A model generated the notes under the pieces. That model was not told the origin of the DNA, made no database searches, and worked only from the letters and a program-made list of their open reading frames with translations. A DNA stretch of 64,000 bases from assembly GCF_900142915.1 (NCBI RefSeq), contig NZ_FRCM01000001.1, forward strand, positions 1,116,001 to 1,180,000, in the 5' to 3' direction. Each line of letters starts with the position of its first letter. The first letter of the stretch is position 1. Of the stretch, positions 1-64,000 are shown piece after piece. Origin of the DNA: Mucilaginibacter sp. OK098 (GTDB lineage Bacteria; Bacteroidota; Bacteroidia; Sphingobacteriales; Sphingobacteriaceae). A program made the translations under genes and the position numbers.

Positions 1-1
1 C

Positions 2-1402
2 GTAAAAAGCTCTGCAATATCAGGAGCGGGTTTAGCAGTTAATGGGTCAAATTTATTTAAAGGAATGGGGTCGTTCCTGTTAAATGAGCAGGAACCTGTT
101 TCTTTAAACGGCAATAGGTTTGTCACCTTCTGCATCATGATCCGCACAACGCCATGGGAAGTATCAAGGGATATTAAGCTGCACCCACGGGACGAATCTG
201 CATGGCATACATTAGACGGGGTGAGGTGGATGAGAGAGGCTTTTGCTAAAAACAATCCCGATGGAAGGCTTACCTGGGGGTTCACGTTGAATGCCCTGGA
301 AGATAAGCGAAAGAATTATGTCGAGATCAGGAACTATGCCGCTGAGTGCCAGAGGAAATACGGCGATGAGGTTTCCTATTTTCCGGGATACTTCCCCGCA
401 ATGTATTTGCCGCGCGAAAGGATAAACCGGGAAATGACGGAGGCTATTGAAACAATCACTGATTTTGTGGGTAACGGTTACAGGCCGCAGGCTATAATGG
501 GAGGATTTTTATCAGCCAATAATCTACAATATCTGGCAGAAAAAGAAAAGATCCATACGGCCCATGCTGTGATATGGAGCCAATCGAACATAGATGGCGG
601 TGGAGCTGATGGCTCACCCTCCTATCCTTTTTATCCTTCTACAGAACATTTTTGCAAACCAGCACAAAATGACAAAGACTTTATTGATTGTGTAAACCTG
701 GATGGATGGACAATGGATTTTATTTGCGCACGCAGAAGCGGTGCGTCCGACCACGAGATAACGGGCTATAACAGCCGCCGTGGTGTCGGGCCGATTGAAA
801 CCTACATTGGATGGGGGCTTGATTTGGGGCACAGGGAGGTTATGCACACCCAGTCCATCCATTTTGACAAAGGTTATGAATTAAATGGGTTTGGTTGGGT
901 AACCAATATCTGGGAAGCGCAGCTGGTTTATGAATTTGGGAAAGAACTGGTATGCAATGCGCTGGAAATGTGGGTAACCGGTACTAAAAAGCGCTGGCCC
1001 GATACCCGCTTTGTAACTTTTGGGGAATACGGAAACATTTGGCGAAACCAGCACAAAAACAACGACAAATGGAATTACCGTTTCGAGGAACGCGGTTCGG
1101 GCCTTGGCGACTCGTACAATAACCTCGAGATCAAATGGTTTATGAATAAGGAATTCCGGTTGGCCCTTTTACGCGACTGGCACCAAAACACGCCCGAAAT
1201 GGTAATAGATTTTACCCGTTATGACCTAACAGCGAAAGAACCAGCTGACCCAAGTCCGGAGCATCCTGATAAAAACTGGAGTTTGATAAATGAGATTAAC
1301 CAAAAGGGTTTGAGGGCGCAGGATAAGCCGAGGTTGATTAAGGAATTGGATAAAAAAGCTAAGGAGTTGATTGCGGGTTATTATCCGGGGTTGATGGTGT
1401 GA
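2..1402 (+). CDS. DUF3863/DUF3864-like exported protein, 5' partial
   Basis: The reading frame is open to the left edge, so the start codon lies outside the window. The first visible residues (VKSSAISGAGLAVNG) look like the hydrophobic part of a twin-arginine signal peptide, whose RR motif would sit just upstream; export is therefore inferred. The remaining ~445 residues are rich in Trp, Tyr and His and resemble, from memory, the Bacteroidota DUF3863/DUF3864 proteins, possibly carbohydrate-active enzymes; no catalytic residues can be assigned. An internal ATG at 65 would give a shorter ORF but would lose the signal peptide. Its last 133 bp recur at 1826-1958. Confidence 0.7.
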   Translation, partial: VKSSAISGAGLAVNGSNLFKGMGSFLLNEQEPVSLNGNRFVTFCIMIRTTPWEVSRDIKLHPRDESAWHTLDGVRWMREAFAKNNPDGRLTWGFTLNALEDKRKNYVEIRNYAAECQRKYGDEVSYFPGYFPAMYLPRERINREMTEAIETITDFVGNGYRPQAIMGGFLSANNLQYLAEKEKIHTAHAVIWSQSNIDGGGADGSPSYPFYPSTEHFCKPAQNDKDFIDCVNLDGWTMDFICARRSGASDHEITGYNSRRGVGPIETYIGWGLDLGHREVMHTQSIHFDKGYELNGFGWVTNIWEAQLVYEFGKELVCNALEMWVTGTKKRWPDTRFVTFGEYGNIWRNQHKNNDKWNYRFEERGSGLGDSYNNLEIKWFMNKEFRLALLRDWHQNTPEMVIDFTRYDLTAKEPADPSPEHPDKNWSLINEINQKGLRAQDKPRLIKELDKKAKELIAGYYPGLMV

Positions 1403-1422
1403 GTTACTAAATTTGCGGTCTA

Positions 1423-1569
1423 TCCCGCCGCCTGTTCAAGTGTCCCACTTGAACACGTTAAGTTTTGAGCGTCCACGCTCAAGTAAAAGGCTTTAAGGCA
1501 TTCCGAAGATATTCATGAGCGGGACGCTCAGAGTTTTTAGCATTCAAGCGGGACGCTTGAACGGGCGAG
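1423..1569. repeat. MITE-like four-hairpin repeat, divergent copy
   Basis: The element begins about 20 bp after the stop of the first gene. It has four successive palindromes with GCGTCC/GGGACGC-type tips: TTCAAGTGTCCCACTTGAA, TTGAGCGTCCACGCTCAA, TGAGCGGGACGCTCA and TTCAAGCGGGACGCTTGAA. It is bounded by TCCCGCC on the left and GGGCGAGA on the right. It shares this architecture with copies near 25.2, 34.3 and 35.9 kb, but the spacer is shorter. Confidence 0.7.
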
Positions 1570-1580
1570 AGTTGTTTAAT

Positions 1581-1824
1581 TTAGTCGTCCATCAAATGGC
1601 GAAGATACAATGCCGGGTTATCCAGGAATGATTTAGTAAGACTAAAATGCTCGGTATCTTCATAGCCGGTTTCGCTCACCCCACTTTCATCAAATTGGTA
1701 AATAGTAGCACCAGGGTAACAAATAAGCATCGGCGAGTGGGTGGCAATCAGGAACTGGGCCCGGCCACTTCTATCTAGCTCATGTATAACAGACATAAAA
1801 GCCAATATCCTTGCAGGCGACAGG
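1581..1824 (-). pseudogene. C-terminal remnant of an AAA-family ATPase
   Basis: About 80 codons on the minus strand read LSPAR, then ATHSPML and a C-terminal tail ending LRHLMDD. This matches the end of the predicted ABC/AAA_21-like ATPases, in which LSPxRQ follows the Walker B region and the H-loop lies in ATHSP. The P-loop, signature and Walker B parts are absent. The homology stops abruptly at about 1824, where the sequence changes to a copy of the end of the DUF3863-like gene on the other strand. The only start available is a TTG at 1805. This is a truncated leftover, not a working gene. Confidence 0.75.
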
Positions 1825-1825
1825 G

Positions 1826-1958
1826 TAAAAACTGGAGTTTAATTAATGAAATTAACCAAAAGGGATTGAGGGCGCAGGATAAGCCGAGGTTGATTAAAGA
1901 ATTGGATAAAAAGGCGAAGGAGTTGATTGAGCGGTATTATCCGGGGTTGATGGGGTGA
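1826..1958 (+). pseudogene. 3' remnant of a second DUF3863-like gene
   Basis: These 133 bp match 1270-1402, the last 43 codons and stop of the first gene, with about 11 differences. Most differences are synonymous (TTGATA to TTAATT, GAG to GAA, GCT to GCG). Amino-acid changes cluster near the stop (AG to ER, V to G). The piece therefore looks like the tail of a once-functional tandem paralogue whose body has been lost and replaced by the ATPase remnant and a repeat. Confidence 0.75.
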
Positions 1959-2042
1959 TACGCAATACAGCGTTGGCATTTAACAGGCTTTGATATTCTT
2001 ATACTAGTTTAATGTTATATCTAAAGCGCCTTAACTTTTGAT

Positions 2043-2990
2043 TTATTTTAATTTAACCAGCTCTTTTAAAGCGTCAGCTATATTTTTATTATTGAAGTTA
2101 TCAATTTTTTCCTTTTCTAATTCGATTGTTGATTCATCCTTTTTTAATATGAAATTTCTTTCCGTTTTTGCTAACTCCTGTACAGTAAACTGAATTATTG
2201 TTTCATTATTTGTCACAAATGCTGATTTGATACTGGCTAGTTTCATTTCAATATTTGTTAGTTCGTTGTGAAAATATTTGATATCAGACAAATTAGTTTT
2301 ATAAATTTTCAAAAAAAAGAACGCAAAAATCTCCACAAACACAACAATAGAAATTCTAGGAATGTAGTGAGCAAGTACAATTATTAAGGTTAAAGTCGTA
2401 AGTTTCGTAGTAAAGACATCGTAAGCCAATATACCAACGGCTAAAGCGGTCACCACTGTACCAAAAACCAAATTGACATTTGCACTTTTGGTTAGTCGGG
2501 CAATTTCAAAATTAATCCGCTGTTGAAGTACCGTAAGATGTTGATCAATTTTACTTACTTTAATGCTATTTTCAATTGATTGACCAAATTTTTCATTAAA
2601 TAAGGTTAACATATCTTCATTGCTTATTTTTTTAATAAGATCAAATAACGGATCGCTTACCGGTAATTCTTCAATATTTTTTTCTATTGTTTCATTTTTT
2701 TGATCTTCGCTGATAGCTTTTATTTTTGAAGAGATTACTTCAGTATTCTTTTCTCGTATGATATCGCTGTACTGTATAAAAATGTCCTTTTTATTAAATT
2801 GAAGATAAATATACAGTGCTAAAGAAACGCCCACCAATACAAATAAAATCCCAGATATCACCATAATGGATTCATATCTTCTACCGAAATCCAGCATATA
2901 TGCAATATCTTGCCTTAAAAATAAGATCAGCAATCCAAGTACCAAACAGACAACTCCTGAAATAAGATATAGGTTAAATATATTTTTCAT
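2043..2990 (-). CDS. Four-TM membrane protein of unknown function
   Basis: This 315-residue protein is not recognised. Two hydrophobic segments lie at about residues 7-27 and 42-64, and a second pair at about 173-193 and 198-232. Between the pairs is a charged, Glu/Lys-rich and probably coiled-coil stretch (about 70-165), and the C-terminal ~80 residues are again helical and charged. The pattern suggests an inner-membrane protein with a cytoplasmic coiled-coil linker. It is A+T-richer than its neighbours and stands alone, flanked by pseudogene remnants on one side and a repeat-bearing gap on the other, which hints at acquisition. Confidence 0.6.
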   Translation of the reverse strand: MKNIFNLYLISGVVCLVLGLLILFLRQDIAYMLDFGRRYESIMVISGILFVLVGVSLALYIYLQFNKKDIFIQYSDIIREKNTEVISSKIKAISEDQKNETIEKNIEELPVSDPLFDLIKKISNEDMLTLFNEKFGQSIENSIKVSKIDQHLTVLQQRINFEIARLTKSANVNLVFGTVVTALAVGILAYDVFTTKLTTLTLIIVLAHYIPRISIVVFVEIFAFFFLKIYKTNLSDIKYFHNELTNIEMKLASIKSAFVTNNETIIQFTVQELAKTERNFILKKDESTIELEKEKIDNFNNKNIADALKELVKLK

Positions 2991-3364
2991 TTTTAATATT
3001 GATCTTATTATTTTTATAAGAGATTAAAGATAGGAATCAAAAGTATTTAATGGAACATATCATAATAAATTTAGGTTAGTTTTAATTTGAGCTCATTTTT
3101 AATGGACGCCTATGATAGTTTAAAACATGTACAACTTCTCCCCACACACTCCATCCCGCTCACTTCCTAAATCCCGCAGACTGGGTCTACGAACAACTAT
3201 ACAGGTATGTAACCACCGACACAGTATCTTACATTTGCGCTAACCTAATTTACTGTTCAGTTAAAACAAGCAAAAACCAGCAATTTTAATTAACTAAAAA
3301 CAACAATACACTGATTATAAATAAAATACAGCAACACACGCAAAAACATAAATTTAAAAACAAT
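2991..3364. other. A+T-rich intergenic stretch, nothing recognised
   Basis: Between the membrane protein start and the repeat at 3365 I see no ORF with recognisable content, no RNA gene and no clear terminator. A promoter for the minus-strand membrane protein is expected near 3000-3060 but cannot be fixed. Confidence 0.4.
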
Positions 3365-3476
3365 TGGCAATCAGTCACTTACAATATTTCAATGACAGGA
3401 TAAAATCTAAAAACCTGATAATGAGCATGTTTCACAGCGTTCCGGGTGTTCCGCGTGCAAAAACGGAACGCTTCAC
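3365..3476 (-). repeat. Intergenic repeat family B (GGAACACCCGGAAC), copy 1, inverted
   Basis: Read on the minus strand this contains GCGTTCCGTTTTT, then GCGGAACACCCGGAACGC, then GTGAAACATGCTCATTATCAG. The same order occurs on the plus strand at 9897-10035 and 12851-12990. The GCGTTCC/GGAACGC words form an internal inverted repeat. Confidence 0.65.
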
Positions 3477-3538
3477 GAGTGTGGGCAACGTAAAAGGCCA
3501 AGATTGAATAATCGCCGACATTGGAAAGCGCCAATTGA

Positions 3539-4111
3539 TCACTCCACCCTACTCACCCCATAAATTTTCACTGGCTTAACCAAATATTGCGAGATATCTT
3601 TTTGCAATTGAATTAGCTTCACAACATCCATCCCTTTGGTTACCCTGCCAAATGCGGCAAAACCCTGCCCATCGGGATTTCGGGCGCCGCCATAATCTAA
3701 AGCAGGCTGGTTATTGATGCAGATAAAAAACTGGCTTGTTGCGGAGTTTGGGCCGCTGCGCGCCATTGAGAGTGTGCCGTTTTTGTGCAGCAGGCCCGTA
3801 TATTTGGTAGTTTCAATTTTTATACTGTCCAGGCTCAAACTGTCAGGTACATTGCCACCCTGGATCACCTGGATCTTTACTTTTCGTGTGGCTTCGTTAG
3901 CGGGCGTACACACCCTGAAAAAGCTGCTGCCGGTGTACAGTTTCTTGTCGACATAACGCATAAAGTTTGCTACCGTGATTGGCGCTTTGGTCGGGTAAAG
4001 CTCAATAGCTATATCGCCCTGCGAGGTTTTAATAAGGCAGTGTACAGGTGGCTGGGCAAAAGTGGCTAATGGGATAACTATCGTTAAACAAAGAATGACT
4101 ATTTTTTTCAT
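3539..4111 (-). CDS. Exported cyclophilin-type peptidyl-prolyl isomerase
   Basis: Catalyses cis-trans isomerisation of X-Pro bonds, probably in the periplasm. A signal peptide covers residues 1-19 (MKKIVILCLTIVIPLATFAQ). A single cyclophilin domain follows, with the conserved elements SSFFRV, IQGGN, GTLSMARSGPNSATSQFFI and FGRVTKGMDVV. The Arg of FFRV and the QFFI strand are the expected active-site parts. The length of 190 residues is normal for a minimal secreted cyclophilin. The ATG at 4111 is followed directly by the signal peptide, which supports this start. It is a single-gene unit, convergent with nothing obvious downstream. Confidence 0.92.
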   Translation of the reverse strand: MKKIVILCLTIVIPLATFAQPPVHCLIKTSQGDIAIELYPTKAPITVANFMRYVDKKLYTGSSFFRVCTPANEATRKVKIQVIQGGNVPDSLSLDSIKIETTKYTGLLHKNGTLSMARSGPNSATSQFFICINNQPALDYGGARNPDGQGFAAFGRVTKGMDVVKLIQLQKDISQYLVKPVKIYGVSRVE

Positions 4112-4258
4112 ATTGCGTTTGCATCAAAATATTTAGAAAGTTACTACTTCTACAGCTTAGTTGACGGTTATTTCAATCTTTTTGAAACAACGATCTGGCA
4201 ATTCTATCTATAAATCCAACCTCTTACCCTTTCTTTTTAAAAAAATTGTAAAAAAATA

Positions 4259-4304
4259 TTGCGTAGTTAAATAACTACATATATATTTGTAGTCAAATAA
4301 CTAC
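4259..4304 (+). promoter_or_regulatory. Promoter with twin operators for the first ArsR module
   Basis: A Bacteroidota-type promoter is visible: TTG at 4259-4261, a 20-bp spacer, and TATATTTG at 4282-4289. Two near-palindromes, GTAGTTAAATAACTAC (4263-4278) and GTAGTCAAATAACTAC (4289-4304), flank the -7 box with centres 26 bp apart. The start codon is only 18 bp after the -7 box. Autorepression by the downstream ArsR-type protein is inferred. Confidence 0.75.
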
Positions 4305-4307
4305 ACA

Positions 4308-4631
4308 ATGAATTTAAGACGCGATGTATTTCAAGCCATAGCCGACCCGACAAGAAGGGCTATACTTCTGTTAGTTGCTTCACAAGCCCTTACAGCAGGT
4401 GCAATAGCCTCAAACTTTGACACAGCCAGGCCGACAGTTTCAAAACACCTGCAAATACTCACCGAGTGCGAATTGCTTGAACAAAAACAAAACGGCAGAG
4501 AAATTTTCTATAACATAAATGCAAAAAACATGAAAGAAGTAGCTGACTTTATTGAACCATTCCGCAAAATGTGGGATGACAGGTTTAACATATTGGAAAC
4601 CATAATGAAAAACTACAAACCAAAAAAATAG
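4308..4631 (+). CDS. ArsR-family winged-helix transcriptional regulator (module 1)
   Basis: A 107-residue ArsR/SmtB-type DNA-binding protein. The family signature is clear: [16 protein letters not shown] at residues 5-20, the recognition helix region [12 protein letters not shown] at about 40-51, and the wing [10 protein letters not shown] at about 61-70. The metal-binding ELCVCD motif is absent, as in the subgroup paired with SRPBCC proteins. It is the first gene of a tight operon (6, 6, 2 and 27 bp gaps) and probably represses its own promoter through the twin palindromes upstream. Two paralogues with the same neighbour type lie at 26411 and 31778. Confidence 0.9.
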
Positions 4632-4637
4632 AATACT

Positions 4638-5105
4638 ATGGAACTAAAAACAAAAATTAATGCCGAAGACGGCAAACAGGATTTAGTGATCACCAGGGAA
4701 TTTGATTTGCCTTTGGAATTACTTTTTAAAGCGTATGCAGAGCCCGAACTTGTTGAGCAATGGATGGGAACGAAAGTGCTGAAGCTGGAATGTAAAAAGC
4801 ATGGCAGTTATGAATTTGAAACAAGTGATGCTAAAGGAAATGTGGTATTTAAGGCCAATGGGGTAATCCATGAGTTTAGTCAAAACCGGAAAATCACCAG
4901 GACATTTGAAATGGATAATGTGCCTTTTGGCGTTCAGCTCGAGATCTGTGAGTTTGAACGAGTTACCGATAACACCTGCAAACTCAATATGCACGTAATA
5001 TACGAATCTGTTGCAAAAAGAGACCAGGTGTTGAAACTACCCTTTGCCCAGGGCATAAACATGGCACATAATAGAATACAAGAAATATTAAACACTTTAA
5101 AATAA
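4638..5105 (+). CDS. SRPBCC (AHSA1-like) domain protein (module 1)
   Basis: A 155-residue START/Bet v1-fold protein. The N-terminus TREFDLPLELLFKAYAEPELVEQWMG matches, in two shorter pieces, the AHSA1 signature in which a Trp after the Glu/Gln closes the first helix. The C-terminal GINMAHNRIQEILNTL helix lines the predicted ligand cavity. The family binds hydrophobic ligands, and no substrate is known for this group. It lies 6 bp after the ArsR-type gene and 6 bp before a DoxX-like gene, so co-expression is nearly certain. Confidence 0.88.
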   Translation: MELKTKINAEDGKQDLVITREFDLPLELLFKAYAEPELVEQWMGTKVLKLECKKHGSYEFETSDAKGNVVFKANGVIHEFSQNRKITRTFEMDNVPFGVQLEICEFERVTDNTCKLNMHVIYESVAKRDQVLKLPFAQGINMAHNRIQEILNTLK

Positions 5106-5111
5106 TTAAAA

Positions 5112-5492
5112 ATGGAAAAGAGAAAGGTTATTGGATATTGGATAATTACCGTAATATTATCTTTTTGTATTTTTTCAGGCGGATTAGCACAGGCTATGCA
5201 GGTAAAGGGGGTTATACAGGGTTTTAAACCTCTCGGGTACCCTACTTACTTTATTTCGCTTATCGGTGTTTGGAAGGTATTAGGCATAATTGCAATATTA
5301 ATCCCTGGATTTAAATTGCTTAAGGAATGGGCATACGCGGGTATATTTTTTGTTATGAGTGGTGCGGTAATTTCACATATTGCCAGCAATGATGTTTCTA
5401 TTCAAATAATTGCCCCGGTTGTACTGGCCATTTTTACTGTTTTATCATGGTATTTAAGGCCTGCTAATAGAAAAATTATTTCGGTTGACTAA
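5112..5492 (+). CDS. DoxX-like small membrane protein
   Basis: A 126-residue integral membrane protein with four predicted helices, at about residues 8-28, 47-65, 73-92 and 98-115. The sequence GYPTYFISLIGVWKVLG followed by KEWAYAGI is typical of the DoxX-like family in Bacteroidota. Members often sit behind ArsR-SRPBCC pairs, as here. The function is unknown, although some DoxX proteins are linked to redox stress. It is the third gene of the module 1 operon. Confidence 0.85.
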   Translation: MEKRKVIGYWIITVILSFCIFSGGLAQAMQVKGVIQGFKPLGYPTYFISLIGVWKVLGIIAILIPGFKLLKEWAYAGIFFVMSGAVISHIASNDVSIQIIAPVVLAIFTVLSWYLRPANRKIISVD

Positions 5493-5494
5493 TT

Positions 5495-6070
5495 ATGAAC
5501 AACATCAACAGCACTAAAAAGGCGTTATCGCAAGAACAAAGTAGAGAGTTACTCAGCGCATTGAAATCCCGTTTTGAGAAGAACATGAACCGCCATAAAG
5601 GTATTGAATGGGCTAAAGTACAGGCAAAGCTGGAAGCCAATGCTGAAAAACTGTGGTCGCTTGATGACATGGAAAGTACCGGCGGGGAACCAGATGTTGT
5701 TGCTTATGATAAACAGACGGATGAATACATCTTTTATGATTGTTCGGCAGAAAGTCCAAAAGGCCGCAGAAGCCTTTGTTACGACCGTGAAGCGCATGAG
5801 TCAAGGAAAGAATTTAAACCGGAAAATAGCGCCGTTGATGTGGCGGCGGTTATGGGCATTGAGCTTTTATCGGAAGAACAATACCGGGAGTTGCAGCAAC
5901 TTGGAAATTTCGATACAAAAACATCGAGCTGGGTGAAAACTCCTATTGATATCAGGAAACTGGGCGGAGCCATCTTTTGTGATCGCCGCTACAACACTAT
6001 CTTTGTTTATCATAATGGAGCAGAATCATACTATGCAGCCAGGGGTTTTCGTGGCTCGCTAAAAGTCTAA
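5495..6070 (+). CDS. DUF4256-family protein
   Basis: A 191-residue soluble protein. The stretches SLDDMESTGGEPDVV, FYDCSAESPKGRRS and GIELLSEEQYREL, and a C-terminal GGAIFCDRRYN, match the DUF4256 family as I recall it. No activity is established for the family. It starts 2 bp after the DoxX-like stop and belongs to the same transcript. An alternative start is unlikely because the N-terminal helix is shared with the family. Confidence 0.85.
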   Translation: MNNINSTKKALSQEQSRELLSALKSRFEKNMNRHKGIEWAKVQAKLEANAEKLWSLDDMESTGGEPDVVAYDKQTDEYIFYDCSAESPKGRRSLCYDREAHESRKEFKPENSAVDVAAVMGIELLSEEQYRELQQLGNFDTKTSSWVKTPIDIRKLGGAIFCDRRYNTIFVYHNGAESYYAARGFRGSLKV

Positions 6071-6097
6071 ATTTTTCACAAATAAAATACGATAACG

Positions 6098-6685
6098 ATG
6101 AACGGAACGAATCCTAAAGTTGATTTCTTTTTTAATAAAGCCAAAAAGTGGCAGGAAGAACTGGAACAATTGAGAATGATCGCCCTTAACTGCGGGCTGA
6201 CCGAGGAATTGAAGTGGGGTTGCCCCTGTTACACGTTTCAGAAAAGCAACATCGTATTAATACATGCATTTAAAGAATACTGTGCATTTCTGTTTTTTAA
6301 AGGTGCCTTATTAAATGATGCCGATGGGATCCTGATCCAGCAAACAGAGAATGTGCAGGCGGCGCGCCAGGCACGGTTTACTGATATCAGCGAAATAGTT
6401 GAGCAGCAATCCGCCCTGAAAGCCTATATTTACGAAGCCATTGAAGTGGAAAAAGCCGGCTTGAAAGTGGAATTTAAAAAGACCGAAGAATTCACCATTG
6501 TTGAAGAATTTCAATATAAATTAGAGCGGATCCCTGCTTTGAAGACTGCTTTTGAGGCATTGACACCCGGACGGCAAAAAGGATACCTGCTTCATTTTTC
6601 TCAAGCAAAACAATCCAAAACCCGGGAAGCACGGGTTGAAAAATATATACCGCAAATTTTGGATGGAAAAGGGTTGGATGATTAG
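6098..6685 (+). CDS. YdeI/OmpD-associated family protein (DUF1801 domain)
   Basis: A 195-residue cytoplasmic protein with two parts. Residues ~15-115 carry the DUF1801-like fold (EELKWGCPCYTFQKSNIV and CAFLFFKGALLND). Residues ~130-195 carry the C-terminal OmdA-type helical segment (FEALTPGRQKGYLLHFSQAKQSKTREARVEK). The family is common in Bacteroidota and has no firm function. It is the last gene of the module 1 operon, with a 27-bp gap. Confidence 0.87.
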   Translation: MNGTNPKVDFFFNKAKKWQEELEQLRMIALNCGLTEELKWGCPCYTFQKSNIVLIHAFKEYCAFLFFKGALLNDADGILIQQTENVQAARQARFTDISEIVEQQSALKAYIYEAIEVEKAGLKVEFKKTEEFTIVEEFQYKLERIPALKTAFEALTPGRQKGYLLHFSQAKQSKTREARVEKYIPQILDGKGLDD

Positions 6686-6860
6686 AATGCTCGATGAGAA
6701 AATAATTGATCAAATTTTAAGATAGTATCAATAATCATCTGACTAAAACTTGTCAATAAATAACACTAATTTTAGTGCTATTAAATAAAAAAACAATTAC
6801 TGCTATTATCGATTTTCAATCAGGTTAATAATTTAAATTAAGTTTTATAATCGCTTTTAT

Positions 6861-7667
6861 ATGAAAAGATATGTATTAGTGCTCTTTTTACTTGTCTATT
6901 TTTCAGGCTATTCGCAAAACACCATTAATAATTACAAATATGTAGTGGTGCCCGAAAAATTTAATTTCCTTAAGCAAAATGATCAGTACTCACTAAACAG
7001 CCTGACAAAAGTCCTTTTACAGGATAAGGGTTTTACAGTTTATCTTGATAATGCTGAATTACCAAACGAAGTGGCTAACAATAAATGCCGCGCATTAAGT
7101 GCTGACGTATTGGAAAAAAGCGGAATGTTTACCACAGGACTAACGCTTGTATTAAAAGATTGCCAGGGTAATATCGTTTTTAAAAGTAAAGAAGGTAAAA
7201 GCCGGGAGAAAGATTATAAAACTGCCTACTATATGGCTTTAAAGGACGCCTTTACATCCTTAGACCAGATTTCATATGCCTATAACGGATCAACCAATGA
7301 GCCAGCCCAGCCAGTGGTTACAACAATAGCCGCAACTGAACCTATAAAACAAATGGCTGCACCAGTAGCTTCAACTGAACCTGTAAAATCAGCAATAGCA
7401 GCTTCAGCAACAACGGCAAAACCAACTGAAGCGGTAACCAATCAGCAGGCAGGAACATTATATGCCCAGGCAATAGCCAACGGGTACCAATTAATTGATA
7501 CTACCCCGAAAATCGTTTTAACCATCCTGAAAACCTCGGCGGAGAATTATTTTATAGCCGGTAACGCTACTGCTAACGGGATAGTCCTAAAAAAGAACGA
7601 TGGTTGGTTTTTCGAATACTATAAAGAGGGTAAGCTTATTTCTGAAAAGCTGCTGGTTAAATTTTAA
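6861..7667 (+). CDS. Secreted protein with a Thr/Ala/Pro-rich linker, unknown
   Basis: A signal peptide (residues 1-18, ending YFSGYSQ) precedes a ~120-residue domain containing YKYVVVPEKFNFLKQNDQY and NKCRALSADV. This resembles a Bacteroidota secreted family of unknown role. Residues ~150-195 are a low-complexity linker with three TEP(I/V)K or TEAV-like units. A ~65-residue C-terminal domain ends the protein (FFEYYKEGKLISEKLLVKF). It is a single gene on its own, and the N-terminal ATG precedes a good signal peptide. Confidence 0.7.
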   Translation: MKRYVLVLFLLVYFSGYSQNTINNYKYVVVPEKFNFLKQNDQYSLNSLTKVLLQDKGFTVYLDNAELPNEVANNKCRALSADVLEKSGMFTTGLTLVLKDCQGNIVFKSKEGKSREKDYKTAYYMALKDAFTSLDQISYAYNGSTNEPAQPVVTTIAATEPIKQMAAPVASTEPVKSAIAASATTAKPTEAVTNQQAGTLYAQAIANGYQLIDTTPKIVLTILKTSAENYFIAGNATANGIVLKKNDGWFFEYYKEGKLISEKLLVKF

Positions 7668-7815
7668 CCCTTTTAAAGGATAGTTTTAGGAGCTGTTATA
7701 CGAAAAAGCAATTTAAGCTATGATCGGTGTTATAGCCGCACTATTAGCATTAACTTTTCCCCTACCCACTGGATTCTTATCCGTTTTTTATATTTTAGTC
7801 CAATTTCCACAAAAA

Positions 7816-8394
7816 ATGCATCCGCTTATACAGCACATTCAAAAATTGACTTCCAGTCCTGAGATAGCTGGTGACACTATATTATCATTTTTTGAAACAA
7901 AGACATTTAAGAAAAAGGACGTTTTACAGGAAGAAGACAAGCGTTGCTTGTCGTATTTTTTTGTAGTAAAAGGGTGCCTTCGTTTGTTCTTTACAGATCA
8001 TAACGGTGCGGAACAAACGCAGCAATTTGCGTTAGAAAACTGGTGGATGACGGATTTGAATGCTTTTCGATCCGGGCGGAAATCAGCCTATACCATCCAG
8101 GCGCTGGAGGCTACTGAGGTATTGACCATTACTGCCACAAACTATGAATTGATACTGGCAGAATTCCCGGTGATGGAAAAGTATTTCCGGATAGTATATG
8201 AGCGGGCCTATGCAGCGTCATTGCTCCGGATCCAAATGATTTCGAGAATGCCCAAGCCTGAATTTTATGAGCTATTTCAATCAAAGTACCCGGAATTCCT
8301 TCAACGGATCCCGCAGAAAGTATTGGCATCCTTTTTAGGCTTTACACCGGAATACCTGAGTGAATTGCGAAAAAATCTTGTAAAAGGGAAATAA
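7816..8394 (+). CDS. Crp/Fnr-family regulator-like protein (first of pair)
   Basis: A 192-residue cyclic-nucleotide-binding-fold protein. The effector domain spans ~20-125, with the characteristic KGCLRLFFTD, ENWWMTD and AYTIQALE strands. The C-terminal helices (FLGFTPEYLSELRKNL) represent a minimal HTH. An upstream ATG at 7720 would add a hydrophobic 32-residue tail that family members lack, so the ATG at 7816 (MHPLIQHIQKL) is chosen. The second gene of the pair starts 3 bp after this stop and is about 35-40% similar by eye. Confidence 0.85.
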   Translation: MHPLIQHIQKLTSSPEIAGDTILSFFETKTFKKKDVLQEEDKRCLSYFFVVKGCLRLFFTDHNGAEQTQQFALENWWMTDLNAFRSGRKSAYTIQALEATEVLTITATNYELILAEFPVMEKYFRIVYERAYAASLLRIQMISRMPKPEFYELFQSKYPEFLQRIPQKVLASFLGFTPEYLSELRKNLVKGK

Positions 8395-8397
8395 TTC

Positions 8398-8970
8398 ATG
8401 ACCGGACAATTATATCAACACATTCAAAAACTCATCCCCGGCTTTAACGTCGGGCAGGAGAAAATAGCCCAGTTCTTCCAAATCAAAGCAGTAAAAAAGG
8501 AGGAATTGCTATTGAGCGAAAAGGAAATTTGTGATACGCTTTACTTCGTTAATAAAGGTTGTCTGTACCTTTTTTATGAAGACAACAATGAAAAACAAGT
8601 CGTACACTTTGCATTGGAAAACTGGTGGATAACCGACTATAAGACTTTTCCAGATGGTAAACCCGCCGTTTATTCGATTGCGGCGATGGAAGATTCAGAA
8701 ATTACCTGCATAAGCAGGAAAAACTACGAAACACTTTTGTCAGCCTTTCCCCTACTGGCCTTGTATTTCAATAAAATTCATGAGCGGGCTTATGGCGCTG
8801 CCTTATTTAAACAAAAAACATTTGCTACCGTGTCTAAAAAAGATTTCTATTACCATTTTAGAAATACTTATCCTGAATTGATCAAAAGAATTCCCGACCC
8901 TATTTTTGCCTCCTACATGGGTATTTCCATGGAAACTTTAAAGACCTACCAGTACCTGTATATTTCTTAA
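8398..8970 (+). CDS. Crp/Fnr-family regulator-like protein (second of pair)
   Basis: A 190-residue paralogue of the preceding protein. It shares QLYQHIQKLIPG, NKGCLYLFYED, ENWWITDYKTF and YFNKIHERAYG. The C-terminal HTH is degenerate (GISMETLKTYQYLYIS), and the usual second helix ends at the stop. It may therefore be a heteromeric partner with weak DNA binding; this is inference. Tandem duplication of the pair is likely. A 63-bp gap leads to the NmrA-like reductase gene. Confidence 0.83.
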   Translation: MTGQLYQHIQKLIPGFNVGQEKIAQFFQIKAVKKEELLLSEKEICDTLYFVNKGCLYLFYEDNNEKQVVHFALENWWITDYKTFPDGKPAVYSIAAMEDSEITCISRKNYETLLSAFPLLALYFNKIHERAYGAALFKQKTFATVSKKDFYYHFRNTYPELIKRIPDPIFASYMGISMETLKTYQYLYIS

Positions 8971-9042
8971 ACCAGCTTAAGTTTTCCCTGCCGGGCAATT
9001 TTCAACTTTGTATTATTAAAATAACCTTAAATAATGCAAATC

Positions 9043-9798
9043 ATGAAAATAGTTGTTATCGGCGGTACCGGCCTTATTGGTAGCCAGGTGGTAAATCAAT
9101 TGCAGAACTCAGGACACGAGGTGATTGCCGCTTCACCCAACAACGGTGTCAACACACTTACCGGCGAAGGTTTAACCGAAGTATTGCAGGGCGCTCATGT
9201 AGTGGTGGATGTGTCCAATTCACCTTCATTTGAAGACAATGCGGTGATGAATTTTTTCAAAACCGCAAACGAAAATCTGTTACCTGCCGAAAAGGCGGCA
9301 GGCGTGCAGCATCATATTGCTTTATCGGTAGTAGGCACTCAAAAATTACTGGCCAGCGGTTATTTCCGCGCGAAACAAGTGCAGGAAGAATTGATCAGGG
9401 CATCAGGAATTCCTTATACCATTGTTCACGCAACACAGTTCTTTGAGTTTGCAGGAGGTATCACTCAAATGAGTATGGCTAATGGAAAAGTGATAGTGCC
9501 CGCGGCAAATATTCAGCCCATCGCGAGCAAAGACGTTGCATCTTTTGTGGCCGAAAAGGCATTGGAAAAACCTGTCAATAAAACCCTGGAAATAGGCGGC
9601 CCTGAAAAATTCGGCATAGCGGTATGGGTAACGCAATATTTGCAGGCAACTCATCAAAACTACGAAGTAGGATCTGATCCCCATGCCTTATATTCAGGAG
9701 CGCCGCTTACTGTAGATACTTTGGTGCCGGAAGCTGCTGTTTTCCTGGGTAAAACCCATTACGCGGATTGGATTTCGAAACCTGAGAATCAGCGGTAA
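9043..9798 (+). CDS. NAD(P)-binding SDR (NmrA/atypical) family protein
   Basis: A 251-residue Rossmann-fold protein. The nucleotide-binding motif GGTGLIGSQVV lies at residues 6-16. The stretch VVVDVSNSPSFEDNAV and the segment AGVQHHIALSVVG are typical of atypical SDRs that act as NADPH sensors or reductases. The catalytic YxxxK of classical SDRs is replaced by YFRAKQ, as in the NmrA-like group. The start at 9043 (MKIVVIGG) is preferred to the ATG at 9034. A strong terminator follows. Confidence 0.87.
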   Translation: MKIVVIGGTGLIGSQVVNQLQNSGHEVIAASPNNGVNTLTGEGLTEVLQGAHVVVDVSNSPSFEDNAVMNFFKTANENLLPAEKAAGVQHHIALSVVGTQKLLASGYFRAKQVQEELIRASGIPYTIVHATQFFEFAGGITQMSMANGKVIVPAANIQPIASKDVASFVAEKALEKPVNKTLEIGGPEKFGIAVWVTQYLQATHQNYEVGSDPHALYSGAPLTVDTLVPEAAVFLGKTHYADWISKPENQR

Positions 9799-9827
9799 GG
9801 ACATAATCGAGCCTCAATATATAAACA

Positions 9828-9861
9828 AAAAGCCTGGTCCGCAAAAGCGGATCAGGCTTTT
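9828..9861 (+). terminator. Rho-independent terminator after the NmrA-like gene
   Basis: The stem AAAAGCCTGGTCCGC / GCGGATCAGGCTTTT with an AAAA loop contains one G-T pair and ends in a T-run. It lies 30 bp after the stop codon. Confidence 0.85.
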
Positions 9862-9896
9862 GCATTCTGACCATTCAAGCATTTTGCATTAACAGC

Positions 9897-10035
9897 CGTT
9901 CCAGGCGTTCCATTTTTACAGCGGAACACCCGGAACATTGTGAAACACGCTCATTATCAGGTGATTTACTTTTAACAAATCTGCAACTAATTGATAATCA
10001 AACAACATACAATAAGCGCTCCTATCGTGTCATGA
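9897..10035 (+). repeat. Intergenic repeat family B, copy 2
   Basis: The order GCGTTCCATTTTT, GCGGAACACCCGGAAC, GTGAAACACGCTCATTATCAG, TTTACTTTTAACAAATC and TTGATAATCAAA is shared with 12851-12990, and the first half with 3365-3476 inverted. The rest of this 430-bp gap holds only a weak hairpin at 10155-10183 (CCTGTTCAA / TTGGACAGG). Confidence 0.7.
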
Positions 10036-10228
10036 AAAAGGTTTACATTTATTTTAGGCCTGTAATGAATTTACATTGCTGACAAAACACTATCATCACA
10101 TTAACGGCTGCAATCGCTTAAATTTGTTGTAATCGTTGTACCCATGTCAACCACCCGCCTGTTCAAACATTTTGCTTGGACAGGCAGCTTATTCAAGCTA
10201 TATTAATACAAGAAATTAAAAACAGCGG

Positions 10229-11116
10229 TTAAATATCGCGTAAAGAGCCATCACCCGCAGTGTGCGCGTTTTTTCTTCCTGTTAGTGTAACTCCCGCACT
10301 TGCAACAATAACCAATGCTACCGCAAGCCATTCGTGAAAAGATAAGTATTCATGCAGAAAAAGGAGACCGGAAAATGCGGCCACGGCTGGTTCCAAACTC
10401 ATTAAAATACTAAACGTTTTTGCAGGGATTTTCCGCAGCGCATGCATCTCAAGGGTAAAAGGGATGGCGCTTGAGAGCAGGGCCAGCGCAAGCCCCGGCA
10501 GCAGCATCACAGGCCTGAGGTGGACAAACAATCCATTGCCTATAGCTACTGGCAACACCAGGATAGATGCAAAAATCATCCCAATGGTAACGGCTTTTCC
10601 TCCATCCATTATTTGAGATATACGACCGCCCAGTAAAATATAGGCTGCCCAAAGTGCGCCTGCAAGCAAGGCTAGTAGTACACCGGTAATATCTAAACCC
10701 TTATTGCTCCATGGTGCAATAAGTGCAATCCCTATGGCAGCAAGCAGCACCCATAAAAAATCTATTATACGTCTGGAACCGGTCAGAGCGAGCACCAGGG
10801 GGCCTATAAACTCAAGGGCAACACCCAAACCAAGCGGTATGCGGGCTATTGCCATGTAAAAAACGGTATTCATTGTCCCTAATGTCAAGCCGTACAAGGC
10901 AACAGCTTTCCATTGCGCGGTTGTTAAATTTCGCAGGTTGGGCCGGTTAAAAACAACCAGGATAATGGCTGACAAAACTATTCTTAACGAAGATGTTGCA
11001 GCCGCACCCAGCACAGGAAAAAGGCCTTTTGCAATAGCCGCGCCACCCTGGAAACTGGCTATAGCCAATAGTACGCCCAGCACCGCCGGAAATTCAAGAC
11101 CTTTTTTATTCTTCAT
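10229..11116 (-). CDS. EamA-family transporter (RhtA-like)
   Basis: A 295-residue inner-membrane exporter of the drug/metabolite superfamily with ten predicted helices in two EamA halves (about 10-135 and 150-285). The motifs AIARIPLGLGVALEFIGPL and SLEPAVAAFSGLLFLHE are the landmarks of the RhtA (threonine/homoserine efflux) subgroup; substrate specificity cannot be set from sequence. The N-terminal K-rich MKNKKGLEFPA fits a cytoplasmic end. It is a single gene transcribed towards the repeat at 9.9-10.0 kb. Confidence 0.9.
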   Translation of the reverse strand: MKNKKGLEFPAVLGVLLAIASFQGGAAIAKGLFPVLGAAATSSLRIVLSAIILVVFNRPNLRNLTTAQWKAVALYGLTLGTMNTVFYMAIARIPLGLGVALEFIGPLVLALTGSRRIIDFLWVLLAAIGIALIAPWSNKGLDITGVLLALLAGALWAAYILLGGRISQIMDGGKAVTIGMIFASILVLPVAIGNGLFVHLRPVMLLPGLALALLSSAIPFTLEMHALRKIPAKTFSILMSLEPAVAAFSGLLFLHEYLSFHEWLAVALVIVASAGVTLTGRKNAHTAGDGSLRDI

Positions 11117-11244
11117 TTTAAGAATGTTTTGCTGCGGAAAATAATGATTTCAACGGCAACAGATGTCAGTTTAAAGTCAGTTCATAAAGCAATTAGATAT
11201 GAAATAATGCTCTTTCCTGTTTCAGCGTTTCATTTAAATTAAAA

Positions 11245-12798
11245 TTACAGCGAAGGCACAAATTTAGCCTTCAGGTCAGGTTCTTTCATATTGTGATCTA
11301 ATGGAAAAATGGGCCGCGTTAATCTTTTATAGGGTAAATGCTCAATATCCTGGTCTACCCCGCCTGGTGTTAATGCCAAGAGCCAATCAGCACGCATGGC
11401 AAATAGCTCAGGTTCAAGGTAACCGATCTTCACCACCACAATATCGGCAGTCCTTGGATTAAGGCCCAGTTTTGTAAAATCCTTTTCATGGTGATATGGC
11501 TTCCTTTTTTGGGTCACGATAATGTGCACACTTCCCATTTTTATTGACGCCTCCACTTCTGCGTCCATATCACCTTTTACAATCGACTCTACTGTGCCGG
11601 TGATGTGTACAGGCGGCGCAAGCCTGGCGTCTACTTTCGCACCCGCATAGCCGTCCACATGGCCACCTATACCGGCCGCTATTGCCATTTTAATGAGTTC
11701 AGGACCCGGGATGGAGGCATAGATCAGCGACGGACCCTGATCCGTTTTAAATTCCGGCCGTTTCAATATTTGTGTTAAGGTCCATGTCACATCACCTGCG
11801 CCCCCGGCTGTCGGATTATCGCCGGAATCGCTGATGTAAAAAGGATGTTTAGTGCTTGCGATCGCCTTATCCAGGCATTCCTTTAAATTGCCAGTGGGCG
11901 CAACAAACTCAAACTCGTTTCGCACATCCCAGAAGCTTTTAGCCAGGTACTCAGCTGTGCTGGCCACTTTGGCTTTGTCATCACCGGTAACCATCACTAC
12001 CGCATGGTTCCGTGGTTCATCAGCCCAGGCGTAACCAATCCATATCGCCGCATCCACAATACCTTCCTGTTTAGCTGCCGGCCATACTTTCTCATACAGG
12101 CTTTTGCCCGGCTCAATCCTGGTGCTGGTCTTTTCACCAGGCAACAGAATTGGGACCGCTATATAGGCCTTGTAAGCCGGTTTGCCTTTTCCGCTTTCAA
12201 GCCGGTCGATCAGGTTAGTCACAGCGCGGCGTTTGGTTTGGAGCGCGTCTTCATGCGGCGCCATGCGGTAACAGGTAATCAGGTCGCTGTTTTCAGCCAG
12301 TCGCCACGACACGTTGCCATGCAGATCCATTGCAGTTGAAACAATTGTCCTCTTACCAATCACTTTTCTTATCCTCACTAAGAAATCTCCCTCAGGATCA
12401 TCCAGGCCGACCACGCTCATTGCCCCGTGGATATCATAAAATAAACCATCGTATGGGCCATTTTTTTGAAGAGCCGCCAGGGTTTTCCCAACCAGCGATT
12501 CATAAGCCTCCCTGCTAACGGCTCCCCCCGGTAAGGCGTGGCCGTCTATTGTCGGAACCCATACCGCCGCCTTGCGAATGGCTGAATCAGGAGCCCAGAA
12601 AGGATAAATCGAGAAAATAGCATCACCATATTTAGCGTGAAACGCGGCCTCGTCCGTTAGCGCCGGTGAAAAGGTGCTCGATTCGATCCCCAACCCTGCA
12701 ATAGCAATCCGCGGCAGATGTTTAACCGGTATATTAGTTTGTGCGCTGGCCAGCGATGTTGCCACGCATAAGATCAACAAAAGAGAAAATTGTTTCAT
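11245..12798 (-). CDS. Exported M81-family (MlrC-like) metallopeptidase
   Basis: A 517-residue protein with a signal peptide (residues 1-19, ending SLASAQ). The N-terminal M81 domain includes GLGIESSTFSPALTD, DGLFYDIHGAMSVVG and a likely metal site in DMHGN/DLHGN style (TAMDLHGNVS). The C-terminal MlrC domain includes SDSGDNPTAGGAGDVTW and KIGYLEPE. MlrC itself linearises microcystin, but most family members have other, unknown substrates. The signal peptide places this one outside the cytoplasm, which differs from the proteobacterial MlrC. It stands alone, flanked by repeat family B upstream. Confidence 0.88.
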   Translation of the reverse strand: MKQFSLLLILCVATSLASAQTNIPVKHLPRIAIAGLGIESSTFSPALTDEAAFHAKYGDAIFSIYPFWAPDSAIRKAAVWVPTIDGHALPGGAVSREAYESLVGKTLAALQKNGPYDGLFYDIHGAMSVVGLDDPEGDFLVRIRKVIGKRTIVSTAMDLHGNVSWRLAENSDLITCYRMAPHEDALQTKRRAVTNLIDRLESGKGKPAYKAYIAVPILLPGEKTSTRIEPGKSLYEKVWPAAKQEGIVDAAIWIGYAWADEPRNHAVVMVTGDDKAKVASTAEYLAKSFWDVRNEFEFVAPTGNLKECLDKAIASTKHPFYISDSGDNPTAGGAGDVTWTLTQILKRPEFKTDQGPSLIYASIPGPELIKMAIAAGIGGHVDGYAGAKVDARLAPPVHITGTVESIVKGDMDAEVEASIKMGSVHIIVTQKRKPYHHEKDFTKLGLNPRTADIVVVKIGYLEPELFAMRADWLLALTPGGVDQDIEHLPYKRLTRPIFPLDHNMKEPDLKAKFVPSL

Positions 12799-12850
12799 AG
12801 GTGAAGGATTAACGGTGAATCTGTATGATCAAAAATAGGTAAATCAGGTT

Positions 12851-12990
12851 TAGCGTTCCATTTTTTCAGGCGGAACACCCGGAACGCAATAAAACACGCT
12901 CATTATCAGTACGTTTACTTTTAACAAATCAGTAAATAACTGATAATCAAATGATATAAAATTAGCACTTCTGTCTCGTCCACGACAATT
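12851..12990 (+). repeat. Intergenic repeat family B, copy 3
   Basis: The order GCGTTCCATTTTTT, GCGGAACACCCGGAACGC, AAACACGCTCATTATCAG, TTTACTTTTAACAAATCAG and ACTGATAATCAAA matches copy 2 over about 130 bp. Confidence 0.7.
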
Positions 12991-13036
12991 GAGATGCATT
13001 AATAAAACCGGACAGTAGGATTTATTAATGCATCTC
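12991..13036. repeat. Perfect 16-bp inverted repeat
   Basis: The arms GAGATGCATTAATAAA (12991-13006) and TTTATTAATGCATCTC (13021-13036) are exact reverse complements around a 14-bp loop. It lies between the promoter side of the M81 gene and the end of the LLM gene. With no GC-rich stem or T-run it is not a normal terminator. Confidence 0.7.
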
Positions 13037-13099
13037 TACCCGCGCTATAGGAGGCTTCCTTTATGTCCCCCGTTTTTTTAACCGTCTCGCTGTACTTAT

Positions 13100-14125
13100 T
13101 TATCGCCAACCCAGTGCAGGAGCAACATGCTCCAAAATAGCAGATAGCACATGAATATTGTAATCAACGCCCAATGTGTTCGGTATGGTCAACAACACCG
13201 TATCCGCTTCTTGTATCGCTTCGTCTTGTGCTAATTGTTTGATGAGCTGATCGGGTTCGGCTGCATAACTCTTTCCAAACACTGCCCGCTGATTAGCCTC
13301 AATGTACCCAAAACTATCAGCCCCTTTTGCTTGCTGACCAAAGTAATATCTATCCTGCTCAGTTACCAGTGCAAAAATGGAGCGGCTTACTGAAACCCTC
13401 GGTTCGCGCTGATGCCCTGCTTTTTTCCAGGCTTCTTTGTACAATCTAATTTGTTCGGCCTGCTGGATATGGAAAGGTTTGCCGTTTTCGTCAAATTTTA
13501 AGGTGGAACTTTGCAGGTGCATACCATTTTCGGCCGCCCAAACCGCAGTTGCATTAGAGGCAGCTCCCCACCAGATGCGTTCACGCAATCCGTCAGAATG
13601 CGGCTCCAGGCGTAACAAGCCTGGCGGATTCGGAAACATCGGATGAGGGTTAGGCTCGGCAAATCCGGCGCCTTTTAATTTATCCAAAAATTCCAAAGCC
13701 TTTTGCCGTCCCATATCTGCATCGGTTTCCCCTCCGGCAGGTTCATAACCGAAATAGCGCCAACCTTCAATCACTTGCTCCGGCGAACCACGGCTGATGC
13801 CTAATTGTAAACGCCCACCGGAAATCAGGTCGGCAGCGCCGGCATCTTCCACCATATATAGAGGATTTTCATAGCGCATATCAATTACACCGGTCCCGAT
13901 CTCTATTTTGCCGGTTTTGGCCCCGATAGCGGAAAGCAGGGGAAACGGCGACGCCAATTGGCGCGCAAAATGATGAACCCGGAAATACGCACCATCCAAG
14001 CCAATTTCTTCCGCGGCAACAGCCAGATCAATAGATTGTAGCAAGATATCTCCTGCGTTACGGGTTTGATACGAAGGATGGTCAGACCAGTGTCCGAATG
14101 ATAAAAATCCTATTTTCTTCATCAT
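13100..14125 (-). CDS. LLM-class flavin-dependent oxidoreductase
   Basis: A 341-residue luciferase-like monooxygenase fold protein that would use reduced FMN or F420. Landmarks are MKKIGFLSFGHWSD at the N-terminus, EEIGLDGAYFRVHHFARQLASPFPLL, IEIGTGVIDMRYENP, and RLQLGISRGSPEQVI at about 115. The length is normal. A TTG at 14146 would add seven residues, but the double ATG at 14120-14125 is the likely start. A single gene; substrate unknown. Confidence 0.9.
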   Translation of the reverse strand: MMKKIGFLSFGHWSDHPSYQTRNAGDILLQSIDLAVAAEEIGLDGAYFRVHHFARQLASPFPLLSAIGAKTGKIEIGTGVIDMRYENPLYMVEDAGAADLISGGRLQLGISRGSPEQVIEGWRYFGYEPAGGETDADMGRQKALEFLDKLKGAGFAEPNPHPMFPNPPGLLRLEPHSDGLRERIWWGAASNATAVWAAENGMHLQSSTLKFDENGKPFHIQQAEQIRLYKEAWKKAGHQREPRVSVSRSIFALVTEQDRYYFGQQAKGADSFGYIEANQRAVFGKSYAAEPDQLIKQLAQDEAIQEADTVLLTIPNTLGVDYNIHVLSAILEHVAPALGWR

Positions 14126-14437
14126 TAGTTTAATTATTATCAGCAAATGTAAGCATCCGGACGCTCCGTGCAGGTCACCGCTTAGTAATAATGGTTTTCA
14201 GGTTAAGTAGAAACGCGATGCATCGGGTATCTGCGTCGAACGGCTATCTGCAATTTAATGGTATTGTGGAATGGCATGAATAGTTCAATACCTGGCAGCG
14301 ATGTCACGAATGCTCCACCTCTTTAGGCCGGGGCTACACATTCGCTCCAGAAACGGGATTAAAAAATAAGGTTAGTGTTATCAATTCTGGTTTTAAAAAA
14401 CATATATTTAACTGTTTTAAACTTAAACCGACAAACA

Positions 14438-16894
14438 ATGAAAATTCTACTTCCTCTATTATTTATAGCCTTGTTTTTGACATCTTACTCCCAACCCAGA
14501 AAGTTGGCTTTTAAGGGAATTGATCTTCAAAAGAATGGTAAAATTAAGGAAGCAATTGACAACTATAACAAATTCCTAGCCTTTTATGAGGGAAAAGATC
14601 GCCCTTATGATAGAGATTATATTGCGGTATTGGCAAACCGAGCGTCGGCCTACGCTGAATATCACAATGGCAAATATTATTATATTGATTCGTGCATGGC
14701 GGACTATACCACGCTCATAGCTATTGATTCTCAAAATCCAGCATGGCTGTATTCGAGGGCGACATTGTATACTTCAACCCGTCAATATGAAAAAGGGATT
14801 GTCGACTTTACGGCTTTTTTTTCACTGATGCCAGAACAAGGTAAAATACAAAAACAATATGTTATTAATAATGAGCAAGGAGATATAAACACGCAAGACG
14901 GCGGAGTGGATAATTTTACCATGTATGTTTCGTCACTAAACCACAGAGCGGATTGTTATTCTTGGCTGAAGCGGCACAAGGAGGCAATTGCAGACTGCGA
15001 TAAGGCTTTAAAACTAATTCCTGAAGACCTTTATGCACTCTCTATAAGAAGCGTATCGTTAGAGGGCATAGGCGAATATCCATTAGCATTGAATGATATT
15101 GAACGCTCACTTTCAATTGACTCAAACAGGAAGTGGTTACTAATGAGGCAAGGCGACGATTATTATGCCATTAAAAACTATTCATCCGCCATAAAAAGCT
15201 TTTCGAATGCAATTTTACTTAGCCCAAAAGATACACTTGCGTATTTATCCAGAGCTGTATCATTTTCCGCTCTAAAAAAATATGACGAAGCTTTAGTTGA
15301 TATTACTAAAGCTATCTCAATGAGTAATCACTACTTGGATGCAAAGATGTACAAATGTGCATTACATCAAGCAATGGGCATGTATGACTCAGCGATAAAA
15401 GATGCTGAGGCGTTTTTCGCAGAAACCCCGGTTAGAAGCACTACGATCCAGGCTATTATTAACATCGACAATAATAAATTCAAGGCGGCGCAACTTAATT
15501 ATAAATACCTTAAGGATCATCATTGGGAAGATTCATTGTCGAACCGCGAAAGGAGCTATATAATAGCTGGCGTTCAATTTTTACCAGAAAAAAAATATGG
15601 AGACGCCCTTAAGGTGCTCTTGAAATTGTCCAGAGAACAGGAAGATTTCATTTTGGCTGATACCAATAAGGACATTCCAATGGTGGAAACTGGTTATGCG
15701 AATGTATTGGCTAAAGCGGGGTGGGTTTACGGCCAAGCTGGCGAGGAAGAAATGGCGTTAACGTATTATAGGAAAGCTCAGCTCATTAACCCTCTTATAC
15801 AAAACGTCACAGTCAAGATTGACTCCCTTGTTAAGCGAATGCAAGCTGAAAGGGATACGGATAGCGTCGGTCCAGCAATTACTCTTCTAAAGACTACCGT
15901 AGATTCGTTAAGAAAGTTAAACTCGGTCGATAAGACTAAAAACACGCCTTTTTACGTCAGCGGTGTTTGTAAAGATATTTCAGGAGTTAAATGGATTAAA
16001 ATTAATGGCAACGACATAGGAGGAGTTAACTCAGAAGGCTTCTTTGGGACCTATATGTCGCTTACCGGAATTGACATCACCATTAAGGCATCGGACAATA
16101 AAGGCAATATCTCTTCCCAGGTATTCAAAATCCAGAAAAGTGACAGAGGCGTGGACTATTTACCTGAACAGATTCGCGAGATTTCCGAGAAGAAGCAGAC
16201 ATTTCACGCCATAATCATAGCCTGTAGTATGTACTACGACTTACCCGGTTTACCCGACTTACACGTAAGCGTTGTTGAGGCTAAGAAGCTGGAAAATGTA
16301 TTGATCGAAAAATACGGGTTTAAGAAATCAAACATTAGGGAAGTGTTTGATTCGCCATACGAAGACATCACATTTAAGTTAACAACTAAGGTTCAGTCTT
16401 TGACAGACCAGGATGACCTCCTGATATTCTATGCAGGACATGGAACCGCTCTCCAAAACAAAGAGGGCACAAATATAGGCTTTTGGATACCGGGGAAATC
16501 CACTGATACAAACAGATACATATCCAATATAAAGTTAGATAAGATACTTTCCCATAGCAATGCGAGACACGTTCTGATAATAGCAGACGCTTGTATGGGA
16601 GCCGCTATGATGGGGAGCCATCGTGAGTTGACTCCGGATGAAAAGATGACCAATAGATTTAAAAGCAGGCAGATAATGACAAGTTCAAATTGGGGTGACT
16701 CGCGTGGCGACGGCTTTTTTGTTGACCAGATAATAAAAGTTCTTGAAGACGATTCAAGGGGGAATATAATGGCCGTTGACCTGATGGCTGAAATCAGCTT
16801 ACCCGTCAGAAATGCTATGGGAACTACACCGATATTGAGCAATTTTGGATGGGATGGCCACGACGGTGGGCAATTTATTTTTAGAAAAAAATAA
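14438..16894 (+). CDS. Secreted TPR and caspase-like (C14) protein
   Basis: An 818-residue protein with a signal peptide (residues 1-19, MKILLPLLFIALFLTSYSQ). TPR units fill about 20-480, for example NRASAYAEY, HRADCYSWLKRHKEAIADCDKAL and SRAVSFSALKKYDEALVDITKA. An Ig-like ~60-residue segment follows (about 505-570). A caspase/C14 fold occupies about 585-800, with the catalytic-type His in FYAGHG (~667) and Cys in ADACMG (~718). The GTG at 14375 would place a tail before the signal peptide and is rejected. It is the first of three tightly spaced envelope genes (3-bp gap, then a 4-bp overlap). Self-processing or cleavage of partners is inference. Confidence 0.85.
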   Translation: MKILLPLLFIALFLTSYSQPRKLAFKGIDLQKNGKIKEAIDNYNKFLAFYEGKDRPYDRDYIAVLANRASAYAEYHNGKYYYIDSCMADYTTLIAIDSQNPAWLYSRATLYTSTRQYEKGIVDFTAFFSLMPEQGKIQKQYVINNEQGDINTQDGGVDNFTMYVSSLNHRADCYSWLKRHKEAIADCDKALKLIPEDLYALSIRSVSLEGIGEYPLALNDIERSLSIDSNRKWLLMRQGDDYYAIKNYSSAIKSFSNAILLSPKDTLAYLSRAVSFSALKKYDEALVDITKAISMSNHYLDAKMYKCALHQAMGMYDSAIKDAEAFFAETPVRSTTIQAIINIDNNKFKAAQLNYKYLKDHHWEDSLSNRERSYIIAGVQFLPEKKYGDALKVLLKLSREQEDFILADTNKDIPMVETGYANVLAKAGWVYGQAGEEEMALTYYRKAQLINPLIQNVTVKIDSLVKRMQAERDTDSVGPAITLLKTTVDSLRKLNSVDKTKNTPFYVSGVCKDISGVKWIKINGNDIGGVNSEGFFGTYMSLTGIDITIKASDNKGNISSQVFKIQKSDRGVDYLPEQIREISEKKQTFHAIIIACSMYYDLPGLPDLHVSVVEAKKLENVLIEKYGFKKSNIREVFDSPYEDITFKLTTKVQSLTDQDDLLIFYAGHGTALQNKEGTNIGFWIPGKSTDTNRYISNIKLDKILSHSNARHVLIIADACMGAAMMGSHRELTPDEKMTNRFKSRQIMTSSNWGDSRGDGFFVDQIIKVLEDDSRGNIMAVDLMAEISLPVRNAMGTTPILSNFGWDGHDGGQFIFRKK

Positions 16895-16897
16895 ATT

Positions 16898-18172
16898 ATG
16901 GAGCGTAAAAGAAATATTTTTGGTTTTTTAAAGAAAAGAAAGGTCGCTCGTCTTTTCATATCGATTTGCTATTCCGTTATCTTATTTACCTGCCTGCTGA
17001 TATGGAACTATTCCGGTTTGCATCTTGCTTTAAATGAATCATTTTTTAAAATTGTGCACCTAATTAACGCAGTGACGCTAAGAGATGAGGCGTTGCCGTT
17101 TGATAAGACGCAGCTTCTCTTTGTTGACGTTTCAGAACGGCTTGAAGTGATTGAGAATAGCAATTCGTCAGCAAACTACGCAATCTCTGATAGAAAAGCC
17201 CTTATAAAGCTTTTTAAACTCCTTAAAAACAACTGCGTGCCGGATAGTTGTTACATTATTTGCGATCTTTATTTTAATAAAAAATCACAGTCTGATTCCG
17301 AACTGGAAAAGGCGATAAAAGAGTTCCCCCATTTTTTTTCGGCTTTACTCGATGATGACGGTAAAACAGTCCCCAATATTTTACGGGCAGGTGTAGCCGC
17401 TCCATCCGGGATTGATATTACAAGCGGATCGCTGTTAGATTTTTCATCAAACGAACTCAGCTATCGACCTGTAAGCCAATCTAATGCATATACACTGCCT
17501 CTCGTTTTATTTGAAAGCTATAATGAAAGACATATAGTGCCTCGAGGATTTTATTATCAATCGAATAATGCCTACTATTTAAATACGATTGAAATTTGTC
17601 CCTACATTGATCGCGATGCACTTCTCGAACCATCTTATGAGGGCTACACCACCCAAAATAATATAAGCGGCAACCGTAATATAGATTACTTTAAAATAGA
17701 CGCCCTGCTTACCGACGTGTCTGACTCCAGATCACTAAAGAAACTGTCGCGAAAAAAACTCATTGTCATTGGTGATTTTAAAAATGATTTGCACAAAACG
17801 ATGGCCGAGAATATGCCCGGCCCGTTAGTAATATTTAACGTTTTTATTGCGCTGCAAATGGAGCGGAACAAAATAACGCTCTTCAATATCCTGCTGATGC
17901 TCTCCTTCTTTACTTCAGTTATATATATAGAAATCTATTTAAAGAATAATAAGCGGCTTAGACCTTATCACCGATGGCTAAGAAGCATGAACGGACGCTT
18001 TGCAATTGAAGTATCGGTTTCCATACTATTGATCTGGATTGCCTCGTTTCTCAACTATTTTCTCTTCAACTCCAGTTTAGACGTTGTAGTTGGAACCATA
18101 TTAGTCACCGCAATTGCATATATACATAAACGCTCAACTAAATACCTTAAAAAACCTGTTTTACATTCATGA
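16898..18172 (+). CDS. CHASE2-like membrane protein without output domain
   Basis: A 424-residue protein. One TM segment lies near the N-terminus (about 20-45), then a ~280-residue extracytoplasmic region containing FVDVSERLEVI, SDRKALIKLFKLLK, ICDLYFN and KLIVIGDFKNDLHKT. It closes with MPGPLVIFNVFIALQME and three C-terminal helices (about 325-345, 365-390 and 395-412). The order matches CHASE2 sensor domains, including the closing GxxxxN(A/V)xxxxxL element before the TM segments. Unlike CHASE2 cyclases or kinases, no cytoplasmic catalytic domain follows. It lies 3 bp after the caspase-like gene, so a sensor or anchor role for that protein is inferred. Confidence 0.72.
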   Translation: MERKRNIFGFLKKRKVARLFISICYSVILFTCLLIWNYSGLHLALNESFFKIVHLINAVTLRDEALPFDKTQLLFVDVSERLEVIENSNSSANYAISDRKALIKLFKLLKNNCVPDSCYIICDLYFNKKSQSDSELEKAIKEFPHFFSALLDDDGKTVPNILRAGVAAPSGIDITSGSLLDFSSNELSYRPVSQSNAYTLPLVLFESYNERHIVPRGFYYQSNNAYYLNTIEICPYIDRDALLEPSYEGYTTQNNISGNRNIDYFKIDALLTDVSDSRSLKKLSRKKLIVIGDFKNDLHKTMAENMPGPLVIFNVFIALQMERNKITLFNILLMLSFFTSVIYIEIYLKNNKRLRPYHRWLRSMNGRFAIEVSVSILLIWIASFLNYFLFNSSLDVVVGTILVTAIAYIHKRSTKYLKKPVLHS

Positions 18173-19044
18173 AAAAGATAGTCTTAATTATTATTTTAGA
18201 TTTCATCACGATGTCAGTTTATCCACAGCCTTGCAAAGTTGAATCTGTATTGCAAGGCAGTGCAAAGCTTAGCGGAAAAACGCAGGCAATCAAAAAAGGA
18301 GACGTTTTTAACTTATCCGACAAAGTGATTTTCACAGCAGATTCAGTGTTAATAATCTGTAAAACTATAAATAATAAATACGCTTTTATCACAAATCTTA
18401 GGGAGCCTGAACATAATCACTGGTGGAATAAAATCGTAAGAAAGATCCATGAATATGTTTGGACTACCTCGACACACATACCAGTCGCTCACATGGGTGA
18501 AGAACCTAGAAATGGCGATGACCTTGCCCGATACTTCTTCCGGTTTGACACAGACAGTAACGCAATGCTAATTGTCGGCAGAAGAAAAATTCAGGTCGAC
18601 TACGCAAGTTTTAAAGACACGACTAAAGGATATTTTGAAGTGAGGGCCGCGGATGAAGAGATTAGCGAACAATTAAGGCCAATAATTGACAGTAGGCGGC
18701 AAGTTATGTTTTTTGAAGTAAGTTGCGCGCCTCTTGTCTCAAAACGGAGAGATCCCTTTTCGTATTTCACCACGGATATTACTCTTTTTTATGTGGACAA
18801 CCGAAGAAAAGAGAGAAACAAATTAACTACGTTTAAAGTGGTCAGAGTTAAATCATCCGATATTCAAAACATCACCCTAATTTATGGTGGAGGATTTGAA
18901 CCCAGTTATAGGGATCAAAAAAATCGAAAGGCTCAGGTGTCGGAACTACTAGGTTTTTTAAATACCTTTTTTGGTTCTATTGACCAGGAAAATGTCAGGT
19001 CGCTTTTGAGTAAATTAGATAAAAAAGCGGTGACAGCACAATAA
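18169..19044 (+). CDS. Secreted protein of unknown function, third gene of caspase operon
   Basis: Residues 1-19 (ending MSVYPQ) form a signal peptide. Residues ~20-80 (ESVLQGSAKLSGKTQAIKKG) recall the small beta-barrel found at the start of FecR-like or SH3-like envelope proteins; this is a weak resemblance. A charged, basic middle and a C-terminal helical segment follow. The ATG overlaps the CHASE2-like stop by 4 bp (ATGA), so translation is coupled. I do not recognise a catalytic domain. It most likely works with the two upstream envelope proteins. Confidence 0.65.
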   Translation: MKKIVLIIILDFITMSVYPQPCKVESVLQGSAKLSGKTQAIKKGDVFNLSDKVIFTADSVLIICKTINNKYAFITNLREPEHNHWWNKIVRKIHEYVWTTSTHIPVAHMGEEPRNGDDLARYFFRFDTDSNAMLIVGRRKIQVDYASFKDTTKGYFEVRAADEEISEQLRPIIDSRRQVMFFEVSCAPLVSKRRDPFSYFTTDITLFYVDNRRKERNKLTTFKVVRVKSSDIQNITLIYGGGFEPSYRDQKNRKAQVSELLGFLNTFFGSIDQENVRSLLSKLDKKAVTAQ

Positions 19045-19352
19045 AACGATTATAAAATAAAGGCAAGATTCTAATCTTAAAATATATCTATAAGGACAAT
19101 ACTTAAATTGTCGAGCTCTCCCTATTCTGCCGCGAGTATCCGGCCGGCCAAAAGAGGTGGGCTACGTGCGCCGCGTTTAGGTAGCACGCGTGCTATGTAG
19201 CAACATCGCCTGCGCCTACAATATCTAAACTGCCAAAATTTGACAGATACAGCCAATTATAAAACTATATCATGGCAAATGCCACCATGTATTCCGTGCT
19301 TGAAGACACAGTCTCCAGGCATAGTAATCTGAAGTTAAAAACGGACACCCTG
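19045..19352. other. Intergenic region between convergent genes
   Basis: The three-gene operon and the amidohydrolase gene converge here. The sequence includes a locally GC-rich patch with the palindrome TAGCACGCGTGCTA near 19181, but no ORF, RNA gene or clear terminator. Confidence 0.45.
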
Positions 19353-20627
19353 TCATTTTTGATAAATGCGACCTCCTTTAATCACCATTTTAACCGATTT
19401 AATGTTGCCTATGTCATTTAACGGATTGCGTGAAAGCACCAATAAATCTGCATCCATATTTGGACTGATGCTTCCTTTTACTGCTTCCAGGTGTAATGCA
19501 GCCGCACTGTTTTTTGTCGCCGCCACAATGGCGTCAAAAGGACTGAATGAAGCATCGGTTATAAGCACACGCATTTCGTCCTGTACAAATTGTTCCTGAT
19601 CATCATCGGTACCGGCGCAAATAGCTACCCCAGCTCTATAAGCGTGGGAGGTAATTCGTTTGGCAATCTCATAGTCCCATTGCATGGACGTGTCACTGGC
19701 TGCCCATTTTTTATAAGTCAGCAACGTTGCGTCGAATACGGTATGATGTTGTTTCATCTCATTGAACAATTCATCAAGCGCAGGTACCGCTTTATCCCAA
19801 AAAGCAGCATCATGATGGTTTTTCTTCCAAAAATCAGGCACCTTATCAACTTTCTCATAGATCAGCAACGGTGCATGTGAAATAGAAATGCAGCCGGCAC
19901 TAACAAGGTCGGAAGGCTTTGCACCCTGCAACCATGCATGCGACCACACCGGTATGTTTTGTCTTTTTGCTTCATCTATAATTTTCCAGGCTAATACACC
20001 GGAAAGATTCGCGTATAATTTAATGCCGCTGGCTCCGCATCCCTTTGCCTGGGCAACCGCCAACGGTAGGTAAGTAGTATCAGTTATGGCTTTCATATAG
20101 GCCATGTTTCCCGGTATACCACCTTTAGTTGCTGCTTGTGTTCTTGGATCACTAAAAAATGAGGGCCCTGCCATCAATGCAGAATAGTAAATTCCCGGTG
20201 ATGTTATTTCCCCTTCATTGGCATCACGGCCAAGCTCGGCCAATATCCTTGCATCGCCCGCCATATCCCGAACTGTTGTTATGCCGCTGTAAAGCATTTG
20301 CCTTAATACTTCTAACGTATGTGCCCGGTTGTCAGTACCGCCTGGGTCGGTAGCCATATGCACATGACTATCAATCAACCCGGGAAGCAGATATTTACCC
20401 TTTAAACTAATTACAACAGCTGAATCAGGAAACGCCATGGTTCCTGTCGGAAAAACCCTGGTAATTCGCCCATCCATAATCACAACGGTTTGATGCATGG
20501 CTGGGACCGGATGCCCGGCATCAATTATCGTTGCGTCATTAAGTACTAAAACTTTTGGTTTAAACTGCGCATAAGAAAACCAGGGAATCAAACAAAAGAG
20601 CAAGATATAACCAGGATAAAATTTCAT
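19353..20627 (-). CDS. Exported amidohydrolase-family protein
   Basis: A 424-residue metal-dependent hydrolase of the amidohydrolase superfamily. A signal peptide covers residues 1-20 (ending PWFSYAQ). The N-terminal beta-sandwich is followed by the metal motif GLIDSHVHMATDP (~75-87), further metal His in SHAWLQG and SHAPL, and the catalytic Asp region CAGTDDDQEQF. The ending (DADLLVLSRNPLNDIGNI...VIKGG) is the usual C-terminal return to the sandwich. Imidazolonepropionase-like or prolidase-like activity is possible; substrate unknown. It is a monocistronic gene facing the caspase operon. Confidence 0.9.
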   Translation of the reverse strand: MKFYPGYILLFCLIPWFSYAQFKPKVLVLNDATIIDAGHPVPAMHQTVVIMDGRITRVFPTGTMAFPDSAVVISLKGKYLLPGLIDSHVHMATDPGGTDNRAHTLEVLRQMLYSGITTVRDMAGDARILAELGRDANEGEITSPGIYYSALMAGPSFFSDPRTQAATKGGIPGNMAYMKAITDTTYLPLAVAQAKGCGASGIKLYANLSGVLAWKIIDEAKRQNIPVWSHAWLQGAKPSDLVSAGCISISHAPLLIYEKVDKVPDFWKKNHHDAAFWDKAVPALDELFNEMKQHHTVFDATLLTYKKWAASDTSMQWDYEIAKRITSHAYRAGVAICAGTDDDQEQFVQDEMRVLITDASFSPFDAIVAATKNSAAALHLEAVKGSISPNMDADLLVLSRNPLNDIGNIKSVKMVIKGGRIYQK

Positions 20628-20735
20628 ACTTGTAGGCTTGGGTGATTAAACATAAAGGCAATTTACCAATTATTATCCGGTAAACAGCGGCATGTTTGCC
20701 CCTCACGCAAGTCTGTAGAAACGGATATCCGAAAC

Positions 20736-21188
20736 TCATTTATTACCAAGTTCCTCCGCCAAACCGATAAGAAGCCCCTCGGTTCCACGAATGTAGCAGA
20801 GCCGGTACGAGTTCTCATACTGAACCACTTCGCCTACAAGCTGAGCGCCGTGCTTGATGAGCCTCGACACCATCTCGTCGATGTCTTCAACAGTGAACAT
20901 GACACGCAGATAGCCAAGCGCGTTCACCGGGGCTGTACGGTGATCTGAAATTACAGCCGGGGTAACAAACCGCGAAATCTCAAGCCGGCTATGTCCATCC
21001 GGAGTAACCATCATTGCAATTTCTACGCGCTGAGAACCCAGTCCGGTAATGCGACCGGCCCATTCACTTTCCACTATACCCCGTCCTTCAAGCTTCAGGC
21101 CTATCTCTGTAAAAAAAGAAATGGCGTTATCGAGGGATTCCACAACAATGCCCATATTGTCCATTCTTATTAATTTGTTTTCTGCCAT
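20736..21188 (-). CDS. VOC-family (glyoxalase/bleomycin-resistance-like) protein
   Basis: A 150-residue protein with two beta-alpha-beta-beta-beta halves. Landmarks are RMDNMGIVVESLDNAISFFTEIGL at the N-terminus in two short motifs, and MFTVEDIDEMVSRLIKHGAQLVGEVV followed by YIRGTEGLLIGLAEEL at the C-terminus. The Glu in the last strand is a typical metal ligand. Family members act as lyases, dioxygenases or binding proteins; the role here is unknown. It is transcribed alone, between the amidohydrolase and S41 genes. Confidence 0.9.
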   Translation of the reverse strand: MAENKLIRMDNMGIVVESLDNAISFFTEIGLKLEGRGIVESEWAGRITGLGSQRVEIAMMVTPDGHSRLEISRFVTPAVISDHRTAPVNALGYLRVMFTVEDIDEMVSRLIKHGAQLVGEVVQYENSYRLCYIRGTEGLLIGLAEELGNK

Positions 21189-21281
21189 AGTTTTATTTCC
21201 TTATGAATTAAAATCTTTCTATTTCGTTATCACAGGGTCTCCGGCACGGGGACCCTGCGCTGCCATAAATTTTAAATCTTT

Positions 21282-22562
21282 TTATTGGATCTTTTGTTTA
21301 AAAGATATGCCACCGTTGCTCCAGTAAAACTGCATCCCTGAAGCGCCCCCTTGTTGCTGGCCGAATTTAATCTGTACGTTTTCGTCCAGCTGGAAATACC
21401 CGGGCGAGATATAACGCAATTTAAAAACCTGGTTTCCCCGTTCCGGGTTTTCACAATACAGGGCGCCCTCCTTTACATAAAACTTTAGCCCGCCCTCATA
21501 AGTGCCAAGGTAGGCTTGCACAGCCTGGGGGTCTACCGGCCGGTCAACGGCTTTATGCTGATTTGCAGCCCAGGAGTTCGGGAATAAAGTTGAAGTGACA
21601 TCTTCCAGCGATGCATCCGCATTAAGTGCAATGTCAGGAATAACCCCTACGCCCTCCCATTCTGTCCCGGTATGGATATTATACGAATGGGCAAACGGAA
21701 TGCCCGCCACAAAGCCATGTCCCAAAAAAACCGGCCCTACCGGGTGGGAGCCGCCTGCTGTTTTTTCACCTGCTATAGTTCCCCTTTTTGTCGCCTGCAT
21801 CGCGTAGGCCAGGTCTTCAGCCGCCGAAACCGTGTTGCTGCTGGTTAATACATACACCGGCATCCGCAGGATCAGCCCGTCGGTGGCAGTTGGGTCCGTC
21901 CAGCCTTTGGCGGTGTCACGCTTGTTGGGGACAATGATATCATTTACCCGTGTCCTATCCGCAAAAAAATAACTGGCCACCTGTTTAACCATCTGCGGGC
22001 TGCCGCCATGGTTGTCCCGCAGGTCGATGATCAATGCTTTGGTATGCCGTACAAAGCGGAAAGCCGCTGTAACGGTTTCTTTGGCTGCGGGGCTAACATC
22101 CATAAACCCGTTAAATTTTACGTAGCCCACATTGCCGGGTAAAATTTCTGAAGCCGTGAACATAAAATTACGCTCCGCCATATCGGCATTTCGAAGCGAA
22201 TCCTGGTGCGGGTTGGGCGCACGCATTGGCGGAGGCGCACCCATTTGCGCCATCCGGGCATCAAAATGAAAACCCATATGCAGGTCAGGGCAGGCAGTTT
22301 GCAGATCAGCCGAGATCCGCGCTGCGAACTGCTGTGGGTCTTTAATAGCCCGGTAGGCACCCTTTGCCAATTGCCCCTTAAGGTATTCGCTCATAACCCG
22401 GGCTTTATCTGTAAAAACATAGTTAGTGATCAATGCTTTTGACAACGTATCGATCACTACCTGTGTAAGTTCCGGCGTCATTACAACGGCAGTTGCCTGC
22501 GGCCTTTCCTGCGCCATGCAGGCGAAAGAAATTGTTAAAAGGAATAAGGTTATTTTTTTCAT
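21282..22562 (-). CDS. Exported S41-family peptidase
   Basis: A 426-residue protein with a signal peptide (residues 1-18, ending ISFACMAQ). The N-terminal helical S41 domain (about 25-120) is followed by the catalytic domain. Ser is in SSNTVSAAEDLA, Lys in IAGEKTAGGSHP, and the substrate strand is in ALIIDLRDNHGGSPQMV. The C-terminal ~90 residues form an added beta domain. The longer ORF start at 22646 would place 28 residues before the signal peptide and is rejected. It lacks a PDZ, like the interphotoreceptor retinoid-binding-like S41 group. Confidence 0.9.
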   Translation of the reverse strand: MKKITLFLLTISFACMAQERPQATAVVMTPELTQVVIDTLSKALITNYVFTDKARVMSEYLKGQLAKGAYRAIKDPQQFAARISADLQTACPDLHMGFHFDARMAQMGAPPPMRAPNPHQDSLRNADMAERNFMFTASEILPGNVGYVKFNGFMDVSPAAKETVTAAFRFVRHTKALIIDLRDNHGGSPQMVKQVASYFFADRTRVNDIIVPNKRDTAKGWTDPTATDGLILRMPVYVLTSSNTVSAAEDLAYAMQATKRGTIAGEKTAGGSHPVGPVFLGHGFVAGIPFAHSYNIHTGTEWEGVGVIPDIALNADASLEDVTSTLFPNSWAANQHKAVDRPVDPQAVQAYLGTYEGGLKFYVKEGALYCENPERGNQVFKLRYISPGYFQLDENVQIKFGQQQGGASGMQFYWSNGGISFKQKIQ

Positions 22563-22789
22563 GGTTTGATAGGTTTGTGGTTCTTTAGTGCTTGCGTATT
22601 GCGATATAAACGGATCAATTGGTGGTTTTAGCATACGCATCCTCAAAACGTGCTATTACGTCGTCGTACAGGGTTTTCATGTCTACACTATTCCGCGATT
22701 ATTTTATAGCTATCTATCCAAAAAACCGGTTGTACAAAGTTTGCCTTTGCGCTTGGTTCCGGTGCGTCACACCCGCGCCGGGAAGCGTT

Positions 22790-23152
22790 TTATTTATCCA
22801 GGGCCCGTTTCAATGTAGTATGCGTCGATCTGGCACCCACCCGCAGGCTTATTGAGTCGCCATCGGCGTAGTATCTGCCTTTGTTTTTAATCTTCATGGT
22901 ATTAATGTTAGCAGTGAACCATAAGCTGTCGCCTTTCACTATGCCATCCGAAATATCAAAGCTGCCTATCGACGACGTCACCGTACCTGTGAGCGTTGCG
23001 CCATCAGTCTTAAAAGTATAAGTTATTGGGAATTCATTGCCATCCGGCCCTTTTAGCATTGCAGACCATTTGCCATCTATACCGGCAAAATAAGCGAATG
23101 CGGCGCCAACGCAAAGGAGCAAAGCCAGCGTTGTCAATATATTTCTTTTCAT
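22790..23152 (-). CDS. Small secreted beta-barrel-like protein, unknown
   Basis: A 120-residue protein with a signal peptide (residues 1-20, ending GAAFA). The mature part (GIDGKWSAMLKGPDGNEFPITYTFK, in pieces) alternates short strands with GT and DG turns, and ends with ADGDSISLRVG. This pattern is common in small Bacteroidota secreted proteins often annotated as glycoside-hydrolase-associated or lipocalin-like. No catalytic residue is evident. A single gene, upstream of the AraC-type regulator on the opposite strand. Confidence 0.75.
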   Translation of the reverse strand: MKRNILTTLALLLCVGAAFAYFAGIDGKWSAMLKGPDGNEFPITYTFKTDGATLTGTVTSSIGSFDISDGIVKGDSLWFTANINTMKIKNKGRYYADGDSISLRVGARSTHTTLKRALDK

Positions 23153-23314
23153 GGAATGGGAGGTTAAATGATTTATTAAAAGTAAACATTTATTCTTAAA
23201 TGACCACTCTGCGCGTTCATACGTCCCGCTTAAATTCCTGTGTCAAAGCAAAATGCCTGTCCAGGCGAAAAAAAATTAATATTTGTATTATTTTTACAAA
23301 ATAAGACCGATTGA

Positions 23315-24124
23315 ATGCAACTGTCTCCGTCGAATGAATTGAAATCCATCGTTAAGCACTATCTGTTTGTTGATAGTAACGATGTCGAACATTCGTGCTA
23401 TCGTTTTTTTTCTGATGGGAATCCAGGCATTGTGTTTCATTTTGATGCGCCGTTAATCCAGAATAACAATACAAACACATCTGAACAATTACAGCCAAGG
23501 AGTTTTATTTACGGGCAGATCACGCATTATAATAACATAACTCTAAATGGCAAGCTATCAATGCTGGTGGTGGTTCTGCAGCCATTTGGTATCAATGCAC
23601 TTTTAGGAGTTGCAACCTCCGAACTTAATAACGCTATTGTTGAACTTACCGATGTTTTCAAACAAGACGCTTATGATCTTGAGGATCAGCTTCTCGAGGC
23701 AACTTCTATAAATCAGCTTATCTCATTTTTTGAGCTGTTCCTGGTGAAAAGATTAGCAGCTGTTAAGCAGGTGGATCAAAATTTAAAAAATGCTGTAAAC
23801 ATCATTTACCAGAACCGTGGCATGGTTTCGATAGAAGATCTGATCAAAATCCTTCCCGTTACTGAGCGGCAATTGGAGCGTAAATTCAACCATTATATCG
23901 GCTCCTCACCAAAAAAATTTGCTGATACAATAAGATTTCAATTCTTTTTAAAATCCCTTCAAAATATTCCTTCCGATAAAAGCCTTACTGAAATTATTTA
24001 CGCCAATGGATTTTATGATCAGGCCCATTTGAACAAGTATTTTAAAATAAATACCGGTTTAACACCCATGCAATACAAGTCGGGCTATAACCCGTCCGTC
24101 ATAAATTTCATGCGGGTCCAGTAA
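23315..24124 (+). CDS. AraC-family transcriptional regulator
   Basis: A 269-residue protein. Residues 1-150 resemble the DUF6597-type N-terminal domain (HYLFVDSNDVEHSCYRFFSDG and SFIYGQITHYNNI). Residues ~160-260 contain the AraC HTH pair, with ILPVTERQLERKFNHYIGSSPKKF for the first helix set and IIYANGFYDQAHLNKYFKINTGLTP for the second. It is expressed just before the nitrilase-family gene (70-bp gap to its ATG), which makes that gene a plausible target. Confidence 0.9.
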   Translation: MQLSPSNELKSIVKHYLFVDSNDVEHSCYRFFSDGNPGIVFHFDAPLIQNNNTNTSEQLQPRSFIYGQITHYNNITLNGKLSMLVVVLQPFGINALLGVATSELNNAIVELTDVFKQDAYDLEDQLLEATSINQLISFFELFLVKRLAAVKQVDQNLKNAVNIIYQNRGMVSIEDLIKILPVTERQLERKFNHYIGSSPKKFADTIRFQFFLKSLQNIPSDKSLTEIIYANGFYDQAHLNKYFKINTGLTPMQYKSGYNPSVINFMRVQ

Positions 24125-24194
24125 TATCCGATTGTCGTTTTTTTACAATACGGCAATTATCCGAAGGACTAATTTTGCGTATAAAAAAACAATT

Positions 24195-25139
24195 ATGAAG
24201 GAAAATCTGAAAATAGCAACCGCTCAGTTTGAGAACAAAAGCGGCGATAAATCTTACAATCTTAGTATTATCAAACAGTTAGCTGCCGGGGCGGCTCAAC
24301 AGGGTGCGCAAGTTATTGCTTTTCATGAATGTTCAATAACGGGCTATTCATTTGCAAGGAATCTTTCCAAAGAACAAATGTTGGACCTGGCAGAAGTTTT
24401 GCCGCAAGGGCCAAGTATTGCCATACTTACAAACATTGCTAAAGAATACAATATTACAATACTAACCGGGCTGTTTGAAAAAGACGAGCAAGGAAATCTG
24501 TTTAAAGCCCAGGTATGTGTAGATAAAACCGGGCTGATAGCTAAGCATAGAAAACTGCATCCTTTTATTAATCCTCATGTTCTGCCGGGCGATTCATATA
24601 CTGTATTCGAATTGTTTGGCTGGAAATGTGGAATCCTGATTTGTTATGACAACAATGTGATAGAAAATGTAAGGGCGACAACCTTGTTAGGTGCGGAAAT
24701 TATTTTTATGCCACATGTTACGATGTGCACACCATCCTCCAGGCCGGGAGCGGGTTTTGTTGATGCCTCGCTTTGGTTAAACAAGAAATTGAACAAGCAA
24801 GCTCTCAGAAATGAATTTGACGGATTAAAAGGCAGGGAGTGGTTAATGAAATGGTTACCTGCCCGTGCTTACGACAATGCCATTTATGCTGTATTTTCTA
24901 ATCCGATAGGGATGGATGATGATCAATTAAAAAATGGATGCTCCATGGTAATAGATCCCTACGGAGATGTAATAGCGGAATGTCGTTCGTTAGAGAATGA
25001 ATTGGTTATTGCAGAATTATCGGCAGATAAATTATCCAAAGCCGGAGGGTATAGGTATATAAAAGCCCGCAGACCTGAATTGTACAAGGAAATCATAGGA
25101 AAAGATCATCATTCAGAGCAAAAAATAGCCTGGTTGTGA
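24195..25139 (+). CDS. Carbon-nitrogen hydrolase (nitrilase) family protein
   Basis: A 314-residue cytoplasmic hydrolase. The Glu-Lys-Cys triad is visible: Glu in IAFHECSITGYS (~46), Lys in AKHRKLHPF (~117) and Cys in CGILICYDNN (~154). The nitrilase superfamily hydrolyses amides or nitriles; this is closest by motif to the aliphatic amidase/carbamoylase-like group. The longer frame from 24132 lacks a good start, and the ATG at 24195 begins MKENLKIATAQFEN as in the family. A TAATTTTG (24170-24177) just upstream fits a -7 box. A long palindrome follows the stop. Confidence 0.9.
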   Translation: MKENLKIATAQFENKSGDKSYNLSIIKQLAAGAAQQGAQVIAFHECSITGYSFARNLSKEQMLDLAEVLPQGPSIAILTNIAKEYNITILTGLFEKDEQGNLFKAQVCVDKTGLIAKHRKLHPFINPHVLPGDSYTVFELFGWKCGILICYDNNVIENVRATTLLGAEIIFMPHVTMCTPSSRPGAGFVDASLWLNKKLNKQALRNEFDGLKGREWLMKWLPARAYDNAIYAVFSNPIGMDDDQLKNGCSMVIDPYGDVIAECRSLENELVIAELSADKLSKAGGYRYIKARRPELYKEIIGKDHHSEQKIAWL

Positions 25140-25154
25140 TAAGTGAAGCGGTCA

Positions 25155-25196
25155 AAATCCCAATCTTGCGCCTGTCCAGGCGCAAGATTGGGATTT
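25155..25196 (+). terminator. 42-bp near-perfect palindrome after the nitrilase gene
   Basis: Arms of 20 bp (AAATCCCAATCTTGCGCCTG and its exact complement) are separated by only TC. With the following TTTT it can act as a terminator, although such a long stem with a 2-nt loop is unusual. Confidence 0.6.
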
Positions 25197-25219
25197 TTCA
25201 ACAATGCTGGTCTGGTTTT

Positions 25220-25409
25220 CCCACCGCCGGTTCAAGCGGGACGCTTGAACCCAAACGCCGATCAGCGTCTCGCTGACATTATAAATAATTTTCAGGGACT
25301 TTCCGGGTTGGCACTTAATATGCATCTATTTTCCGACATTGCAAAAGGGTTGATGTAAGCGAGACGCTTACATTTGCCTGAATTCAAGCGGGACGTTTGA
25401 ACCGGCGGT
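25220..25409. repeat. MITE-like four-hairpin repeat, diverged copy
   Basis: The ends CCGCCGGTTCAAG and TTTGAACCGGCGG are near-inverted. Internal palindromes TTCAAGCGGGACGCTTGAA, TCAGCGTCTCGCTGA and TGTAAGCGAGACGCTTACA are followed by a fourth at TTCAAGCGGGACGTTTGAA. The ORF that runs through it is an artefact. Confidence 0.75.
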
Positions 25410-25417
25410 CATCCGGT

Positions 25418-26179
25418 TTATTTCCTGGCTGTCTTCTGTTTCCTCTTGGTTGCATTATGCTTTACCCCGCCAATTTCAATTTTTAACACCTCGTACTCCG
25501 GTAAGCTTTCCAGCAGTTTTGTTAAGTTATAAAAGCCATGGGCCCTGGAGTCAAAACTTGGGTCAATTTTTCGCAGATTTGTTCCCAATGCGGAAACCAG
25601 CGTTTCAGCATCCTCCCTGTTTGACATAAAGTATGCCTTATCTATCAAATCTAATTCCACCTTTGGATATTGCTTTTCTGCTGCTTTATCAGTATTCTTC
25701 GTTGATGTAGCCGTGGTGGCCTCTTTTTCAAGAACTTCTTCCTGAACGATATTTTCGCTGAATGTAAATACCTCGCAAGACCGAACAAACGCATTTGGGG
25801 TTTTCTTTTCACCAACACCCATCACAAAAACCCCCTCTTCTCTTATCCTTTTAGCCAGGCCGGTATAATCACTATCACTCGAAACAATGCAGAACCCGTC
25901 TACCACACCGCTATGCAAAATATCCATTGCGTCGATAATCAACGCGCCATCGGTTGAGTTTTTACCTGAAGTATAGCTGAATTTTTGTATAGGAGTAAAA
26001 GACAGGTCGTTTAACAAGTCTTTCCAACTATTCATGTTGGTTTGTGTCCAATCGCCATATATTCTTCTGATGGTTACTTTACCGTATTTTGCAATTTCCT
26101 CCAATATTGCTTTTAATAATTTAGCTTGTGCATTATCTCCATCAATCAAGACTGCAATTTTTTCGATTTTCTTTTCCAT
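25418..26179 (-). CDS. NYN-domain (PIN-like) nuclease with LOTUS/OST-HTH domain
   Basis: A 253-residue protein in two parts. The NYN domain (about 5-145) has the acidic residues of PIN-like nucleases in VLIDGDNAQAK, TDGALIIDAMDIL and SSDSDYTGLAKRIREEG. After a 40-residue linker a winged LOTUS/OST-HTH domain (about 180-240; SALGTNLRKIDPSFDSRAHG) follows, which in other proteins binds RNA. A LabA/YaaK-like RNase role is likely but not proven. A single gene; its start is the ATG before KKIEKIAVLIDG. Confidence 0.9.
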   Translation of the reverse strand: MEKKIEKIAVLIDGDNAQAKLLKAILEEIAKYGKVTIRRIYGDWTQTNMNSWKDLLNDLSFTPIQKFSYTSGKNSTDGALIIDAMDILHSGVVDGFCIVSSDSDYTGLAKRIREEGVFVMGVGEKKTPNAFVRSCEVFTFSENIVQEEVLEKEATTATSTKNTDKAAEKQYPKVELDLIDKAYFMSNREDAETLVSALGTNLRKIDPSFDSRAHGFYNLTKLLESLPEYEVLKIEIGGVKHNATKRKQKTARK

Positions 26180-26355
26180 AAGGTCTATAAATGGCTATCG
26201 TGCAAGTTATTAATTTCATTTGACCTTTCTATCAAATTGATAACACTTAATCCTCCACTCCGACCCCAAAAAAGTTATTTGTCAACCAACTTTCTATTAT
26301 TTTGATATTCTTCAAACCTGGCAATCAGGTTTTTTGAAAATATTTTCAAAAAAAT

Positions 26356-26403
26356 TTGCGCAACTCGATAGTTGCATATATATTTGTGCAACTAATGAGT
26401 TGC
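26356..26403 (+). promoter_or_regulatory. Promoter with twin operators for the second ArsR module
   Basis: TTG at 26356-26358, 20 bp, then TATATTTG at 26379-26386. Two operators GCAACTcgatAGTTGC (26360-26375) and GCAACTaatgAGTTGC (26388-26403) have centres 28 bp apart. The layout matches modules 1 and 3, but the arm sequence differs. Confidence 0.75.
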
Positions 26404-26410
26404 GCAATAT

Positions 26411-26716
26411 ATGAAACACGATATTTACCAGGCCATAGCCGACCCTACCCGCAGAGCGATCCTGACATTACTTACTGTAGGCGCCATGACACCCAATGCC
26501 ATTGCCGGGCATTTTGACAGCAGCAGGCAGGGGGTGTCAAAGCACATACAGGTGCTAGCCAAATGCGGCGCTGTTGACCAGACGCAGCGCGGACGCGAAA
26601 TTTATTACCAGCTAAATTTTGATAAAATGAAAGAGATAGACCATTGGATGGAAGCCTTCCGCAAATTATGGGAGACCCGTTTTAACCAGTTAGATAACCT
26701 ATTAAATGACTTATAA
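26411..26716 (+). CDS. ArsR-family winged-helix transcriptional regulator (module 2)
   Basis: A 101-residue paralogue of the 4308 regulator. It shares [16 protein letters not shown], a recognition helix in SRQGVSKHIQVL, and the wing QRGREIYYQLNF. There are no metal-binding Cys pairs. It is followed after 11 bp by its SRPBCC partner. The twin GCAACT/AGTTGC operators upstream, which fit no other module, suggest its own DNA specificity. The C-terminal helix (WMEAFRKLWETRFNQLDNLL) probably dimerises. Confidence 0.9.
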   Translation: MKHDIYQAIADPTRRAILTLLTVGAMTPNAIAGHFDSSRQGVSKHIQVLAKCGAVDQTQRGREIYYQLNFDKMKEIDHWMEAFRKLWETRFNQLDNLLNDL

Positions 26717-26727
26717 ATTAAACAATC

Positions 26728-27222
26728 ATGACAAACAATTTTGTGTTCGAAACAGACCTTGCTGCTAAAAAGATCCACATAAGCCGCGAATTTAACGCGT
26801 CAATTGAAAAAGTATGGAGGGCCTGGACTGAACCAGCCCTGATTGAAAAATGGATTGCGCCGAAACCCTGGACGGCCGAAACCAAAATTATGGATTTTAC
26901 TGTGGGCGGAATATGGCTGTATGCAATGGTTAGCCCTGAAGGCCAGAAACACTGGACACTTGCCGAATTTACCGCGATAGAAAATGGCAGCATCATTTCA
27001 TCAACAAATATGTTTTGTGATGAGGGTGGTACCACGGTTGCCGGTGCGCCAAAATCATACACTGAGGCTAAATTCTCATCCATTGACGGTAATAAAACGA
27101 AGGTCGATGTGGTGAAAATCTTCACCGATGAGGCCACTGTTAAAATGTTCGCGGAAATGGGCTTTAAAGAAGGCACTATCATGGGTTATAACCAGCTGGA
27201 TGAATTACTGGCTTCGGAATAG
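26728..27222 (+). CDS. SRPBCC (AHSA1-like) domain protein (module 2)
   Basis: A 164-residue Bet v1-fold protein with the AHSA1 signature SREFNASIEKVWRAWTEPALI and a following KW(I)APKPW. The C-terminal helix (KEGTIMGYNQLDELLAS) is typical of the family. It follows the ArsR-type gene by 11 bp. The next gene on this strand is a truncated SRPBCC remnant and then a DHFR-like reductase, so this module is like module 3 (31778-33345). Confidence 0.9.
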   Translation: MTNNFVFETDLAAKKIHISREFNASIEKVWRAWTEPALIEKWIAPKPWTAETKIMDFTVGGIWLYAMVSPEGQKHWTLAEFTAIENGSIISSTNMFCDEGGTTVAGAPKSYTEAKFSSIDGNKTKVDVVKIFTDEATVKMFAEMGFKEGTIMGYNQLDELLASE

Positions 27223-27273
27223 GTCCGGTTTCTTCTTTTTAAATAGTATAAATTACTTATAAAACTAACAGCC

Positions 27274-27420
27274 ATGACAAAAAACATAGCGGTCGCAAAA
27301 GACTTTGCCATTATAAAAGTCACTGTGATACATCTGTTTAACGCACCGGTTGAAAAGGTTTGGAAAGCATGAACACAAAAAGAAACATTTAACAAACACG
27401 ATAAATTTAAAAAAAGATTA
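27274..27420 (+). pseudogene. Truncated SRPBCC (AHSA1-like) gene remnant
   Basis: An ATG at 27274 opens 32 codons reading VIHLFNAPVEKVWKA and then a TGA (27370-27372) where the family has Trp (WKAWTQKE). The frame continues after the stop as TQKETF and is then lost before the next gene. It is therefore the N-terminus of a second AHSA1-type gene broken by TGG to TGA and a deletion. The upstream gap (51 bp) and context fit an original extra SRPBCC gene. Confidence 0.8.
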
Positions 27421-27422
27421 TT

Positions 27423-28001
27423 ATGCGAAAATTAAAACTACAAATGCAAATCTCCATCGACGGCTTTGCAGCCGGCCCGAACGGTGAGAACGACTGGATG
27501 ATCATACATGGCAAACAGGACCCAGAGGTTTTACAAAAGATCATCGGGTTCGGCGCCGAGCTTGCTGCCGGCTGCGATACCATTCTGCTGGGCCGCAAAA
27601 TGACTCCCGGTTTCATCGGTCACTGGGAAAACGTGGCCGACAACCAGCAAGACAACCCCTGGCACCCTTTGGCGCAGTTGATAGCCGATCATCGCAAGAT
27701 TGTATTCAGCCATACCGAAACCTCCATCCCCGGCCGTAACGTTGAAGTGGAAAACGGCGACCTGGCCACTGCAATACAGGCGCTAAAAAACCAACCCGGC
27801 AAGGATCTCCTTGTTTACGGCGGCGCCAGCTTTGTAAGCTCACTTGTCAGCTTGAACCTTATTGATGAATATTATATTATCGTTAATCCCGTTGCCATAG
27901 GTGCAGGCCTATCCATTTTTAAGGAGAGAAAAATTCTGAAGTTAGAAAGTTCAGTAGCTTACAAAAACGGGAAAGTGCTCAATAAATACGTGCCGGTATA
28001 A
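27423..28001 (+). CDS. DHFR/RibD C-terminal-like reductase (module 2)
   Basis: A 192-residue NADPH-binding protein of the RibD_C/dihydrofolate reductase-like family. Landmarks are QMQISIDGFAAGPNGEND at the N-terminus, DTILLGRKM (~60), and GGASFVSSLVSLNLIDEYYIIVNPVAIGAG at about 138-165 (in pieces). These proteins are common partners of ArsR-SRPBCC pairs in Bacteroidota, and the substrate is unknown. It starts just after the broken SRPBCC remnant, so it is still probably co-transcribed with the ArsR-type gene. Confidence 0.9.
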   Translation: MRKLKLQMQISIDGFAAGPNGENDWMIIHGKQDPEVLQKIIGFGAELAAGCDTILLGRKMTPGFIGHWENVADNQQDNPWHPLAQLIADHRKIVFSHTETSIPGRNVEVENGDLATAIQALKNQPGKDLLVYGGASFVSSLVSLNLIDEYYIIVNPVAIGAGLSIFKERKILKLESSVAYKNGKVLNKYVPV

Positions 28002-28204
28002 GGCGGGAGTCTAAGATGCCCCATTCAACGCTCTCATTAACAAGCTTCGCCGGTTTCTTTTACATACGTTCAACCAGATCGGCGTAGCTCATTTTGTTAA
28101 CATTCCATGTCAGAGGGATTTAAAAGGTGAAGCAAAACACTATAAAATCAATCAACCTTCCGATATAGGTCGGAGTTAAAGCAATCACCGTAATTAATTA
28201 AAAG

Positions 28205-29491
28205 ATGAAAAAGAAATTTTTGTTCCTTTTATTGCTGCTTATCCTGGGTATGATCAACGTATTCTGTCAAAACAATACTTTGCAACCTGGTAGTGCAATT
28301 ACTGAAAAATTTTCACCGGAGCGGCTCAATCGCATCGACAAACAGGTAGAACAATATATCGATTCGGGCTGGGTAAAAGGCGTGGATGCTTTTATAGCGC
28401 GTAATGGAAAGATAGTCTATTACAAAGCTTTCGGCATGGCGGATGCCGAAAAGAACATCCCGATGAAAACCGATGCTATATTTCGCATCGCATCACAAAC
28501 CAAAGCAATCACCAGCGTGGCGGTTATGATGTTGTTTGAAGAAGGAAAGTTCCTGCTTGATGATCCTATCTCAAAATACATCCCATCATTTGCGCATCCT
28601 AAGGTACTGGTTGAATTTAACCCCAAAGATTCAAGCTATACTACCATCGTAGCTAAAAGAGAAGTTACGATCAGGGACTTGTTAACCCATACGTCAGGCG
28701 TTGATTATGCGCAGATTGGGTCGGATAAGATGAACGCGATTTATGCAAAAGCAGGTATTTACCTCGGTTTTGTAAGCGATAAGCTACTTCTTGCAGATGC
28801 AATTAATAAATTAGGAACCCTACCTTTGGTTCATCAGCCGGGAGAACAATTTACCTACAGTTTAGGCATCGACGTATTGGGTTACCTGGTTGAAAAGGTC
28901 ACCGGCAAAAGCCTCGACAGATTTTTTAAAGAAAGAATATTTCAGCCTTTAGGAATGAACGATACCTATTTCTATCTGCCGAAAGCAAAATATTCAAGGC
29001 TTGTAGCGGTTTATAGGCCGGATACGCAACAGCATTTGGTTAAATGGGATAAAACGACTTTTCAGGGTGTTTCTGCGGATTACCCGCTGGTTAACGGAAC
29101 CTATTATTCGGGCGGGGCGGGTTTAAGCTCAACCATAAAGGATTATGCAATTTTTTTGCAGATGCTTTTGAATAAAGGTGTTTATAACGGCCATCGTTTG
29201 CTCGCCAGGCATACGGTCGAATTGATGACAATGAATCAAATCGGCAATTTAACAATGTTTGACGGCCAGAATAAATTTGGCCTGGGATTCGGCGTGACAA
29301 CCAAAGCCGGGCAGGCAGCACTTGGCCAAACCGAAGGCTCATTTAGCTGGGCAGGGTTTTATGGTACCGAATACTGGGCAGATCCAAAAGAGCACCTGGT
29401 TTGTTTATTCTTTGCACAGGAATTTCCATATCCGCATGCCGAACTAAATGAAAAATTCGTGGCTATGGTATACGCGGCGCTGAATAATTGA
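28205..29491 (+). CDS. Exported class C beta-lactamase-like serine hydrolase
   Basis: A 428-residue periplasmic or surface protein with a signal peptide (about 1-21, ending INVFCQ). The serine beta-lactamase fold is evident: the SxxK motif in RIASQTKAITS (~98), the YxN-position Tyr in FTYSLGID (here YSL, not YSN), and GAGLSSTIKDYAIF towards the C-terminus. These esterase/lactamase-like proteins usually hydrolyse esters or peptides rather than beta-lactams. A single gene with a 200-bp upstream gap where I see no clear promoter. Confidence 0.9.
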   Translation: MKKKFLFLLLLLILGMINVFCQNNTLQPGSAITEKFSPERLNRIDKQVEQYIDSGWVKGVDAFIARNGKIVYYKAFGMADAEKNIPMKTDAIFRIASQTKAITSVAVMMLFEEGKFLLDDPISKYIPSFAHPKVLVEFNPKDSSYTTIVAKREVTIRDLLTHTSGVDYAQIGSDKMNAIYAKAGIYLGFVSDKLLLADAINKLGTLPLVHQPGEQFTYSLGIDVLGYLVEKVTGKSLDRFFKERIFQPLGMNDTYFYLPKAKYSRLVAVYRPDTQQHLVKWDKTTFQGVSADYPLVNGTYYSGGAGLSSTIKDYAIFLQMLLNKGVYNGHRLLARHTVELMTMNQIGNLTMFDGQNKFGLGFGVTTKAGQAALGQTEGSFSWAGFYGTEYWADPKEHLVCLFFAQEFPYPHAELNEKFVAMVYAALNN

Positions 29492-29557
29492 GTTGATTTA
29501 TTCGTTATTAAGGTCATCAAGTCATTCATGCCCCCCGGCGGAAATAAAAAAAACATA

Positions 29558-29770
29558 ATGGAAATCTTAGTTTTTAAGACGAATGTAACCAGCAAGAAAA
29601 AGGTGAGCGTGGTTGCGCCCCTGCTCACTTCTTTTCCAACAATTCGCCAGTGGAATTTCGACCTGGATGATTGTGATAAAGTACTACGTATCGAGGCTAC
29701 CGGTCTAAATCCCGGTTCAGTAGAGCAACTGCTGCTCATGGCAGGTTTTAATTGCCAGGAGCTGGTGTAG
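29558..29770 (+). CDS. Small HMA-like protein, 70 residues
   Basis: A short ORF beginning MEILVFKTNVTSKKKVS with a beta-alpha-beta-beta-alpha-beta pattern: EILVFKT, APLLTSF, QWNFDLDD, KVLRIEAT, SVEQLLLMAGF and CQELV. This matches the heavy-metal-associated-like small proteins of Bacteroidota that lack the CxxC. The upstream ATG at 29528 is less likely since it adds an unstructured tail. The function is unknown. It is a single gene downstream of the serine hydrolase. Confidence 0.7.
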   Translation: MEILVFKTNVTSKKKVSVVAPLLTSFPTIRQWNFDLDDCDKVLRIEATGLNPGSVEQLLLMAGFNCQELV

Positions 29771-29949
29771 ATAAGTCCGGAAGCCGGTAAAGCCCGCCCA
29801 TCCAGACATTTTCTAATTATTAAATAATCATAAGTGGTGCGTTGAAACACCGGCCTTATGTTAAATTTTACTGCCGGCAAAGAAGTACTATCGGTTGTTC
29901 CGGATAGTATTGCACAGTAGCATAGGCTTCTTCTACAGGAGTATAAACC

Positions 29950-30339
29950 CTATTTGATAACAGTGGGTTTCATTCGGATTTCATAAGCAATATGCTCCTT
30001 ACCCCAATCACAAAGTTCATGCATCACCCTGGTTAGTTCAAGGCCGCTATGAGTAATATGATATTCCACTTTCAATGGTACCTGGTAGAAAATCTTTTTC
30101 TCTACAAGCTTTGACCTAACTAATTCATTCAACACTGACGACAGCACATTATCTGAAATACCATTCAGGCATTCCTTTAAGTTTGAGAACCGCAAAATGT
30201 CCTGTTTAATAAGTACCAATACTTCTGATACCCATCTTTTTCCAATAATCTTCAATACTTTATTTAAAGTACATCTTTCTTCAAGATAAAATTCATTTAA
30301 GGTGTTTGTCGAATTAACTTTCTTTTTAGTCATACTCAT
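29950..30339 (-). CDS. HxlR-family transcriptional regulator
   Basis: A 129-residue winged-helix protein. The HxlR signature is present: CTLNKVLKIIGKRWVSEVLVLI at about 24-45 in two pieces, FSNLKECLNGISDNVLSSVLNEL at about 50-72, and the wing VPLKVEYHITHSGLELTRVM. The lone N-terminal Cys (~23) is in the position used for redox sensing in some members. It is divergent from the MDR-type reductase at 30587 (about 250 bp apart), which it probably regulates. Starts at 30339 or 30333 are both possible. Confidence 0.9.
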   Translation of the reverse strand: MSMTKKKVNSTNTLNEFYLEERCTLNKVLKIIGKRWVSEVLVLIKQDILRFSNLKECLNGISDNVLSSVLNELVRSKLVEKKIFYQVPLKVEYHITHSGLELTRVMHELCDWGKEHIAYEIRMKPTVIK

Positions 30340-30586
30340 TTCTTTATTAGTAACTCACAAAGGGCATGGTCCGATCCATGGGCTTTTTAAAGCCATACAT
30401 TTGTGCCATAAAATTACATTTTAGTAAGTAAAAACTGATTAAATGAATTGTCCTGTCGATAGATCTAGTAGTCACCGGAACTGTGATTACAACCCATAAG
30501 ATATTATTGAGGGAAAGTAAGTCAAAAGGATAAATGCAAAATATCCCTCTGGTCTAAATTCGCTTTAACGGGATTAATAAAATAAT

Positions 30587-31600
30587 ATGAAAGCATATCA
30601 AATCACAAAGGGCTATAGCATAGCCAGTTTAAGTTTAATTGAAAAAGATCATCTTCAACTTCTGCCAAACCAGGTATTAGTTAAAATCAAGGCCTTGTCT
30701 TTAAATTACAGAGACCTTTTGGTGATCAAAGGTGTTGACGACTGGAAGCCCCCCGTTGGAAGGATCCCTGTTTCTGATGGAGTAGGAACCATTGTGGAAG
30801 TAGGAAGTGAAGTAACAACGGTATCTGCAAATGATAGGGTAGCCGGGCTTTTCCTTCCAAACTGGCTTGATGGAAAATTGACGGCTGAAAAGTTAGCAAA
30901 TCCTTTGGGAGGAAAGGTTAGAGATGGCTTGCTCCAGGAATATGTAGTGTTCAATGAAAATGAACTGATCAAAGTTCCGGCTTTTCTAACTGACAGTGAA
31001 GCGGCAACACTTCCATGTGCCGGACTTACTGCCTGGCATAGTTTAATGGAAAAAGACAAGATACAACCTGGGAATACTGTTCTTATTCAGGGAACAGGTG
31101 GTGTATCATTATTTTCTATCCAGTTTGCACTTATGGCAGGTGCTGAAGTCATATTATTATCCGGTAGTGACGAAAAATTACAACGTGCTAAACAAATGGG
31201 TGTAAATCACCTGATCAACTATAAACAATTTCCCAATTGGGAAGATGAGGTATTGAATATAACAAATGGCCGCGGCGTTGATCACGTAGTAGAAGTAGTG
31301 GGAAGCGATCATATTAATAAATCCATTGATGCTGTAGCATTGGATGGTACCATATCTATAATCGGCCTAATCAACGGCTTAAAGGGGAACATTAATACTG
31401 TAAAAATCATGACCAAACAAATAAAGCTGCAAGGCATCAATGTAGGGTCAAAAGAAATGTTTAATAAGATGAATAATGCCCTGGAAGTAAATAATATTCA
31501 TCCGATAATAGATAAAACATACTCCTTTGATGAAGCAAAAGAGGCTTTAACTTTACTGGAACGCTCGTCGCATTTTGGAAAGCTTTGTATAAGTCTTTAA
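30587..31600 (+). CDS. MDR-superfamily alcohol dehydrogenase / quinone reductase-like protein
   Basis: A 337-residue medium-chain reductase. The GroES-like domain (about 25-130) has NYRDLLVIKG and GVGTIVEVGS. The Rossmann domain (about 160-290) has VLIQGTGGVSLFSIQFALMAGA, GVDHVVEVVG and IGLINGLKG. The zinc-binding Cys and His residues of classical ADHs are largely missing, which favours NAD(P)H:quinone-type activity. It is the divergent partner of the HxlR-type gene, and such pairs usually respond to electrophiles or aldehydes. Confidence 0.9.
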   Translation: MKAYQITKGYSIASLSLIEKDHLQLLPNQVLVKIKALSLNYRDLLVIKGVDDWKPPVGRIPVSDGVGTIVEVGSEVTTVSANDRVAGLFLPNWLDGKLTAEKLANPLGGKVRDGLLQEYVVFNENELIKVPAFLTDSEAATLPCAGLTAWHSLMEKDKIQPGNTVLIQGTGGVSLFSIQFALMAGAEVILLSGSDEKLQRAKQMGVNHLINYKQFPNWEDEVLNITNGRGVDHVVEVVGSDHINKSIDAVALDGTISIIGLINGLKGNINTVKIMTKQIKLQGINVGSKEMFNKMNNALEVNNIHPIIDKTYSFDEAKEALTLLERSSHFGKLCISL

Positions 31601-31727
31601 AATTTCAGCTATGATTTAACCACGTGAAAACCAGTAGGTTCAAGCGATTTTAACCGGCGGGAGAATTTTTGACTATCGATTTTCTAAAAAAAATGGATAG
31701 TATATGCCTCAAAAAAAAATTAAAAAT

Positions 31728-31774
31728 TTGTACAACCATTTGGTTGTGCTTATATTTGACAACCAAATGGTTGT
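31728..31774 (+). promoter_or_regulatory. Promoter with twin operators for the third ArsR module
   Basis: TTG at 31728-31730, 20 bp, TATATTTG at 31751-31758. Palindromes ACAACCATTTGGTTGT (31732-31747) and ACAACCAAATGGTTGT (31759-31774) are perfect 7+2+7 inverted repeats, centres 27 bp apart. The second is the exact complement of the first. Confidence 0.8.
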
Positions 31775-31777
31775 ATT

Positions 31778-32098
31778 ATGATCGAAAGACGAGACGTTTA
31801 TCAGGCTATTGCAGACCCTACCAGGAGAATGATTATTCAGAAGTTATCGGGCGGGGCGTTAAATATTGGTCAAATTGTAGAAGATTCCGGAATTACCAGG
31901 CAAGGGATTGCCAAGCATCTTAAAGTTCTGAATGAATGCGGCATGATTACGCTTACTCAGAAAGGCCGGGAACAATTTTGTGAGGCCAGGCTTGATCAAT
32001 TAGATGAAGTGGTTGATTGGGTGAACAAATCCCGTAAGCTGTGGGGTCAGCGCTTTGAGAAACTGGATAAATTTTTAGCTGAAACAAAAAAACTATAA
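31778..32098 (+). CDS. ArsR-family winged-helix transcriptional regulator (module 3)
   Basis: A 106-residue paralogue of the 4308 and 26411 regulators. It shares [16 protein letters not shown], the recognition helix TRQGIAKHLKVL, and the wing QKGREQFCEARL. It is followed after 2 bp by its SRPBCC partner. The ATG at 31778 lies 19 bp after the -7 box, so the leader is very short. The recognition helices of the three paralogues differ ([27 protein letters not shown]), as do the operators. Confidence 0.9.
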   Translation: MIERRDVYQAIADPTRRMIIQKLSGGALNIGQIVEDSGITRQGIAKHLKVLNECGMITLTQKGREQFCEARLDQLDEVVDWVNKSRKLWGQRFEKLDKFLAETKKL

Positions 32099-32100
32099 AT

Positions 32101-32592
32101 ATGAAATCGCCAGACAAAGAGCTTTTAATAACCCACTTATTTGATGCTCCTATCGGGGAGGTTTTTGAAGCATGGACCGACCCTGAAAAACTCAAGCGTT
32201 GGTATGCTCCGGATGGATGCACCATAACATACAAGTCCATCGAAGTAAAACAAGGAGGGCAGTTCCATTACCACATTCATCATCCCCTACACGGAGGCGC
32301 CTGGGTTATTGGTACTTATTTGGAAATATTGCAACCGGAAAAGCTGGTTTTCACAATCCGATTTACTAATGAAAATGGTGATCTGACTGATGGATTAGCA
32401 GCCGGAATGTCAGCACAATGGCCTGGCGAAATCCTGACCACTGTGACGTTTGAATCAATAGGTAATCAAACAAAAGCAACAATCCATGAAACTGTTTCTG
32501 AAGCGGAAGCCAGGAAAACGGGTGCTTATCTTGGCTGGATCATGATGTTTAATAAACTAAATCAACTGTTAACCGGACAATTACCTGAATAA
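32101..32592 (+). CDS. SRPBCC (AHSA1-like) domain protein (module 3)
   Basis: A 163-residue Bet v1-fold protein with the AHSA1 motif HLFDAPIGEVFEAWTDPEKL and RWYAPDGCT. The middle (VKQGGQFHYHIHHPLHGG) and the C-terminal helix (TGAYLGWIMMFNKLNQLL) are typical. It begins 2 bp after the ArsR-type stop, so translational coupling is likely. It is closer in length and motif to the module 2 protein than to module 1. Confidence 0.9.
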   Translation: MKSPDKELLITHLFDAPIGEVFEAWTDPEKLKRWYAPDGCTITYKSIEVKQGGQFHYHIHHPLHGGAWVIGTYLEILQPEKLVFTIRFTNENGDLTDGLAAGMSAQWPGEILTTVTFESIGNQTKATIHETVSEAEARKTGAYLGWIMMFNKLNQLLTGQLPE

Positions 32593-32724
32593 CATTTATT
32601 TAGCGGTATTGGCATAATGTGATTGCTTCAATACAATAGTTAGTGGTAATTGACGGACGACTGTGCCAACAATCAAACCAACGGACAAAAATTAACTTGG
32701 ACAAACAATAAAAAAATAAAAATT

Positions 32725-33345
32725 ATGAGTAAAATTATCTTTGACAGCGGAATATCACTTGACGGCTTTTTCGCAGGCGACAACAGGAGTCCGGAAAACC
32801 CAATGGGTGGCGTTGCAGGGCAGATTCACCAATGGATGTTTAAACAAAAAGCATTTTGGAAGAACGTCAACATGGAAGGCGGTGAAGAGTACGGTGCTGA
32901 CAGTAAATTAATTGATGATGTGTTTGCAAGAACAGGTGCTTACATCATGGGAAAGCGAATGTTTGAAGAAGGCGAAGTCCATTGGAAAGAAGATCTATAC
33001 AAAGCGGATGTTTATGTGCTGACACACGAAAAACGCGAGCCCTGGGTGCAAAAAGGGATAACAACTTTTTATTTCATTAATGACGGAATCCAAAGTGCAT
33101 TAGAAAAAGCAAGACAATCAGCCAAAGGAAAGGACATCAGGATCCAGGGCGGTGCGGATACTATTCAACAATATCTCAACGCAGGGCTTGTGGACGAATT
33201 TTTCATTCACATTGCCCCTGTTTTTTTAGGAAGTGGGATCCGGCTGTTTGACGGCATTGACAAAGACAAATATGATATTCAAATTGTAGAAGTAATACCA
33301 TCAGACTTGACAACACACTTGAGATACAAATTGACGAAGAAATAA
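32725..33345 (+). CDS. DHFR/RibD C-terminal-like reductase (module 3)
   Basis: A 206-residue protein of the RibD_C family with DSGISLDGFFAGDNRSPEN at the N-terminus, AYIMGKRMFEEGEVHW (~75) and QGGADTIQQYLNAGLVDEFFIHIAPVFLGSG (in pieces). It ends KYDIQIVEVIPSDLTTHLRYKLTKK. The frame open from 32650 has no good earlier start, and MSKIIFDSG at 32725 fits the family. A gap of 132 bp separates it from the SRPBCC gene. Function unknown. Confidence 0.9.
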   Translation: MSKIIFDSGISLDGFFAGDNRSPENPMGGVAGQIHQWMFKQKAFWKNVNMEGGEEYGADSKLIDDVFARTGAYIMGKRMFEEGEVHWKEDLYKADVYVLTHEKREPWVQKGITTFYFINDGIQSALEKARQSAKGKDIRIQGGADTIQQYLNAGLVDEFFIHIAPVFLGSGIRLFDGIDKDKYDIQIVEVIPSDLTTHLRYKLTKK

Positions 33346-33363
33346 GAATACATACACGCTAAC

Positions 33364-33472
33364 CCCGCCTGTTCAAGCGTGCCGCTTACAATAATAACTT
33401 TTAATGGCATTCTGATTGGCACTAAATATGGAATAATAGTTCCCGTTTTTTAATTTAAACGGGACGCAGGTG
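33364..33472. repeat. Decayed MITE-like repeat
   Basis: It begins CCCGCCTGTTCAAGCGTGCCGCTTACA and ends AACGGGACGCAGGTGG, and its centre resembles the 25220 copy (GGCACTAAATATGG against GGCACTTAATATGC). Most hairpins are lost. Confidence 0.5.
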
Positions 33473-33499
33473 GAAATTAACATCCCAGTAATTTTGTGC

Positions 33500-34021
33500 T
33501 TAAAGTTCATGCCAGTAAACATCACTTACTGGTTGCTGCACAAATTCAAGGGAAGGCGCGATGATAATTTCAAATGAGATATTCTCATCTGTTTCGATAT
33601 CAAAATATTGTAAATTGTTATCGGGGTCAAATAATTGTCTTACGGTAAGTTTATACCAACCATTATCAAGCCTAATTTTTAGGGCAGTATTATGAGCCGC
33701 AGGAATGGAGGCATCAGAAAACTGAGCAGCCATTGTCAAATCACTATAATTCGTTAAAAATAGTTCTCCTGTAGTTACATTAATGAGTTGTTCAAATTGC
33801 CTGAAAGCCTGTATACTGGATGGCTGTCCTTGAAATGATACAAGCCAATTCCCACCTCCGTTATTAGAGGTTTGCCAAACAACGATATTTCCGACATTCA
33901 TTTGATCTACAAAATGTGTCATCAACTGATCAAATTGCCAATCATCGTCTACGAAGCCTTTATAATTGGCATTGTTTACCAATGCAATAAATCCATCATC
34001 GTCATTAATTTTTAATCTCAT
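33500..34021 (-). CDS. Protein of unknown function, 173 residues
   Basis: I do not recognise this protein. It has no signal peptide or TM segment. The N-terminus MRLKINDDDGFIALVNNANYKG and the stretches VVWQTSNNGGGNWLVSFQ and WYKLTVRQLFDPDN suggest a mixed alpha/beta cytoplasmic domain with many Asp and Asn turns. The coding-like length and codon use are normal. It stands alone between two repeat-rich stretches, which marks it as accessory. An immunity-type protein is one possibility, as such small Asp/Asn-rich cytoplasmic proteins often are, but nothing here shows it. Confidence 0.55.
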   Translation of the reverse strand: MRLKINDDDGFIALVNNANYKGFVDDDWQFDQLMTHFVDQMNVGNIVVWQTSNNGGGNWLVSFQGQPSSIQAFRQFEQLINVTTGELFLTNYSDLTMAAQFSDASIPAAHNTALKIRLDNGWYKLTVRQLFDPDNNLQYFDIETDENISFEIIIAPSLEFVQQPVSDVYWHEL

Positions 34022-34113
34022 AAATCAAAAGTGCTTATCAACAAAGATTCTAAAATTAAATATAGATAACTTAATCAATTAAAATGGATCAAGCCGGGGT
34101 CAAACCGCTAATA

Positions 34114-34173
34114 ACAACAAAGCCCGATATTCACATACCAGGCTTTGCGTCGATTCTAAGTACTCAAACCCGG
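34114..34173. repeat. Degenerate copy of the tRNA-Leu 3' flank and terminator
   Basis: ACAACAAAGCCCGATATTCACATACCAGGCTTTGCGTCGATTCTAAGTACTCAAACCCGG, given here in outline, aligns at about 80% with 37761-37826. That segment holds the terminator and the 3' end of tRNA-Leu. The hairpin is retained (AAAGCCCGATAT / ATACCAGGCTTT). Confidence 0.55.
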
Positions 34174-34329
34174 CGTCCCAACCAACCAATTCTTAGATGA
34201 CCTGAAACGGTTTGCCACTCTGTTTGATGATTAACGTAGTTTTTTAAATATCTAACCCGTTTTTGATTGAACCAGAAATAATGTTTGCTTGATAATTAGT
34301 TGGTGAGATCCGCGTTGTTGGACAATTAT

Positions 34330-34562
34330 CTCCCGCCGGTTCAAGCGTCCCGCTTGAACCACAACCCATGTCAGCGTCCCGCTGACGTTACCAAATAATC
34401 CCCAGCGTACTTTTCGGATTGAGGACTTGCGCTGCATGGTAATAAATATCCAGCTATTTTCCTGCGTGGCAAAATGCCTGTTGTAAGCGTCCCGCTTACA
34501 TTGCTTGGGTTCAAGAGGGACTCTTGAACCGGCTGGAAGCGAGACACTTAAACCGGCGAGGA
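34330..34562. repeat. MITE-like four-hairpin repeat, intact copy A
   Basis: CTCCCGCCGGTTCAAG at the left, then palindromes TTCAAGCGTCCCGCTTGAA, TCAGCGTCCCGCTGA, TGTAAGCGTCCCGCTTACA and TTCAAGAGGGACTCTTGAA. About 200 bp are nearly identical to 35866-36076. The right end carries a further degenerate hairpin unit (to 34562). Confidence 0.8.
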
Positions 34563-35049
34563 CACATAACCTCCCGATCGCCAAACCAACCCTCTTAATA
34601 GAAGCGGCAAAAGAGTTTAATCAAATAGTGTCGGGAATGAAGAAAGGAAAGCCCGGAGGAAATTACACGCTGATATTTGATTGCAATAAATTTTCGTATC
34701 AAATTGGTGAAAGGTATATAAAACAATTAGGGCAAATAAAGTGAAATTGACTTTTCGTCACACCTTTTCAGTGATCGTTCGGAGTGGGACTAAAATTTAT
34801 TCCCCCGCCCATTCCTTTGCCGCTTAAATTGTTATGTATCCAGGCAAAATGCTTGGACAAGCGGATAATTGCATAGAATAAGCGTTTTGAAAAAGGTTGT
34901 GGCAAGTTCATCCAATCGTTTAAAATTTGTAGATTGCCTGTATATTAAATCGTCAGTCTTACTAAGAATAGACCGCCTTAGAACAAGTACATTAACCAGT
35001 ACACCTATTGAACCTTAAAAGACTATAAATCAAGTAAAACAGTTTAACG
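34563..35049. other. Gene-poor stretch with an ORF fragment
   Basis: Between the repeat and the truncated membrane gene, about 50 codons (34575-34744, plus strand) encode IEAAKEFNQIVSGMKKGKPGG and end LGQIK. They are joined in frame to repeat sequence and are probably the end of a lost gene. Positions 34745-35049 hold no recognised feature. Confidence 0.4.
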
Positions 35050-35922
35050 ATGAATAAAATCCTTTACATTATTTTAATTGTTTTTTTGGCTCTAACCACT
35101 GGCTCTGGTATATGGAACTTCATAATCGAGTTCAAAATTGGGTCTGAAATTTACAAGCTCGATTCCTATATCTCGTGGTTTTTAGTAGCGAATATCACTG
35201 CCTTTATAGGATCAATATTATTGTTGAAGTATTATTACGATCGAAACTACCGGTTTGCCTTTTTTACAGGTGTCATTGTCGTAATAACAAATCTCGGCTA
35301 TACTACAGTCCTTTATATTGCCTTAACGTCAGGAGAATTAAGAAGCTATTACATGCCTGCACTTCTTCTTAACTTATGCGCTATTATTGTATACGCTGTA
35401 GTCCTTATATTTTCAAATACACGAAAAAGATTCTGGTTAAAGCTGGCAGGAATTTGCGGGTTGGTGATCGGCCTCGTTTTAGTGTCAGCACTTATTGGAG
35501 GTATGTATCCTAAAAATGTATGGATTATTAGCATGTTAGGGAAAATTGCCCAATGGAGTTCGATTGGCTGCTACCTGGTTAATGTTATATTTATCATGAA
35601 TTTCGTGGGTGAGTTCAGAACATTAAAGACCGAAAATGCGAATATATCCAGGCAGAAATTTTTAGCAGGCATATTAGGGATACTTGCGATAGCCGCTGTA
35701 GTATTTACGATAACAATAGGGAAATTATTAGTCAACGAAAGTGATTCGCAATATGATTGGCGAAAAGACACTGCTGTACAGGCGCAGCGATTGGTTTGGC
35801 TAGCAGGGGGAGCCAGAACCTTTGTTGACAACGAGGGAGACAGCCTGCATTATCTTTTAATAAAACCTCCCGCCGGTTCAAGCGTCCCGCTTGAACCACA
35901 ACCCATGTCAGCGTCCCGCTGA
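35050..35922 (+). pseudogene. Membrane protein gene truncated by a MITE-like element
   Basis: The first ~272 residues read as a six- to seven-helix membrane protein (TM segments at about 5-25, 42-62, 72-95, 100-125, 135-155, 165-190 and 205-225). A segment follows containing VWLAGGARTFVDNEGDSLHYLLIK. That last part is the usual beginning of an alpha/beta-hydrolase-like periplasmic domain, but the frame then enters the repeat at 35866, adds PPAGSSVPLEPQPMSASR and stops. A C-terminal hydrolase domain appears to be lost. A short membrane-only protein cannot be excluded. Confidence 0.65.
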
Positions 35923-36076
35923 CGTTACCAAATAATCCCCAGCGTACTTTTCGGATTGAGGCCTTGCGCTGCATGGTAATAAATATCCAGCTATTTTCCT
36001 GCGTGGCAAAATGCCTGTTGTAAGCGGGACGCTTACATTGCTTGGGTTCAAGAGGAACTCTTGAACCGGCGGGAGG
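35866..36076. mobile_element. MITE-like element, intact copy B, 17-bp perfect TIRs
   Basis: The ends CCTCCCGCCGGTTCAAG (35866-35882) and CTTGAACCGGCGGGAGG (36060-36076) are exact inverted repeats. Inside are TTCAAGCGTCCCGCTTGAA, TCAGCGTCCCGCTGA, TGTAAGCGGGACGCTTACA and TTCAAGAGGAACTCTTGAA. It is about 211 bp, non-coding, and lies at the broken end of the gene at 35050. Confidence 0.75.
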
Positions 36077-36097
36077 GATATCTAATAATGCATTATT

Positions 36098-37624
36098 CTA
36101 TTGAACGATTAAATGAATTATAAAACCAGTACAAATTAGCCCAATAGTAAATTGAAAAAGTATGAAAATTGCAATAGACAATTTATAAAACTTCAGATTA
36201 CTAAGCTCAAGCTTGATCCCGAAAAATAGAATACAAGTATATATGAGACACGTAAAATACCTTAAGTTTTTCTTGTTTTTTTTCGAAAATGTTTGGTGCC
36301 GAATGACCCAATGATGATAATTATTTATATGCAGCAAGGGGTAGGTATAATAGATTTTTGGTAGCAGTAAATAATTAATTAAGCTAAACACTCCTATAAA
36401 AAAAAGGCACCAAATAAATATCAACCATTTGCTATATCCATAGTTCCACCAATATTTACTAAAAAAACTGAAAAAACCACCCTGGAAATTATGATAGTCA
36501 ATATCAACTAATTTATAGTTTTCAGTCTCCCCGTTTTTTGCATACTTATCTAATAGCCCCACATAGACGGCGCTTTTTTTATTTACATTAACGGAATCTT
36601 TAAAATATAATTGAAATAGCGAATAATCAATAGCTGCTTTTTTTATGTCTAAATCAGTGAGATTTATTTTAGTTTTCGGGAATGATAGAGTATCGAAAAA
36701 AGGAGAAAATATAAATGAAAAGAAATGATTTCTAACCCACCATTGTTTTTGAGCGATTAATTGGATATTTTCCCGCTGTAAGTATAAAGTATCAACAAGA
36801 TTATCAGAAGAAACGTCTATGCTATCAATGGCTGTTTGATAAAATGTTACTGTTTTGATTTCTGTTTTACCAAAATTAAGATGTGATATATCCAATTTCC
36901 CTTTAATCGTATCTTGATTGAACTCGACAAATAATAAAAGAGGGCTCGGCTTATCATGGGGTTGTGGTTTGAAAACAATATCGCTTAGGTTAACTCCTGA
37001 TGTAAAATACGAACCATTAAAAAAAAGATTTCCACCGTAGAACCTATTTTGTAAAAAAGATACAGGTGCGTTAAATTGGCAGGAGCTGATGGAAAGATCA
37101 TTATAAATATCATTGTTTACGAAAGCAAGTTCTTTAGTAAAACTTATTTGCTGAATTTCAAATCCAGAATACTCAGTTGTTGAATCATTTACATCCGAAT
37201 ATGCTAATTTACATGTATTAAAACTTATGTTGCAATTTATTTTAGCCAGTTTGAATTGACTATTGTTTATAAAAGTATCGCCATAAAAAGCTATGTTTTT
37301 TTTAGAGGAAATTGTCTGAAATGTGTCGACATCCAAATCAGGTAAATGACTTTGTCTCGAAATGCTATTTTCTATTATATAATAAGGATGAGGGTCGGCG
37401 TCAGGAAAATCCTCAAGCCGAAGTGATGATTGGTCGATTTTTATATCTGGATTATATACTGCTAGAAGTCCTTGACTCTTTGCCAGCGAGTCATGCTTTT
37501 TTTTCTGCTCAACTGCGGCATAATAAAAGTGTGTTTTCAAAGAAAACCATAAGCAATATATTAAAAACCCAGAGGTAAATAGTGCTATTACTATAAGAGG
37601 TTTTTTAAAACGTTTTAAGACCAT
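36098..37624 (-). CDS. Membrane protein with pentapeptide-like periplasmic domain
   Basis: A 508-residue protein. One TM at the N-terminus (about 10-30) is followed by a ~330-residue region with repeated short phenylalanine-rich units such as FYGDTFINNSQF, ISFNTCKL, FVNNDIYND, ISSCQFNAPVSF and LFFNGSYF. These resemble the five-residue coils of pentapeptide-repeat proteins. Three or four TM helices (about 400-425, 455-475 and 480-505) close the protein. The order is like pentapeptide proteins fused to an ion-channel-like domain. It is A+T-rich and begins just beside the MITE, so it is accessory. Function unknown. Confidence 0.6.
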   Translation of the reverse strand: MVLKRFKKPLIVIALFTSGFLIYCLWFSLKTHFYYAAVEQKKKHDSLAKSQGLLAVYNPDIKIDQSSLRLEDFPDADPHPYYIIENSISRQSHLPDLDVDTFQTISSKKNIAFYGDTFINNSQFKLAKINCNISFNTCKLAYSDVNDSTTEYSGFEIQQISFTKELAFVNNDIYNDLSISSCQFNAPVSFLQNRFYGGNLFFNGSYFTSGVNLSDIVFKPQPHDKPSPLLLFVEFNQDTIKGKLDISHLNFGKTEIKTVTFYQTAIDSIDVSSDNLVDTLYLQRENIQLIAQKQWWVRNHFFSFIFSPFFDTLSFPKTKINLTDLDIKKAAIDYSLFQLYFKDSVNVNKKSAVYVGLLDKYAKNGETENYKLVDIDYHNFQGGFFSFFSKYWWNYGYSKWLIFIWCLFFIGVFSLINYLLLPKIYYTYPLLHINNYHHWVIRHQTFSKKNKKNLRYFTCLIYTCILFFGIKLELSNLKFYKLSIAIFILFQFTIGLICTGFIIHLIVQ

Positions 37625-37766
37625 TTATACAATTCAAGAGAATTATTTAAAGATAATAATTTCAAAAGTAATTAAACTTTGAGAAGCAGATAACTCTCAC
37701 TATTTTTAATTTTTGCGCCTATTTAGGTAGTACTGATCCATAGAATCTTGTGCCGATAACACAACA

Positions 37767-37792
37767 AAGCCCGATATTTTCATATCAGGCTT
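37767..37792 (-). terminator. Terminator of tRNA-Leu
   Basis: The hairpin AAGCCTGATAT / ATATCGGGCTT with loop GAAA lies just downstream (minus strand) of the tRNA and is followed by TGTTGTG. One mismatched pair. Confidence 0.65.
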
Positions 37793-37810
37793 CATGTCGA
37801 TTCTTAAATG

Positions 37811-37895
37811 TACTCAGAGCGGGAATCGAACCCGCACTCCGTTTACGGGAACAGGATTTTAAGTCCTGCGTGTCTACCAGTTCCACCATCTGAGC
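37811..37895 (-). tRNA. tRNA-Leu (anticodon UAA)
   Basis: On the minus strand GCTCAGATGG...TCTGAGTA folds as a class II tRNA of 85 nt. The acceptor stem is GCTCAGA / TCTGAGT, the anticodon stem-loop CAGGA-CTTAAAA-TCCTG reads UAA, and the T-arm is GCGGGTTCGATTCCCGC. It has a variable arm (CCCGTAAACGG), as expected for Leu. The CCA end is not encoded, since CATTTAA follows the discriminator A. Confidence 0.93.
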
Positions 37896-37950
37896 ATGGT
37901 CCATTTGTTCAGGCTTTCTACTTGGATAAATATACTAACCTTTTAACAAT

Positions 37951-37975
37951 AAATCCCTTCTTGTGAAAGGGATTT
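37951..37975 (-). terminator. Terminator of tRNA-Gly
   Basis: The hairpin AAATCCCTT / AAGGGATTT just after the tRNA-Gly 3' end on the minus strand, with a short loop. Confidence 0.75.
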
Positions 37976-37976
37976 G

Positions 37977-38049
<73 letters not shown>

Positions 38050-38265
38050 ATTTTTTATTCTCCGCTTTGCTGATCTTCAATCGCTGACTATCTTTTCGCT
38101 TGCGGAGTGCAAATATAGGCAGAAATGAATATTCTGCAAGCGAAAAATTCATTTTTTTTAATTTTTAGCTGATTATCGTGCATTGAGTTGATTAAGTTAT
38201 TGTTACCGAAATACTTACATTTGAATAAAAATTTTCAACCATTCAACTTTATCAACTCAATCAAC

Positions 38266-38748
38266 CTAATCAACCCCTTTCCTTAAAACATCTAAAACCA
38301 GATCGCTCTCATATCCGCGGCTAAAAGCGTACTGTTGCAGTTTATATTGGCGTTTCCGGGTATCTTTTTCGGTTATTGTTTTGTCTTTTTTCTCCAAAAG
38401 CCTTTCAAGCGTCTTCAAATAGTCGTCGCCACTTATGGTCAGCAATGCCTTTTTTATCAAAACATCAGGCACTTTTTTTAATTTAAGCCCTTGTTTTATC
38501 TTGATCTTCCCCCACCCTTTTTGCTTAAACTTACCTTGCGCGTAAGCTTTTGCAAAGCGTTCCTCATTTAAAAAGCGACCTTCTATCAATAAGATAATGA
38601 TATTTTCTACCGCAGCTTCCCACAACCCCCACTCATAAAGTTTATTGCGTACCTCCTGCTGCGAGCGTTCCTGGTAAGCGCAATAATTTTCGGCCTTTGC
38701 CAGGGCAACCTTTTCATCAGTTATTTTGTTTGTTTTGGGGTTATCCAT
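38266..38748 (-). CDS. recX: RecX-family regulatory protein
   Basis: A 160-residue helical protein. The family modifies RecA filament activity. Three-helix repeats are visible: ALAKAENYCAYQERSQQEVRNKLYEWG, FLNEERFAKAYAQGKFKQKGWG (FaraFaraxkf-type) and KIKQGLKLKKVPDVLIKKAL. It is at the head of the divergent pair with murF-alr. Its ATG lies 59 bp from the murF-alr ATG, so the two share an upstream region. The 3' end abuts an AATCAACC repeat. Confidence 0.9.
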   Translation of the reverse strand: MDNPKTNKITDEKVALAKAENYCAYQERSQQEVRNKLYEWGLWEAAVENIIILLIEGRFLNEERFAKAYAQGKFKQKGWGKIKIKQGLKLKKVPDVLIKKALLTISGDDYLKTLERLLEKKDKTITEKDTRKRQYKLQQYAFSRGYESDLVLDVLRKGVD

Positions 38749-38807
38749 TTAAAGTCAAAAATCGTTAAAAATTCTTCTATCTACAGAAATATAAGCAAAT
38801 TCGTACC

Positions 38808-41270
38808 ATGCTCAGCAATCAATACACTATTTCGGAGATCAAACAGATAATTAACGCAGGCGGAACTATTGTTAAAGAATGCAATGTCAACACTTTATTA
38901 ACCGATAGCCGCCGGATCAGCAATCCAGCGGGTGGTTTGTTCTTTGCCTTGAGCGGCAGGCGGAACGGCCATGAGTTTATTGCCGAGGCTTATGCAGGCG
39001 GTGTCCGTAATTTTGTGGTAAGACAGGGAAACGAAATAAAAGCCCCCGAAGCCAACTTTTTAATGGTGGATGATGTGCTTGTTGCACTACAAACTTTAGC
39101 TGCCTATCACCGCAACCGTTTCAACCTTGAAGTGATAGGAATTACAGGTAGCAACGGCAAAACCATTGTAAAGGAATGGCTGTACCAGCTGCTCTCTCCC
39201 GATAAAAACATTGTACGGAATCCCAAAAGCTATAACTCGCAAATTGGCGTGCCACTTTCTGTATGGCAGATCAATGAAAAGAACGACCTGGGGATTTTTG
39301 AAGCAGGCATCTCCACTGTAGGTGAAATCGACAAACTGGAGGCCATTATAAAGCCTTCTGTTGGCATCTTAACTCATATTGGCCCTGCGCATGATGAAGG
39401 ATTTGAAAGCCGGAACCAAAAGGTACAGGAGAAATTGAGGCTATTTAAAAACTGTCGCCTGCTGATCCACAATTACGATCAATTGATTGACTTTAAAGGT
39501 AAGATCCCGGTTAAAAACCGTTTTACCTGGAGCACTAAATTTAAACAGGCCGATCTGTATGTTTTCAGCGAGACCGTGATCAAGAAGAACTTTTATTTAA
39601 GAGCAAAATATAAAGATAAAGAAATCGAGTGCCTGATCCCTTTTTTAGATGAAGCTTCTGTTGAAAACGCTATAGTTTGCTGGGCAACCATGCTGGCAAT
39701 GGGCTATACAGCTGTACAGGCTGATAAACGGATAGAACATTTAAATGCCGTTAGCATGCGGCTTGAGCTGAAAACGGGCATAAATGATTGTTCGGTTATT
39801 GATGATTCCTATAATTCAGATCTTCAGTCGTTAGAAATCGCCTTAAACTTTTTAACGCAGCAAAATCAGCATCATAAAAAAACGTTGATCCTGTCGGATA
39901 TCTATCAATCAGGTTTACAGGCCGATGTTTTATACAGGCAGGTTGCCGATATGATGAAGATAAAAAAGGTGGATAAATTTATTGGTGTGGGCGATGCATT
40001 GCTAAGTCACCAGGATTATTTCGATGTACCTGAAAAGCACTTTTACCCGGATACGGCGACCATGCTGCAGCATTTACGTGCACTGAATTTTAAGGAAGAA
40101 ACCATCCTGATAAAAGGGTCGCGCAGTTTCGAATTTGAGCGGATCAGCCGGGTATTGGTGCAAAAGGCCCATGAAACCATATTAGAGATCAACCTGAATG
40201 CTTTACTGAACAACCTGAACTTTTACCGGTCCAAATTAAAGCCCGGTGTAAAAGTTATGGCGATGGTAAAAGCATTTTCATACGGCAGCGGAACATTTGA
40301 AGTAGCCAACATATTACAATATAACAAGGTTGATTACCTGGCAGTGGCCTATATTGATGAAGGTGTGGCCTTGCGCAATACCGGGATAAGCCTGCCGATA
40401 ATGATCCTTAACCCCGAGGCATCGGCATTTGACAAACTGACTGAATTTGAGCTGGAACCCGTTATTTACAGCTTTGGCTTATTTGACGAATACATAAAAT
40501 ATGCCCGGGAAAAGAACGTATTGAACTACCCTATCCACCTAAAAATTGATACCGGGATGCACCGGCTGGGTTTTGAGAATGCGGATGTGGAAGCATTGTG
40601 CGATATGCTGGAAGAAAACAGGTATGTACACGTACAATCTGTATTTTCGCACCTGGTTGCCAGTGATGAAAAAAAGCATGACGACTTTACAAAAAAGCAG
40701 ATCAGCAGTTTTGAAAAGGCATACAAACAGATAGAGAAAATTTTGGGTTATAAGGTGATCAAACACTTGAGTAATACATCGGGGGTTATTCGCTGGCCGG
40801 GCGCTCACTATGACATGGTGAGGATTGGCATTGGCCTGTATGGCATTGACATGGGGATGATTACGCCCGATACCGGCTTACAGCCTATTGCCAGCTTAAA
40901 AACCAGCATAGCGCAGGTAAAGAAAGTAAAAGCCGGCGAAACCATTAGCTACAGCCGCAGCGGCAGTCTGCCAAAGGACGGTAAAATAGCAACTGTACGT
41001 ATTGGCTATGCCGACGGCTATTTGCGTGCTTTTGGCAATGGTGTTGGCAAAATGCTGGTTAAAGGCATCCTGGTGCCCACCGTTGGCAATATAACCATGG
41101 ATATGTGCATGCTTGATGTTACCGGGGTTGATGTAAAAGAAGGCGACGAGGTTATCATATTTAATGAGCAGCAGCGCATTAATGAGCTGGCAACACAAAT
41201 TGGCACCATCCCTTATGAAATATTAACAAATGTATCGCAAAGGGTAAAAAGGGTGTACTTTTACGAATAG
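38808..41270 (+). CDS. Bifunctional MurF ligase / alanine racemase fusion
   Basis: An 820-residue fusion typical of Bacteroidota. The N-terminal MurF half (1-450) has FFALSGRRNGHEFI and the ATP-binding motif GITGSNGKTIVKEW (~115-128). The C-terminal half (460-820) is a type III PLP alanine racemase, with Lys 488 in AMVKAFSYGSG as the Schiff-base residue and ADGYLRAFGNG near the end. It adds D-Ala-D-Ala to UDP-MurNAc-tripeptide and supplies D-Ala. The ATG at 38808 gives the full MurF N-terminus. It is followed after 14 bp by a DUF502 gene. Confidence 0.95.
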   Translation: MLSNQYTISEIKQIINAGGTIVKECNVNTLLTDSRRISNPAGGLFFALSGRRNGHEFIAEAYAGGVRNFVVRQGNEIKAPEANFLMVDDVLVALQTLAAYHRNRFNLEVIGITGSNGKTIVKEWLYQLLSPDKNIVRNPKSYNSQIGVPLSVWQINEKNDLGIFEAGISTVGEIDKLEAIIKPSVGILTHIGPAHDEGFESRNQKVQEKLRLFKNCRLLIHNYDQLIDFKGKIPVKNRFTWSTKFKQADLYVFSETVIKKNFYLRAKYKDKEIECLIPFLDEASVENAIVCWATMLAMGYTAVQADKRIEHLNAVSMRLELKTGINDCSVIDDSYNSDLQSLEIALNFLTQQNQHHKKTLILSDIYQSGLQADVLYRQVADMMKIKKVDKFIGVGDALLSHQDYFDVPEKHFYPDTATMLQHLRALNFKEETILIKGSRSFEFERISRVLVQKAHETILEINLNALLNNLNFYRSKLKPGVKVMAMVKAFSYGSGTFEVANILQYNKVDYLAVAYIDEGVALRNTGISLPIMILNPEASAFDKLTEFELEPVIYSFGLFDEYIKYAREKNVLNYPIHLKIDTGMHRLGFENADVEALCDMLEENRYVHVQSVFSHLVASDEKKHDDFTKKQISSFEKAYKQIEKILGYKVIKHLSNTSGVIRWPGAHYDMVRIGIGLYGIDMGMITPDTGLQPIASLKTSIAQVKKVKAGETISYSRSGSLPKDGKIATVRIGYADGYLRAFGNGVGKMLVKGILVPTVGNITMDMCMLDVTGVDVKEGDEVIIFNEQQRINELATQIGTIPYEILTNVSQRVKRVYFYE

Positions 41271-41284
41271 AAACCGGAGTTAAG

Positions 41285-41881
41285 ATGAAGCAGATAGCGA
41301 GGGCACTTTTAAGGTATTTTATTAAAGGATTATTGATCGTAGTTCCGCTTGGCGCAGCCTTTCTTTTAATCTTTTGGGCTGTAAAAAGTATTGATGATGC
41401 ACTTAATTTAAGTGGCATGCTTTGGACCGACCCCAAAACCGGCAAACCTGTTTATATTCCGGGCCTGGGTATTTTAAATGTGTTGGTTATAATTTTAGTA
41501 GCGGGCATATTGGTAACCAATGTGGTAACCGACCCTATAAAACGCTGGTTTTACCGCTGGCTTAACCGCTTGCCGCTTTTAAATTTTTTATATTCATCAA
41601 TAAAAGATCTGACAGAAGCTTTTGTTGGCGAAGAAAAGAAATTTAATGAACCGGTTTTGGTTGAGGTTAATGAGTTCGGCTTAAAAAAAATAGGTTTTAT
41701 AGTACAAAAAGACCTTTCGGCATTAAACCTGCCCGGAGATGTTGCTGTTTACTTCCCTTACTCCTACTCCTTTGCCGGCCAGGTAGTCATCATATCTGCC
41801 GACAAAGTGAAACATATCGACAAGAGTGCAGCAGATATGATGAAATTTGTTATATCAGGCGGTGTTAGCGGATTGCATTAA
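41285..41881 (+). CDS. DUF502-family membrane protein
   Basis: A 198-residue protein with two TM helices (about 10-32 and 60-82) and a ~110-residue soluble domain containing PLLNFLYSSIKDLTEAFVGEEKKFNEPVLVEVN (in pieces) and VYFPYSYSFAGQVVIISADKV. This is the order of DUF502. Members are broadly conserved and often sit near cell-wall genes, as here behind murF-alr, but the role is not known. It converges with the MFS gene and the two overlap by 4 bp at their ends. Confidence 0.9.
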   Translation: MKQIARALLRYFIKGLLIVVPLGAAFLLIFWAVKSIDDALNLSGMLWTDPKTGKPVYIPGLGILNVLVIILVAGILVTNVVTDPIKRWFYRWLNRLPLLNFLYSSIKDLTEAFVGEEKKFNEPVLVEVNEFGLKKIGFIVQKDLSALNLPGDVAVYFPYSYSFAGQVVIISADKVKHIDKSAADMMKFVISGGVSGLH

Positions 41882-43092
41882 GCTTTTTTAAAACTTCTAA
41901 TCGCCATAAAGGTGCTGATCAGCATTAAAACCGCAGCAAGCAGGTAAGGCGCTCCCGGAAAATAAACACCTGAGCTCTTTTTTGTGAAGAAGAAAAAAAC
42001 ATAGCTTAACAATAGCGGCCCTATTATAAGGCTTATACTGTTTAAAATGGCGAAGGCACCCTGCAATTCGCCTTGTTCGTTTTTAGCTACTTTTTCCGAC
42101 GCCAGGCCTTGTAAAGCCGGACCGGATAAACCTCCCAGGCAATACGGGATCATACACAAATAAAGCATCCAGCCTTTGCCTATAATAGCTATCAGTAACA
42201 AGCCAACAGCATAAAATACTAAACCGGCAATGATGTTTTTTTGCTGCCCGAATTTGGGCACGGTATACCTTATAAGGCCCGCCTGTATAGCAAATAAAAC
42301 TAACCCGGTAAAAAGCCCTAAATAGCCAACGCTTGCGGGTGTCCAGTTAAACTTTTCATAGATAAATGTCGACAACAGATACTCTACGGCTTTTTGAGCA
42401 ACATACACTATTGCAGTAGCCGCCAATAAACTGGCAAGGGCAGGCTGTTTTTTATAGATCCTCAATAAAGATAAAAGTGGATTAGCGCGACGCCATTCAA
42501 ATTTCCGGCGATGCTCAGGCGCTAAGGATTCGGGCAATACAAACAAACCATAAAGCGCGTTGGCAAATGCGAACGCTCCAGCTGCCATAAAGGGCAGACG
42601 AATATTTATAACGAAAAGAAAGGCGCCTAATGCTATTCCGAATATTAGCCCAATGGCTGAGGCTGCTCCCACCAGGCCAAAGTTAGCCGCCCTTTTATTA
42701 CCCGTGCTGATGTCGGCAATGTACGCAGTAGCTGTAGAGGTGCTTGCCCCGCATATGCCGGCTATGATACGGCCGGCAAATAGCCATGCTATTGAAGGTG
42801 CAAAAGCCATTACAACGTAGTCAAGTCCAAATCCGAATAAGGAGATCAATAATATAGGCCGGCGGCCATACCTGTCGCTCAGGTTACCCATTATGCTTGC
42901 AAATATTAATTGCATGGTTGCATAAACGAAGGTTAACCACCCGATATATTCAGAAGCTTCGTTTACATTGATATGCCCGAGCGTCTGCAACAATTTGGGC
43001 ATTACCGGGATTATGATACCCAAACCCAACACATCAATAAAGATGGTAACAAATATAAATCCAAGCGCTGCAGACTGTTTGGGTTTCGCCAT
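41878..43092 (-). CDS. MFS transporter (TetA-like), first of tandem pair
   Basis: A 404-residue transporter of the major facilitator superfamily with 12 TM helices. The MFS signature IMGNLSDRYGRRPILL lies between TM2 and TM3, GRIIAGICGASTSTATAYIADIS at about TM4-5 matches the drug-efflux class, and GRIIAG... continues into [22 protein letters not shown]. It resembles tetracycline-efflux proteins but substrate is not determined. The second gene (43212) is about 50% similar by eye, so this is a tandem duplication. Confidence 0.92.
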   Translation of the reverse strand: MAKPKQSAALGFIFVTIFIDVLGLGIIIPVMPKLLQTLGHINVNEASEYIGWLTFVYATMQLIFASIMGNLSDRYGRRPILLISLFGFGLDYVVMAFAPSIAWLFAGRIIAGICGASTSTATAYIADISTGNKRAANFGLVGAASAIGLIFGIALGAFLFVINIRLPFMAAGAFAFANALYGLFVLPESLAPEHRRKFEWRRANPLLSLLRIYKKQPALASLLAATAIVYVAQKAVEYLLSTFIYEKFNWTPASVGYLGLFTGLVLFAIQAGLIRYTVPKFGQQKNIIAGLVFYAVGLLLIAIIGKGWMLYLCMIPYCLGGLSGPALQGLASEKVAKNEQGELQGAFAILNSISLIIGPLLLSYVFFFFTKKSSGVYFPGAPYLLAAVLMLISTFMAIRSFKKA

Positions 43093-43211
43093 ATTGATTA
43101 ATTTAGTGATTAGAGGCTGGAAATTAGTGATTAGAGGTTAGAGATCAGAGATTAGTTAATATGAATTTTGAAATGTTAGATAAATCCTTCTTTCGGACTT
43201 CCGGACTAAAT

Positions 43212-44447
43212 CTAATCTCTGATCTCTACCCCCCGATCTCTAACACGAAAACTCCTTACAGCTAATATCGCACTTAAAAGCATCAATAGAGCGCCAATTG
43301 CGAATGGTGCACCCGGGAATTGAAAAAACGGGTTAGGCTTTGTAAAATAGTAAAAAGATTGGGTCATAAGTAAAGGGCCGAATATGGAGCTTATGCTTAT
43401 TAAGCTGGTAAGGCCGCCCTGCAGCTCACCCTGTTCATTTGCAGGTACGCTGTTGCTCATATATCCCTGTATGGCAGGCCCGGCAATTCCCCCCAGGCAA
43501 TAAGGGATCAGGATAGCAAACATCATCCAGCCTTTAAATGCAAAAGAAAAAAGAGCAAGTCCTGCAGCATACAAAAGCAGGCCGATCCAAATACTTCTTT
43601 CGGTTCCAAGCTTTGGCAATATGATCCTGATCAAGCCTCCCTGCACCGTAGCAACCATTAAACCAACAAAGCCAAGGGAATACCCCACCATATCTTCATT
43701 CCAGCTAAATTTTTTAATGGTATAATAAGTCCATACGCTTTGTACGGCCTGTGCTGCAAAATATATCAGGAATAAAGATAATGCGAGGCCAATAACAGAT
43801 TTATATTTTTTTAGCTGGATCACCGAGCCGAAAGGATTCGCCCTTTTAATATCAAACGACCGCCTGTTCTCCACTGCCAGTGACTCGGGTAATATAAAAT
43901 AACCATAAATTGCATTAAGCAATGCTAAAGCGGCAGCGGCGATAAATGGATAGTGAACATCATATTTTCCGAGAATTCCCCCAAGTGCCGGCCCTATAAT
44001 AAAGCCCAGGCCAAAAGCAACGCCAACCAACCCGAAATTGGCCGCCCGTTTTTCAGGCTCGCTGATATCGGCAATGTAAGCTGATGCGGTAGTAAAGCTG
44101 GCGCCTGTTATGCCGGCAACAATGCGGCCTACAAACAGCCACGCTATAGTTGGCGCAAAAGCAGAGAACAAATAATCAACGCTAAAACCTAAAAGCGAGC
44201 AAAGCAATACCGGCCTGCGGCCAAATTTATCGCTGAGGTTCCCTATAACCGGGGCAAACAAAAACTGCATCCCTGCATAAGCGGCAGTAAGCCACCCGCC
44301 ATACCATGAAGCATCGCTTACATCACCGTGAATTAAATGCTCAATAAGTTTGGGAATAACCGGGATAATAATCCCCAGCCCAATAACGTCAATTAATAAA
44401 GTTGCAAATATAAATCCCAGCGCCGCCTGCTTTTTTGGTTTGTGCAT
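43212..44447 (-). CDS. MFS transporter (TetA-like), second of tandem pair
   Basis: A ~412-residue paralogue of the 41878 protein. It shares [39 protein letters not shown] and [26 protein letters not shown]. The start is taken as ATG at 44447, since the TTG at 44456 is unlikely. The C-terminal residues after the last helix (RGVEIRD) are encoded by the intergenic repeat word GAGATC..., so the 3' end has been extended into a repeat. It is transcribed away from the thioredoxin-like gene. Confidence 0.92.
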
Positions 44448-44613
44448 AGCCTGCAAAATAAATAATATAATGTAACTTTTTTAAATAAAAACTTGCTTAT
44501 AAATAAACAATTATTACCTTTAACTAAATATATAGTTATTATGAAGCCATCATGAGTTATGATCCAGGGCATCATTTTCATTATTGCTTCCCAAACCTTT
44601 AAAGACCACTCGC

Positions 44614-46572
44614 ATGAAAAACATGAAAATCCTATTTGCATTACCAGGCATCCTGGCCATGCAGTGTGCATTTGCACAAACCGACACGCATCTTAAACTA
44701 TCCGACGCCTACCCTGCCGCTGGCGAAAAGATCACATTAACCTATGACCCTGCCGGAACTGTAGTTGATGGAAAAAAAGATCTTACTGCAGCAGTTTATT
44801 ATCTAGATAATAAAGATTACCCGGTTGCAGACATCGACTTAAAACCGCAAGGAAAATCATTAGCCGGTGAAATAACCATTCCTGCTACTGCCAAAGCCTT
44901 CTTCATTAAAATAAGCAGTGGCGAAGATGTTGACAACAATAACGAGAAAGGCTACGTGTACCTTGTTTACAAAGACAAACAACCGGTTGAAGGCGCTTAT
45001 GCCATGCAGGGGTACTTTTTAGCCGGTATGGGAAATCACTTTGCAAAAATAAAGACAGACCCTAAGGAAAGCACTGAAGCTTATAAAAAGGAGTTTGCAT
45101 TGCATCCCGGAAGTAAAAAGGACTACCAGGCAACTTATTATTATATGATAGCCAGGAAGCCGGAATGCAAAGCAGAAGTTAATGAGGAGGTTAAATCGCT
45201 TGAAACAAGCACAGATGAAAAGGATTTGATGTTAGCTGTAAATCTTTTAAATATAACAAAAAGCACCGGAGCCGATTCATTGAATACTATTGTTAAAAAT
45301 AAATTCCCCGATGGCTTAACTGTGAAGAATGAATTGGGAATGGCGTTTTCAAAGGAAAAAGACCTGGCCAAAAAAGACTCCATTTACAATGTTTATATTA
45401 AAAAGTATCCTGAAATCCCCACTGATAAAAACACCATACAAGATAACTTCAGATTACAATTGGCAGGCGCATATCTTGCAAAAGGCGATATGGTCAATTA
45501 CAATAAATATGAAGCTTTAATTAAAAATAAAACAAATTTAGCAGGGTCATTGAATAATGTGGCTTATCCATGGGCGCAAAAAGGTGAACATTTGGCTGAC
45601 GCAGAGAAATTGTCGAAACAATCGCTTGATATCGTTTCAGAAAAGATCAGCAATCCTGCTGGGGCAGCATACACTTCTCCTTCACAAATGAAAAAGAATT
45701 ACGAGTTTACCTATGATATGTATGCTGATACCTATGCCCTGATCTTGTTTAAAGAAAACAAATTGGATGAGGCCCTTAAATATGAACAACCTGTATTTGA
45801 CCATAGCGGCAAAAATATTGAAGGAGAAATATACGAGCACTACATACAGATCTTAAGCGCCCTTGGGCAATCAGCAAAAGCACAACAGTATGCTGAAAAT
45901 GCTATAAAAGAAGGAAAGGGAACTGATATTATTAAAAGTGAACTGAAAAAAAACTATGCTAAAATAAAAGGCAGTGAAAATGGTTACGATCAATACCTGG
46001 TATCCTTAGAAACGGCAGCGAAGAACAAGCTAATGGCCGACCTGGCAAAAACAATGATCAATACCCCTGCTCCTGCTTTTACACTTAAAGATCTTGATGG
46101 AAAAGCTGTTTCATTAGCCGATTTAAAAGGGAAAGTTGTGATAGTTGATTTTTGGGCAACCTGGTGCGGGCCCTGTAAAGCTTCATTTCCGGGGATGCAA
46201 ATGGCTGTAACTAAATATAAAGATAACCCTAATGTTATGTTTTTATTTGTTGATGTATGGGAAACTGCAGCAAATTATACCGATGAAGTTAAAAAGTTCA
46301 TTGCTGATAATAAATACACTTTCCACGTACTGCTGGATGAAAAAACTGCAAGTGGCAAACAGGATAAAGTAGTAAGTACATTTGATGTACCAGGAATACC
46401 AACTAAGTTTGTTATTGATAAAAGCGGAAATATCCGCTTTAAGTATGTGGGTTTCTTAGGCACGCCTGAAAAACTGGTTGACGAGATAACCAACATGGTT
46501 GATATGGCAGGTAATCCTGAAGCTTATGCTGCTGAACAGAAACCAACTGATAAAAAAGCCGGTATGAAATAA
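44614..46572 (+). CDS. Exported TlpA-like thioredoxin-domain protein
   Basis: A 652-residue protein with a signal peptide (about 1-22, ending MQCAFAQ). A beta-rich N-terminal domain (about 25-150) leads to a helical TPR-like middle (about 180-480) containing GMAFSKEKDLAKKDSIYNVYIKKYPEIPTDKN. The C-terminal TlpA domain (about 495-640) has FWATWCGPCKASFPG with the CxxC at about 517-520 and PTKFVIDKSG. It is predicted to be a periplasmic thiol-disulfide oxidoreductase. The ATG at 44614 is preferred to 44623 (MKIL), and a TTG at 44584 is rejected. Confidence 0.9.
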   Translation: MKNMKILFALPGILAMQCAFAQTDTHLKLSDAYPAAGEKITLTYDPAGTVVDGKKDLTAAVYYLDNKDYPVADIDLKPQGKSLAGEITIPATAKAFFIKISSGEDVDNNNEKGYVYLVYKDKQPVEGAYAMQGYFLAGMGNHFAKIKTDPKESTEAYKKEFALHPGSKKDYQATYYYMIARKPECKAEVNEEVKSLETSTDEKDLMLAVNLLNITKSTGADSLNTIVKNKFPDGLTVKNELGMAFSKEKDLAKKDSIYNVYIKKYPEIPTDKNTIQDNFRLQLAGAYLAKGDMVNYNKYEALIKNKTNLAGSLNNVAYPWAQKGEHLADAEKLSKQSLDIVSEKISNPAGAAYTSPSQMKKNYEFTYDMYADTYALILFKENKLDEALKYEQPVFDHSGKNIEGEIYEHYIQILSALGQSAKAQQYAENAIKEGKGTDIIKSELKKNYAKIKGSENGYDQYLVSLETAAKNKLMADLAKTMINTPAPAFTLKDLDGKAVSLADLKGKVVIVDFWATWCGPCKASFPGMQMAVTKYKDNPNVMFLFVDVWETAANYTDEVKKFIADNKYTFHVLLDEKTASGKQDKVVSTFDVPGIPTKFVIDKSGNIRFKYVGFLGTPEKLVDEITNMVDMAGNPEAYAAEQKPTDKKAGMK

Positions 46573-46622
46573 TAAAAATGCTGCTTAAAAAAAGAAGAGG
46601 CTGTATCAAAAGCAACTATGAA

Positions 46623-46642
46623 AGCCCCGGTAAACCGGGGCT
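46623..46642 (+). terminator. Terminator of the TlpA-like gene
   Basis: The hairpin AGCCCCGGT / ACCGGGGCT with a 2-base loop, about 50 bp after the stop, followed by TATTT. Confidence 0.7.
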
Positions 46643-46654
46643 TATTTCCCTTCC

Positions 46655-46819
46655 CCGTTGGCTGTGTCCCCACAGCCAACCACCATGCTAATCGAAAATG
46701 TATTAGTTTGGATCAAAAACTAAAATACAGAAAAGAGTCAACGACATAAAGCTTATTAATATACGATATGAATACGGCGCGAATGTCCTGGTGGTTGGCT
46801 GTGAGGACACAGCCAACGG
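46655..46819. repeat. 165-bp structured repeat with 31-bp inverted ends
   Basis: The left end CCGTTGGCTGTGTCCCCACA...CAACCACCA (46655-46685) matches the complement of 46789-46819 with one mismatch. Each arm is itself a palindrome (GTTGGCTGTG / CACAGCCAAC). Between them lies A+T-rich non-coding sequence. Confidence 0.7.
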
Positions 46820-46837
46820 AGAGAAAAAATGATTATT

Positions 46838-46880
46838 AAAAAAGAAAGCGATCTGCTTGTAGCAGATCGCTTTCTTTTTA
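46838..46880. terminator. Bidirectional terminator
   Basis: A 17-bp perfect stem AAAGAAAGCGATCTGCT / AGCAGATCGCTTTCTTT with a TGT loop, flanked by A-run and T-run. It serves the minus-strand LOG-family gene and any read-through from the TlpA-like gene. Confidence 0.88.
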
Positions 46881-46897
46881 GACTGAAAAATTTTAAA

Positions 46898-47605
46898 TTA
46901 AAAGTTTGGTTTCAGTACATATTTCTCATAAAAACGGAAAATATGTTCAGCTGCTTCTTCGGCAGTATCAACCAAGCGGTAAAGCATCAGGTCGTCCGGA
47001 TGGATATTGTGCTCCTGTTCAAGCATTTTCTCTTCCACCCAGTTAAAAAGTCCTTTCCAATAATCAACACCAACAAATACAATGGGGAAACGGGCTATCT
47101 TACCTGTTTGGATCAGCGTAATTGCTTCAAATGATTCATCCATAGTTCCGAAACCGCCCGGCAAAATAATAAAGCCCTGGGAGTATTTCATAAACATTAC
47201 CTTACGGATAAAAAAGTAATCAAACTCCAGGATCTTGTCCCTGTCGATATACTTATTATGAAACTGTTCAAAAGGGAGCTCAATATTTAAACCTACTGAT
47301 TTTCCTCCGGCTTCATAAGCACCTTTATTGGCCGCCTCCATAATCCCGGGGCCACCACCTGAAATTACGCCATATCCTCTCTCAGTTAAGATCCTAGCCG
47401 TATTCTCGGCTAACTTGTAATACTTATTATCATTATGCGTACGCGCCGAACCAAATATGGATACGCATGGGCCTATTTTAGCCAGCTTTTCAAAGCCGTC
47501 AACAAACTCAGCCATAATTTTAAAGATCTGCCAGGAGTCGGTTACTTTAATTTCCTGCCAATTTTTATTCTCAAACGCTTGTCTTATTTTTTCTTCACCT
47601 GTCAT
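46898..47605 (-). CDS. LOG-family (TIGR00730) Rossmann-fold protein
   Basis: A 235-residue cytoplasmic protein. The family hallmarks are GVISGGGPGIMEAANKGAYEAGG at about 72-95 and ILPGGFGTMDESFEAITLIQTGK at about 145-167, including PGGxGTxxE. In plants and some bacteria this fold acts as cytokinin riboside 5'-monophosphate phosphoribohydrolase; the E. coli PpnN and others also cleave nucleotide N-glycosidic bonds. The longer N-terminus is typical of the Bacteroidota group. The ORF ends in a short Lys/Pro tail. Transcribed alone, with TCCGGAAG-type repeats upstream. Confidence 0.93.
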   Translation of the reverse strand: MTGEEKIRQAFENKNWQEIKVTDSWQIFKIMAEFVDGFEKLAKIGPCVSIFGSARTHNDNKYYKLAENTARILTERGYGVISGGGPGIMEAANKGAYEAGGKSVGLNIELPFEQFHNKYIDRDKILEFDYFFIRKVMFMKYSQGFIILPGGFGTMDESFEAITLIQTGKIARFPIVFVGVDYWKGLFNWVEEKMLEQEHNIHPDDLMLYRLVDTAEEAAEHIFRFYEKYVLKPNF

Positions 47606-47707
47606 GTTCTTTAATTAGTCCGGAAGTCCGAAAGTCGGTAAAGTCCGGAAGGTTTTTAGTTTTTTATAATAATATTACAATAGTTGGGCGTTTAAGTTTT
47701 GCTGATG

Positions 47708-49189
47708 CTAAGCCAGGCTTTCGGACTTCGCAGAAGAAGTTAACCACAGTCCAACAAACGTAATTAATCCGTTTACTATTATCAACTCGTTATCAAAAAT
47801 GTAACCACCAAATAATTTTGCCGAATTAATGCTCAGATAATAACATATGGCCGGGGAGATTAAACAAATAAAAGGCGTTAGCTTATCCATAACCTGCCTT
47901 TTGCCCAAAAACAACCCGAACGAATAGAGGCCCAGCAATGGCCCATAGGTATATGACGCCACTTTAAATATGGCGTTAACAACCGCCGTATTGGTTATAG
48001 CGTTAAATATAATAATGGTTAACAGTAAACAGCCTGAAAACACAATATGCACATAATGGCGTACCCTAACCATTTCCTTACCGTTAGTATTCGCTTTTTT
48101 ATTAAAGCCCAAAAAGTCTACGCAAAAAGATGTGGTAAGCGCGGTTAAAGCCGAATCTGTAGTGGCAAAGGTAGCCGCGGTTAAACCCAGCATAAATACC
48201 ATTCCCGGTATCAGGCCAAGATATTTCAGGGCGATGGTTGGATACAGGTAATCTGTCTTTTCAACTGTAATGCCATATTTTGCAGCGTACATATAAAGTA
48301 AAGCTCCAACACATAAAAAGAAAATATTGATCACCACAAAAACAGCCGTAAAACTGAACATGTTCTTTTTCGCTTCGCGGATGTTTTTAAGGCTCAGGTT
48401 TTTTTGCATCAGGTCCTGGTCAAGTCCTGTCATTGCAACAGTGATAAACAGCCCTCCCCAAAAAGCCTTGGCGAAGTGGAATTTACTGGTTAAAAAATCA
48501 CCAAAGAAAAAGATCTTGGAGTAACTGCTGTTCTTAATCGCCTCTGCCGCTTCAAAAATATTATAGTGCAGACTTTGACAAATAAAATATATCGACAAAA
48601 ATACTGATGATACCAGGAACAGCGTTTGCAGGCTGTCCGTAATAATAATAGTTTTTAGTCCACCCTTAAACGTGTACGACCAGATGAGCACTAAACAGAT
48701 CAGCCCGGTTATTACAAACGGTACATGGTAGCTATCAAAAATAAATTTCTGTAAAACTATAACCACCAAATAAAGCCTAAAAGATGAACCAATAATGCGG
48801 CTGATCAAAAAGATCCCGGCTGCTGTTTTATAGCTCCAGGTACCAAGCGCTCCTTCAATATAACTGTATATAGAGGTGAGTTTCAGCCGGTAATAAAGCG
48901 GCAATAAAACTGTAGCTATAACTATAAAACCGGCCGCATTCCCTAAAACAAACTGGAAATATTCAAACTGATCGCCGGTTGCTGCGCCAACTTTGCCAGG
49001 TACCGATATAAAAGTTACCCCGCTCAATGCGGTACCGATCATCCCAAAAGCTACCAGGTACCATTTGGAATTGCGGTTAGCTACAAAAAAGGTATCATTA
49101 TCAGATGACTTACGCGAGGTTAACCATGATATAATGAGCAATACTAAAAAGTAACCGATGATGAATGTGAGTAATATTCCGGGAGACAT
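47708..49189 (-). CDS. Sodium:solute symporter-family transporter
   Basis: A 493-residue membrane protein with 13 TM helices and the SSS-family pattern: GTALSGVTFISVPGKVG in the first helix set, GLTAATFATTDSALTALTTSFCVDF with the conserved Asp/Ser/Thr of the Na+-site region, and GLDQDLMQKNL. Substrates in this family range from sugars to proline, and none can be named here. The last residues (SSAKSESLA) come from a TCCGAAAG-type repeat word. It is the gene before the four-helix-bundle cassette. Confidence 0.93.
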   Translation of the reverse strand: MSPGILLTFIIGYFLVLLIISWLTSRKSSDNDTFFVANRNSKWYLVAFGMIGTALSGVTFISVPGKVGAATGDQFEYFQFVLGNAAGFIVIATVLLPLYYRLKLTSIYSYIEGALGTWSYKTAAGIFLISRIIGSSFRLYLVVIVLQKFIFDSYHVPFVITGLICLVLIWSYTFKGGLKTIIITDSLQTLFLVSSVFLSIYFICQSLHYNIFEAAEAIKNSSYSKIFFFGDFLTSKFHFAKAFWGGLFITVAMTGLDQDLMQKNLSLKNIREAKKNMFSFTAVFVVINIFFLCVGALLYMYAAKYGITVEKTDYLYPTIALKYLGLIPGMVFMLGLTAATFATTDSALTALTTSFCVDFLGFNKKANTNGKEMVRVRHYVHIVFSGCLLLTIIIFNAITNTAVVNAIFKVASYTYGPLLGLYSFGLFLGKRQVMDKLTPFICLISPAICYYLSINSAKLFGGYIFDNELIIVNGLITFVGLWLTSSAKSESLA

Positions 49190-49200
49190 GTTGTTTTGTT

Positions 49201-49238
49201 AGTCCGAAAGTCCGAAAGTCCGGAAGTCCGAAAGATGA
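49201..49238. repeat. Left inverted repeat of the four-helix-bundle cassette
   Basis: AGTCCGAAAGTCCGAAAGTC, then CGGAAGTCCGAAAGATGA: a 38-bp run of TCCGAAAG/TCCGGAAG words. It is the complement of 49741-49778 at 36 of 38 positions. A second, looser group of words continues to about 49287. Confidence 0.75.
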
Positions 49239-49312
49239 ATTTTAGTCCGGAAGCAGGGAAAGCCCGAGAGTCCGGAAGATGAACTAATTATCTAAAGTGC
49301 AATTTAACATTA

Positions 49313-49666
49313 TTATTTTAACGAGTTTTTTAATCCATTAATCATAACCAGGATTTCTTCAGATTGTGCGTAAATTTTAGAGAAGTTAGGTTGTTCGATT
49401 AAGTTTCGTTTTTGTGCAAGATATAAACATCCCACAACTTCAACATTAGAGCGTAATGCGTATCCTAAAAACTTATTAAATTCGGCATTTGACTGACCGG
49501 TAGAACCTTCTGCAATATTTAACGAAACAGAATCAGCCGCCCTCCTTATTTGTGCTGACAATATAAACAATTCCTCTTTTGGAAAACCCTTTGTCAATTC
49601 ATGAACACTTGCTGCCAAATCAACTGCTTTTTGCCAAACTATTAATTTCTCAAACTTAAAACTCAT
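49313..49666 (-). CDS. Four-helix-bundle protein (23S rRNA intervening-sequence type)
   Basis: A 117-residue protein with the consensus SFKFEKLIVWQKAVDLAASVHEL at the N-terminus in two pieces, KEELFILSAQIRRAADSVSLNIAEG (about 40-64) and the QSNAEFNKFLGYALRSNVEVVGCLYLAQK segment. This fold occurs in bacterial S23/IVP proteins and in the diversity-generating-retroelement accessory protein Avd; no retroelement is seen here. The ORF from 49696 is cut to the ATG at 49666, where family similarity starts. Inverted TCCGAAAG repeats bracket it. Confidence 0.9.
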   Translation of the reverse strand: MSFKFEKLIVWQKAVDLAASVHELTKGFPKEELFILSAQIRRAADSVSLNIAEGSTGQSNAEFNKFLGYALRSNVEVVGCLYLAQKRNLIEQPNFSKIYAQSEEILVMINGLKNSLK

Positions 49667-49740
49667 AACATTAAAATCCTGGCGACAAGTTATCAAACAA
49701 AAGGAAATTTATCCAAAAATTTATTTTGACAAATTGCAAG

Positions 49741-49778
49741 TCATCTTTCGGACTTGCGGACTTCCGGACTTTCGGACT
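49741..49778. repeat. Right inverted repeat of the four-helix-bundle cassette
   Basis: TCATCTTTCGGACTTGCGGA, then CTTCCGGACTTTCGGACT, the complement of 49201-49238 at 36 of 38 positions. It ends 18 bp before the recR start. Confidence 0.75.
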
Positions 49779-49796
49779 ATTCCCTATCTTCGCAAC

Positions 49797-50414
49797 ATGA
49801 ACTTTTCATCGAGGTTGCTGGAAGATGCTGTAGCTGAATTTGCGAAATTGCCGGGGGTGGGTCAAAAAACTGCTTTACGCCTCGTTTTACACCTGTTAAA
49901 CCAGGAGAAGGGCGATGTAGAAAAGTTTAGCGCCACTATAAGCAAGCTGCGTAACGAAATCCAGTTTTGCCGGGTTTGTTTAAACATTTCCGATCACCCG
50001 GTTTGCGAGATCTGTTCTTCCCCAAAACGGGATCATACCATGATCTGCGTTGTTGAAGATACCCGCGATGTAATGGCCATTGAAAATACAAACCAGTATA
50101 ATGGCGTATACCACGTGTTGGGTGGCCTAATATCGCCAATGGATGGTGTTGGACCGTCTGATCTTGAGGTAGATTCATTGCTTGACCGTTTAAAAGAAAA
50201 TGACGTAAAAGAGATCATTTTCGCGCTTAGCGCTACCATGGAAGGCGATACCACTATTTTTTATTTAGATAAACGTTTAAAATCTTTTGATATAACCATA
50301 TCAACCATCGCTCGTGGCATAGCTTTTGGTGGAGAATTGGAGTATGTAGATGAAATCACATTAGGACGATCCATCGCCACACGTATTCCTTATATCAATT
50401 CACTGTCAAAGTAA
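49797..50414 (+). CDS. recR: Recombination-mediator protein RecR
   Basis: A 205-residue protein. The helix-hairpin-helix (KLPGVGQKTALRLVLHLL, about 16-33), the C4 zinc finger (CRVCLNISDHPVCEIC, about 60-75), and the Toprim domain (ICVVEDTRDVMAIENT, about 84-99, and ATMEGDTTIFYLDKRL) are in order. It helps load RecA with RecO and RecF at gapped DNA. The ORF start at 49734 lies in repeat words; MNFSSRLLEDAV at 49797 is the family start. The -7-like TATCTTCG just before it is a possible promoter. A GT2 gene follows after 2 bp. Confidence 0.96.
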   Translation: MNFSSRLLEDAVAEFAKLPGVGQKTALRLVLHLLNQEKGDVEKFSATISKLRNEIQFCRVCLNISDHPVCEICSSPKRDHTMICVVEDTRDVMAIENTNQYNGVYHVLGGLISPMDGVGPSDLEVDSLLDRLKENDVKEIIFALSATMEGDTTIFYLDKRLKSFDITISTIARGIAFGGELEYVDEITLGRSIATRIPYINSLSK

Positions 50415-50416
50415 AT

Positions 50417-51250
50417 ATGAAGCTATCCGTAATAGTTGTAAATCGTAATACTTGTCTATTGCTAAAACAAGCATTAAATTCTTTAATTGATGCCTGCAAA
50501 GGCATTGATTATGAATTACTTATAGTAGATAACGCCTCTGCTGACCATTCGCTTGAAATGCTTGCAAATAATTTTCCTGATATAAAAGTCATTGCTAATG
50601 ATACTGATCTTGGCGTAGCAAAAGCCAACAACCAGGCATTAAAACAGTGTACAGGGGAGTATATTTTACTGGTCAGTCCGGATACAATAACCGTCAAAGA
50701 CGCAGTTGAAAAGATGATAACGTTTATGGACGACCATGCAGATGCGGGTGGTATGGGGATCAGGATGCTAAGTCCATTGGGGCGCTTTTTACCGGAATCT
50801 ATCCATGGTTTAACAAAAACATGGGGTACATTTTTAAGGATTATAGGCTTTGCCAAACACCTTTCAAAAACCCGGCTTTATGACAGGCACCGCAAAGATT
50901 GGGTTGAAGAGTTCCAGGTAGCAGAAGTTGATATATTAAATGGCGCATGTATGATGCTGCGCAGTACCGCCTTAAATGAAACCGGTGTGTTTGACGAACG
51001 TTTCTTTATGTATGGAGCTGATATCGACTTATCATACAGGTTAAGGCTTGCCGGTTTTAAAAACTATTATTTCCCAAAAACATACATCATTAACTTTGAA
51101 AGCCATAGGCCGGCCAAGTTTAGCTGGAATTACGTTAAGTATTTTTATGGTGCTATGTTCATATTCGCCGTCAAATACTTAATCAAGGTACCCGATCTTG
51201 TGGTTAAGGGCGTGCCACAACTGTTCCCTTCAACTTACGAGGTTAAATAG
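50417..51250 (+). CDS. Glycosyltransferase family 2 protein
   Basis: A 277-residue GT-A fold enzyme. Landmarks are VIVVNRNTCLLLKQALNSL, LLIVDNASADHSLEML (~38-52), and the sugar-nucleotide motif region EYILLVSPDTITVKDAV (SPDT replaces DxD), with DERFFMYGADIDLSYRLRLAGF at about 195. This is close to the rhamnosyltransferase-like group that uses NDP-sugars on cell-envelope glycans. It starts 2 bp after recR, so the genes are co-transcribed although unrelated in role. No TM segment. Confidence 0.92.
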   Translation: MKLSVIVVNRNTCLLLKQALNSLIDACKGIDYELLIVDNASADHSLEMLANNFPDIKVIANDTDLGVAKANNQALKQCTGEYILLVSPDTITVKDAVEKMITFMDDHADAGGMGIRMLSPLGRFLPESIHGLTKTWGTFLRIIGFAKHLSKTRLYDRHRKDWVEEFQVAEVDILNGACMMLRSTALNETGVFDERFFMYGADIDLSYRLRLAGFKNYYFPKTYIINFESHRPAKFSWNYVKYFYGAMFIFAVKYLIKVPDLVVKGVPQLFPSTYEVK

Positions 51251-51346
51251 CAAACTGCAACTATTACCACTTTAATTTCTTTTTACCAGTCATAATTGAT
51301 GGTAAATTTACCTGTCCAAGAAATATAAAATTTCTAAATTTGGTGC

Positions 51347-51508
51347 ATGAAATTAGCTGTGCACTGTTCGTGTTTAAAAAAACTCAAAAAGCAAGAACAG
51401 ATATTAAAAATCGAATCGGATTTAACCGAAGCATTTAATGAAGTTGCTTTATTAAAAAACTCTCCCAAAAGCAAACAAACTTTAGCTGATTTTCTAAACG
51501 ATTTATAG
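51347..51508 (+). CDS. Small ORF of 53 residues, unknown
   Basis: Between the GT2 gene and the SDR gene the frame MKLAVHCSCLKKLKKQEQIL...ADFLNDL encodes 53 residues. It is rich in Lys and Leu, with a CSC motif and a helical middle. TAAATTTG at 51335-51342 fits a -7 box and would put a transcript start near the ATG, so the mRNA could be leaderless. I do not recognise the protein; coding is plausible but not certain. Confidence 0.4.
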   Translation: MKLAVHCSCLKKLKKQEQILKIESDLTEAFNEVALLKNSPKSKQTLADFLNDL

Positions 51509-51557
51509 TATTGATAATTGGAACAATACTATTTAAGTACCTTCTTTTCCCCCATTT

Positions 51558-52373
51558 ATGAATTTAACTAATAAAGTAGTAATAATTACCGGTGCATCTT
51601 CAGGAATTGGCAAATCCCTTGCCACAGAGTTTGCCAAACGCGGCGCAAATCTTGTTTTGGGTGCAAGGCATTTTGTTAATTTATGTACAATAACGCAACA
51701 GCTTGAGCAACAATACAAAATAAAAGCGGTAGCCGTACAATGTGATGTAACCATTGAGGCTGACTGTGACCTTTTAATAAAACAAGCCCTGGTTACCTTT
51801 GAACGCGTTGACATATTAATAAATAATGCAGGCATTTCTATGCGGGCACTATTTAAGGATACTGACCTTAAAGTTTTAAAATCGGTGATGGATGTAAACT
51901 TTTGGGGAACAGTATATTGTACCAAATATGCATTACCTGAGATATTAAAAACACAAGGCACCATTGTTGGTGTTTCGTCAATTGCAGGATATAAAGGGTT
52001 ACCCGGACGCTCGGGCTATTCCGCATCAAAATTTGCCATGAATGGCTTCCTGGATGCTTTGCGGGTGGAGAATTTAAAAACGGGAGTTCATATCTTAACT
52101 GCGTGCCCTGGTTTTACAGCATCAAACATCCGCAATACTGCTTTGGATAAAGAAGGTAACGAACAGCGTGAAAGCACTTTAAATGAACAAAGCATGATGA
52201 CCAGCGATGAAGTAGCTAAAATTATTGCTGACGGTGTTGAAAACAGGTCAAGAACGCTGATAATGACCGGCCAGGGAAAATTAACTGTATTGATAAGCAA
52301 GTTTTTTCCTAAGCTGCTGGATAAGCTGGTTTATAATACTTTGGCTAAAGAAAGAAATTCGTTGTTGAGATAG
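51558..52373 (+). CDS. SDR-family oxidoreductase
   Basis: A 271-residue short-chain dehydrogenase. The NAD(P) motif TGASSGIGKSLA (~12-23), NNAGIS (~91), the catalytic Ser in VGVSSIAG (~139) and YSASK (YxxxK, ~153-157) are all present. The C-terminal ~50 residues after PGFTASNIRNTAL vary and would set the substrate. This resembles the membrane-peripheral SDRs that reduce ketosteroid- or lipid-like substrates. A single gene; no obvious partner. Confidence 0.94.
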   Translation: MNLTNKVVIITGASSGIGKSLATEFAKRGANLVLGARHFVNLCTITQQLEQQYKIKAVAVQCDVTIEADCDLLIKQALVTFERVDILINNAGISMRALFKDTDLKVLKSVMDVNFWGTVYCTKYALPEILKTQGTIVGVSSIAGYKGLPGRSGYSASKFAMNGFLDALRVENLKTGVHILTACPGFTASNIRNTALDKEGNEQRESTLNEQSMMTSDEVAKIIADGVENRSRTLIMTGQGKLTVLISKFFPKLLDKLVYNTLAKERNSLLR

Positions 52374-52406
52374 TAAAATCTCGTTTTAAAACGTTTTCAG
52401 ATCGTT

Positions 52407-52913
52407 TTAATTGGGAATAATTTTGTCCTCTATCAATTTATTTACCAGGGTATTAAGGGTTTTATTTACTACATCGCTATCCTTTAGCGACGTGTAAGAA
52501 TCAGCGGAGACATCAAGTTCACCTTTCCAAACATTTTTTTGCGTTCCGGCGTCAGTTAAGGTTAATTCAAACGTCCCCATTTCAATGCCTGAAACGGTTT
52601 GTTTTATGGTTAGAATTGCCTCCGGCTTAAAAGGCTCCATCTCTTTGTTCAGATCATCCTCTGTTGCCAGGGATAGCGTATTGCGTTTTGAACTCCCGGA
52701 GTTTATACCTTTAGCCGTAAACCTTTTTTGAAGTCCATTAATCATCTCATTGCAAAAAGCCGACATTTTAGTATCACATATTACTACTATGTATATCTTT
52801 TTAGGCTGTTTTGTATATTTTCCGTCTTTGTTAGATGCAATTTTAACGGTTGAGCAGGATTGGATAGAAGCTATTGCAAAAAAAATAAATAACAGTTGAA
52901 GTTTTGCTTTCAT
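52407..52913 (-). CDS. Lipoprotein, second of paralogous pair
   Basis: A 168-residue protein with a lipobox (FFAIASIQSC) after a hydrophobic N-terminus. The mature part shares with its neighbour IASNKDGKYTKQPKKIYIVV, RKTLSLATE, EAILTIKQTV and NKLIEDKIIPN, in pieces. It contains alternating strands and helices and no catalytic motif that I know. The ATG at 52913 is preferred, though 52928 is possible. It is the 3' gene of a tandem duplicate; the pair may form a hetero-complex at the outer membrane (inference). Confidence 0.7.
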   Translation of the reverse strand: MKAKLQLLFIFFAIASIQSCSTVKIASNKDGKYTKQPKKIYIVVICDTKMSAFCNEMINGLQKRFTAKGINSGSSKRNTLSLATEDDLNKEMEPFKPEAILTIKQTVSGIEMGTFELTLTDAGTQKNVWKGELDVSADSYTSLKDSDVVNKTLNTLVNKLIEDKIIPN

Positions 52914-52935
52914 TTTAGGGAAATACATTTAGAGA

Positions 52936-53448
52936 TTATGCTTTAATAAGCTTATCTTCAATAAGCTTATTAACGATTTTTTTAATACTTTTATCTACTG
53001 CATCAGTCATTCTGAACATCGCATAAAATTCAAATTCACTTTTCCAAACCGTTTTTTTGGTTTCACTATCAATTAATGAAATCTCAATTGTTCCTCCATC
53101 AACCCTTCCATTGGTATAGTGAATTATTTTTTGTTGGATAACCATCAAAGCCTCTGGCGCGTAACTGTTAATCTTTGAATCGATGTCTTTTTCTGTTTCC
53201 AGCGAAAGTGGATTACGTCTGTAGCTATCCGATTGCACTCCTTTTTCTAAAAGTTTTCTTTTCAACTTCGCCAGCAAAAAGGAACAAAACTCGTTAGTTT
53301 CCTTAGCATTATTCATCAAAATAAAGATTTTTTTCGGTTGTTTTATATAATCTGTGCCTTTATTGGATGCTATCTTGGTTGAAATACAAGATTGAAGAAG
53401 GATAATAATTAACAGCAGAAATGGCTTGGAAGATAAATTTCTAATCAT
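52936..53448 (-). CDS. Lipoprotein, first of paralogous pair
   Basis: A 170-residue protein with a lipobox (IIILLQSC) at about residue 21. It shares with the 52407 protein IASNKGTDYIKQPKKIFIL, RRNPLSLETE, EALMVIQQKI, SLIDSETKKTVWKSEFEF and VNKLIEDKLIKA. The gap to the second gene is about 22 bp, and both are on the minus strand. The two are about 40% similar by eye and diverge mostly in the middle. A function is not known. Confidence 0.7.
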   Translation of the reverse strand: MIRNLSSKPFLLLIIILLQSCISTKIASNKGTDYIKQPKKIFILMNNAKETNEFCSFLLAKLKRKLLEKGVQSDSYRRNPLSLETEKDIDSKINSYAPEALMVIQQKIIHYTNGRVDGGTIEISLIDSETKKTVWKSEFEFYAMFRMTDAVDKSIKKIVNKLIEDKLIKA

Positions 53449-53575
53449 GTAAAAAGGTATAGCTAATAAATATAGGCTTTGAGATCCTTGACAATTACCG
53501 CCCCTAAAATAATAAAATTAAAGTACAAAGATGTAGGCCTAGGCCCCTAAATGACTTTCCCTATGCCGCATTCCA

Positions 53576-54541
53576 TTAACTTACTTCGGTCTTTTCCAAC
53601 TCAAAAGGCAAGTGATCACTTATTTTGCTGATATCTAAAACTATTCGGCCAGTTTCATCACGGTCAAAAACGGGTTTAAATTTAGCGCCCCAAATCATAT
53701 CATGCGCCTGGTATTGTGTGCGCGAATGGACTGTTTGCGAAAAGGTATCGTCAAAAGCTCTTAAAAGTATTGCAAATCCTGCTTCCGATTTAGTGAGGTC
53801 ATCCTTTGTCATATCAAACATGGGGCTGTTTTCATCAAGCTGGTGCACAACTGTCCAGTTTAACGTTAACACACTCACTTTGCTGCGTTCAAGCTCAAGC
53901 GGATAAAACCGGCGTACTGTTTTTCCGTCCACGGTTTCGTTGTATGAAAATATGATCTCAATTTCAAGATCAATTAGCATATTTCTGCGCCGGTTGGCCA
54001 AACGAAACATCACTCCTCTGCCTGTATCCTTATATGGCGCTATCAATATATTTTTGCTGTATATAATTTGTGCAGATGGTCTTGAAAATCGCCCGTACAA
54101 TAAGCCGGTTGCCAGTGCAAATGCCAGCAGCCCCATCATTGATTCTAAGGCTGCCACACTATTTGTTGTCATCCCCCTCGGACTAATATGCCCGTAACCT
54201 ACAGTTGACATGGTTTGTGCTGAAAAAAAGAAGGCGTCCATAAAATGCTCAAACGAGGTATGGCTTGATGTGCCATCCAGGCTATTTGGCCCAATCGAGG
54301 TATAAATAAAAGCAAAAATTATATTAACAATTAAATAACCGCTTATAACAACAACCCAGAACCTTGTCCAGCTCATGGTAATTAATGTATGATAATTATT
54401 AGCCGTATTAAAAAACGAGAGCCCTATCCTTTTTACGTTTGGCGAGCCATCCTTATTCATCAGCGGCTGGTTTTTTATAACCGGCTGAGGGCCAAAGCCA
54501 AGATCATCTTCAGGGTTTATTTTACGTTTATTTATTACCAT
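53576..54541 (-). CDS. Inward-rectifier-type (Kir) potassium channel
   Basis: A 321-residue bacterial KirBac-like channel. TM1 (about 55-78: FWVVVISGYLIVNIIFAFIY), the pore helix and filter MSTVGYGHISP (~115), and TM2 (about 130-150: VAALESMMGLLAFALATGLLYGRFSRPSA) precede the immunoglobulin-like cytoplasmic domain (about 155-305) with FRLANRRRNMLIDLEI and VVHQLDENSPM. The filter TVGYG indicates K+ selectivity. A short N-terminal region with GFGPQPV is usual. It is divergent from the trp leader. Confidence 0.93.
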   Translation of the reverse strand: MVINKRKINPEDDLGFGPQPVIKNQPLMNKDGSPNVKRIGLSFFNTANNYHTLITMSWTRFWVVVISGYLIVNIIFAFIYTSIGPNSLDGTSSHTSFEHFMDAFFFSAQTMSTVGYGHISPRGMTTNSVAALESMMGLLAFALATGLLYGRFSRPSAQIIYSKNILIAPYKDTGRGVMFRLANRRRNMLIDLEIEIIFSYNETVDGKTVRRFYPLELERSKVSVLTLNWTVVHQLDENSPMFDMTKDDLTKSEAGFAILLRAFDDTFSQTVHSRTQYQAHDMIWGAKFKPVFDRDETGRIVLDISKISDHLPFELEKTEVS

Positions 54542-54586
54542 AATCAGATGCGTTAGCTATATGTTTTTGTAAAAATATCATTCTGC

Positions 54587-54617
54587 TTGCTTTTAGTAAA
54601 AACTATTTCCATATTTG
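54587..54617 (+). promoter_or_regulatory. Predicted trp leader promoter
   Basis: TTG at 54587-54589, a 20-bp spacer and CATATTTG at 54610-54617, one base off the TATATTTG box seen at the three ArsR promoters. The leader ATG is 10 bp further on. Confidence 0.6.
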
Positions 54618-54626
54618 TGGCACAAA

Positions 54627-54680
54627 ATGATAGTAAAAGCATTAAATAACAATTGGTGGTGGCTTAACGAGAAATCGTAA
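54627..54680 (+). CDS. trpL: trp leader peptide, 17 residues with Trp-Trp-Trp
   Basis: MIVKALNNNWWWLNEKS: the ATG at 54627 leads to TGG TGG TGG at 54654-54662 and a TAA at 54678-54680. Three consecutive Trp codons in so short an ORF are the classical sensor of charged tRNA-Trp. A terminator 34 bp downstream and trpD 168 bp downstream complete the arrangement. The region 54681-54688 can pair with 54718-54725 as an antiterminator, which a ribosome at the stop codon would cover. The peptide itself need not have a function. No longer product in this frame is possible. Confidence 0.8.
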   Translation: MIVKALNNNWWWLNEKS

Positions 54681-54713
54681 GGCAATTCCATTTTTTGTTT
54701 TTTCAAAATATTC

Positions 54714-54747
54714 AAAAGGGTTGCCATAACATGGCAACCCTTTTTTT
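54714..54747 (+). terminator. trp attenuator terminator
   Basis: AAAAGGGTTGCCAT / ATGGCAACCCTTTT with an AAC loop and a T-run. It lies between two divergent genes, where no ordinary terminator is needed, and between the leader ORF and trpD. The left arm overlaps the proposed antiterminator at 54718-54725. Confidence 0.85.
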
Positions 54748-54764
54748 ATGCCTCGCCCCCCGGC

Positions 54765-54838
54765 CCCCTAAAGAGGGAGTTATAAACAGGATGGAGAGGA
54801 AAACAATAAATTAACCATTAAAAATTCCCCTTTAGGGG
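54765..54838 (+). promoter_or_regulatory. Inverted repeat in front of trpD
   Basis: CCCCTAAAG (54765-54773) and CTTTAGGGG (54830-54838) are exact complements, and CCCCTTTAGGGG (54827-54838) folds locally. The second arm ends 10 bp before the trpD ATG and might mask it. The significance is uncertain. Confidence 0.4.
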
Positions 54839-54848
54839 TTTGGGGCTT

Positions 54849-55838
54849 ATGAAGAAAATACTTAATCACCTTTTTGAACACAAAACATTTACCCGTGAGC
54901 AGTCCAAAGAAATTTTGACCGCAATAGCACAGGGTAAATATAATAACTCGCAAATGGCAGCCTTTATGACGGCCTATTGCATGCGCAGCATTACCGTTAA
55001 TGAACTGGAAGGCTTCCGCGATGCTATGCTTGAACTTTGTTTACCCATAGATCTTGAAACAGACCAGGTAATTGACCTTTGCGGCACCGGCGGCGACGGC
55101 AAGGACACTTTTAACATATCCACCCTGGCCTCTTTTGTTGTTGCAGGCGCTGGTTATAAAGTGGCCAAACATGGCAATTATGGTGTTTCATCGGGCTGCG
55201 GATCATCAAACGTTATGGAGTTTTTAGGCTGTACATTTACTAATGATCCGGATAAGCTAAAAACCGACATCGATAAAGCCAATATCTGCTTTTTACATGC
55301 TCCACTTTTTCACCCGGCAATGAAGACCGTTGCCCCTATCCGCAGAGAGCTCGGGGTAAAAACGTTTTTCAATATGTTAGGGCCTTTGGTTAACCCGGCT
55401 AAGCCCCAAAATCAGCTGGTAGGTGTGTTTAATTTGGAACTTGCCAGGGTTTATGCTTACCTGTATCAAAAATCGGATGTTAAATACACTATTGTAAATG
55501 CGCTGGAAGGCTATGATGAAGTATCACTGACCTGTGATTTTAAAACATTTTCGGGCGCAGGCGAGAAGATAAACAGTATTGAAGCATTGGGTTTTGAAAA
55601 ACTTGATCCGAAAGATATTTTAGGTGGCAGCACGATCAGCGAATCGGCAGATATTTTTGTTGAGGTTCTTAATAACCGGGCTACAGCAGCGCAAAGCAAC
55701 GTGGTTTTATGTAATGCAGCATTGGCCATCAATACAATAAATCCTCAAAAAAGCTTTGCTGATTGTTTTTACGAGGCAGAGGGATCGTTAATTGGTAAAA
55801 AGGCACTAAAAAGCTTTGAAACCTTACTGGCTAACTAA
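54849..55838 (+). CDS. trpD: Anthranilate phosphoribosyltransferase TrpD
   Basis: A 329-residue enzyme of the nucleoside phosphorylase III fold. It transfers phosphoribose from PRPP to anthranilate, the second step of tryptophan synthesis. The PRPP/Mg motif CGTGGDGKDTFNIST (~77-91), KHGNYGVSSGCGSSNVME (~104-121) and LGPLVNPA are present. The TTG at 54840 gives three extra residues; the ATG at 54849 (MKKILNHLFEHKTF) is the usual start. It is the first structural gene after the WWW leader and terminator, and trpF follows one base after its stop. Confidence 0.96.
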   Translation: MKKILNHLFEHKTFTREQSKEILTAIAQGKYNNSQMAAFMTAYCMRSITVNELEGFRDAMLELCLPIDLETDQVIDLCGTGGDGKDTFNISTLASFVVAGAGYKVAKHGNYGVSSGCGSSNVMEFLGCTFTNDPDKLKTDIDKANICFLHAPLFHPAMKTVAPIRRELGVKTFFNMLGPLVNPAKPQNQLVGVFNLELARVYAYLYQKSDVKYTIVNALEGYDEVSLTCDFKTFSGAGEKINSIEALGFEKLDPKDILGGSTISESADIFVEVLNNRATAAQSNVVLCNAALAINTINPQKSFADCFYEAEGSLIGKKALKSFETLLAN

Positions 55839-55839
55839 A

Positions 55840-56466
55840 ATGAAGATAAAAGTTTGCGGTTTACGTGATCCGGAAAATATTAAAGCTGTTGCAGCTTTAA
55901 ATCCCGATTATATGGGTTTTATATTTTATAACGGATCGCCAAGATTTGTTGATGAATTACCGGTTGAAGCGCTTGAAACCATTCCTGCTACAATAAATAA
56001 AACGGCAGTTTTTGTAAATGAAAGCGCCGAAACCATTAATAAGCTGATTGATAAATATAATTTTGATTTTATACAACTGCATGGTGATGAAAGTCCGGAT
56101 TTTTGCAATTCTTTCAGGGATAAAGCGATAGTAATCAAAGCATTTGGTATAAATAATGATTTTGATTTTAAACTACTGGATAAGTACAAAAAAAAGGTAG
56201 ACTTGTTTTTGTTTGATACTAAAACAGAAAATCATGGCGGCTCCGGTATTACCTTCGACTGGAACATCCTTGATAAATATGAATTAGAGATCCCTTTCTT
56301 TTTAAGCGGGGGAATAAGCCCGGATAATATAGAAGAAGTAAAATATATCAATCATCCCAAATTCTACGGCGTTGATCTAAACAGCAAATTTGAATTATCG
56401 CCGGGACTAAAAAGCATTGAGAAATTAGAAAAAGCATTCAATACCATTAAACAAAGCGCAGAATAA
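55840..56466 (+). CDS. trpF: Phosphoribosylanthranilate isomerase TrpF
   Basis: A 208-residue TIM barrel that isomerises PRA to Cd[13 protein letters not shown] at the N-terminus supplies the catalytic Cys (~5), and the Asp in [17 protein letters not shown] (~129) is the general acid. The phosphate-binding loops GGISPDN and GVDLNSKFE near the end complete the site. The ATG at 55840 is chosen over the TTG at 55816, one base after the trpD stop (gene order trpD-trpF). The usual trpC between them is absent. It overlaps trpB by one base. Confidence 0.95.
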
Positions 56467-57647
56467 TGAAATACGGAGTTAATGAACAAGGGTATTACGG
56501 CGATTTTGGCGGAGCATATATCCCCGAAATGCTGTATCCTAATGTGGAAGAATTACGCCAGCAATATTTAACCATCATTAATGATGATTCGTTTAAGGCG
56601 GAGTTTAACCAGCTTTTGAAAGATTATGTTGGCAGGCCATCTCCTTTATATTATGCCAAAAGATATTCAGAAAAATATGGCGCCAATATATTTTTCAAAC
56701 GCGAGGATCTGAATCATACAGGATCGCACAAGATCAATAATGCTATCGGGCAAATCCTTTTAGCAAAGCGGCTTAATAAAAAGCGCATTATTGCCGAAAC
56801 CGGAGCCGGTCAGCATGGCGTGGCAACCGCTACCGTTTGTGCCCTTATGGGGATAGAGTGCGTAGTTTATATGGGCGAGATCGATATGGCAAGGCAGGCC
56901 CCTAATGTTTCACGCATGAAAATGCTTGGCGCGAAGGTTGTTCCGGCAACATCGGGCAGTAAAACATTAAAAGATGCCACCAACGAGGCGTTGCGTGACT
57001 GGATTGGTAACCCGGTTGATACACATTATATCATTGGTTCAGTAGTAGGCCCTTATCCTTACCCGGATATGGTGGCGCGTTTTCAGTCTATCATCTCATT
57101 AGAAACAAAAAAACAACTATTTGAGCACACAGGTAAGGAATTACCGGAATACGTAATGGCCTGTGTAGGCGGCGGCAGCAATGCCATGGGGATGTTCTAT
57201 CATTTCCTGGATGATGAATCGGTAAAATTAGTTGCTGTTGAAGCGGCAGGCAAGGGAGTTGACAGCGGCCATTCAGCAGCTACCACATTTTTAGGCAAAG
57301 AAGGGGTTTTACACGGCAGCCGTACCATACTTATGCAGACCGATGACGGACAGGTAGTTGAGCCCTATTCTATTTCCGCAGGTTTAGACTACCCGGGGAT
57401 AGGCCCGCAGCATGCACATTTATACAAAATTAACCGGGCACAATATGTAAGTGTTACTGATGATGAAGCCTTACAGGCCGGCTTGCTTTGCTGCCAATTA
57501 GAGGGCATCATCCCCGCAATTGAAACGGCACACGCACTTGCCCAGCTCGAAAAAATGAAATTTAGCCCTACTGATAATGTGGTAGTCTGCATTTCGGGCC
57601 GTGGGGATAAGGATTTGGATACGTATATTAAATATTTTGGATATTAA
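56466..57647 (+). CDS. trpB: Tryptophan synthase beta subunit TrpB
   Basis: A 393-residue PLP enzyme. The Schiff-base Lys is in [13 protein letters not shown] (~84), the phosphate loop in [13 protein letters not shown] (~227-239), and [11 protein letters not shown] (~107-117) follows the family. It condenses indole with serine and forms the alpha2beta2 complex with TrpA. The length is normal. The ATG overlaps the trpF TAA by one base (TAATG). The gap to trpA is 79 bp and carries a 17-bp inverted repeat, which is longer than the other spacings in this operon. Confidence 0.97.
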
Positions 57648-57648
57648 T

Positions 57649-57707
57649 TAGTTCATGGTTCATGGATGATAGTTCATAGTAATTATCCGGCCATGAACCA
57701 TGAACTA
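57649..57707. repeat. Inverted repeat between trpB and trpA
   Basis: TAGTTCATGGTTCATGG (57649-57665) and CCATGAACCATGAACTA (57691-57707) are perfect complements with a 25-nt loop. Further TTCATAG and CCATGAACT words surround them, up to 7 bp before the trpA ATG. Confidence 0.7.
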
Positions 57708-57726
57708 TCAACCATGAACTAAAAAC

Positions 57727-58494
57727 ATGAACCGCCTCAATAAACTTTTCAATACAAAAAAGGATAACCTGTTATCCATCTATTATACTGCAGGTTATCC
57801 TGAACTTAATACTACCCTTGATATTGCCGAAGCTTTGGAAAAGGCCGGGGTTGATTTCCTGGAAGTTGGCTTCCCCTACTCTGACCCCGTAGCTGATGGC
57901 CCGACCATTCAGCATAGCTCTGAAAGAGCTTTGGAAAATGGCATGACCCTTAATTTGTTGTTTGAGCAATTGGCTGATCTGCGGAAAAGGGTTACTATCC
58001 CCATCCTGTTAATGGGTTATGCTAACCCGATGATCCAGTATGGTGTAGAACGTTTTTGCAAAAAGGCTGCTGAGGTTGGTGTTGACGGTGTTATTGTGCC
58101 CGATTTGCCCATGTATGAATATGAGAGTTTGTATGCCGGTTATTTTAAAGCAAATAACCTGAGTAATATATTCCTGGTAACCCCACAAACGTCTGAAGAA
58201 CGCATCCGCAAGATTGATGAATTGAGTAACAGCTTTATTTATTTACTTTCCTCGTCGTCAATAACCGGCGGCAACTTACAGGTATCCGTAAATATTGAGG
58301 ATTATTATAAAAGGATCAAAGCCATGCAGTTAAAAAATCCTGCTATTATTGGTTTTGGAATCTCGGATAATAAATCATTTACTAAAGCCTGTGAATACGC
58401 CGCAGGTGCTATTGTGGGGAGTGCATTTGTTAAGTTGTTGGGAACGGAAGATTATATGGAGAAGATCCCCGGGTTTGTGAAAACGATCAGGTAA
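57727..58494 (+). CDS. trpA: Tryptophan synthase alpha subunit TrpA
   Basis: A 255-residue TIM barrel that cleaves indole-3-glycerol phosphate to indole and GAP. The catalytic Glu and Asp are in LEVGFPYSDPVADGPTIQ (~46-63). GVDGVIVPDLPMYE (~118-131) and FGISDNKSF, then GAIVGSAFVKLL, are the phosphate loops. This is the last enzyme of the operon. The ATG at 57727 is right after repeat words. The 33-bp gap to the beta-helix gene's frame does not necessarily mean co-transcription. Confidence 0.96.
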   Translation: MNRLNKLFNTKKDNLLSIYYTAGYPELNTTLDIAEALEKAGVDFLEVGFPYSDPVADGPTIQHSSERALENGMTLNLLFEQLADLRKRVTIPILLMGYANPMIQYGVERFCKKAAEVGVDGVIVPDLPMYEYESLYAGYFKANNLSNIFLVTPQTSEERIRKIDELSNSFIYLLSSSSITGGNLQVSVNIEDYYKRIKAMQLKNPAIIGFGISDNKSFTKACEYAAGAIVGSAFVKLLGTEDYMEKIPGFVKTIR

Positions 58495-58565
58495 AATTCT
58501 GCAATTAAATAACCATCACCTCATTCTTGCAAAATAATACTATTTTGGGTTTTGATTGTGTAAAC

Positions 58566-60920
58566 ATGAAGCAACGCCTGGTCTATTTGGTTTTCATCCT
58601 GTTATTATCTGCAAATGCCAATGCGCAGCGTTCTTTGTATGTTTCCCAAAATGGAAAAGACAGCAACCCGGGAACGCTTAAACAGCCTTTTGCGACGCTG
58701 CAAAGAGCACAGGCAGAAGCCAGGAAGTATCATCATAGCTCACTTACAGTTTGGCTTCGCGGGGGCACCTATTATCTGTTAAGTCCCGTTATTTTTTCCG
58801 ATGCTGATTCGCGGGCAGCTGACGAAAAGCTATTTATCAGGCCCTATCATAATGAAAACCCTGTAATCAGCAGCTCGAAGAAATTAATACTGCATTGGGT
58901 TCCATATCAGAATGGGATCTGGCAGGCAGATGTTCCAGATAAAAATATAGTTTTTGACGCGTTATTTATAAATAGCAAGCTACAACTAATGGCGCGCTAT
59001 CCCAATTATCATCCTGGTATTAAGCCTTACGGGGGCACTGCAGAAGATGCTTTAAGCGTTGATCGTGTAAAAAAATGGAAACATCCTGAAGGTGGGTATA
59101 TTCATTCGTTGCATGCCAGCGAATGGGGAGACCTTGCTTATGAGATTACAGGAAAAGACAGCAGTGGTAATTTGCAAATGAAAGGAGGTTACCAAAATAA
59201 CCGGCCTTCTCCCCTGAATAAAAAGATCAGGTACGTTGAAAATATTAAAGAAGAGCTTGATACTTTAAACGAGTGGTATTTTGATAAAGAGAACCATCGG
59301 TTATATTGTTATCCTCCCGTTGGCGTAGATCTGAACAAAGCCACAATTGAAACCCCGCAGCTTGAAAGTTTATTTGAGTTTAGAGGAGATTCCGCAAAAC
59401 CGGTAAAAAATATTTCGATAGAAGGTTTAGAACTTGGGCAAACGTTGCGCACGTTTATGAAAAACATGGAGCCTTTACTCCGCAGCGACTGGACCATTTA
59501 CCGGGGAGGTACAATTACCATAGAAGGCGCGGAACATTGCACTATCAAAGATTGTTATTTCAATACCGTAGGCGGCAATGCTGTGGTATTTAGCAACTAT
59601 AACCGGTACAATACAGTAACTGGGTGCCGGATCATTAATGCAGGCAGCAGCGGTATTGCATTTGTTGGCGACAGTAAAGCTGTACGCTCTCCGTTGTTCA
59701 GGTATGAGCAAAGTAATAATCCTGATAAAATCGACACCCTAAAAGGCCCGTTAACTAATAACTACCCGGCGCAGTGCCTGGTTTACAACAACTTAATTGA
59801 AGGCATTGGCCGCGTTGAAAAACAGGTGGCGGGTGTGCAGATTTCAATGTCGCAGGATATAACCATCAGTCATAATACCATTGATAATGTTCCCCGGGCC
59901 GGCATTAACGTTAATGAAGGCACATGGGGTGGCCATGTTATTGAGTATAACGATGTTTTTAACACTGTGCTGGAAACAGGCGATCATGGTTCATTTAACT
60001 CATGGGGGCGCGACAGGTATTGGTATCCTAACAGGGAAATGATGGATAGTTTAGCTTTAAAACACCCAAACCGGGTATTGCTGGATGCTGTAAAACCTAC
60101 TGTGATCCGTAATAATCGTTTCCGGTGCGATCATGGATGGGATATTGACCTTGACGATGGTTCAAGCAACTATGAGATCTACAACAATGTTTGTTTAAAT
60201 GGCGGTTTGAAACTGCGCGAAGGGTTTTACCGCAAAGTGTATAACAATATTATCATCAACAATTCTTTTCACCCTCATGTATGGTTTAAAAACAGTAAAG
60301 ATGTATTTGAACACAACATTGTTTCGGCTGCTTACTTTCCTATTGGCATAACATCATGGGGTAGTAAAGTAGATTATAATTTCTTTCCCGATAGCGCCTC
60401 CCTTCATAAAGAGCAAAGCAGGGGAACAGATGAACATGCTTTATATGGCAATCCGGATTTTGCTAATGTTACAACGGGCGACTATACCTTGTCTAAAAAC
60501 TCCCCAATACTAAAGGCAGGTTTTAAAAACTTCCCAATGAACAAGTTTGGAGTAGTTTCACCGGCGCTCAAAAAATTAGCTAATAAGGTAATTATTCCGC
60601 CTTATAAAACAGCGCAAATACAAAAAGCACAACAAACCTATAGCTTTATGGGTGCAACGGTTAAAGATTTAAATACCCTTAGTGAACGCTCGGCAACAGG
60701 TATGGATAGTGAACGGGGAGTTATAGTCCTTAATATATCCGGCAAAAGCAAGCTAAAAGGGATTATTTATCCTAATGATGTAATACTATCTGTGCAGAAT
60801 GTAACTGTTCAGCATCTTAATGATCTTATAAACGCATTATCAGTTAGAGATAAACCTGAGAAATTAACTTTCGGCATTTTCAGAAATCAAAAGCTGAATA
60901 AGGTTGTGTTTACACCATAG
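58566..60920 (+). CDS. Exported right-handed beta-helix protein with C-terminal PDZ
   Basis: A 784-residue secreted protein with a signal peptide (1-20, ending LSANANAQ). The first domain (RSLYVSQNGKDSNPGTLKQPFATLQRAQ, in pieces) is the DUF1565-type start of a parallel beta-helix. Long runs of short strands with asparagine ladders follow (about 270-620; for example NAVVFSNYNRYNTVTGCRI, IEGIGRVEKQ and IYNNVCLNGGL). The last ~90 residues are PDZ-like (LNISGKSKLKGIIYPNDVILSVQNV). It may be a glycan-binding or lyase-like protein. A substrate cannot be named. Start ATG 58566. Confidence 0.82.
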   Translation: MKQRLVYLVFILLLSANANAQRSLYVSQNGKDSNPGTLKQPFATLQRAQAEARKYHHSSLTVWLRGGTYYLLSPVIFSDADSRAADEKLFIRPYHNENPVISSSKKLILHWVPYQNGIWQADVPDKNIVFDALFINSKLQLMARYPNYHPGIKPYGGTAEDALSVDRVKKWKHPEGGYIHSLHASEWGDLAYEITGKDSSGNLQMKGGYQNNRPSPLNKKIRYVENIKEELDTLNEWYFDKENHRLYCYPPVGVDLNKATIETPQLESLFEFRGDSAKPVKNISIEGLELGQTLRTFMKNMEPLLRSDWTIYRGGTITIEGAEHCTIKDCYFNTVGGNAVVFSNYNRYNTVTGCRIINAGSSGIAFVGDSKAVRSPLFRYEQSNNPDKIDTLKGPLTNNYPAQCLVYNNLIEGIGRVEKQVAGVQISMSQDITISHNTIDNVPRAGINVNEGTWGGHVIEYNDVFNTVLETGDHGSFNSWGRDRYWYPNREMMDSLALKHPNRVLLDAVKPTVIRNNRFRCDHGWDIDLDDGSSNYEIYNNVCLNGGLKLREGFYRKVYNNIIINNSFHPHVWFKNSKDVFEHNIVSAAYFPIGITSWGSKVDYNFFPDSASLHKEQSRGTDEHALYGNPDFANVTTGDYTLSKNSPILKAGFKNFPMNKFGVVSPALKKLANKVIIPPYKTAQIQKAQQTYSFMGATVKDLNTLSERSATGMDSERGVIVLNISGKSKLKGIIYPNDVILSVQNVTVQHLNDLINALSVRDKPEKLTFGIFRNQKLNKVVFTP

Positions 60921-60939
60921 GTGTTTACACGAAAGTAGC

Positions 60940-61560
60940 TTAAAGAAACATCTCCAGCTCGCCCTTACCTTCACGAATAACCTCAAAGTCACCGCCGGTA
61001 CAATCTACTACGGTTGAGGGGATGTTTTCGCCATAACCGCCATCGATAACCAGGTCTACAAGGTCTTCATATTTTTCGTGGATCAGTTCAGGGTCTGTTG
61101 AGTATTCGATGATCTCATCATCATCTTTTATTGAGGTAGAAAGGATGGGATTACCGAGCTGTTTTACTATCTCGCGGGCAATATCATTATCGGGCACCCT
61201 GATACCTACCGTTTTTTTGTTCGAGCTTAGCAGCTTAGGTACATTATGATTAGCATTAAAGATAAATGTAAACGGACCAGGCAATGCTTTTTTTAGTACC
61301 CTGAATGTGGCATTATCTATTGGCTTAATGTAATCAGATATATGGCTCAGATCGTAACAGATAAAAGAAAAGTTAGCCTTTTCAGGTTTGATATTCCTGA
61401 TCCTGCAGATAGCTTCAATAGCCTTATGATTGGTAATATCGCAGCCCATACCATACACGGTATCAGTTGGATAAATGATAAGGCCTCCTTTACGCAGCAC
61501 TTCCACAACCTGCTCAATAGCTTTAGGGTTAGGGTTTTCAGGGTAGATCTTTATAAGCAT
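60940..61560 (-). CDS. YrdC/Sua5-family threonylcarbamoyl-AMP synthase
   Basis: A 206-residue protein of the TsaC/Sua5 family. It makes threonylcarbamoyl-AMP for the t6A37 modification of t[23 protein letters not shown] at about 28-47, [15 protein letters not shown] (KR-like site), [10 protein letters not shown] and [11 protein letters not shown] are present, with [18 protein letters not shown] near the C-terminus. The lengthened C-terminus after IREGKGE is short, so it is a TsaC rather than a Sua5. A single gene convergent with the beta-helix gene. Confidence 0.95.
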
Positions 61561-61677
61561 TTTTTATATTTCGGATTTCGAAAGTTCGATTTCGGAATTA
61601 GGAAATTTTTAATTTAAAAGCATTACCCAGGCTTTATTGTTTGTAGAAATTCAGTAAAACTTAAGCACACATTAATT

Positions 61678-62095
61678 TTAACGTGGATAATAATTTTCGT
61701 AATAATGCCTGGGTTCAATTATTTTTGTTTCTTTATGCTTTTCAATAACAAAATCATTTGTATTGCCAGTTATTAAAAAGTCAGCCCTGCTTTCTTCAGC
61801 TAACTCTAAGAGCCTGTTATCTGCAAAGTCATTAATTGTGTAAAGTGTTACTGTTGGGTGGAAAAACAGCTTTTCTTTCAATATCAGCCAGTAATGTTTC
61901 AGCTCTTAAAATAAAATCGGGATACTTTGAGAATTTTCTACGTTTCAGCACTTCATAATATTCAGACATAAGTGCATCTGAAACACAAAGTTCAAGGTTA
62001 TTCCTGGTAAATAATTCATTTACAATCAAAAAAGGATAGCTTCTTTGAATTAATGATGATACCAAAACATTAGTATCAAGAATTATTTTTTGCAT
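61678..62095 (-). pseudogene. Frameshifted PIN-domain toxin of a TA pair
   Basis: Two overlapping frames together make one PIN protein of the COG1569 type. The first (62095 down to ~61865) has ILDTNVLVSSLIQR and LCVSDALMSEYYEVLKRR, the early Asp/Glu residues. The second (61881 down to 61678) has FADNRLLELAEESRADFLITGNTNDF, with the later Asp. The frame changes in a TTTTT run near 61860, where one net nucleotide has been gained or two lost. Either sequencing error or real inactivation is possible; the antitoxin lies upstream with an overlap. Confidence 0.8.
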
Positions 62096-62306
62096 TTCTC
62101 CTTACAGCTTTTACTTCTTTGCATATTTCGTCCATCGTTAATTTCGAAAGGCCATATTTTTCTGCAAGTTCAACACATTTATTTAGGTTTTGCCGTGATA
62201 ACTCATTACCAACCAATTCAACAAAATCAGAAAAACTTAATTTATCATTTTGTAAACCAAACTTATTGTATTCAATATCTGATATAGAAATATTTAAAGT
62301 TCTCAT
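62076..62306 (-). CDS. Antitoxin of the PIN-type TA pair
   Basis: A 76-residue protein, MRTLNISISDIEYNKFGLQND, then LSFSDFVELVGNE and LSKLTMDEICKEVKAVRR. The ISDIEYNKFGL start and the MTxDEI(C/N) end match the small antitoxins paired with COG1569 PIN toxins. AGAGGGA eight bases upstream of the ATG at 62306 is a good ribosome-binding site, which decides against the ATG at 62336. The 3' end overlaps the toxin start by 20 bp, so translation is coupled. Confidence 0.75.
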   Translation of the reverse strand: MRTLNISISDIEYNKFGLQNDKLSFSDFVELVGNELSRQNLNKCVELAEKYGLSKLTMDEICKEVKAVRRNAKNNS

Positions 62307-62377
62307 GTTAATCCCTCTTTTATACAAATTTAGCATAATTACTTTGGATTGTGAAGTTCAGAAATATGGGTAAAGCA

Positions 62378-62407
62378 AAAAGCCATTCGCTTTAACAAAT
62401 GGCTTTT
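62378..62407 (-). terminator. Terminator after the YceI gene
   Basis: The hairpin AAAAGCCATT / AATGGCTTTT with a 10-base loop, on the minus strand downstream of yceI. Confidence 0.75.
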
Positions 62408-62463
62408 AAATCCCGGCTGAACTTAATCAACCTAATTAAACTTATTCTAACTCAATCAACAAA

Positions 62464-63000
62464 TTATTTTTGTTTCGCTAACTGTATGTTAATGATCAGT
62501 TTTATATCCTCACCTACTACAATTGAGCCGGCTTCGGTTACGCCATCCCAAGTTAAACCGAAATCTTTACGGTTAATTTTACCGGTAATTTCAAAACCTG
62601 CTTTAGTGTTTCCGTAAAAATCGTCAGTTGAACCGCCGAACTCAGCAGCTAACTTAACTGATTTGGTAACGCCTTTAACTGTTAAATCGCCAACAAGGTC
62701 ATATTCTTCATCATCTGTTTTTTTGAACGAAGTTGATTTGAATGTAATTTGAGGATATTGAGCGGCATCAAAAAATTCAGGTGACTTTAAGTGCTCGTCT
62801 CTTGGTGTTTGGTTAGTATCAATACTGTCGATATTTAAAGCAAAAGAAATATCAGCGTCTTCAAAATCGTCATTCACAGTTTCTAACGTTCCTTCAAAGC
62901 TTTTGAAAAAACCGCTAACTGTTGATATAACCAGGTGTTTTACTTTAAACTGAACTTCTGAGTGCATTGGGTCTATAACCCATTTTGTTGCTGTTGCCAT
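62464..63000 (-). CDS. YceI-family lipocalin-like protein
   Basis: A 178-residue beta-barrel protein. The family landmarks are KWVIDPMHSEVQFKVKHLVIS in two pieces at the N-terminus, VSGFFKSFEGTLETV, and GDLTVKGVTKSVKLAAEFGG at the later strands. YceI proteins bind polyisoprenoids or amphiphiles, often in the periplasm; no signal peptide is seen here, so a cytoplasmic role is possible. The ATG at 63000 gives MATATKWVIDPMHS; the 20 residues before it are not conserved and are left out. Confidence 0.93.
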   Translation of the reverse strand: MATATKWVIDPMHSEVQFKVKHLVISTVSGFFKSFEGTLETVNDDFEDADISFALNIDSIDTNQTPRDEHLKSPEFFDAAQYPQITFKSTSFKKTDDEEYDLVGDLTVKGVTKSVKLAAEFGGSTDDFYGNTKAGFEITGKINRKDFGLTWDGVTEAGSIVVGEDIKLIINIQLAKQK

Positions 63001-63199
63001 GATCTTATTTTTTTTGATTGTTTTATTTAGATCAAATGTAAGTAATAGATGTTTAAACATCTAATTTGTTTGTCAATATTACATTTGGTTTACAATACTA
63101 AACTTAACGCATCAAATCGGCTTTTGTTGACGCTATTTTATATTACCAGAACCCTTTACAAAATCATTATACTACCCTAACAATAATTGCACATAGCGG

Positions 63200-64000
63200 T
63201 TACTTATTCATAAATTCTGCAAGGATGCGATGAAAATGATGCGTGCCTTGTTCGCGTGTAACAGAGTACCGCCCGTGCTTATAAAACCTTGATCGCACCC
63301 CCAGTTGAACATTTTCTACTATTTCTTCGTCCTCCTGCTCAACTTTATCAAGCCCTGCTCCTGCTCCTTTATCTAATTTTGATTCGTCCCAAACATAGGA
63401 GAAGAACTTCACCCTGCATTCGCTAATAGAAACGGGTTCAACCACATTAACAGAAAGGCCCCAGGGATAAAAATTAAACATCATATTAGGGAACACCCAA
63501 AAGTAATAGGCAGCTACATTTTTACCATGATCAGGTGATGATGAAGGCAGGTCAAAACAATCAGCAACGTTTTTCGCCAAACCTAATTGCAAACTTGAGT
63601 AAGGAAAAAACAATTCGGTAGCATATTCGCCGAAATCAATTACCGCGTTTAAACCTGCATGTACAAAAGGTATATGGAAACCTTCAAGGTAATTCTCACA
63701 ATAAAGGGCCCAGTTTGCTTTTACATTAAATACGCGGGAGAGTCCAGGCTCAAATTTAAAATCATCCAACGGCATCCAGCTTACGCGTTCCATCATGTCC
63801 CTAAAAAATAACTCTTTTGGGTATTTATTCTCCACCGAAGTAAACAGCCATTTACTCCATTTAAAAACTTCAAGCCCTGGTAAATTATCATCTTTGGTTG
63901 GAAAGTTCTCTACCTCCTTAAACTCCGGCATCGAAACAAATTTACCGTCAAGGCCAAACATACGCCCATGGTAACGGCAACGGAGGTTATTGAGCTTACA
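63200..64000 (-). CDS. Rieske-type ring-hydroxylating dioxygenase alpha subunit, partial
   Basis: The minus-strand frame is open to the right edge, so the N-terminus is outside the window. The first visible residues CKLNNLRCRYHGRMF contain the second half of the Rieske [2Fe-2S] motif (CxxH). The catalytic domain follows, with the mononuclear iron ligands probably in ENYLEGFHIPFVHAGL (two His) and a later Asp. The sequence MMFNFYPWGLSVNVVEPVS is typical of the choline/carnitine-oxygenase-like group. A precise substrate cannot be assigned. Confidence 0.9.
   Translation of the reverse strand, partial: CKLNNLRCRYHGRMFGLDGKFVSMPEFKEVENFPTKDDNLPGLEVFKWSKWLFTSVENKYPKELFFRDMMERVSWMPLDDFKFEPGLSRVFNVKANWALYCENYLEGFHIPFVHAGLNAVIDFGEYATELFFPYSSLQLGLAKNVADCFDLPSSSPDHGKNVAAYYFWVFPNMMFNFYPWGLSVNVVEPVSISECRVKFFSYVWDESKLDKGAGAGLDKVEQEDEEIVENVQLGVRSRFYKHGRYSVTREQGTHHFHRILAEFMNK

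Follow-up and report, generated by a model that had tools for sequence, protein, structure and literature searches.

Known attenuators of tryptophan genes

Leader RNAs of tryptophan genes in the Bacteroidetes are represented by the Bacteroid-trp motif (Rfam RF01692), which is given in Table 1 of Weinberg et al. (2010; PMC2864571) and is mentioned ahead of the trp operon of Flavobacterium psychrophilum, a bacterium of another family, for which the passage concerned mentions one element (PMC6414381). The main text of an attenuator survey of the same year contains neither "bacteroid" nor "tryptophan" (PMC2965389), and its authors state there that, to their knowledge, leader-peptide systems had been shown only in Proteobacteria and Actinobacteria, ermC aside (PMC2965389). 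A peak of short leader genes is described for the Bacteroidetes in passages that name no trp attenuator in this phylum (PMC4833913). A search of the full-text literature, in which few subscription journals are covered, returned no paper on a trp operon of Mucilaginibacter or of taxa with names beginning in Sphingobacteri-, and none on leader-peptide attenuation of prephenate dehydratase in Bacteroidetes.

The E. coli trp leader (trpL) has tandem Trp codons, the alternative pairings 1:2, 2:3 and 3:4, and a stop codon placed such that the terminating ribosome covers region 2. The locus described here is alike in all of these. In Pseudomonas, trpE and trpGDC each have an attenuator of their own, which sets a precedent for two such elements on a divided pathway. 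The present organism likewise has two separate predicted Trp attenuators and a split trp pathway; it belongs to another phylum, and the genes are divided as trpE-G-C and trpD-F-B-A.

The trpD leader and its operon

The locus lies in a window of 64,000 nucleotides of Mucilaginibacter DNA, the whole stretch that was analyzed, and the following features were assigned in window coordinates.

54587-54617, plus strand: presumed Bacteroidetes-type promoter, with TTG at 54587-54589, N20 and CATATTTG at 54610-54617 (-33 and -7 elements)
54627-54680, plus strand: leader peptide ORF of 17 codons, ATG at 54627, TAA at 54678-54680, predicted peptide MIVKALNNNWWWLNEKS
54654-54662, plus strand: Trp codons TGG TGG TGG, read from the sequence
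54655-54692, plus strand: hairpin 1:2, Trp codons on the 5' side, GGCAATTCC on the 3' side, ACGA/TCGT at the tip
54681-54688, plus strand: region 2, 5' strand of the predicted antiterminator, GGCAATTC, complementary to 54718-54725
54718-54725, plus strand: region 3, GGGTTGCC, common to antiterminator and terminator
54714-54747, plus strand: predicted intrinsic terminator 3:4, 14-bp stem, loop AAC, T run at 54741-54747
54755-54846, no strand assigned: inverted-repeat (REP-like) element between the terminator and trpD, limits drawn by eye, outside the attenuator
54849-55838, plus strand: trpD, anthranilate phosphoribosyltransferase, ATG at 54849 (TIGR01245, 297 bits, cut-off 199)
55840-56466, plus strand: trpF, phosphoribosylanthranilate isomerase (Pfam PRAI, 138 bits, cut-off 22.7; NCBIfam matches under their cut-offs)
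56466-57647, plus strand: trpB (TIGR00263, above cut-off)
57727-58494, plus strand: trpA (TIGR00262, above cut-off)

An earlier note on this DNA had proposed a ribosome-mediated attenuator of the E. coli type from a TTG-N20 element, a 17-codon ORF with three successive TGG codons, a strong terminator and an 8-bp pairing that would compete with it. When the site was re-read base by base, every one of these elements was found where the note had placed it. Taken with the comparisons below, the leader makes it very probable that trpD-F-B-A is controlled by a ribosome-mediated trp attenuator; the reading that the note had put forward is supported by genus-wide conservation of the Trp codons and their frame, of the hairpin, of the strand that competes with the terminator, and of the terminator itself.

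The TTG-N20-CATATTTG arrangement, which we take to be a Bacteroidetes promoter, has a -7 element that is invariant or nearly so across 59 loci of the genus (alignment A1). The leader differs from trpL in having three Trp codons rather than two, in a start codon 9 nt past the -7 element with no Shine-Dalgarno sequence seen ahead of the ORF, and in preceding trpD of a split pathway. Across the 59 loci the distance from the -7 element to the start codon ranged from 7 to 19 nt (median 11); in trpE leaders, described below, it was 5-12 nt (58 loci). Transcription usually starts about 6-7 nt downstream of the -7 element, and Bacteroidetes ribosomes do not depend on Shine-Dalgarno pairing. With that start spacing, the 5' untranslated stretch of the trpD leader would be short and in some species nearly absent. 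Given the distances found for both leaders, some of the leader mRNAs may be nearly leaderless.

Three successive TGG codons occur in two of the 733 short ATG ORFs of the window, and by itself such a run therefore says little. A second such ORF, on the plus strand at window position 23547, is probably due to chance. For the trpD leader a chance run was rejected, because the leader is kept at 59 of 59 TrpD loci of the genus. Over the whole genome, a loose TGGTGG ORF pattern gave 1233 matches against 1067 with the pattern reversed.

RNA structures and predicted mechanism

The terminator arms are AAAAGGGTTGCCAT (54714-54727) and ATGGCAACCCTTTT (54731-54744). A simple terminator scan reported the hairpin at 54714-54744 on the minus strand only; the plus-strand terminator was probably missed because its T residues were counted into the stem. 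Pairing of GGCAATTC with GGGTTGCC gives 8 base pairs, two of them G-U, exactly as the earlier note had described. The stretch 54616-54850, which includes the inverted-repeat element 3' of the terminator, gave a folding energy of -77.3 kcal/mol (shuffled sequences: -55.1, sd 4.7; z -4.7), more stable than any of 200 shuffles.

The genus alignment of trpD leaders (59 sequences, 58 distinct) was compared with slid and shuffled controls; the structures were derived from the same alignments, and some advantage over slid controls is therefore to be expected. Hairpin 1:2 was paired in 97.5% of cells (58 distinct sequences) and terminator 3:4 in 99.4%, with three terminator pairs changed on both sides. 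The two combined were paired in 98.4% of cells against at most 57.1% in slid controls, and contained four double-change pairs against 0.4 in shuffles. Pairing 2:3 was present in 97.0% of cells against 20.0-60.5% in slid controls, with no excess over column shuffles (97.1%, 439 of 500 shuffles as high) and no double change within the genus alignment. Region 3 is constant, so covariation gives no positive proof of 2:3; such constancy is what two competing partners would impose. Locus by locus, all eight pairs of 2:3 were present in 46 of 59 leaders, seven in 12 and five in one. An ATATT motif before region 3 (window about 54708-54712; A1 columns about 115-119) is also conserved in trpD leaders.

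The alternative-state folding that the note had called for was run with ribosome-covered bases barred from pairing and the size of the footprint assumed. The minimum-energy structure without a ribosome includes hairpin 1:2, which covers the Trp codons, together with 3:4. When any one of the three Trp codons occupied the A site and the polymerase stood at the end of region 3, 2:3 was the best structure; with the ribosome at the stop codon 2:3 was gone. Before region 4 is made, the folding thus agrees with the note's proposal that 2:3 competes with the terminator and that a ribosome at the stop blocks it. Once region 4 was present, the terminator was the minimum-energy state at every ribosome position, a genuine weak point in the case made from thermodynamics. 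Because the terminator wins by energy at that stage, antitermination must be kinetic.

These states suggest the following mechanism. When charged tRNA-Trp is plentiful, the ribosome would reach the stop at 54678-54680 and cover region 2, and the terminator would form. When tRNA-Trp is uncharged, the ribosome would stall at 54654-54662 and open hairpin 1:2; the freed region 2 would pair with region 3 before region 4 exists, and the polymerase would continue into trpD. Each part of a trpL-type system is present: a tandem-Trp leader, 1:2, a competing 2:3 that is weaker outside the genus, and 3:4.

Conservation in Mucilaginibacter and the family

TrpD was found in 59 of the 61 genus genomes that were searched; two had none at the thresholds used, and a second TrpD fragment in one genome (G052) was left out of the count. 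The leader ORF, the hairpin, the region-2 strand and the terminator, with its 14-bp stem in the window, were present in all 59 upstream regions. The Trp run was WWW in 55 and WW in four (L028, L039, L042 and L068), and the start codon was scored by script as ATG in 57 and GTG in two. The usual peptide has the form M-...-LNNNWWWLNE/D with variable ends, and the stop usually stands right behind the GAG or GAT codon or two codons later at TCG-TAA. Conservation of frame and Trp codons in 59 of 59 loci suggests that the leader is translated.

The same peptides bear on the best-surviving alternative, in which leader translation acts through coupling or Rho, or the peptide itself is functional, and the terminator is secondary. 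An Asn-rich stretch before the Trp codons and Leu-Asn-Glu/Asp after them, found in most peptides of the genus, would suit a functional peptide; against this, the flanking residues vary by genus (WWWHNA, WWWHYE, WWWLNE) while the Trp codons and the hairpin persist, and the recurring residues overlap the RNA structure. We consider this explanation very unlikely.

Next in order is the possibility that the leader ORF is incidental, the terminator is an upstream or constitutive one, and trpD has its own promoter within 54747-54849. With about 100 nt, the spacer of this genome is long enough to house one, but the only promoter-like match of 11 in 12 positions nearby (54915-54944) sits inside trpD and is unable to drive it, all 59 loci keep the frame of the leader and its Trp codons, and in 18 of 59 relatives the terminator-trpD spacer is 5-14 nt, leaving no room for a promoter. 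The chance that we give this reading is smaller again. No better placed is another sensor, whether a T-box, a TRAP-type protein or a tryptophan-binding RNA, acting on the same terminator: such systems regulate trp operons in other organisms, but conserved in-frame TGG runs are unexpected under T-box or TRAP-type sensing, and T-box and TRAP control were rejected for lack of any model or gene match genome-wide (T-box RF00230 and TRAP/TrpBP, mtrB, PF02081, each 0 matches in the whole genome at E <= 0.001; no T-box in the window at gathering score). The Rfam scan of the window at gathering scores returned two tRNAs only.

The spacer itself varies. It was 80-141 nt in 32 of 59 loci, and the long spacers often contain inverted repeats of several types (CCCCTAAAGGGG, CCTCCGCC, GTCATTTCGAACG, AGGATTTAACG), so that the stretch between terminator and trpD looks like an insertion hot spot. 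Inverted repeats were scripted in 19 of 59 spacers, a count from which the window's own element was missed. Over the window the pattern CCCYTNAAGRGGG gave 8 matches where 11.8 were expected, and so shows no enrichment.

The upstream comparison that the earlier note had suggested also makes it likely that ribosome-mediated attenuation of trpD reaches beyond the genus, as the TGG-run leader and terminator were conserved in other genera of the family. A model of the trpD leader (R1) gave matches at E <= 0.05 in 107 of the 121 genomes of the family (14 had none), and it matched 140 of 151 genomes of the order, every listed genome being of the same family; both tallies need caution, since a number of weak R1 matches appear to be plain terminators, and R1 is thus unspecific below about 50 bits. 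Among 70 R1 loci examined, 61 preceded trpD-trpF, with 13 of them inside the genus and 48 spread over 17 further genera; one ran off a contig end and eight had no trp gene. Five of these eight comprised two with Phe/Tyr leaders (L184 and L205) and three that are apparently plain terminators. Three of the trpD loci lack TGGTGG and have TGG TTA TGG (L169, L183) or TGG CGC TGG (L177) in its place. In 14 further regions, 13 R1 matches of at most 51 bits (L273-L285) were apparently plain terminators without a Trp-rich leader, and the remaining one (L286), matched by the trpE-leader model R2, was a trpE leader.

A set of named loci, the best 80 of 583 relatives, overlaps in species with the unnamed set and comprises 76 loci from outside Tenacibaculum and four from Tenacibaculum. 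The closest named loci were Mucilaginibacter with at most 88% identity (best 80 of 583, own species possibly excluded). A leader was found in 75 of the 76; 69 of these were scripted with a terminator, and one further terminator (L343) was imperfect by eye. At four loci (L350, L351, L357, L387) leader and terminator begin 298-498 nt upstream, and at L366 the leader start is lost at a contig end. The one locus among the 76 with no leader at its trpD (L392) comes from a MAG. The four Tenacibaculum loci had no leader at trpD and had trpG upstream (three also trpE), as expected for an operon that is undivided. Leader and terminator thus appear, by comparison of upstream sequences, to be conserved in most of the family sampled.

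By eye, in 23 loci, the post-Trp hairpin differs on both sides between genera, being ACGA/TCGT in Mucilaginibacter, ACGC/GCGT in many Pedobacter and CACAAC/GTTGTG in Sphingobacterium. Pairing 2:3 is reduced to GGCAA/TTGCC (5 bp) in Sphingobacterium and in one Pedobacter group. A crude complementarity test was scored for 70 named loci, and only 27 did better than 95% of shuffles; several Mucilaginibacter loci failed it.

Relation to the Bacteroid-trp family

Two features of RF01692, a short ORF with tandem Trp codons before trp genes and a long hairpin over and after those codons, were both found at the trpD leader. The model matched the site at 40.5 bits (E 0.0029 over 601 bases), under its cut-off of 49, with several non-standard pairs in the aligned hairpin; over the whole genome the site was the best match (E 0.008). 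Phylum, Trp leader, long hairpin, terminator (in the loci read) and downstream trp genes are shared, and a stretch UCGUAAGG of the site was seen by eye to recur in L237, L238 and L244. The site is formally outside RF01692 and, by anatomy and place, is probably a divergent relative. Other Rfam models tried at the site, including GibS, the L20 leader and the Phe leader (minus strand), stayed below their cut-offs.

Among 198 genomes of the class, RF01692 matched 16 at E <= 0.01 and eight above its cut-off, in a search whose filters lose weak matches. Thirteen of the 14 loci outside the family precede trpE or trpB-trpE and one (L251) had no trp gene in view, whereas the two loci in this family precede trpD. 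An attenuator of this kind is already known in related bacteria, and the site is ordinary in kind. What the present analysis adds beyond the first reading is the trpE attenuator, the Phe/Tyr attenuator and the family-wide extent.

A probable second attenuator before trpE

The earlier note had remarked that the leader precedes trpD rather than trpE. The leader does precede trpD; the contrast with trpE is incomplete, since the trpE operon has a Trp leader and terminator of its own. The genes trpE, trpG and trpC of this genome are grouped at another place, behind a leader encoding MININHTNSWWHQLILAAG and a terminator ACCCGGCGAA/TTCGCTGGGT with a T run.

4073-4300 of locus L078 (G000:C12), minus strand: trpE leader, WW leader ORF and terminator

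Each of the 58 complete TrpE loci found in the genus (within L078-L136) has a WW leader ORF and a terminator; one partial locus at a contig end (G046) was excluded, and two of 61 genomes had no TrpE at the thresholds used. Gene order after trpE was examined in this genome alone. The post-Trp hairpin covaries (CCAA/TTGG, CCTT/AAGG, CCAT/ATGG, CCAG/CTGG, CCGT/ACGG). The whole structure had 43 double-change cells, 37 of them in this hairpin, against 12.0 in shuffles, counts that lean towards the hairpin because RNAalifold returned only the terminator and a small stem from the trpE alignment (A2) and the post-Trp hairpin was supplied by hand. An automatic parse of the hairpin picked wrong arms in a few rows (L089, L093, L119, L123). 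GCCGG in region 2 and CCGGC in region 3 occur together in 50 of 58 leaders. When the trpE leader of this genome was folded with the ribosome at the stop, region 3 paired with the Trp-codon stretch instead of staying free, and the outcome is less clean than for trpD. A box resembling CAATTGTAAACCTA between regions 2 and 3 (A2 columns about 117-132, e.g., L079) is strongly conserved in the genus and takes part in none of the pairings tested.

No Rfam family reached its cut-off on the trpE leader of this genome (best E 0.03). The trpE-leader model (R2) gave matches at E <= 0.001 in 79 of the 121 genomes of the family, a tally that cross-matches to trpD leaders may inflate; the window's own trpD leader was matched at E 7.8e-4, which suggests common descent of the two leaders. 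The 30 R2 loci examined all stand ahead of trpE, and 17 belong to other genera. The trp pathway is split in the family, with the trpE operon under a separate putative Trp attenuator of the same logic, and both halves would then answer the same signal.

A third leader before prephenate dehydratase

The two R1 side matches with leaders rich in Phe/Tyr codons were found to lie ahead of a gene for prephenate dehydratase (Pfam PDT, 183 bits), which at L205 is followed by a DAHP synthase/chorismate mutase gene. A prephenate dehydratase match was obtained in 58 of the 61 genus genomes, the exceptions being G040, G054 and G058. A leader with 7-9 Phe/Tyr codons (e.g., MKFNSAYFYGYYFYFTSKSRD) was found in 28 of 30 genus loci examined (L287-L316); the script found none in L295 and L299. 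In the 28 loci pairing 2:3 has 9-10 bp (GCCGGGACT:AGTCCCGGC and similar) and the stem of the 3:4 terminator 10-13 bp. The leader of this genome is among them, and its locus (L291) gave no Rfam match above cut-off.

About 1350-1470 of locus L291 (G000:C7): Phe/Tyr leader

Implications for Sphingobacteriaceae

We lean towards a joint reading in which the aromatic pathways of Sphingobacteriaceae carry at least three ribosome-mediated attenuators, on trpD-F-B-A, the trpE operon and prephenate dehydratase, and in which the leader mRNAs can be nearly leaderless; in it, the trpE attenuator is outside any Rfam family and has two Trp codons in the genus and three in some others. A textbook attenuation architecture is retained through most of a Bacteroidetes family, and where the trp genes are divided into two operons, an attenuator goes with each half. 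Two of the leaders, those of trpE and prephenate dehydratase, could represent new RNA families. The trpD and trpE leaders form a natural pair for asking how the response depends on the number of Trp codons and the strength of the antiterminator; if the joint reading is true, differences in these two features could cause the set points of the two halves of the trp pathway to differ.
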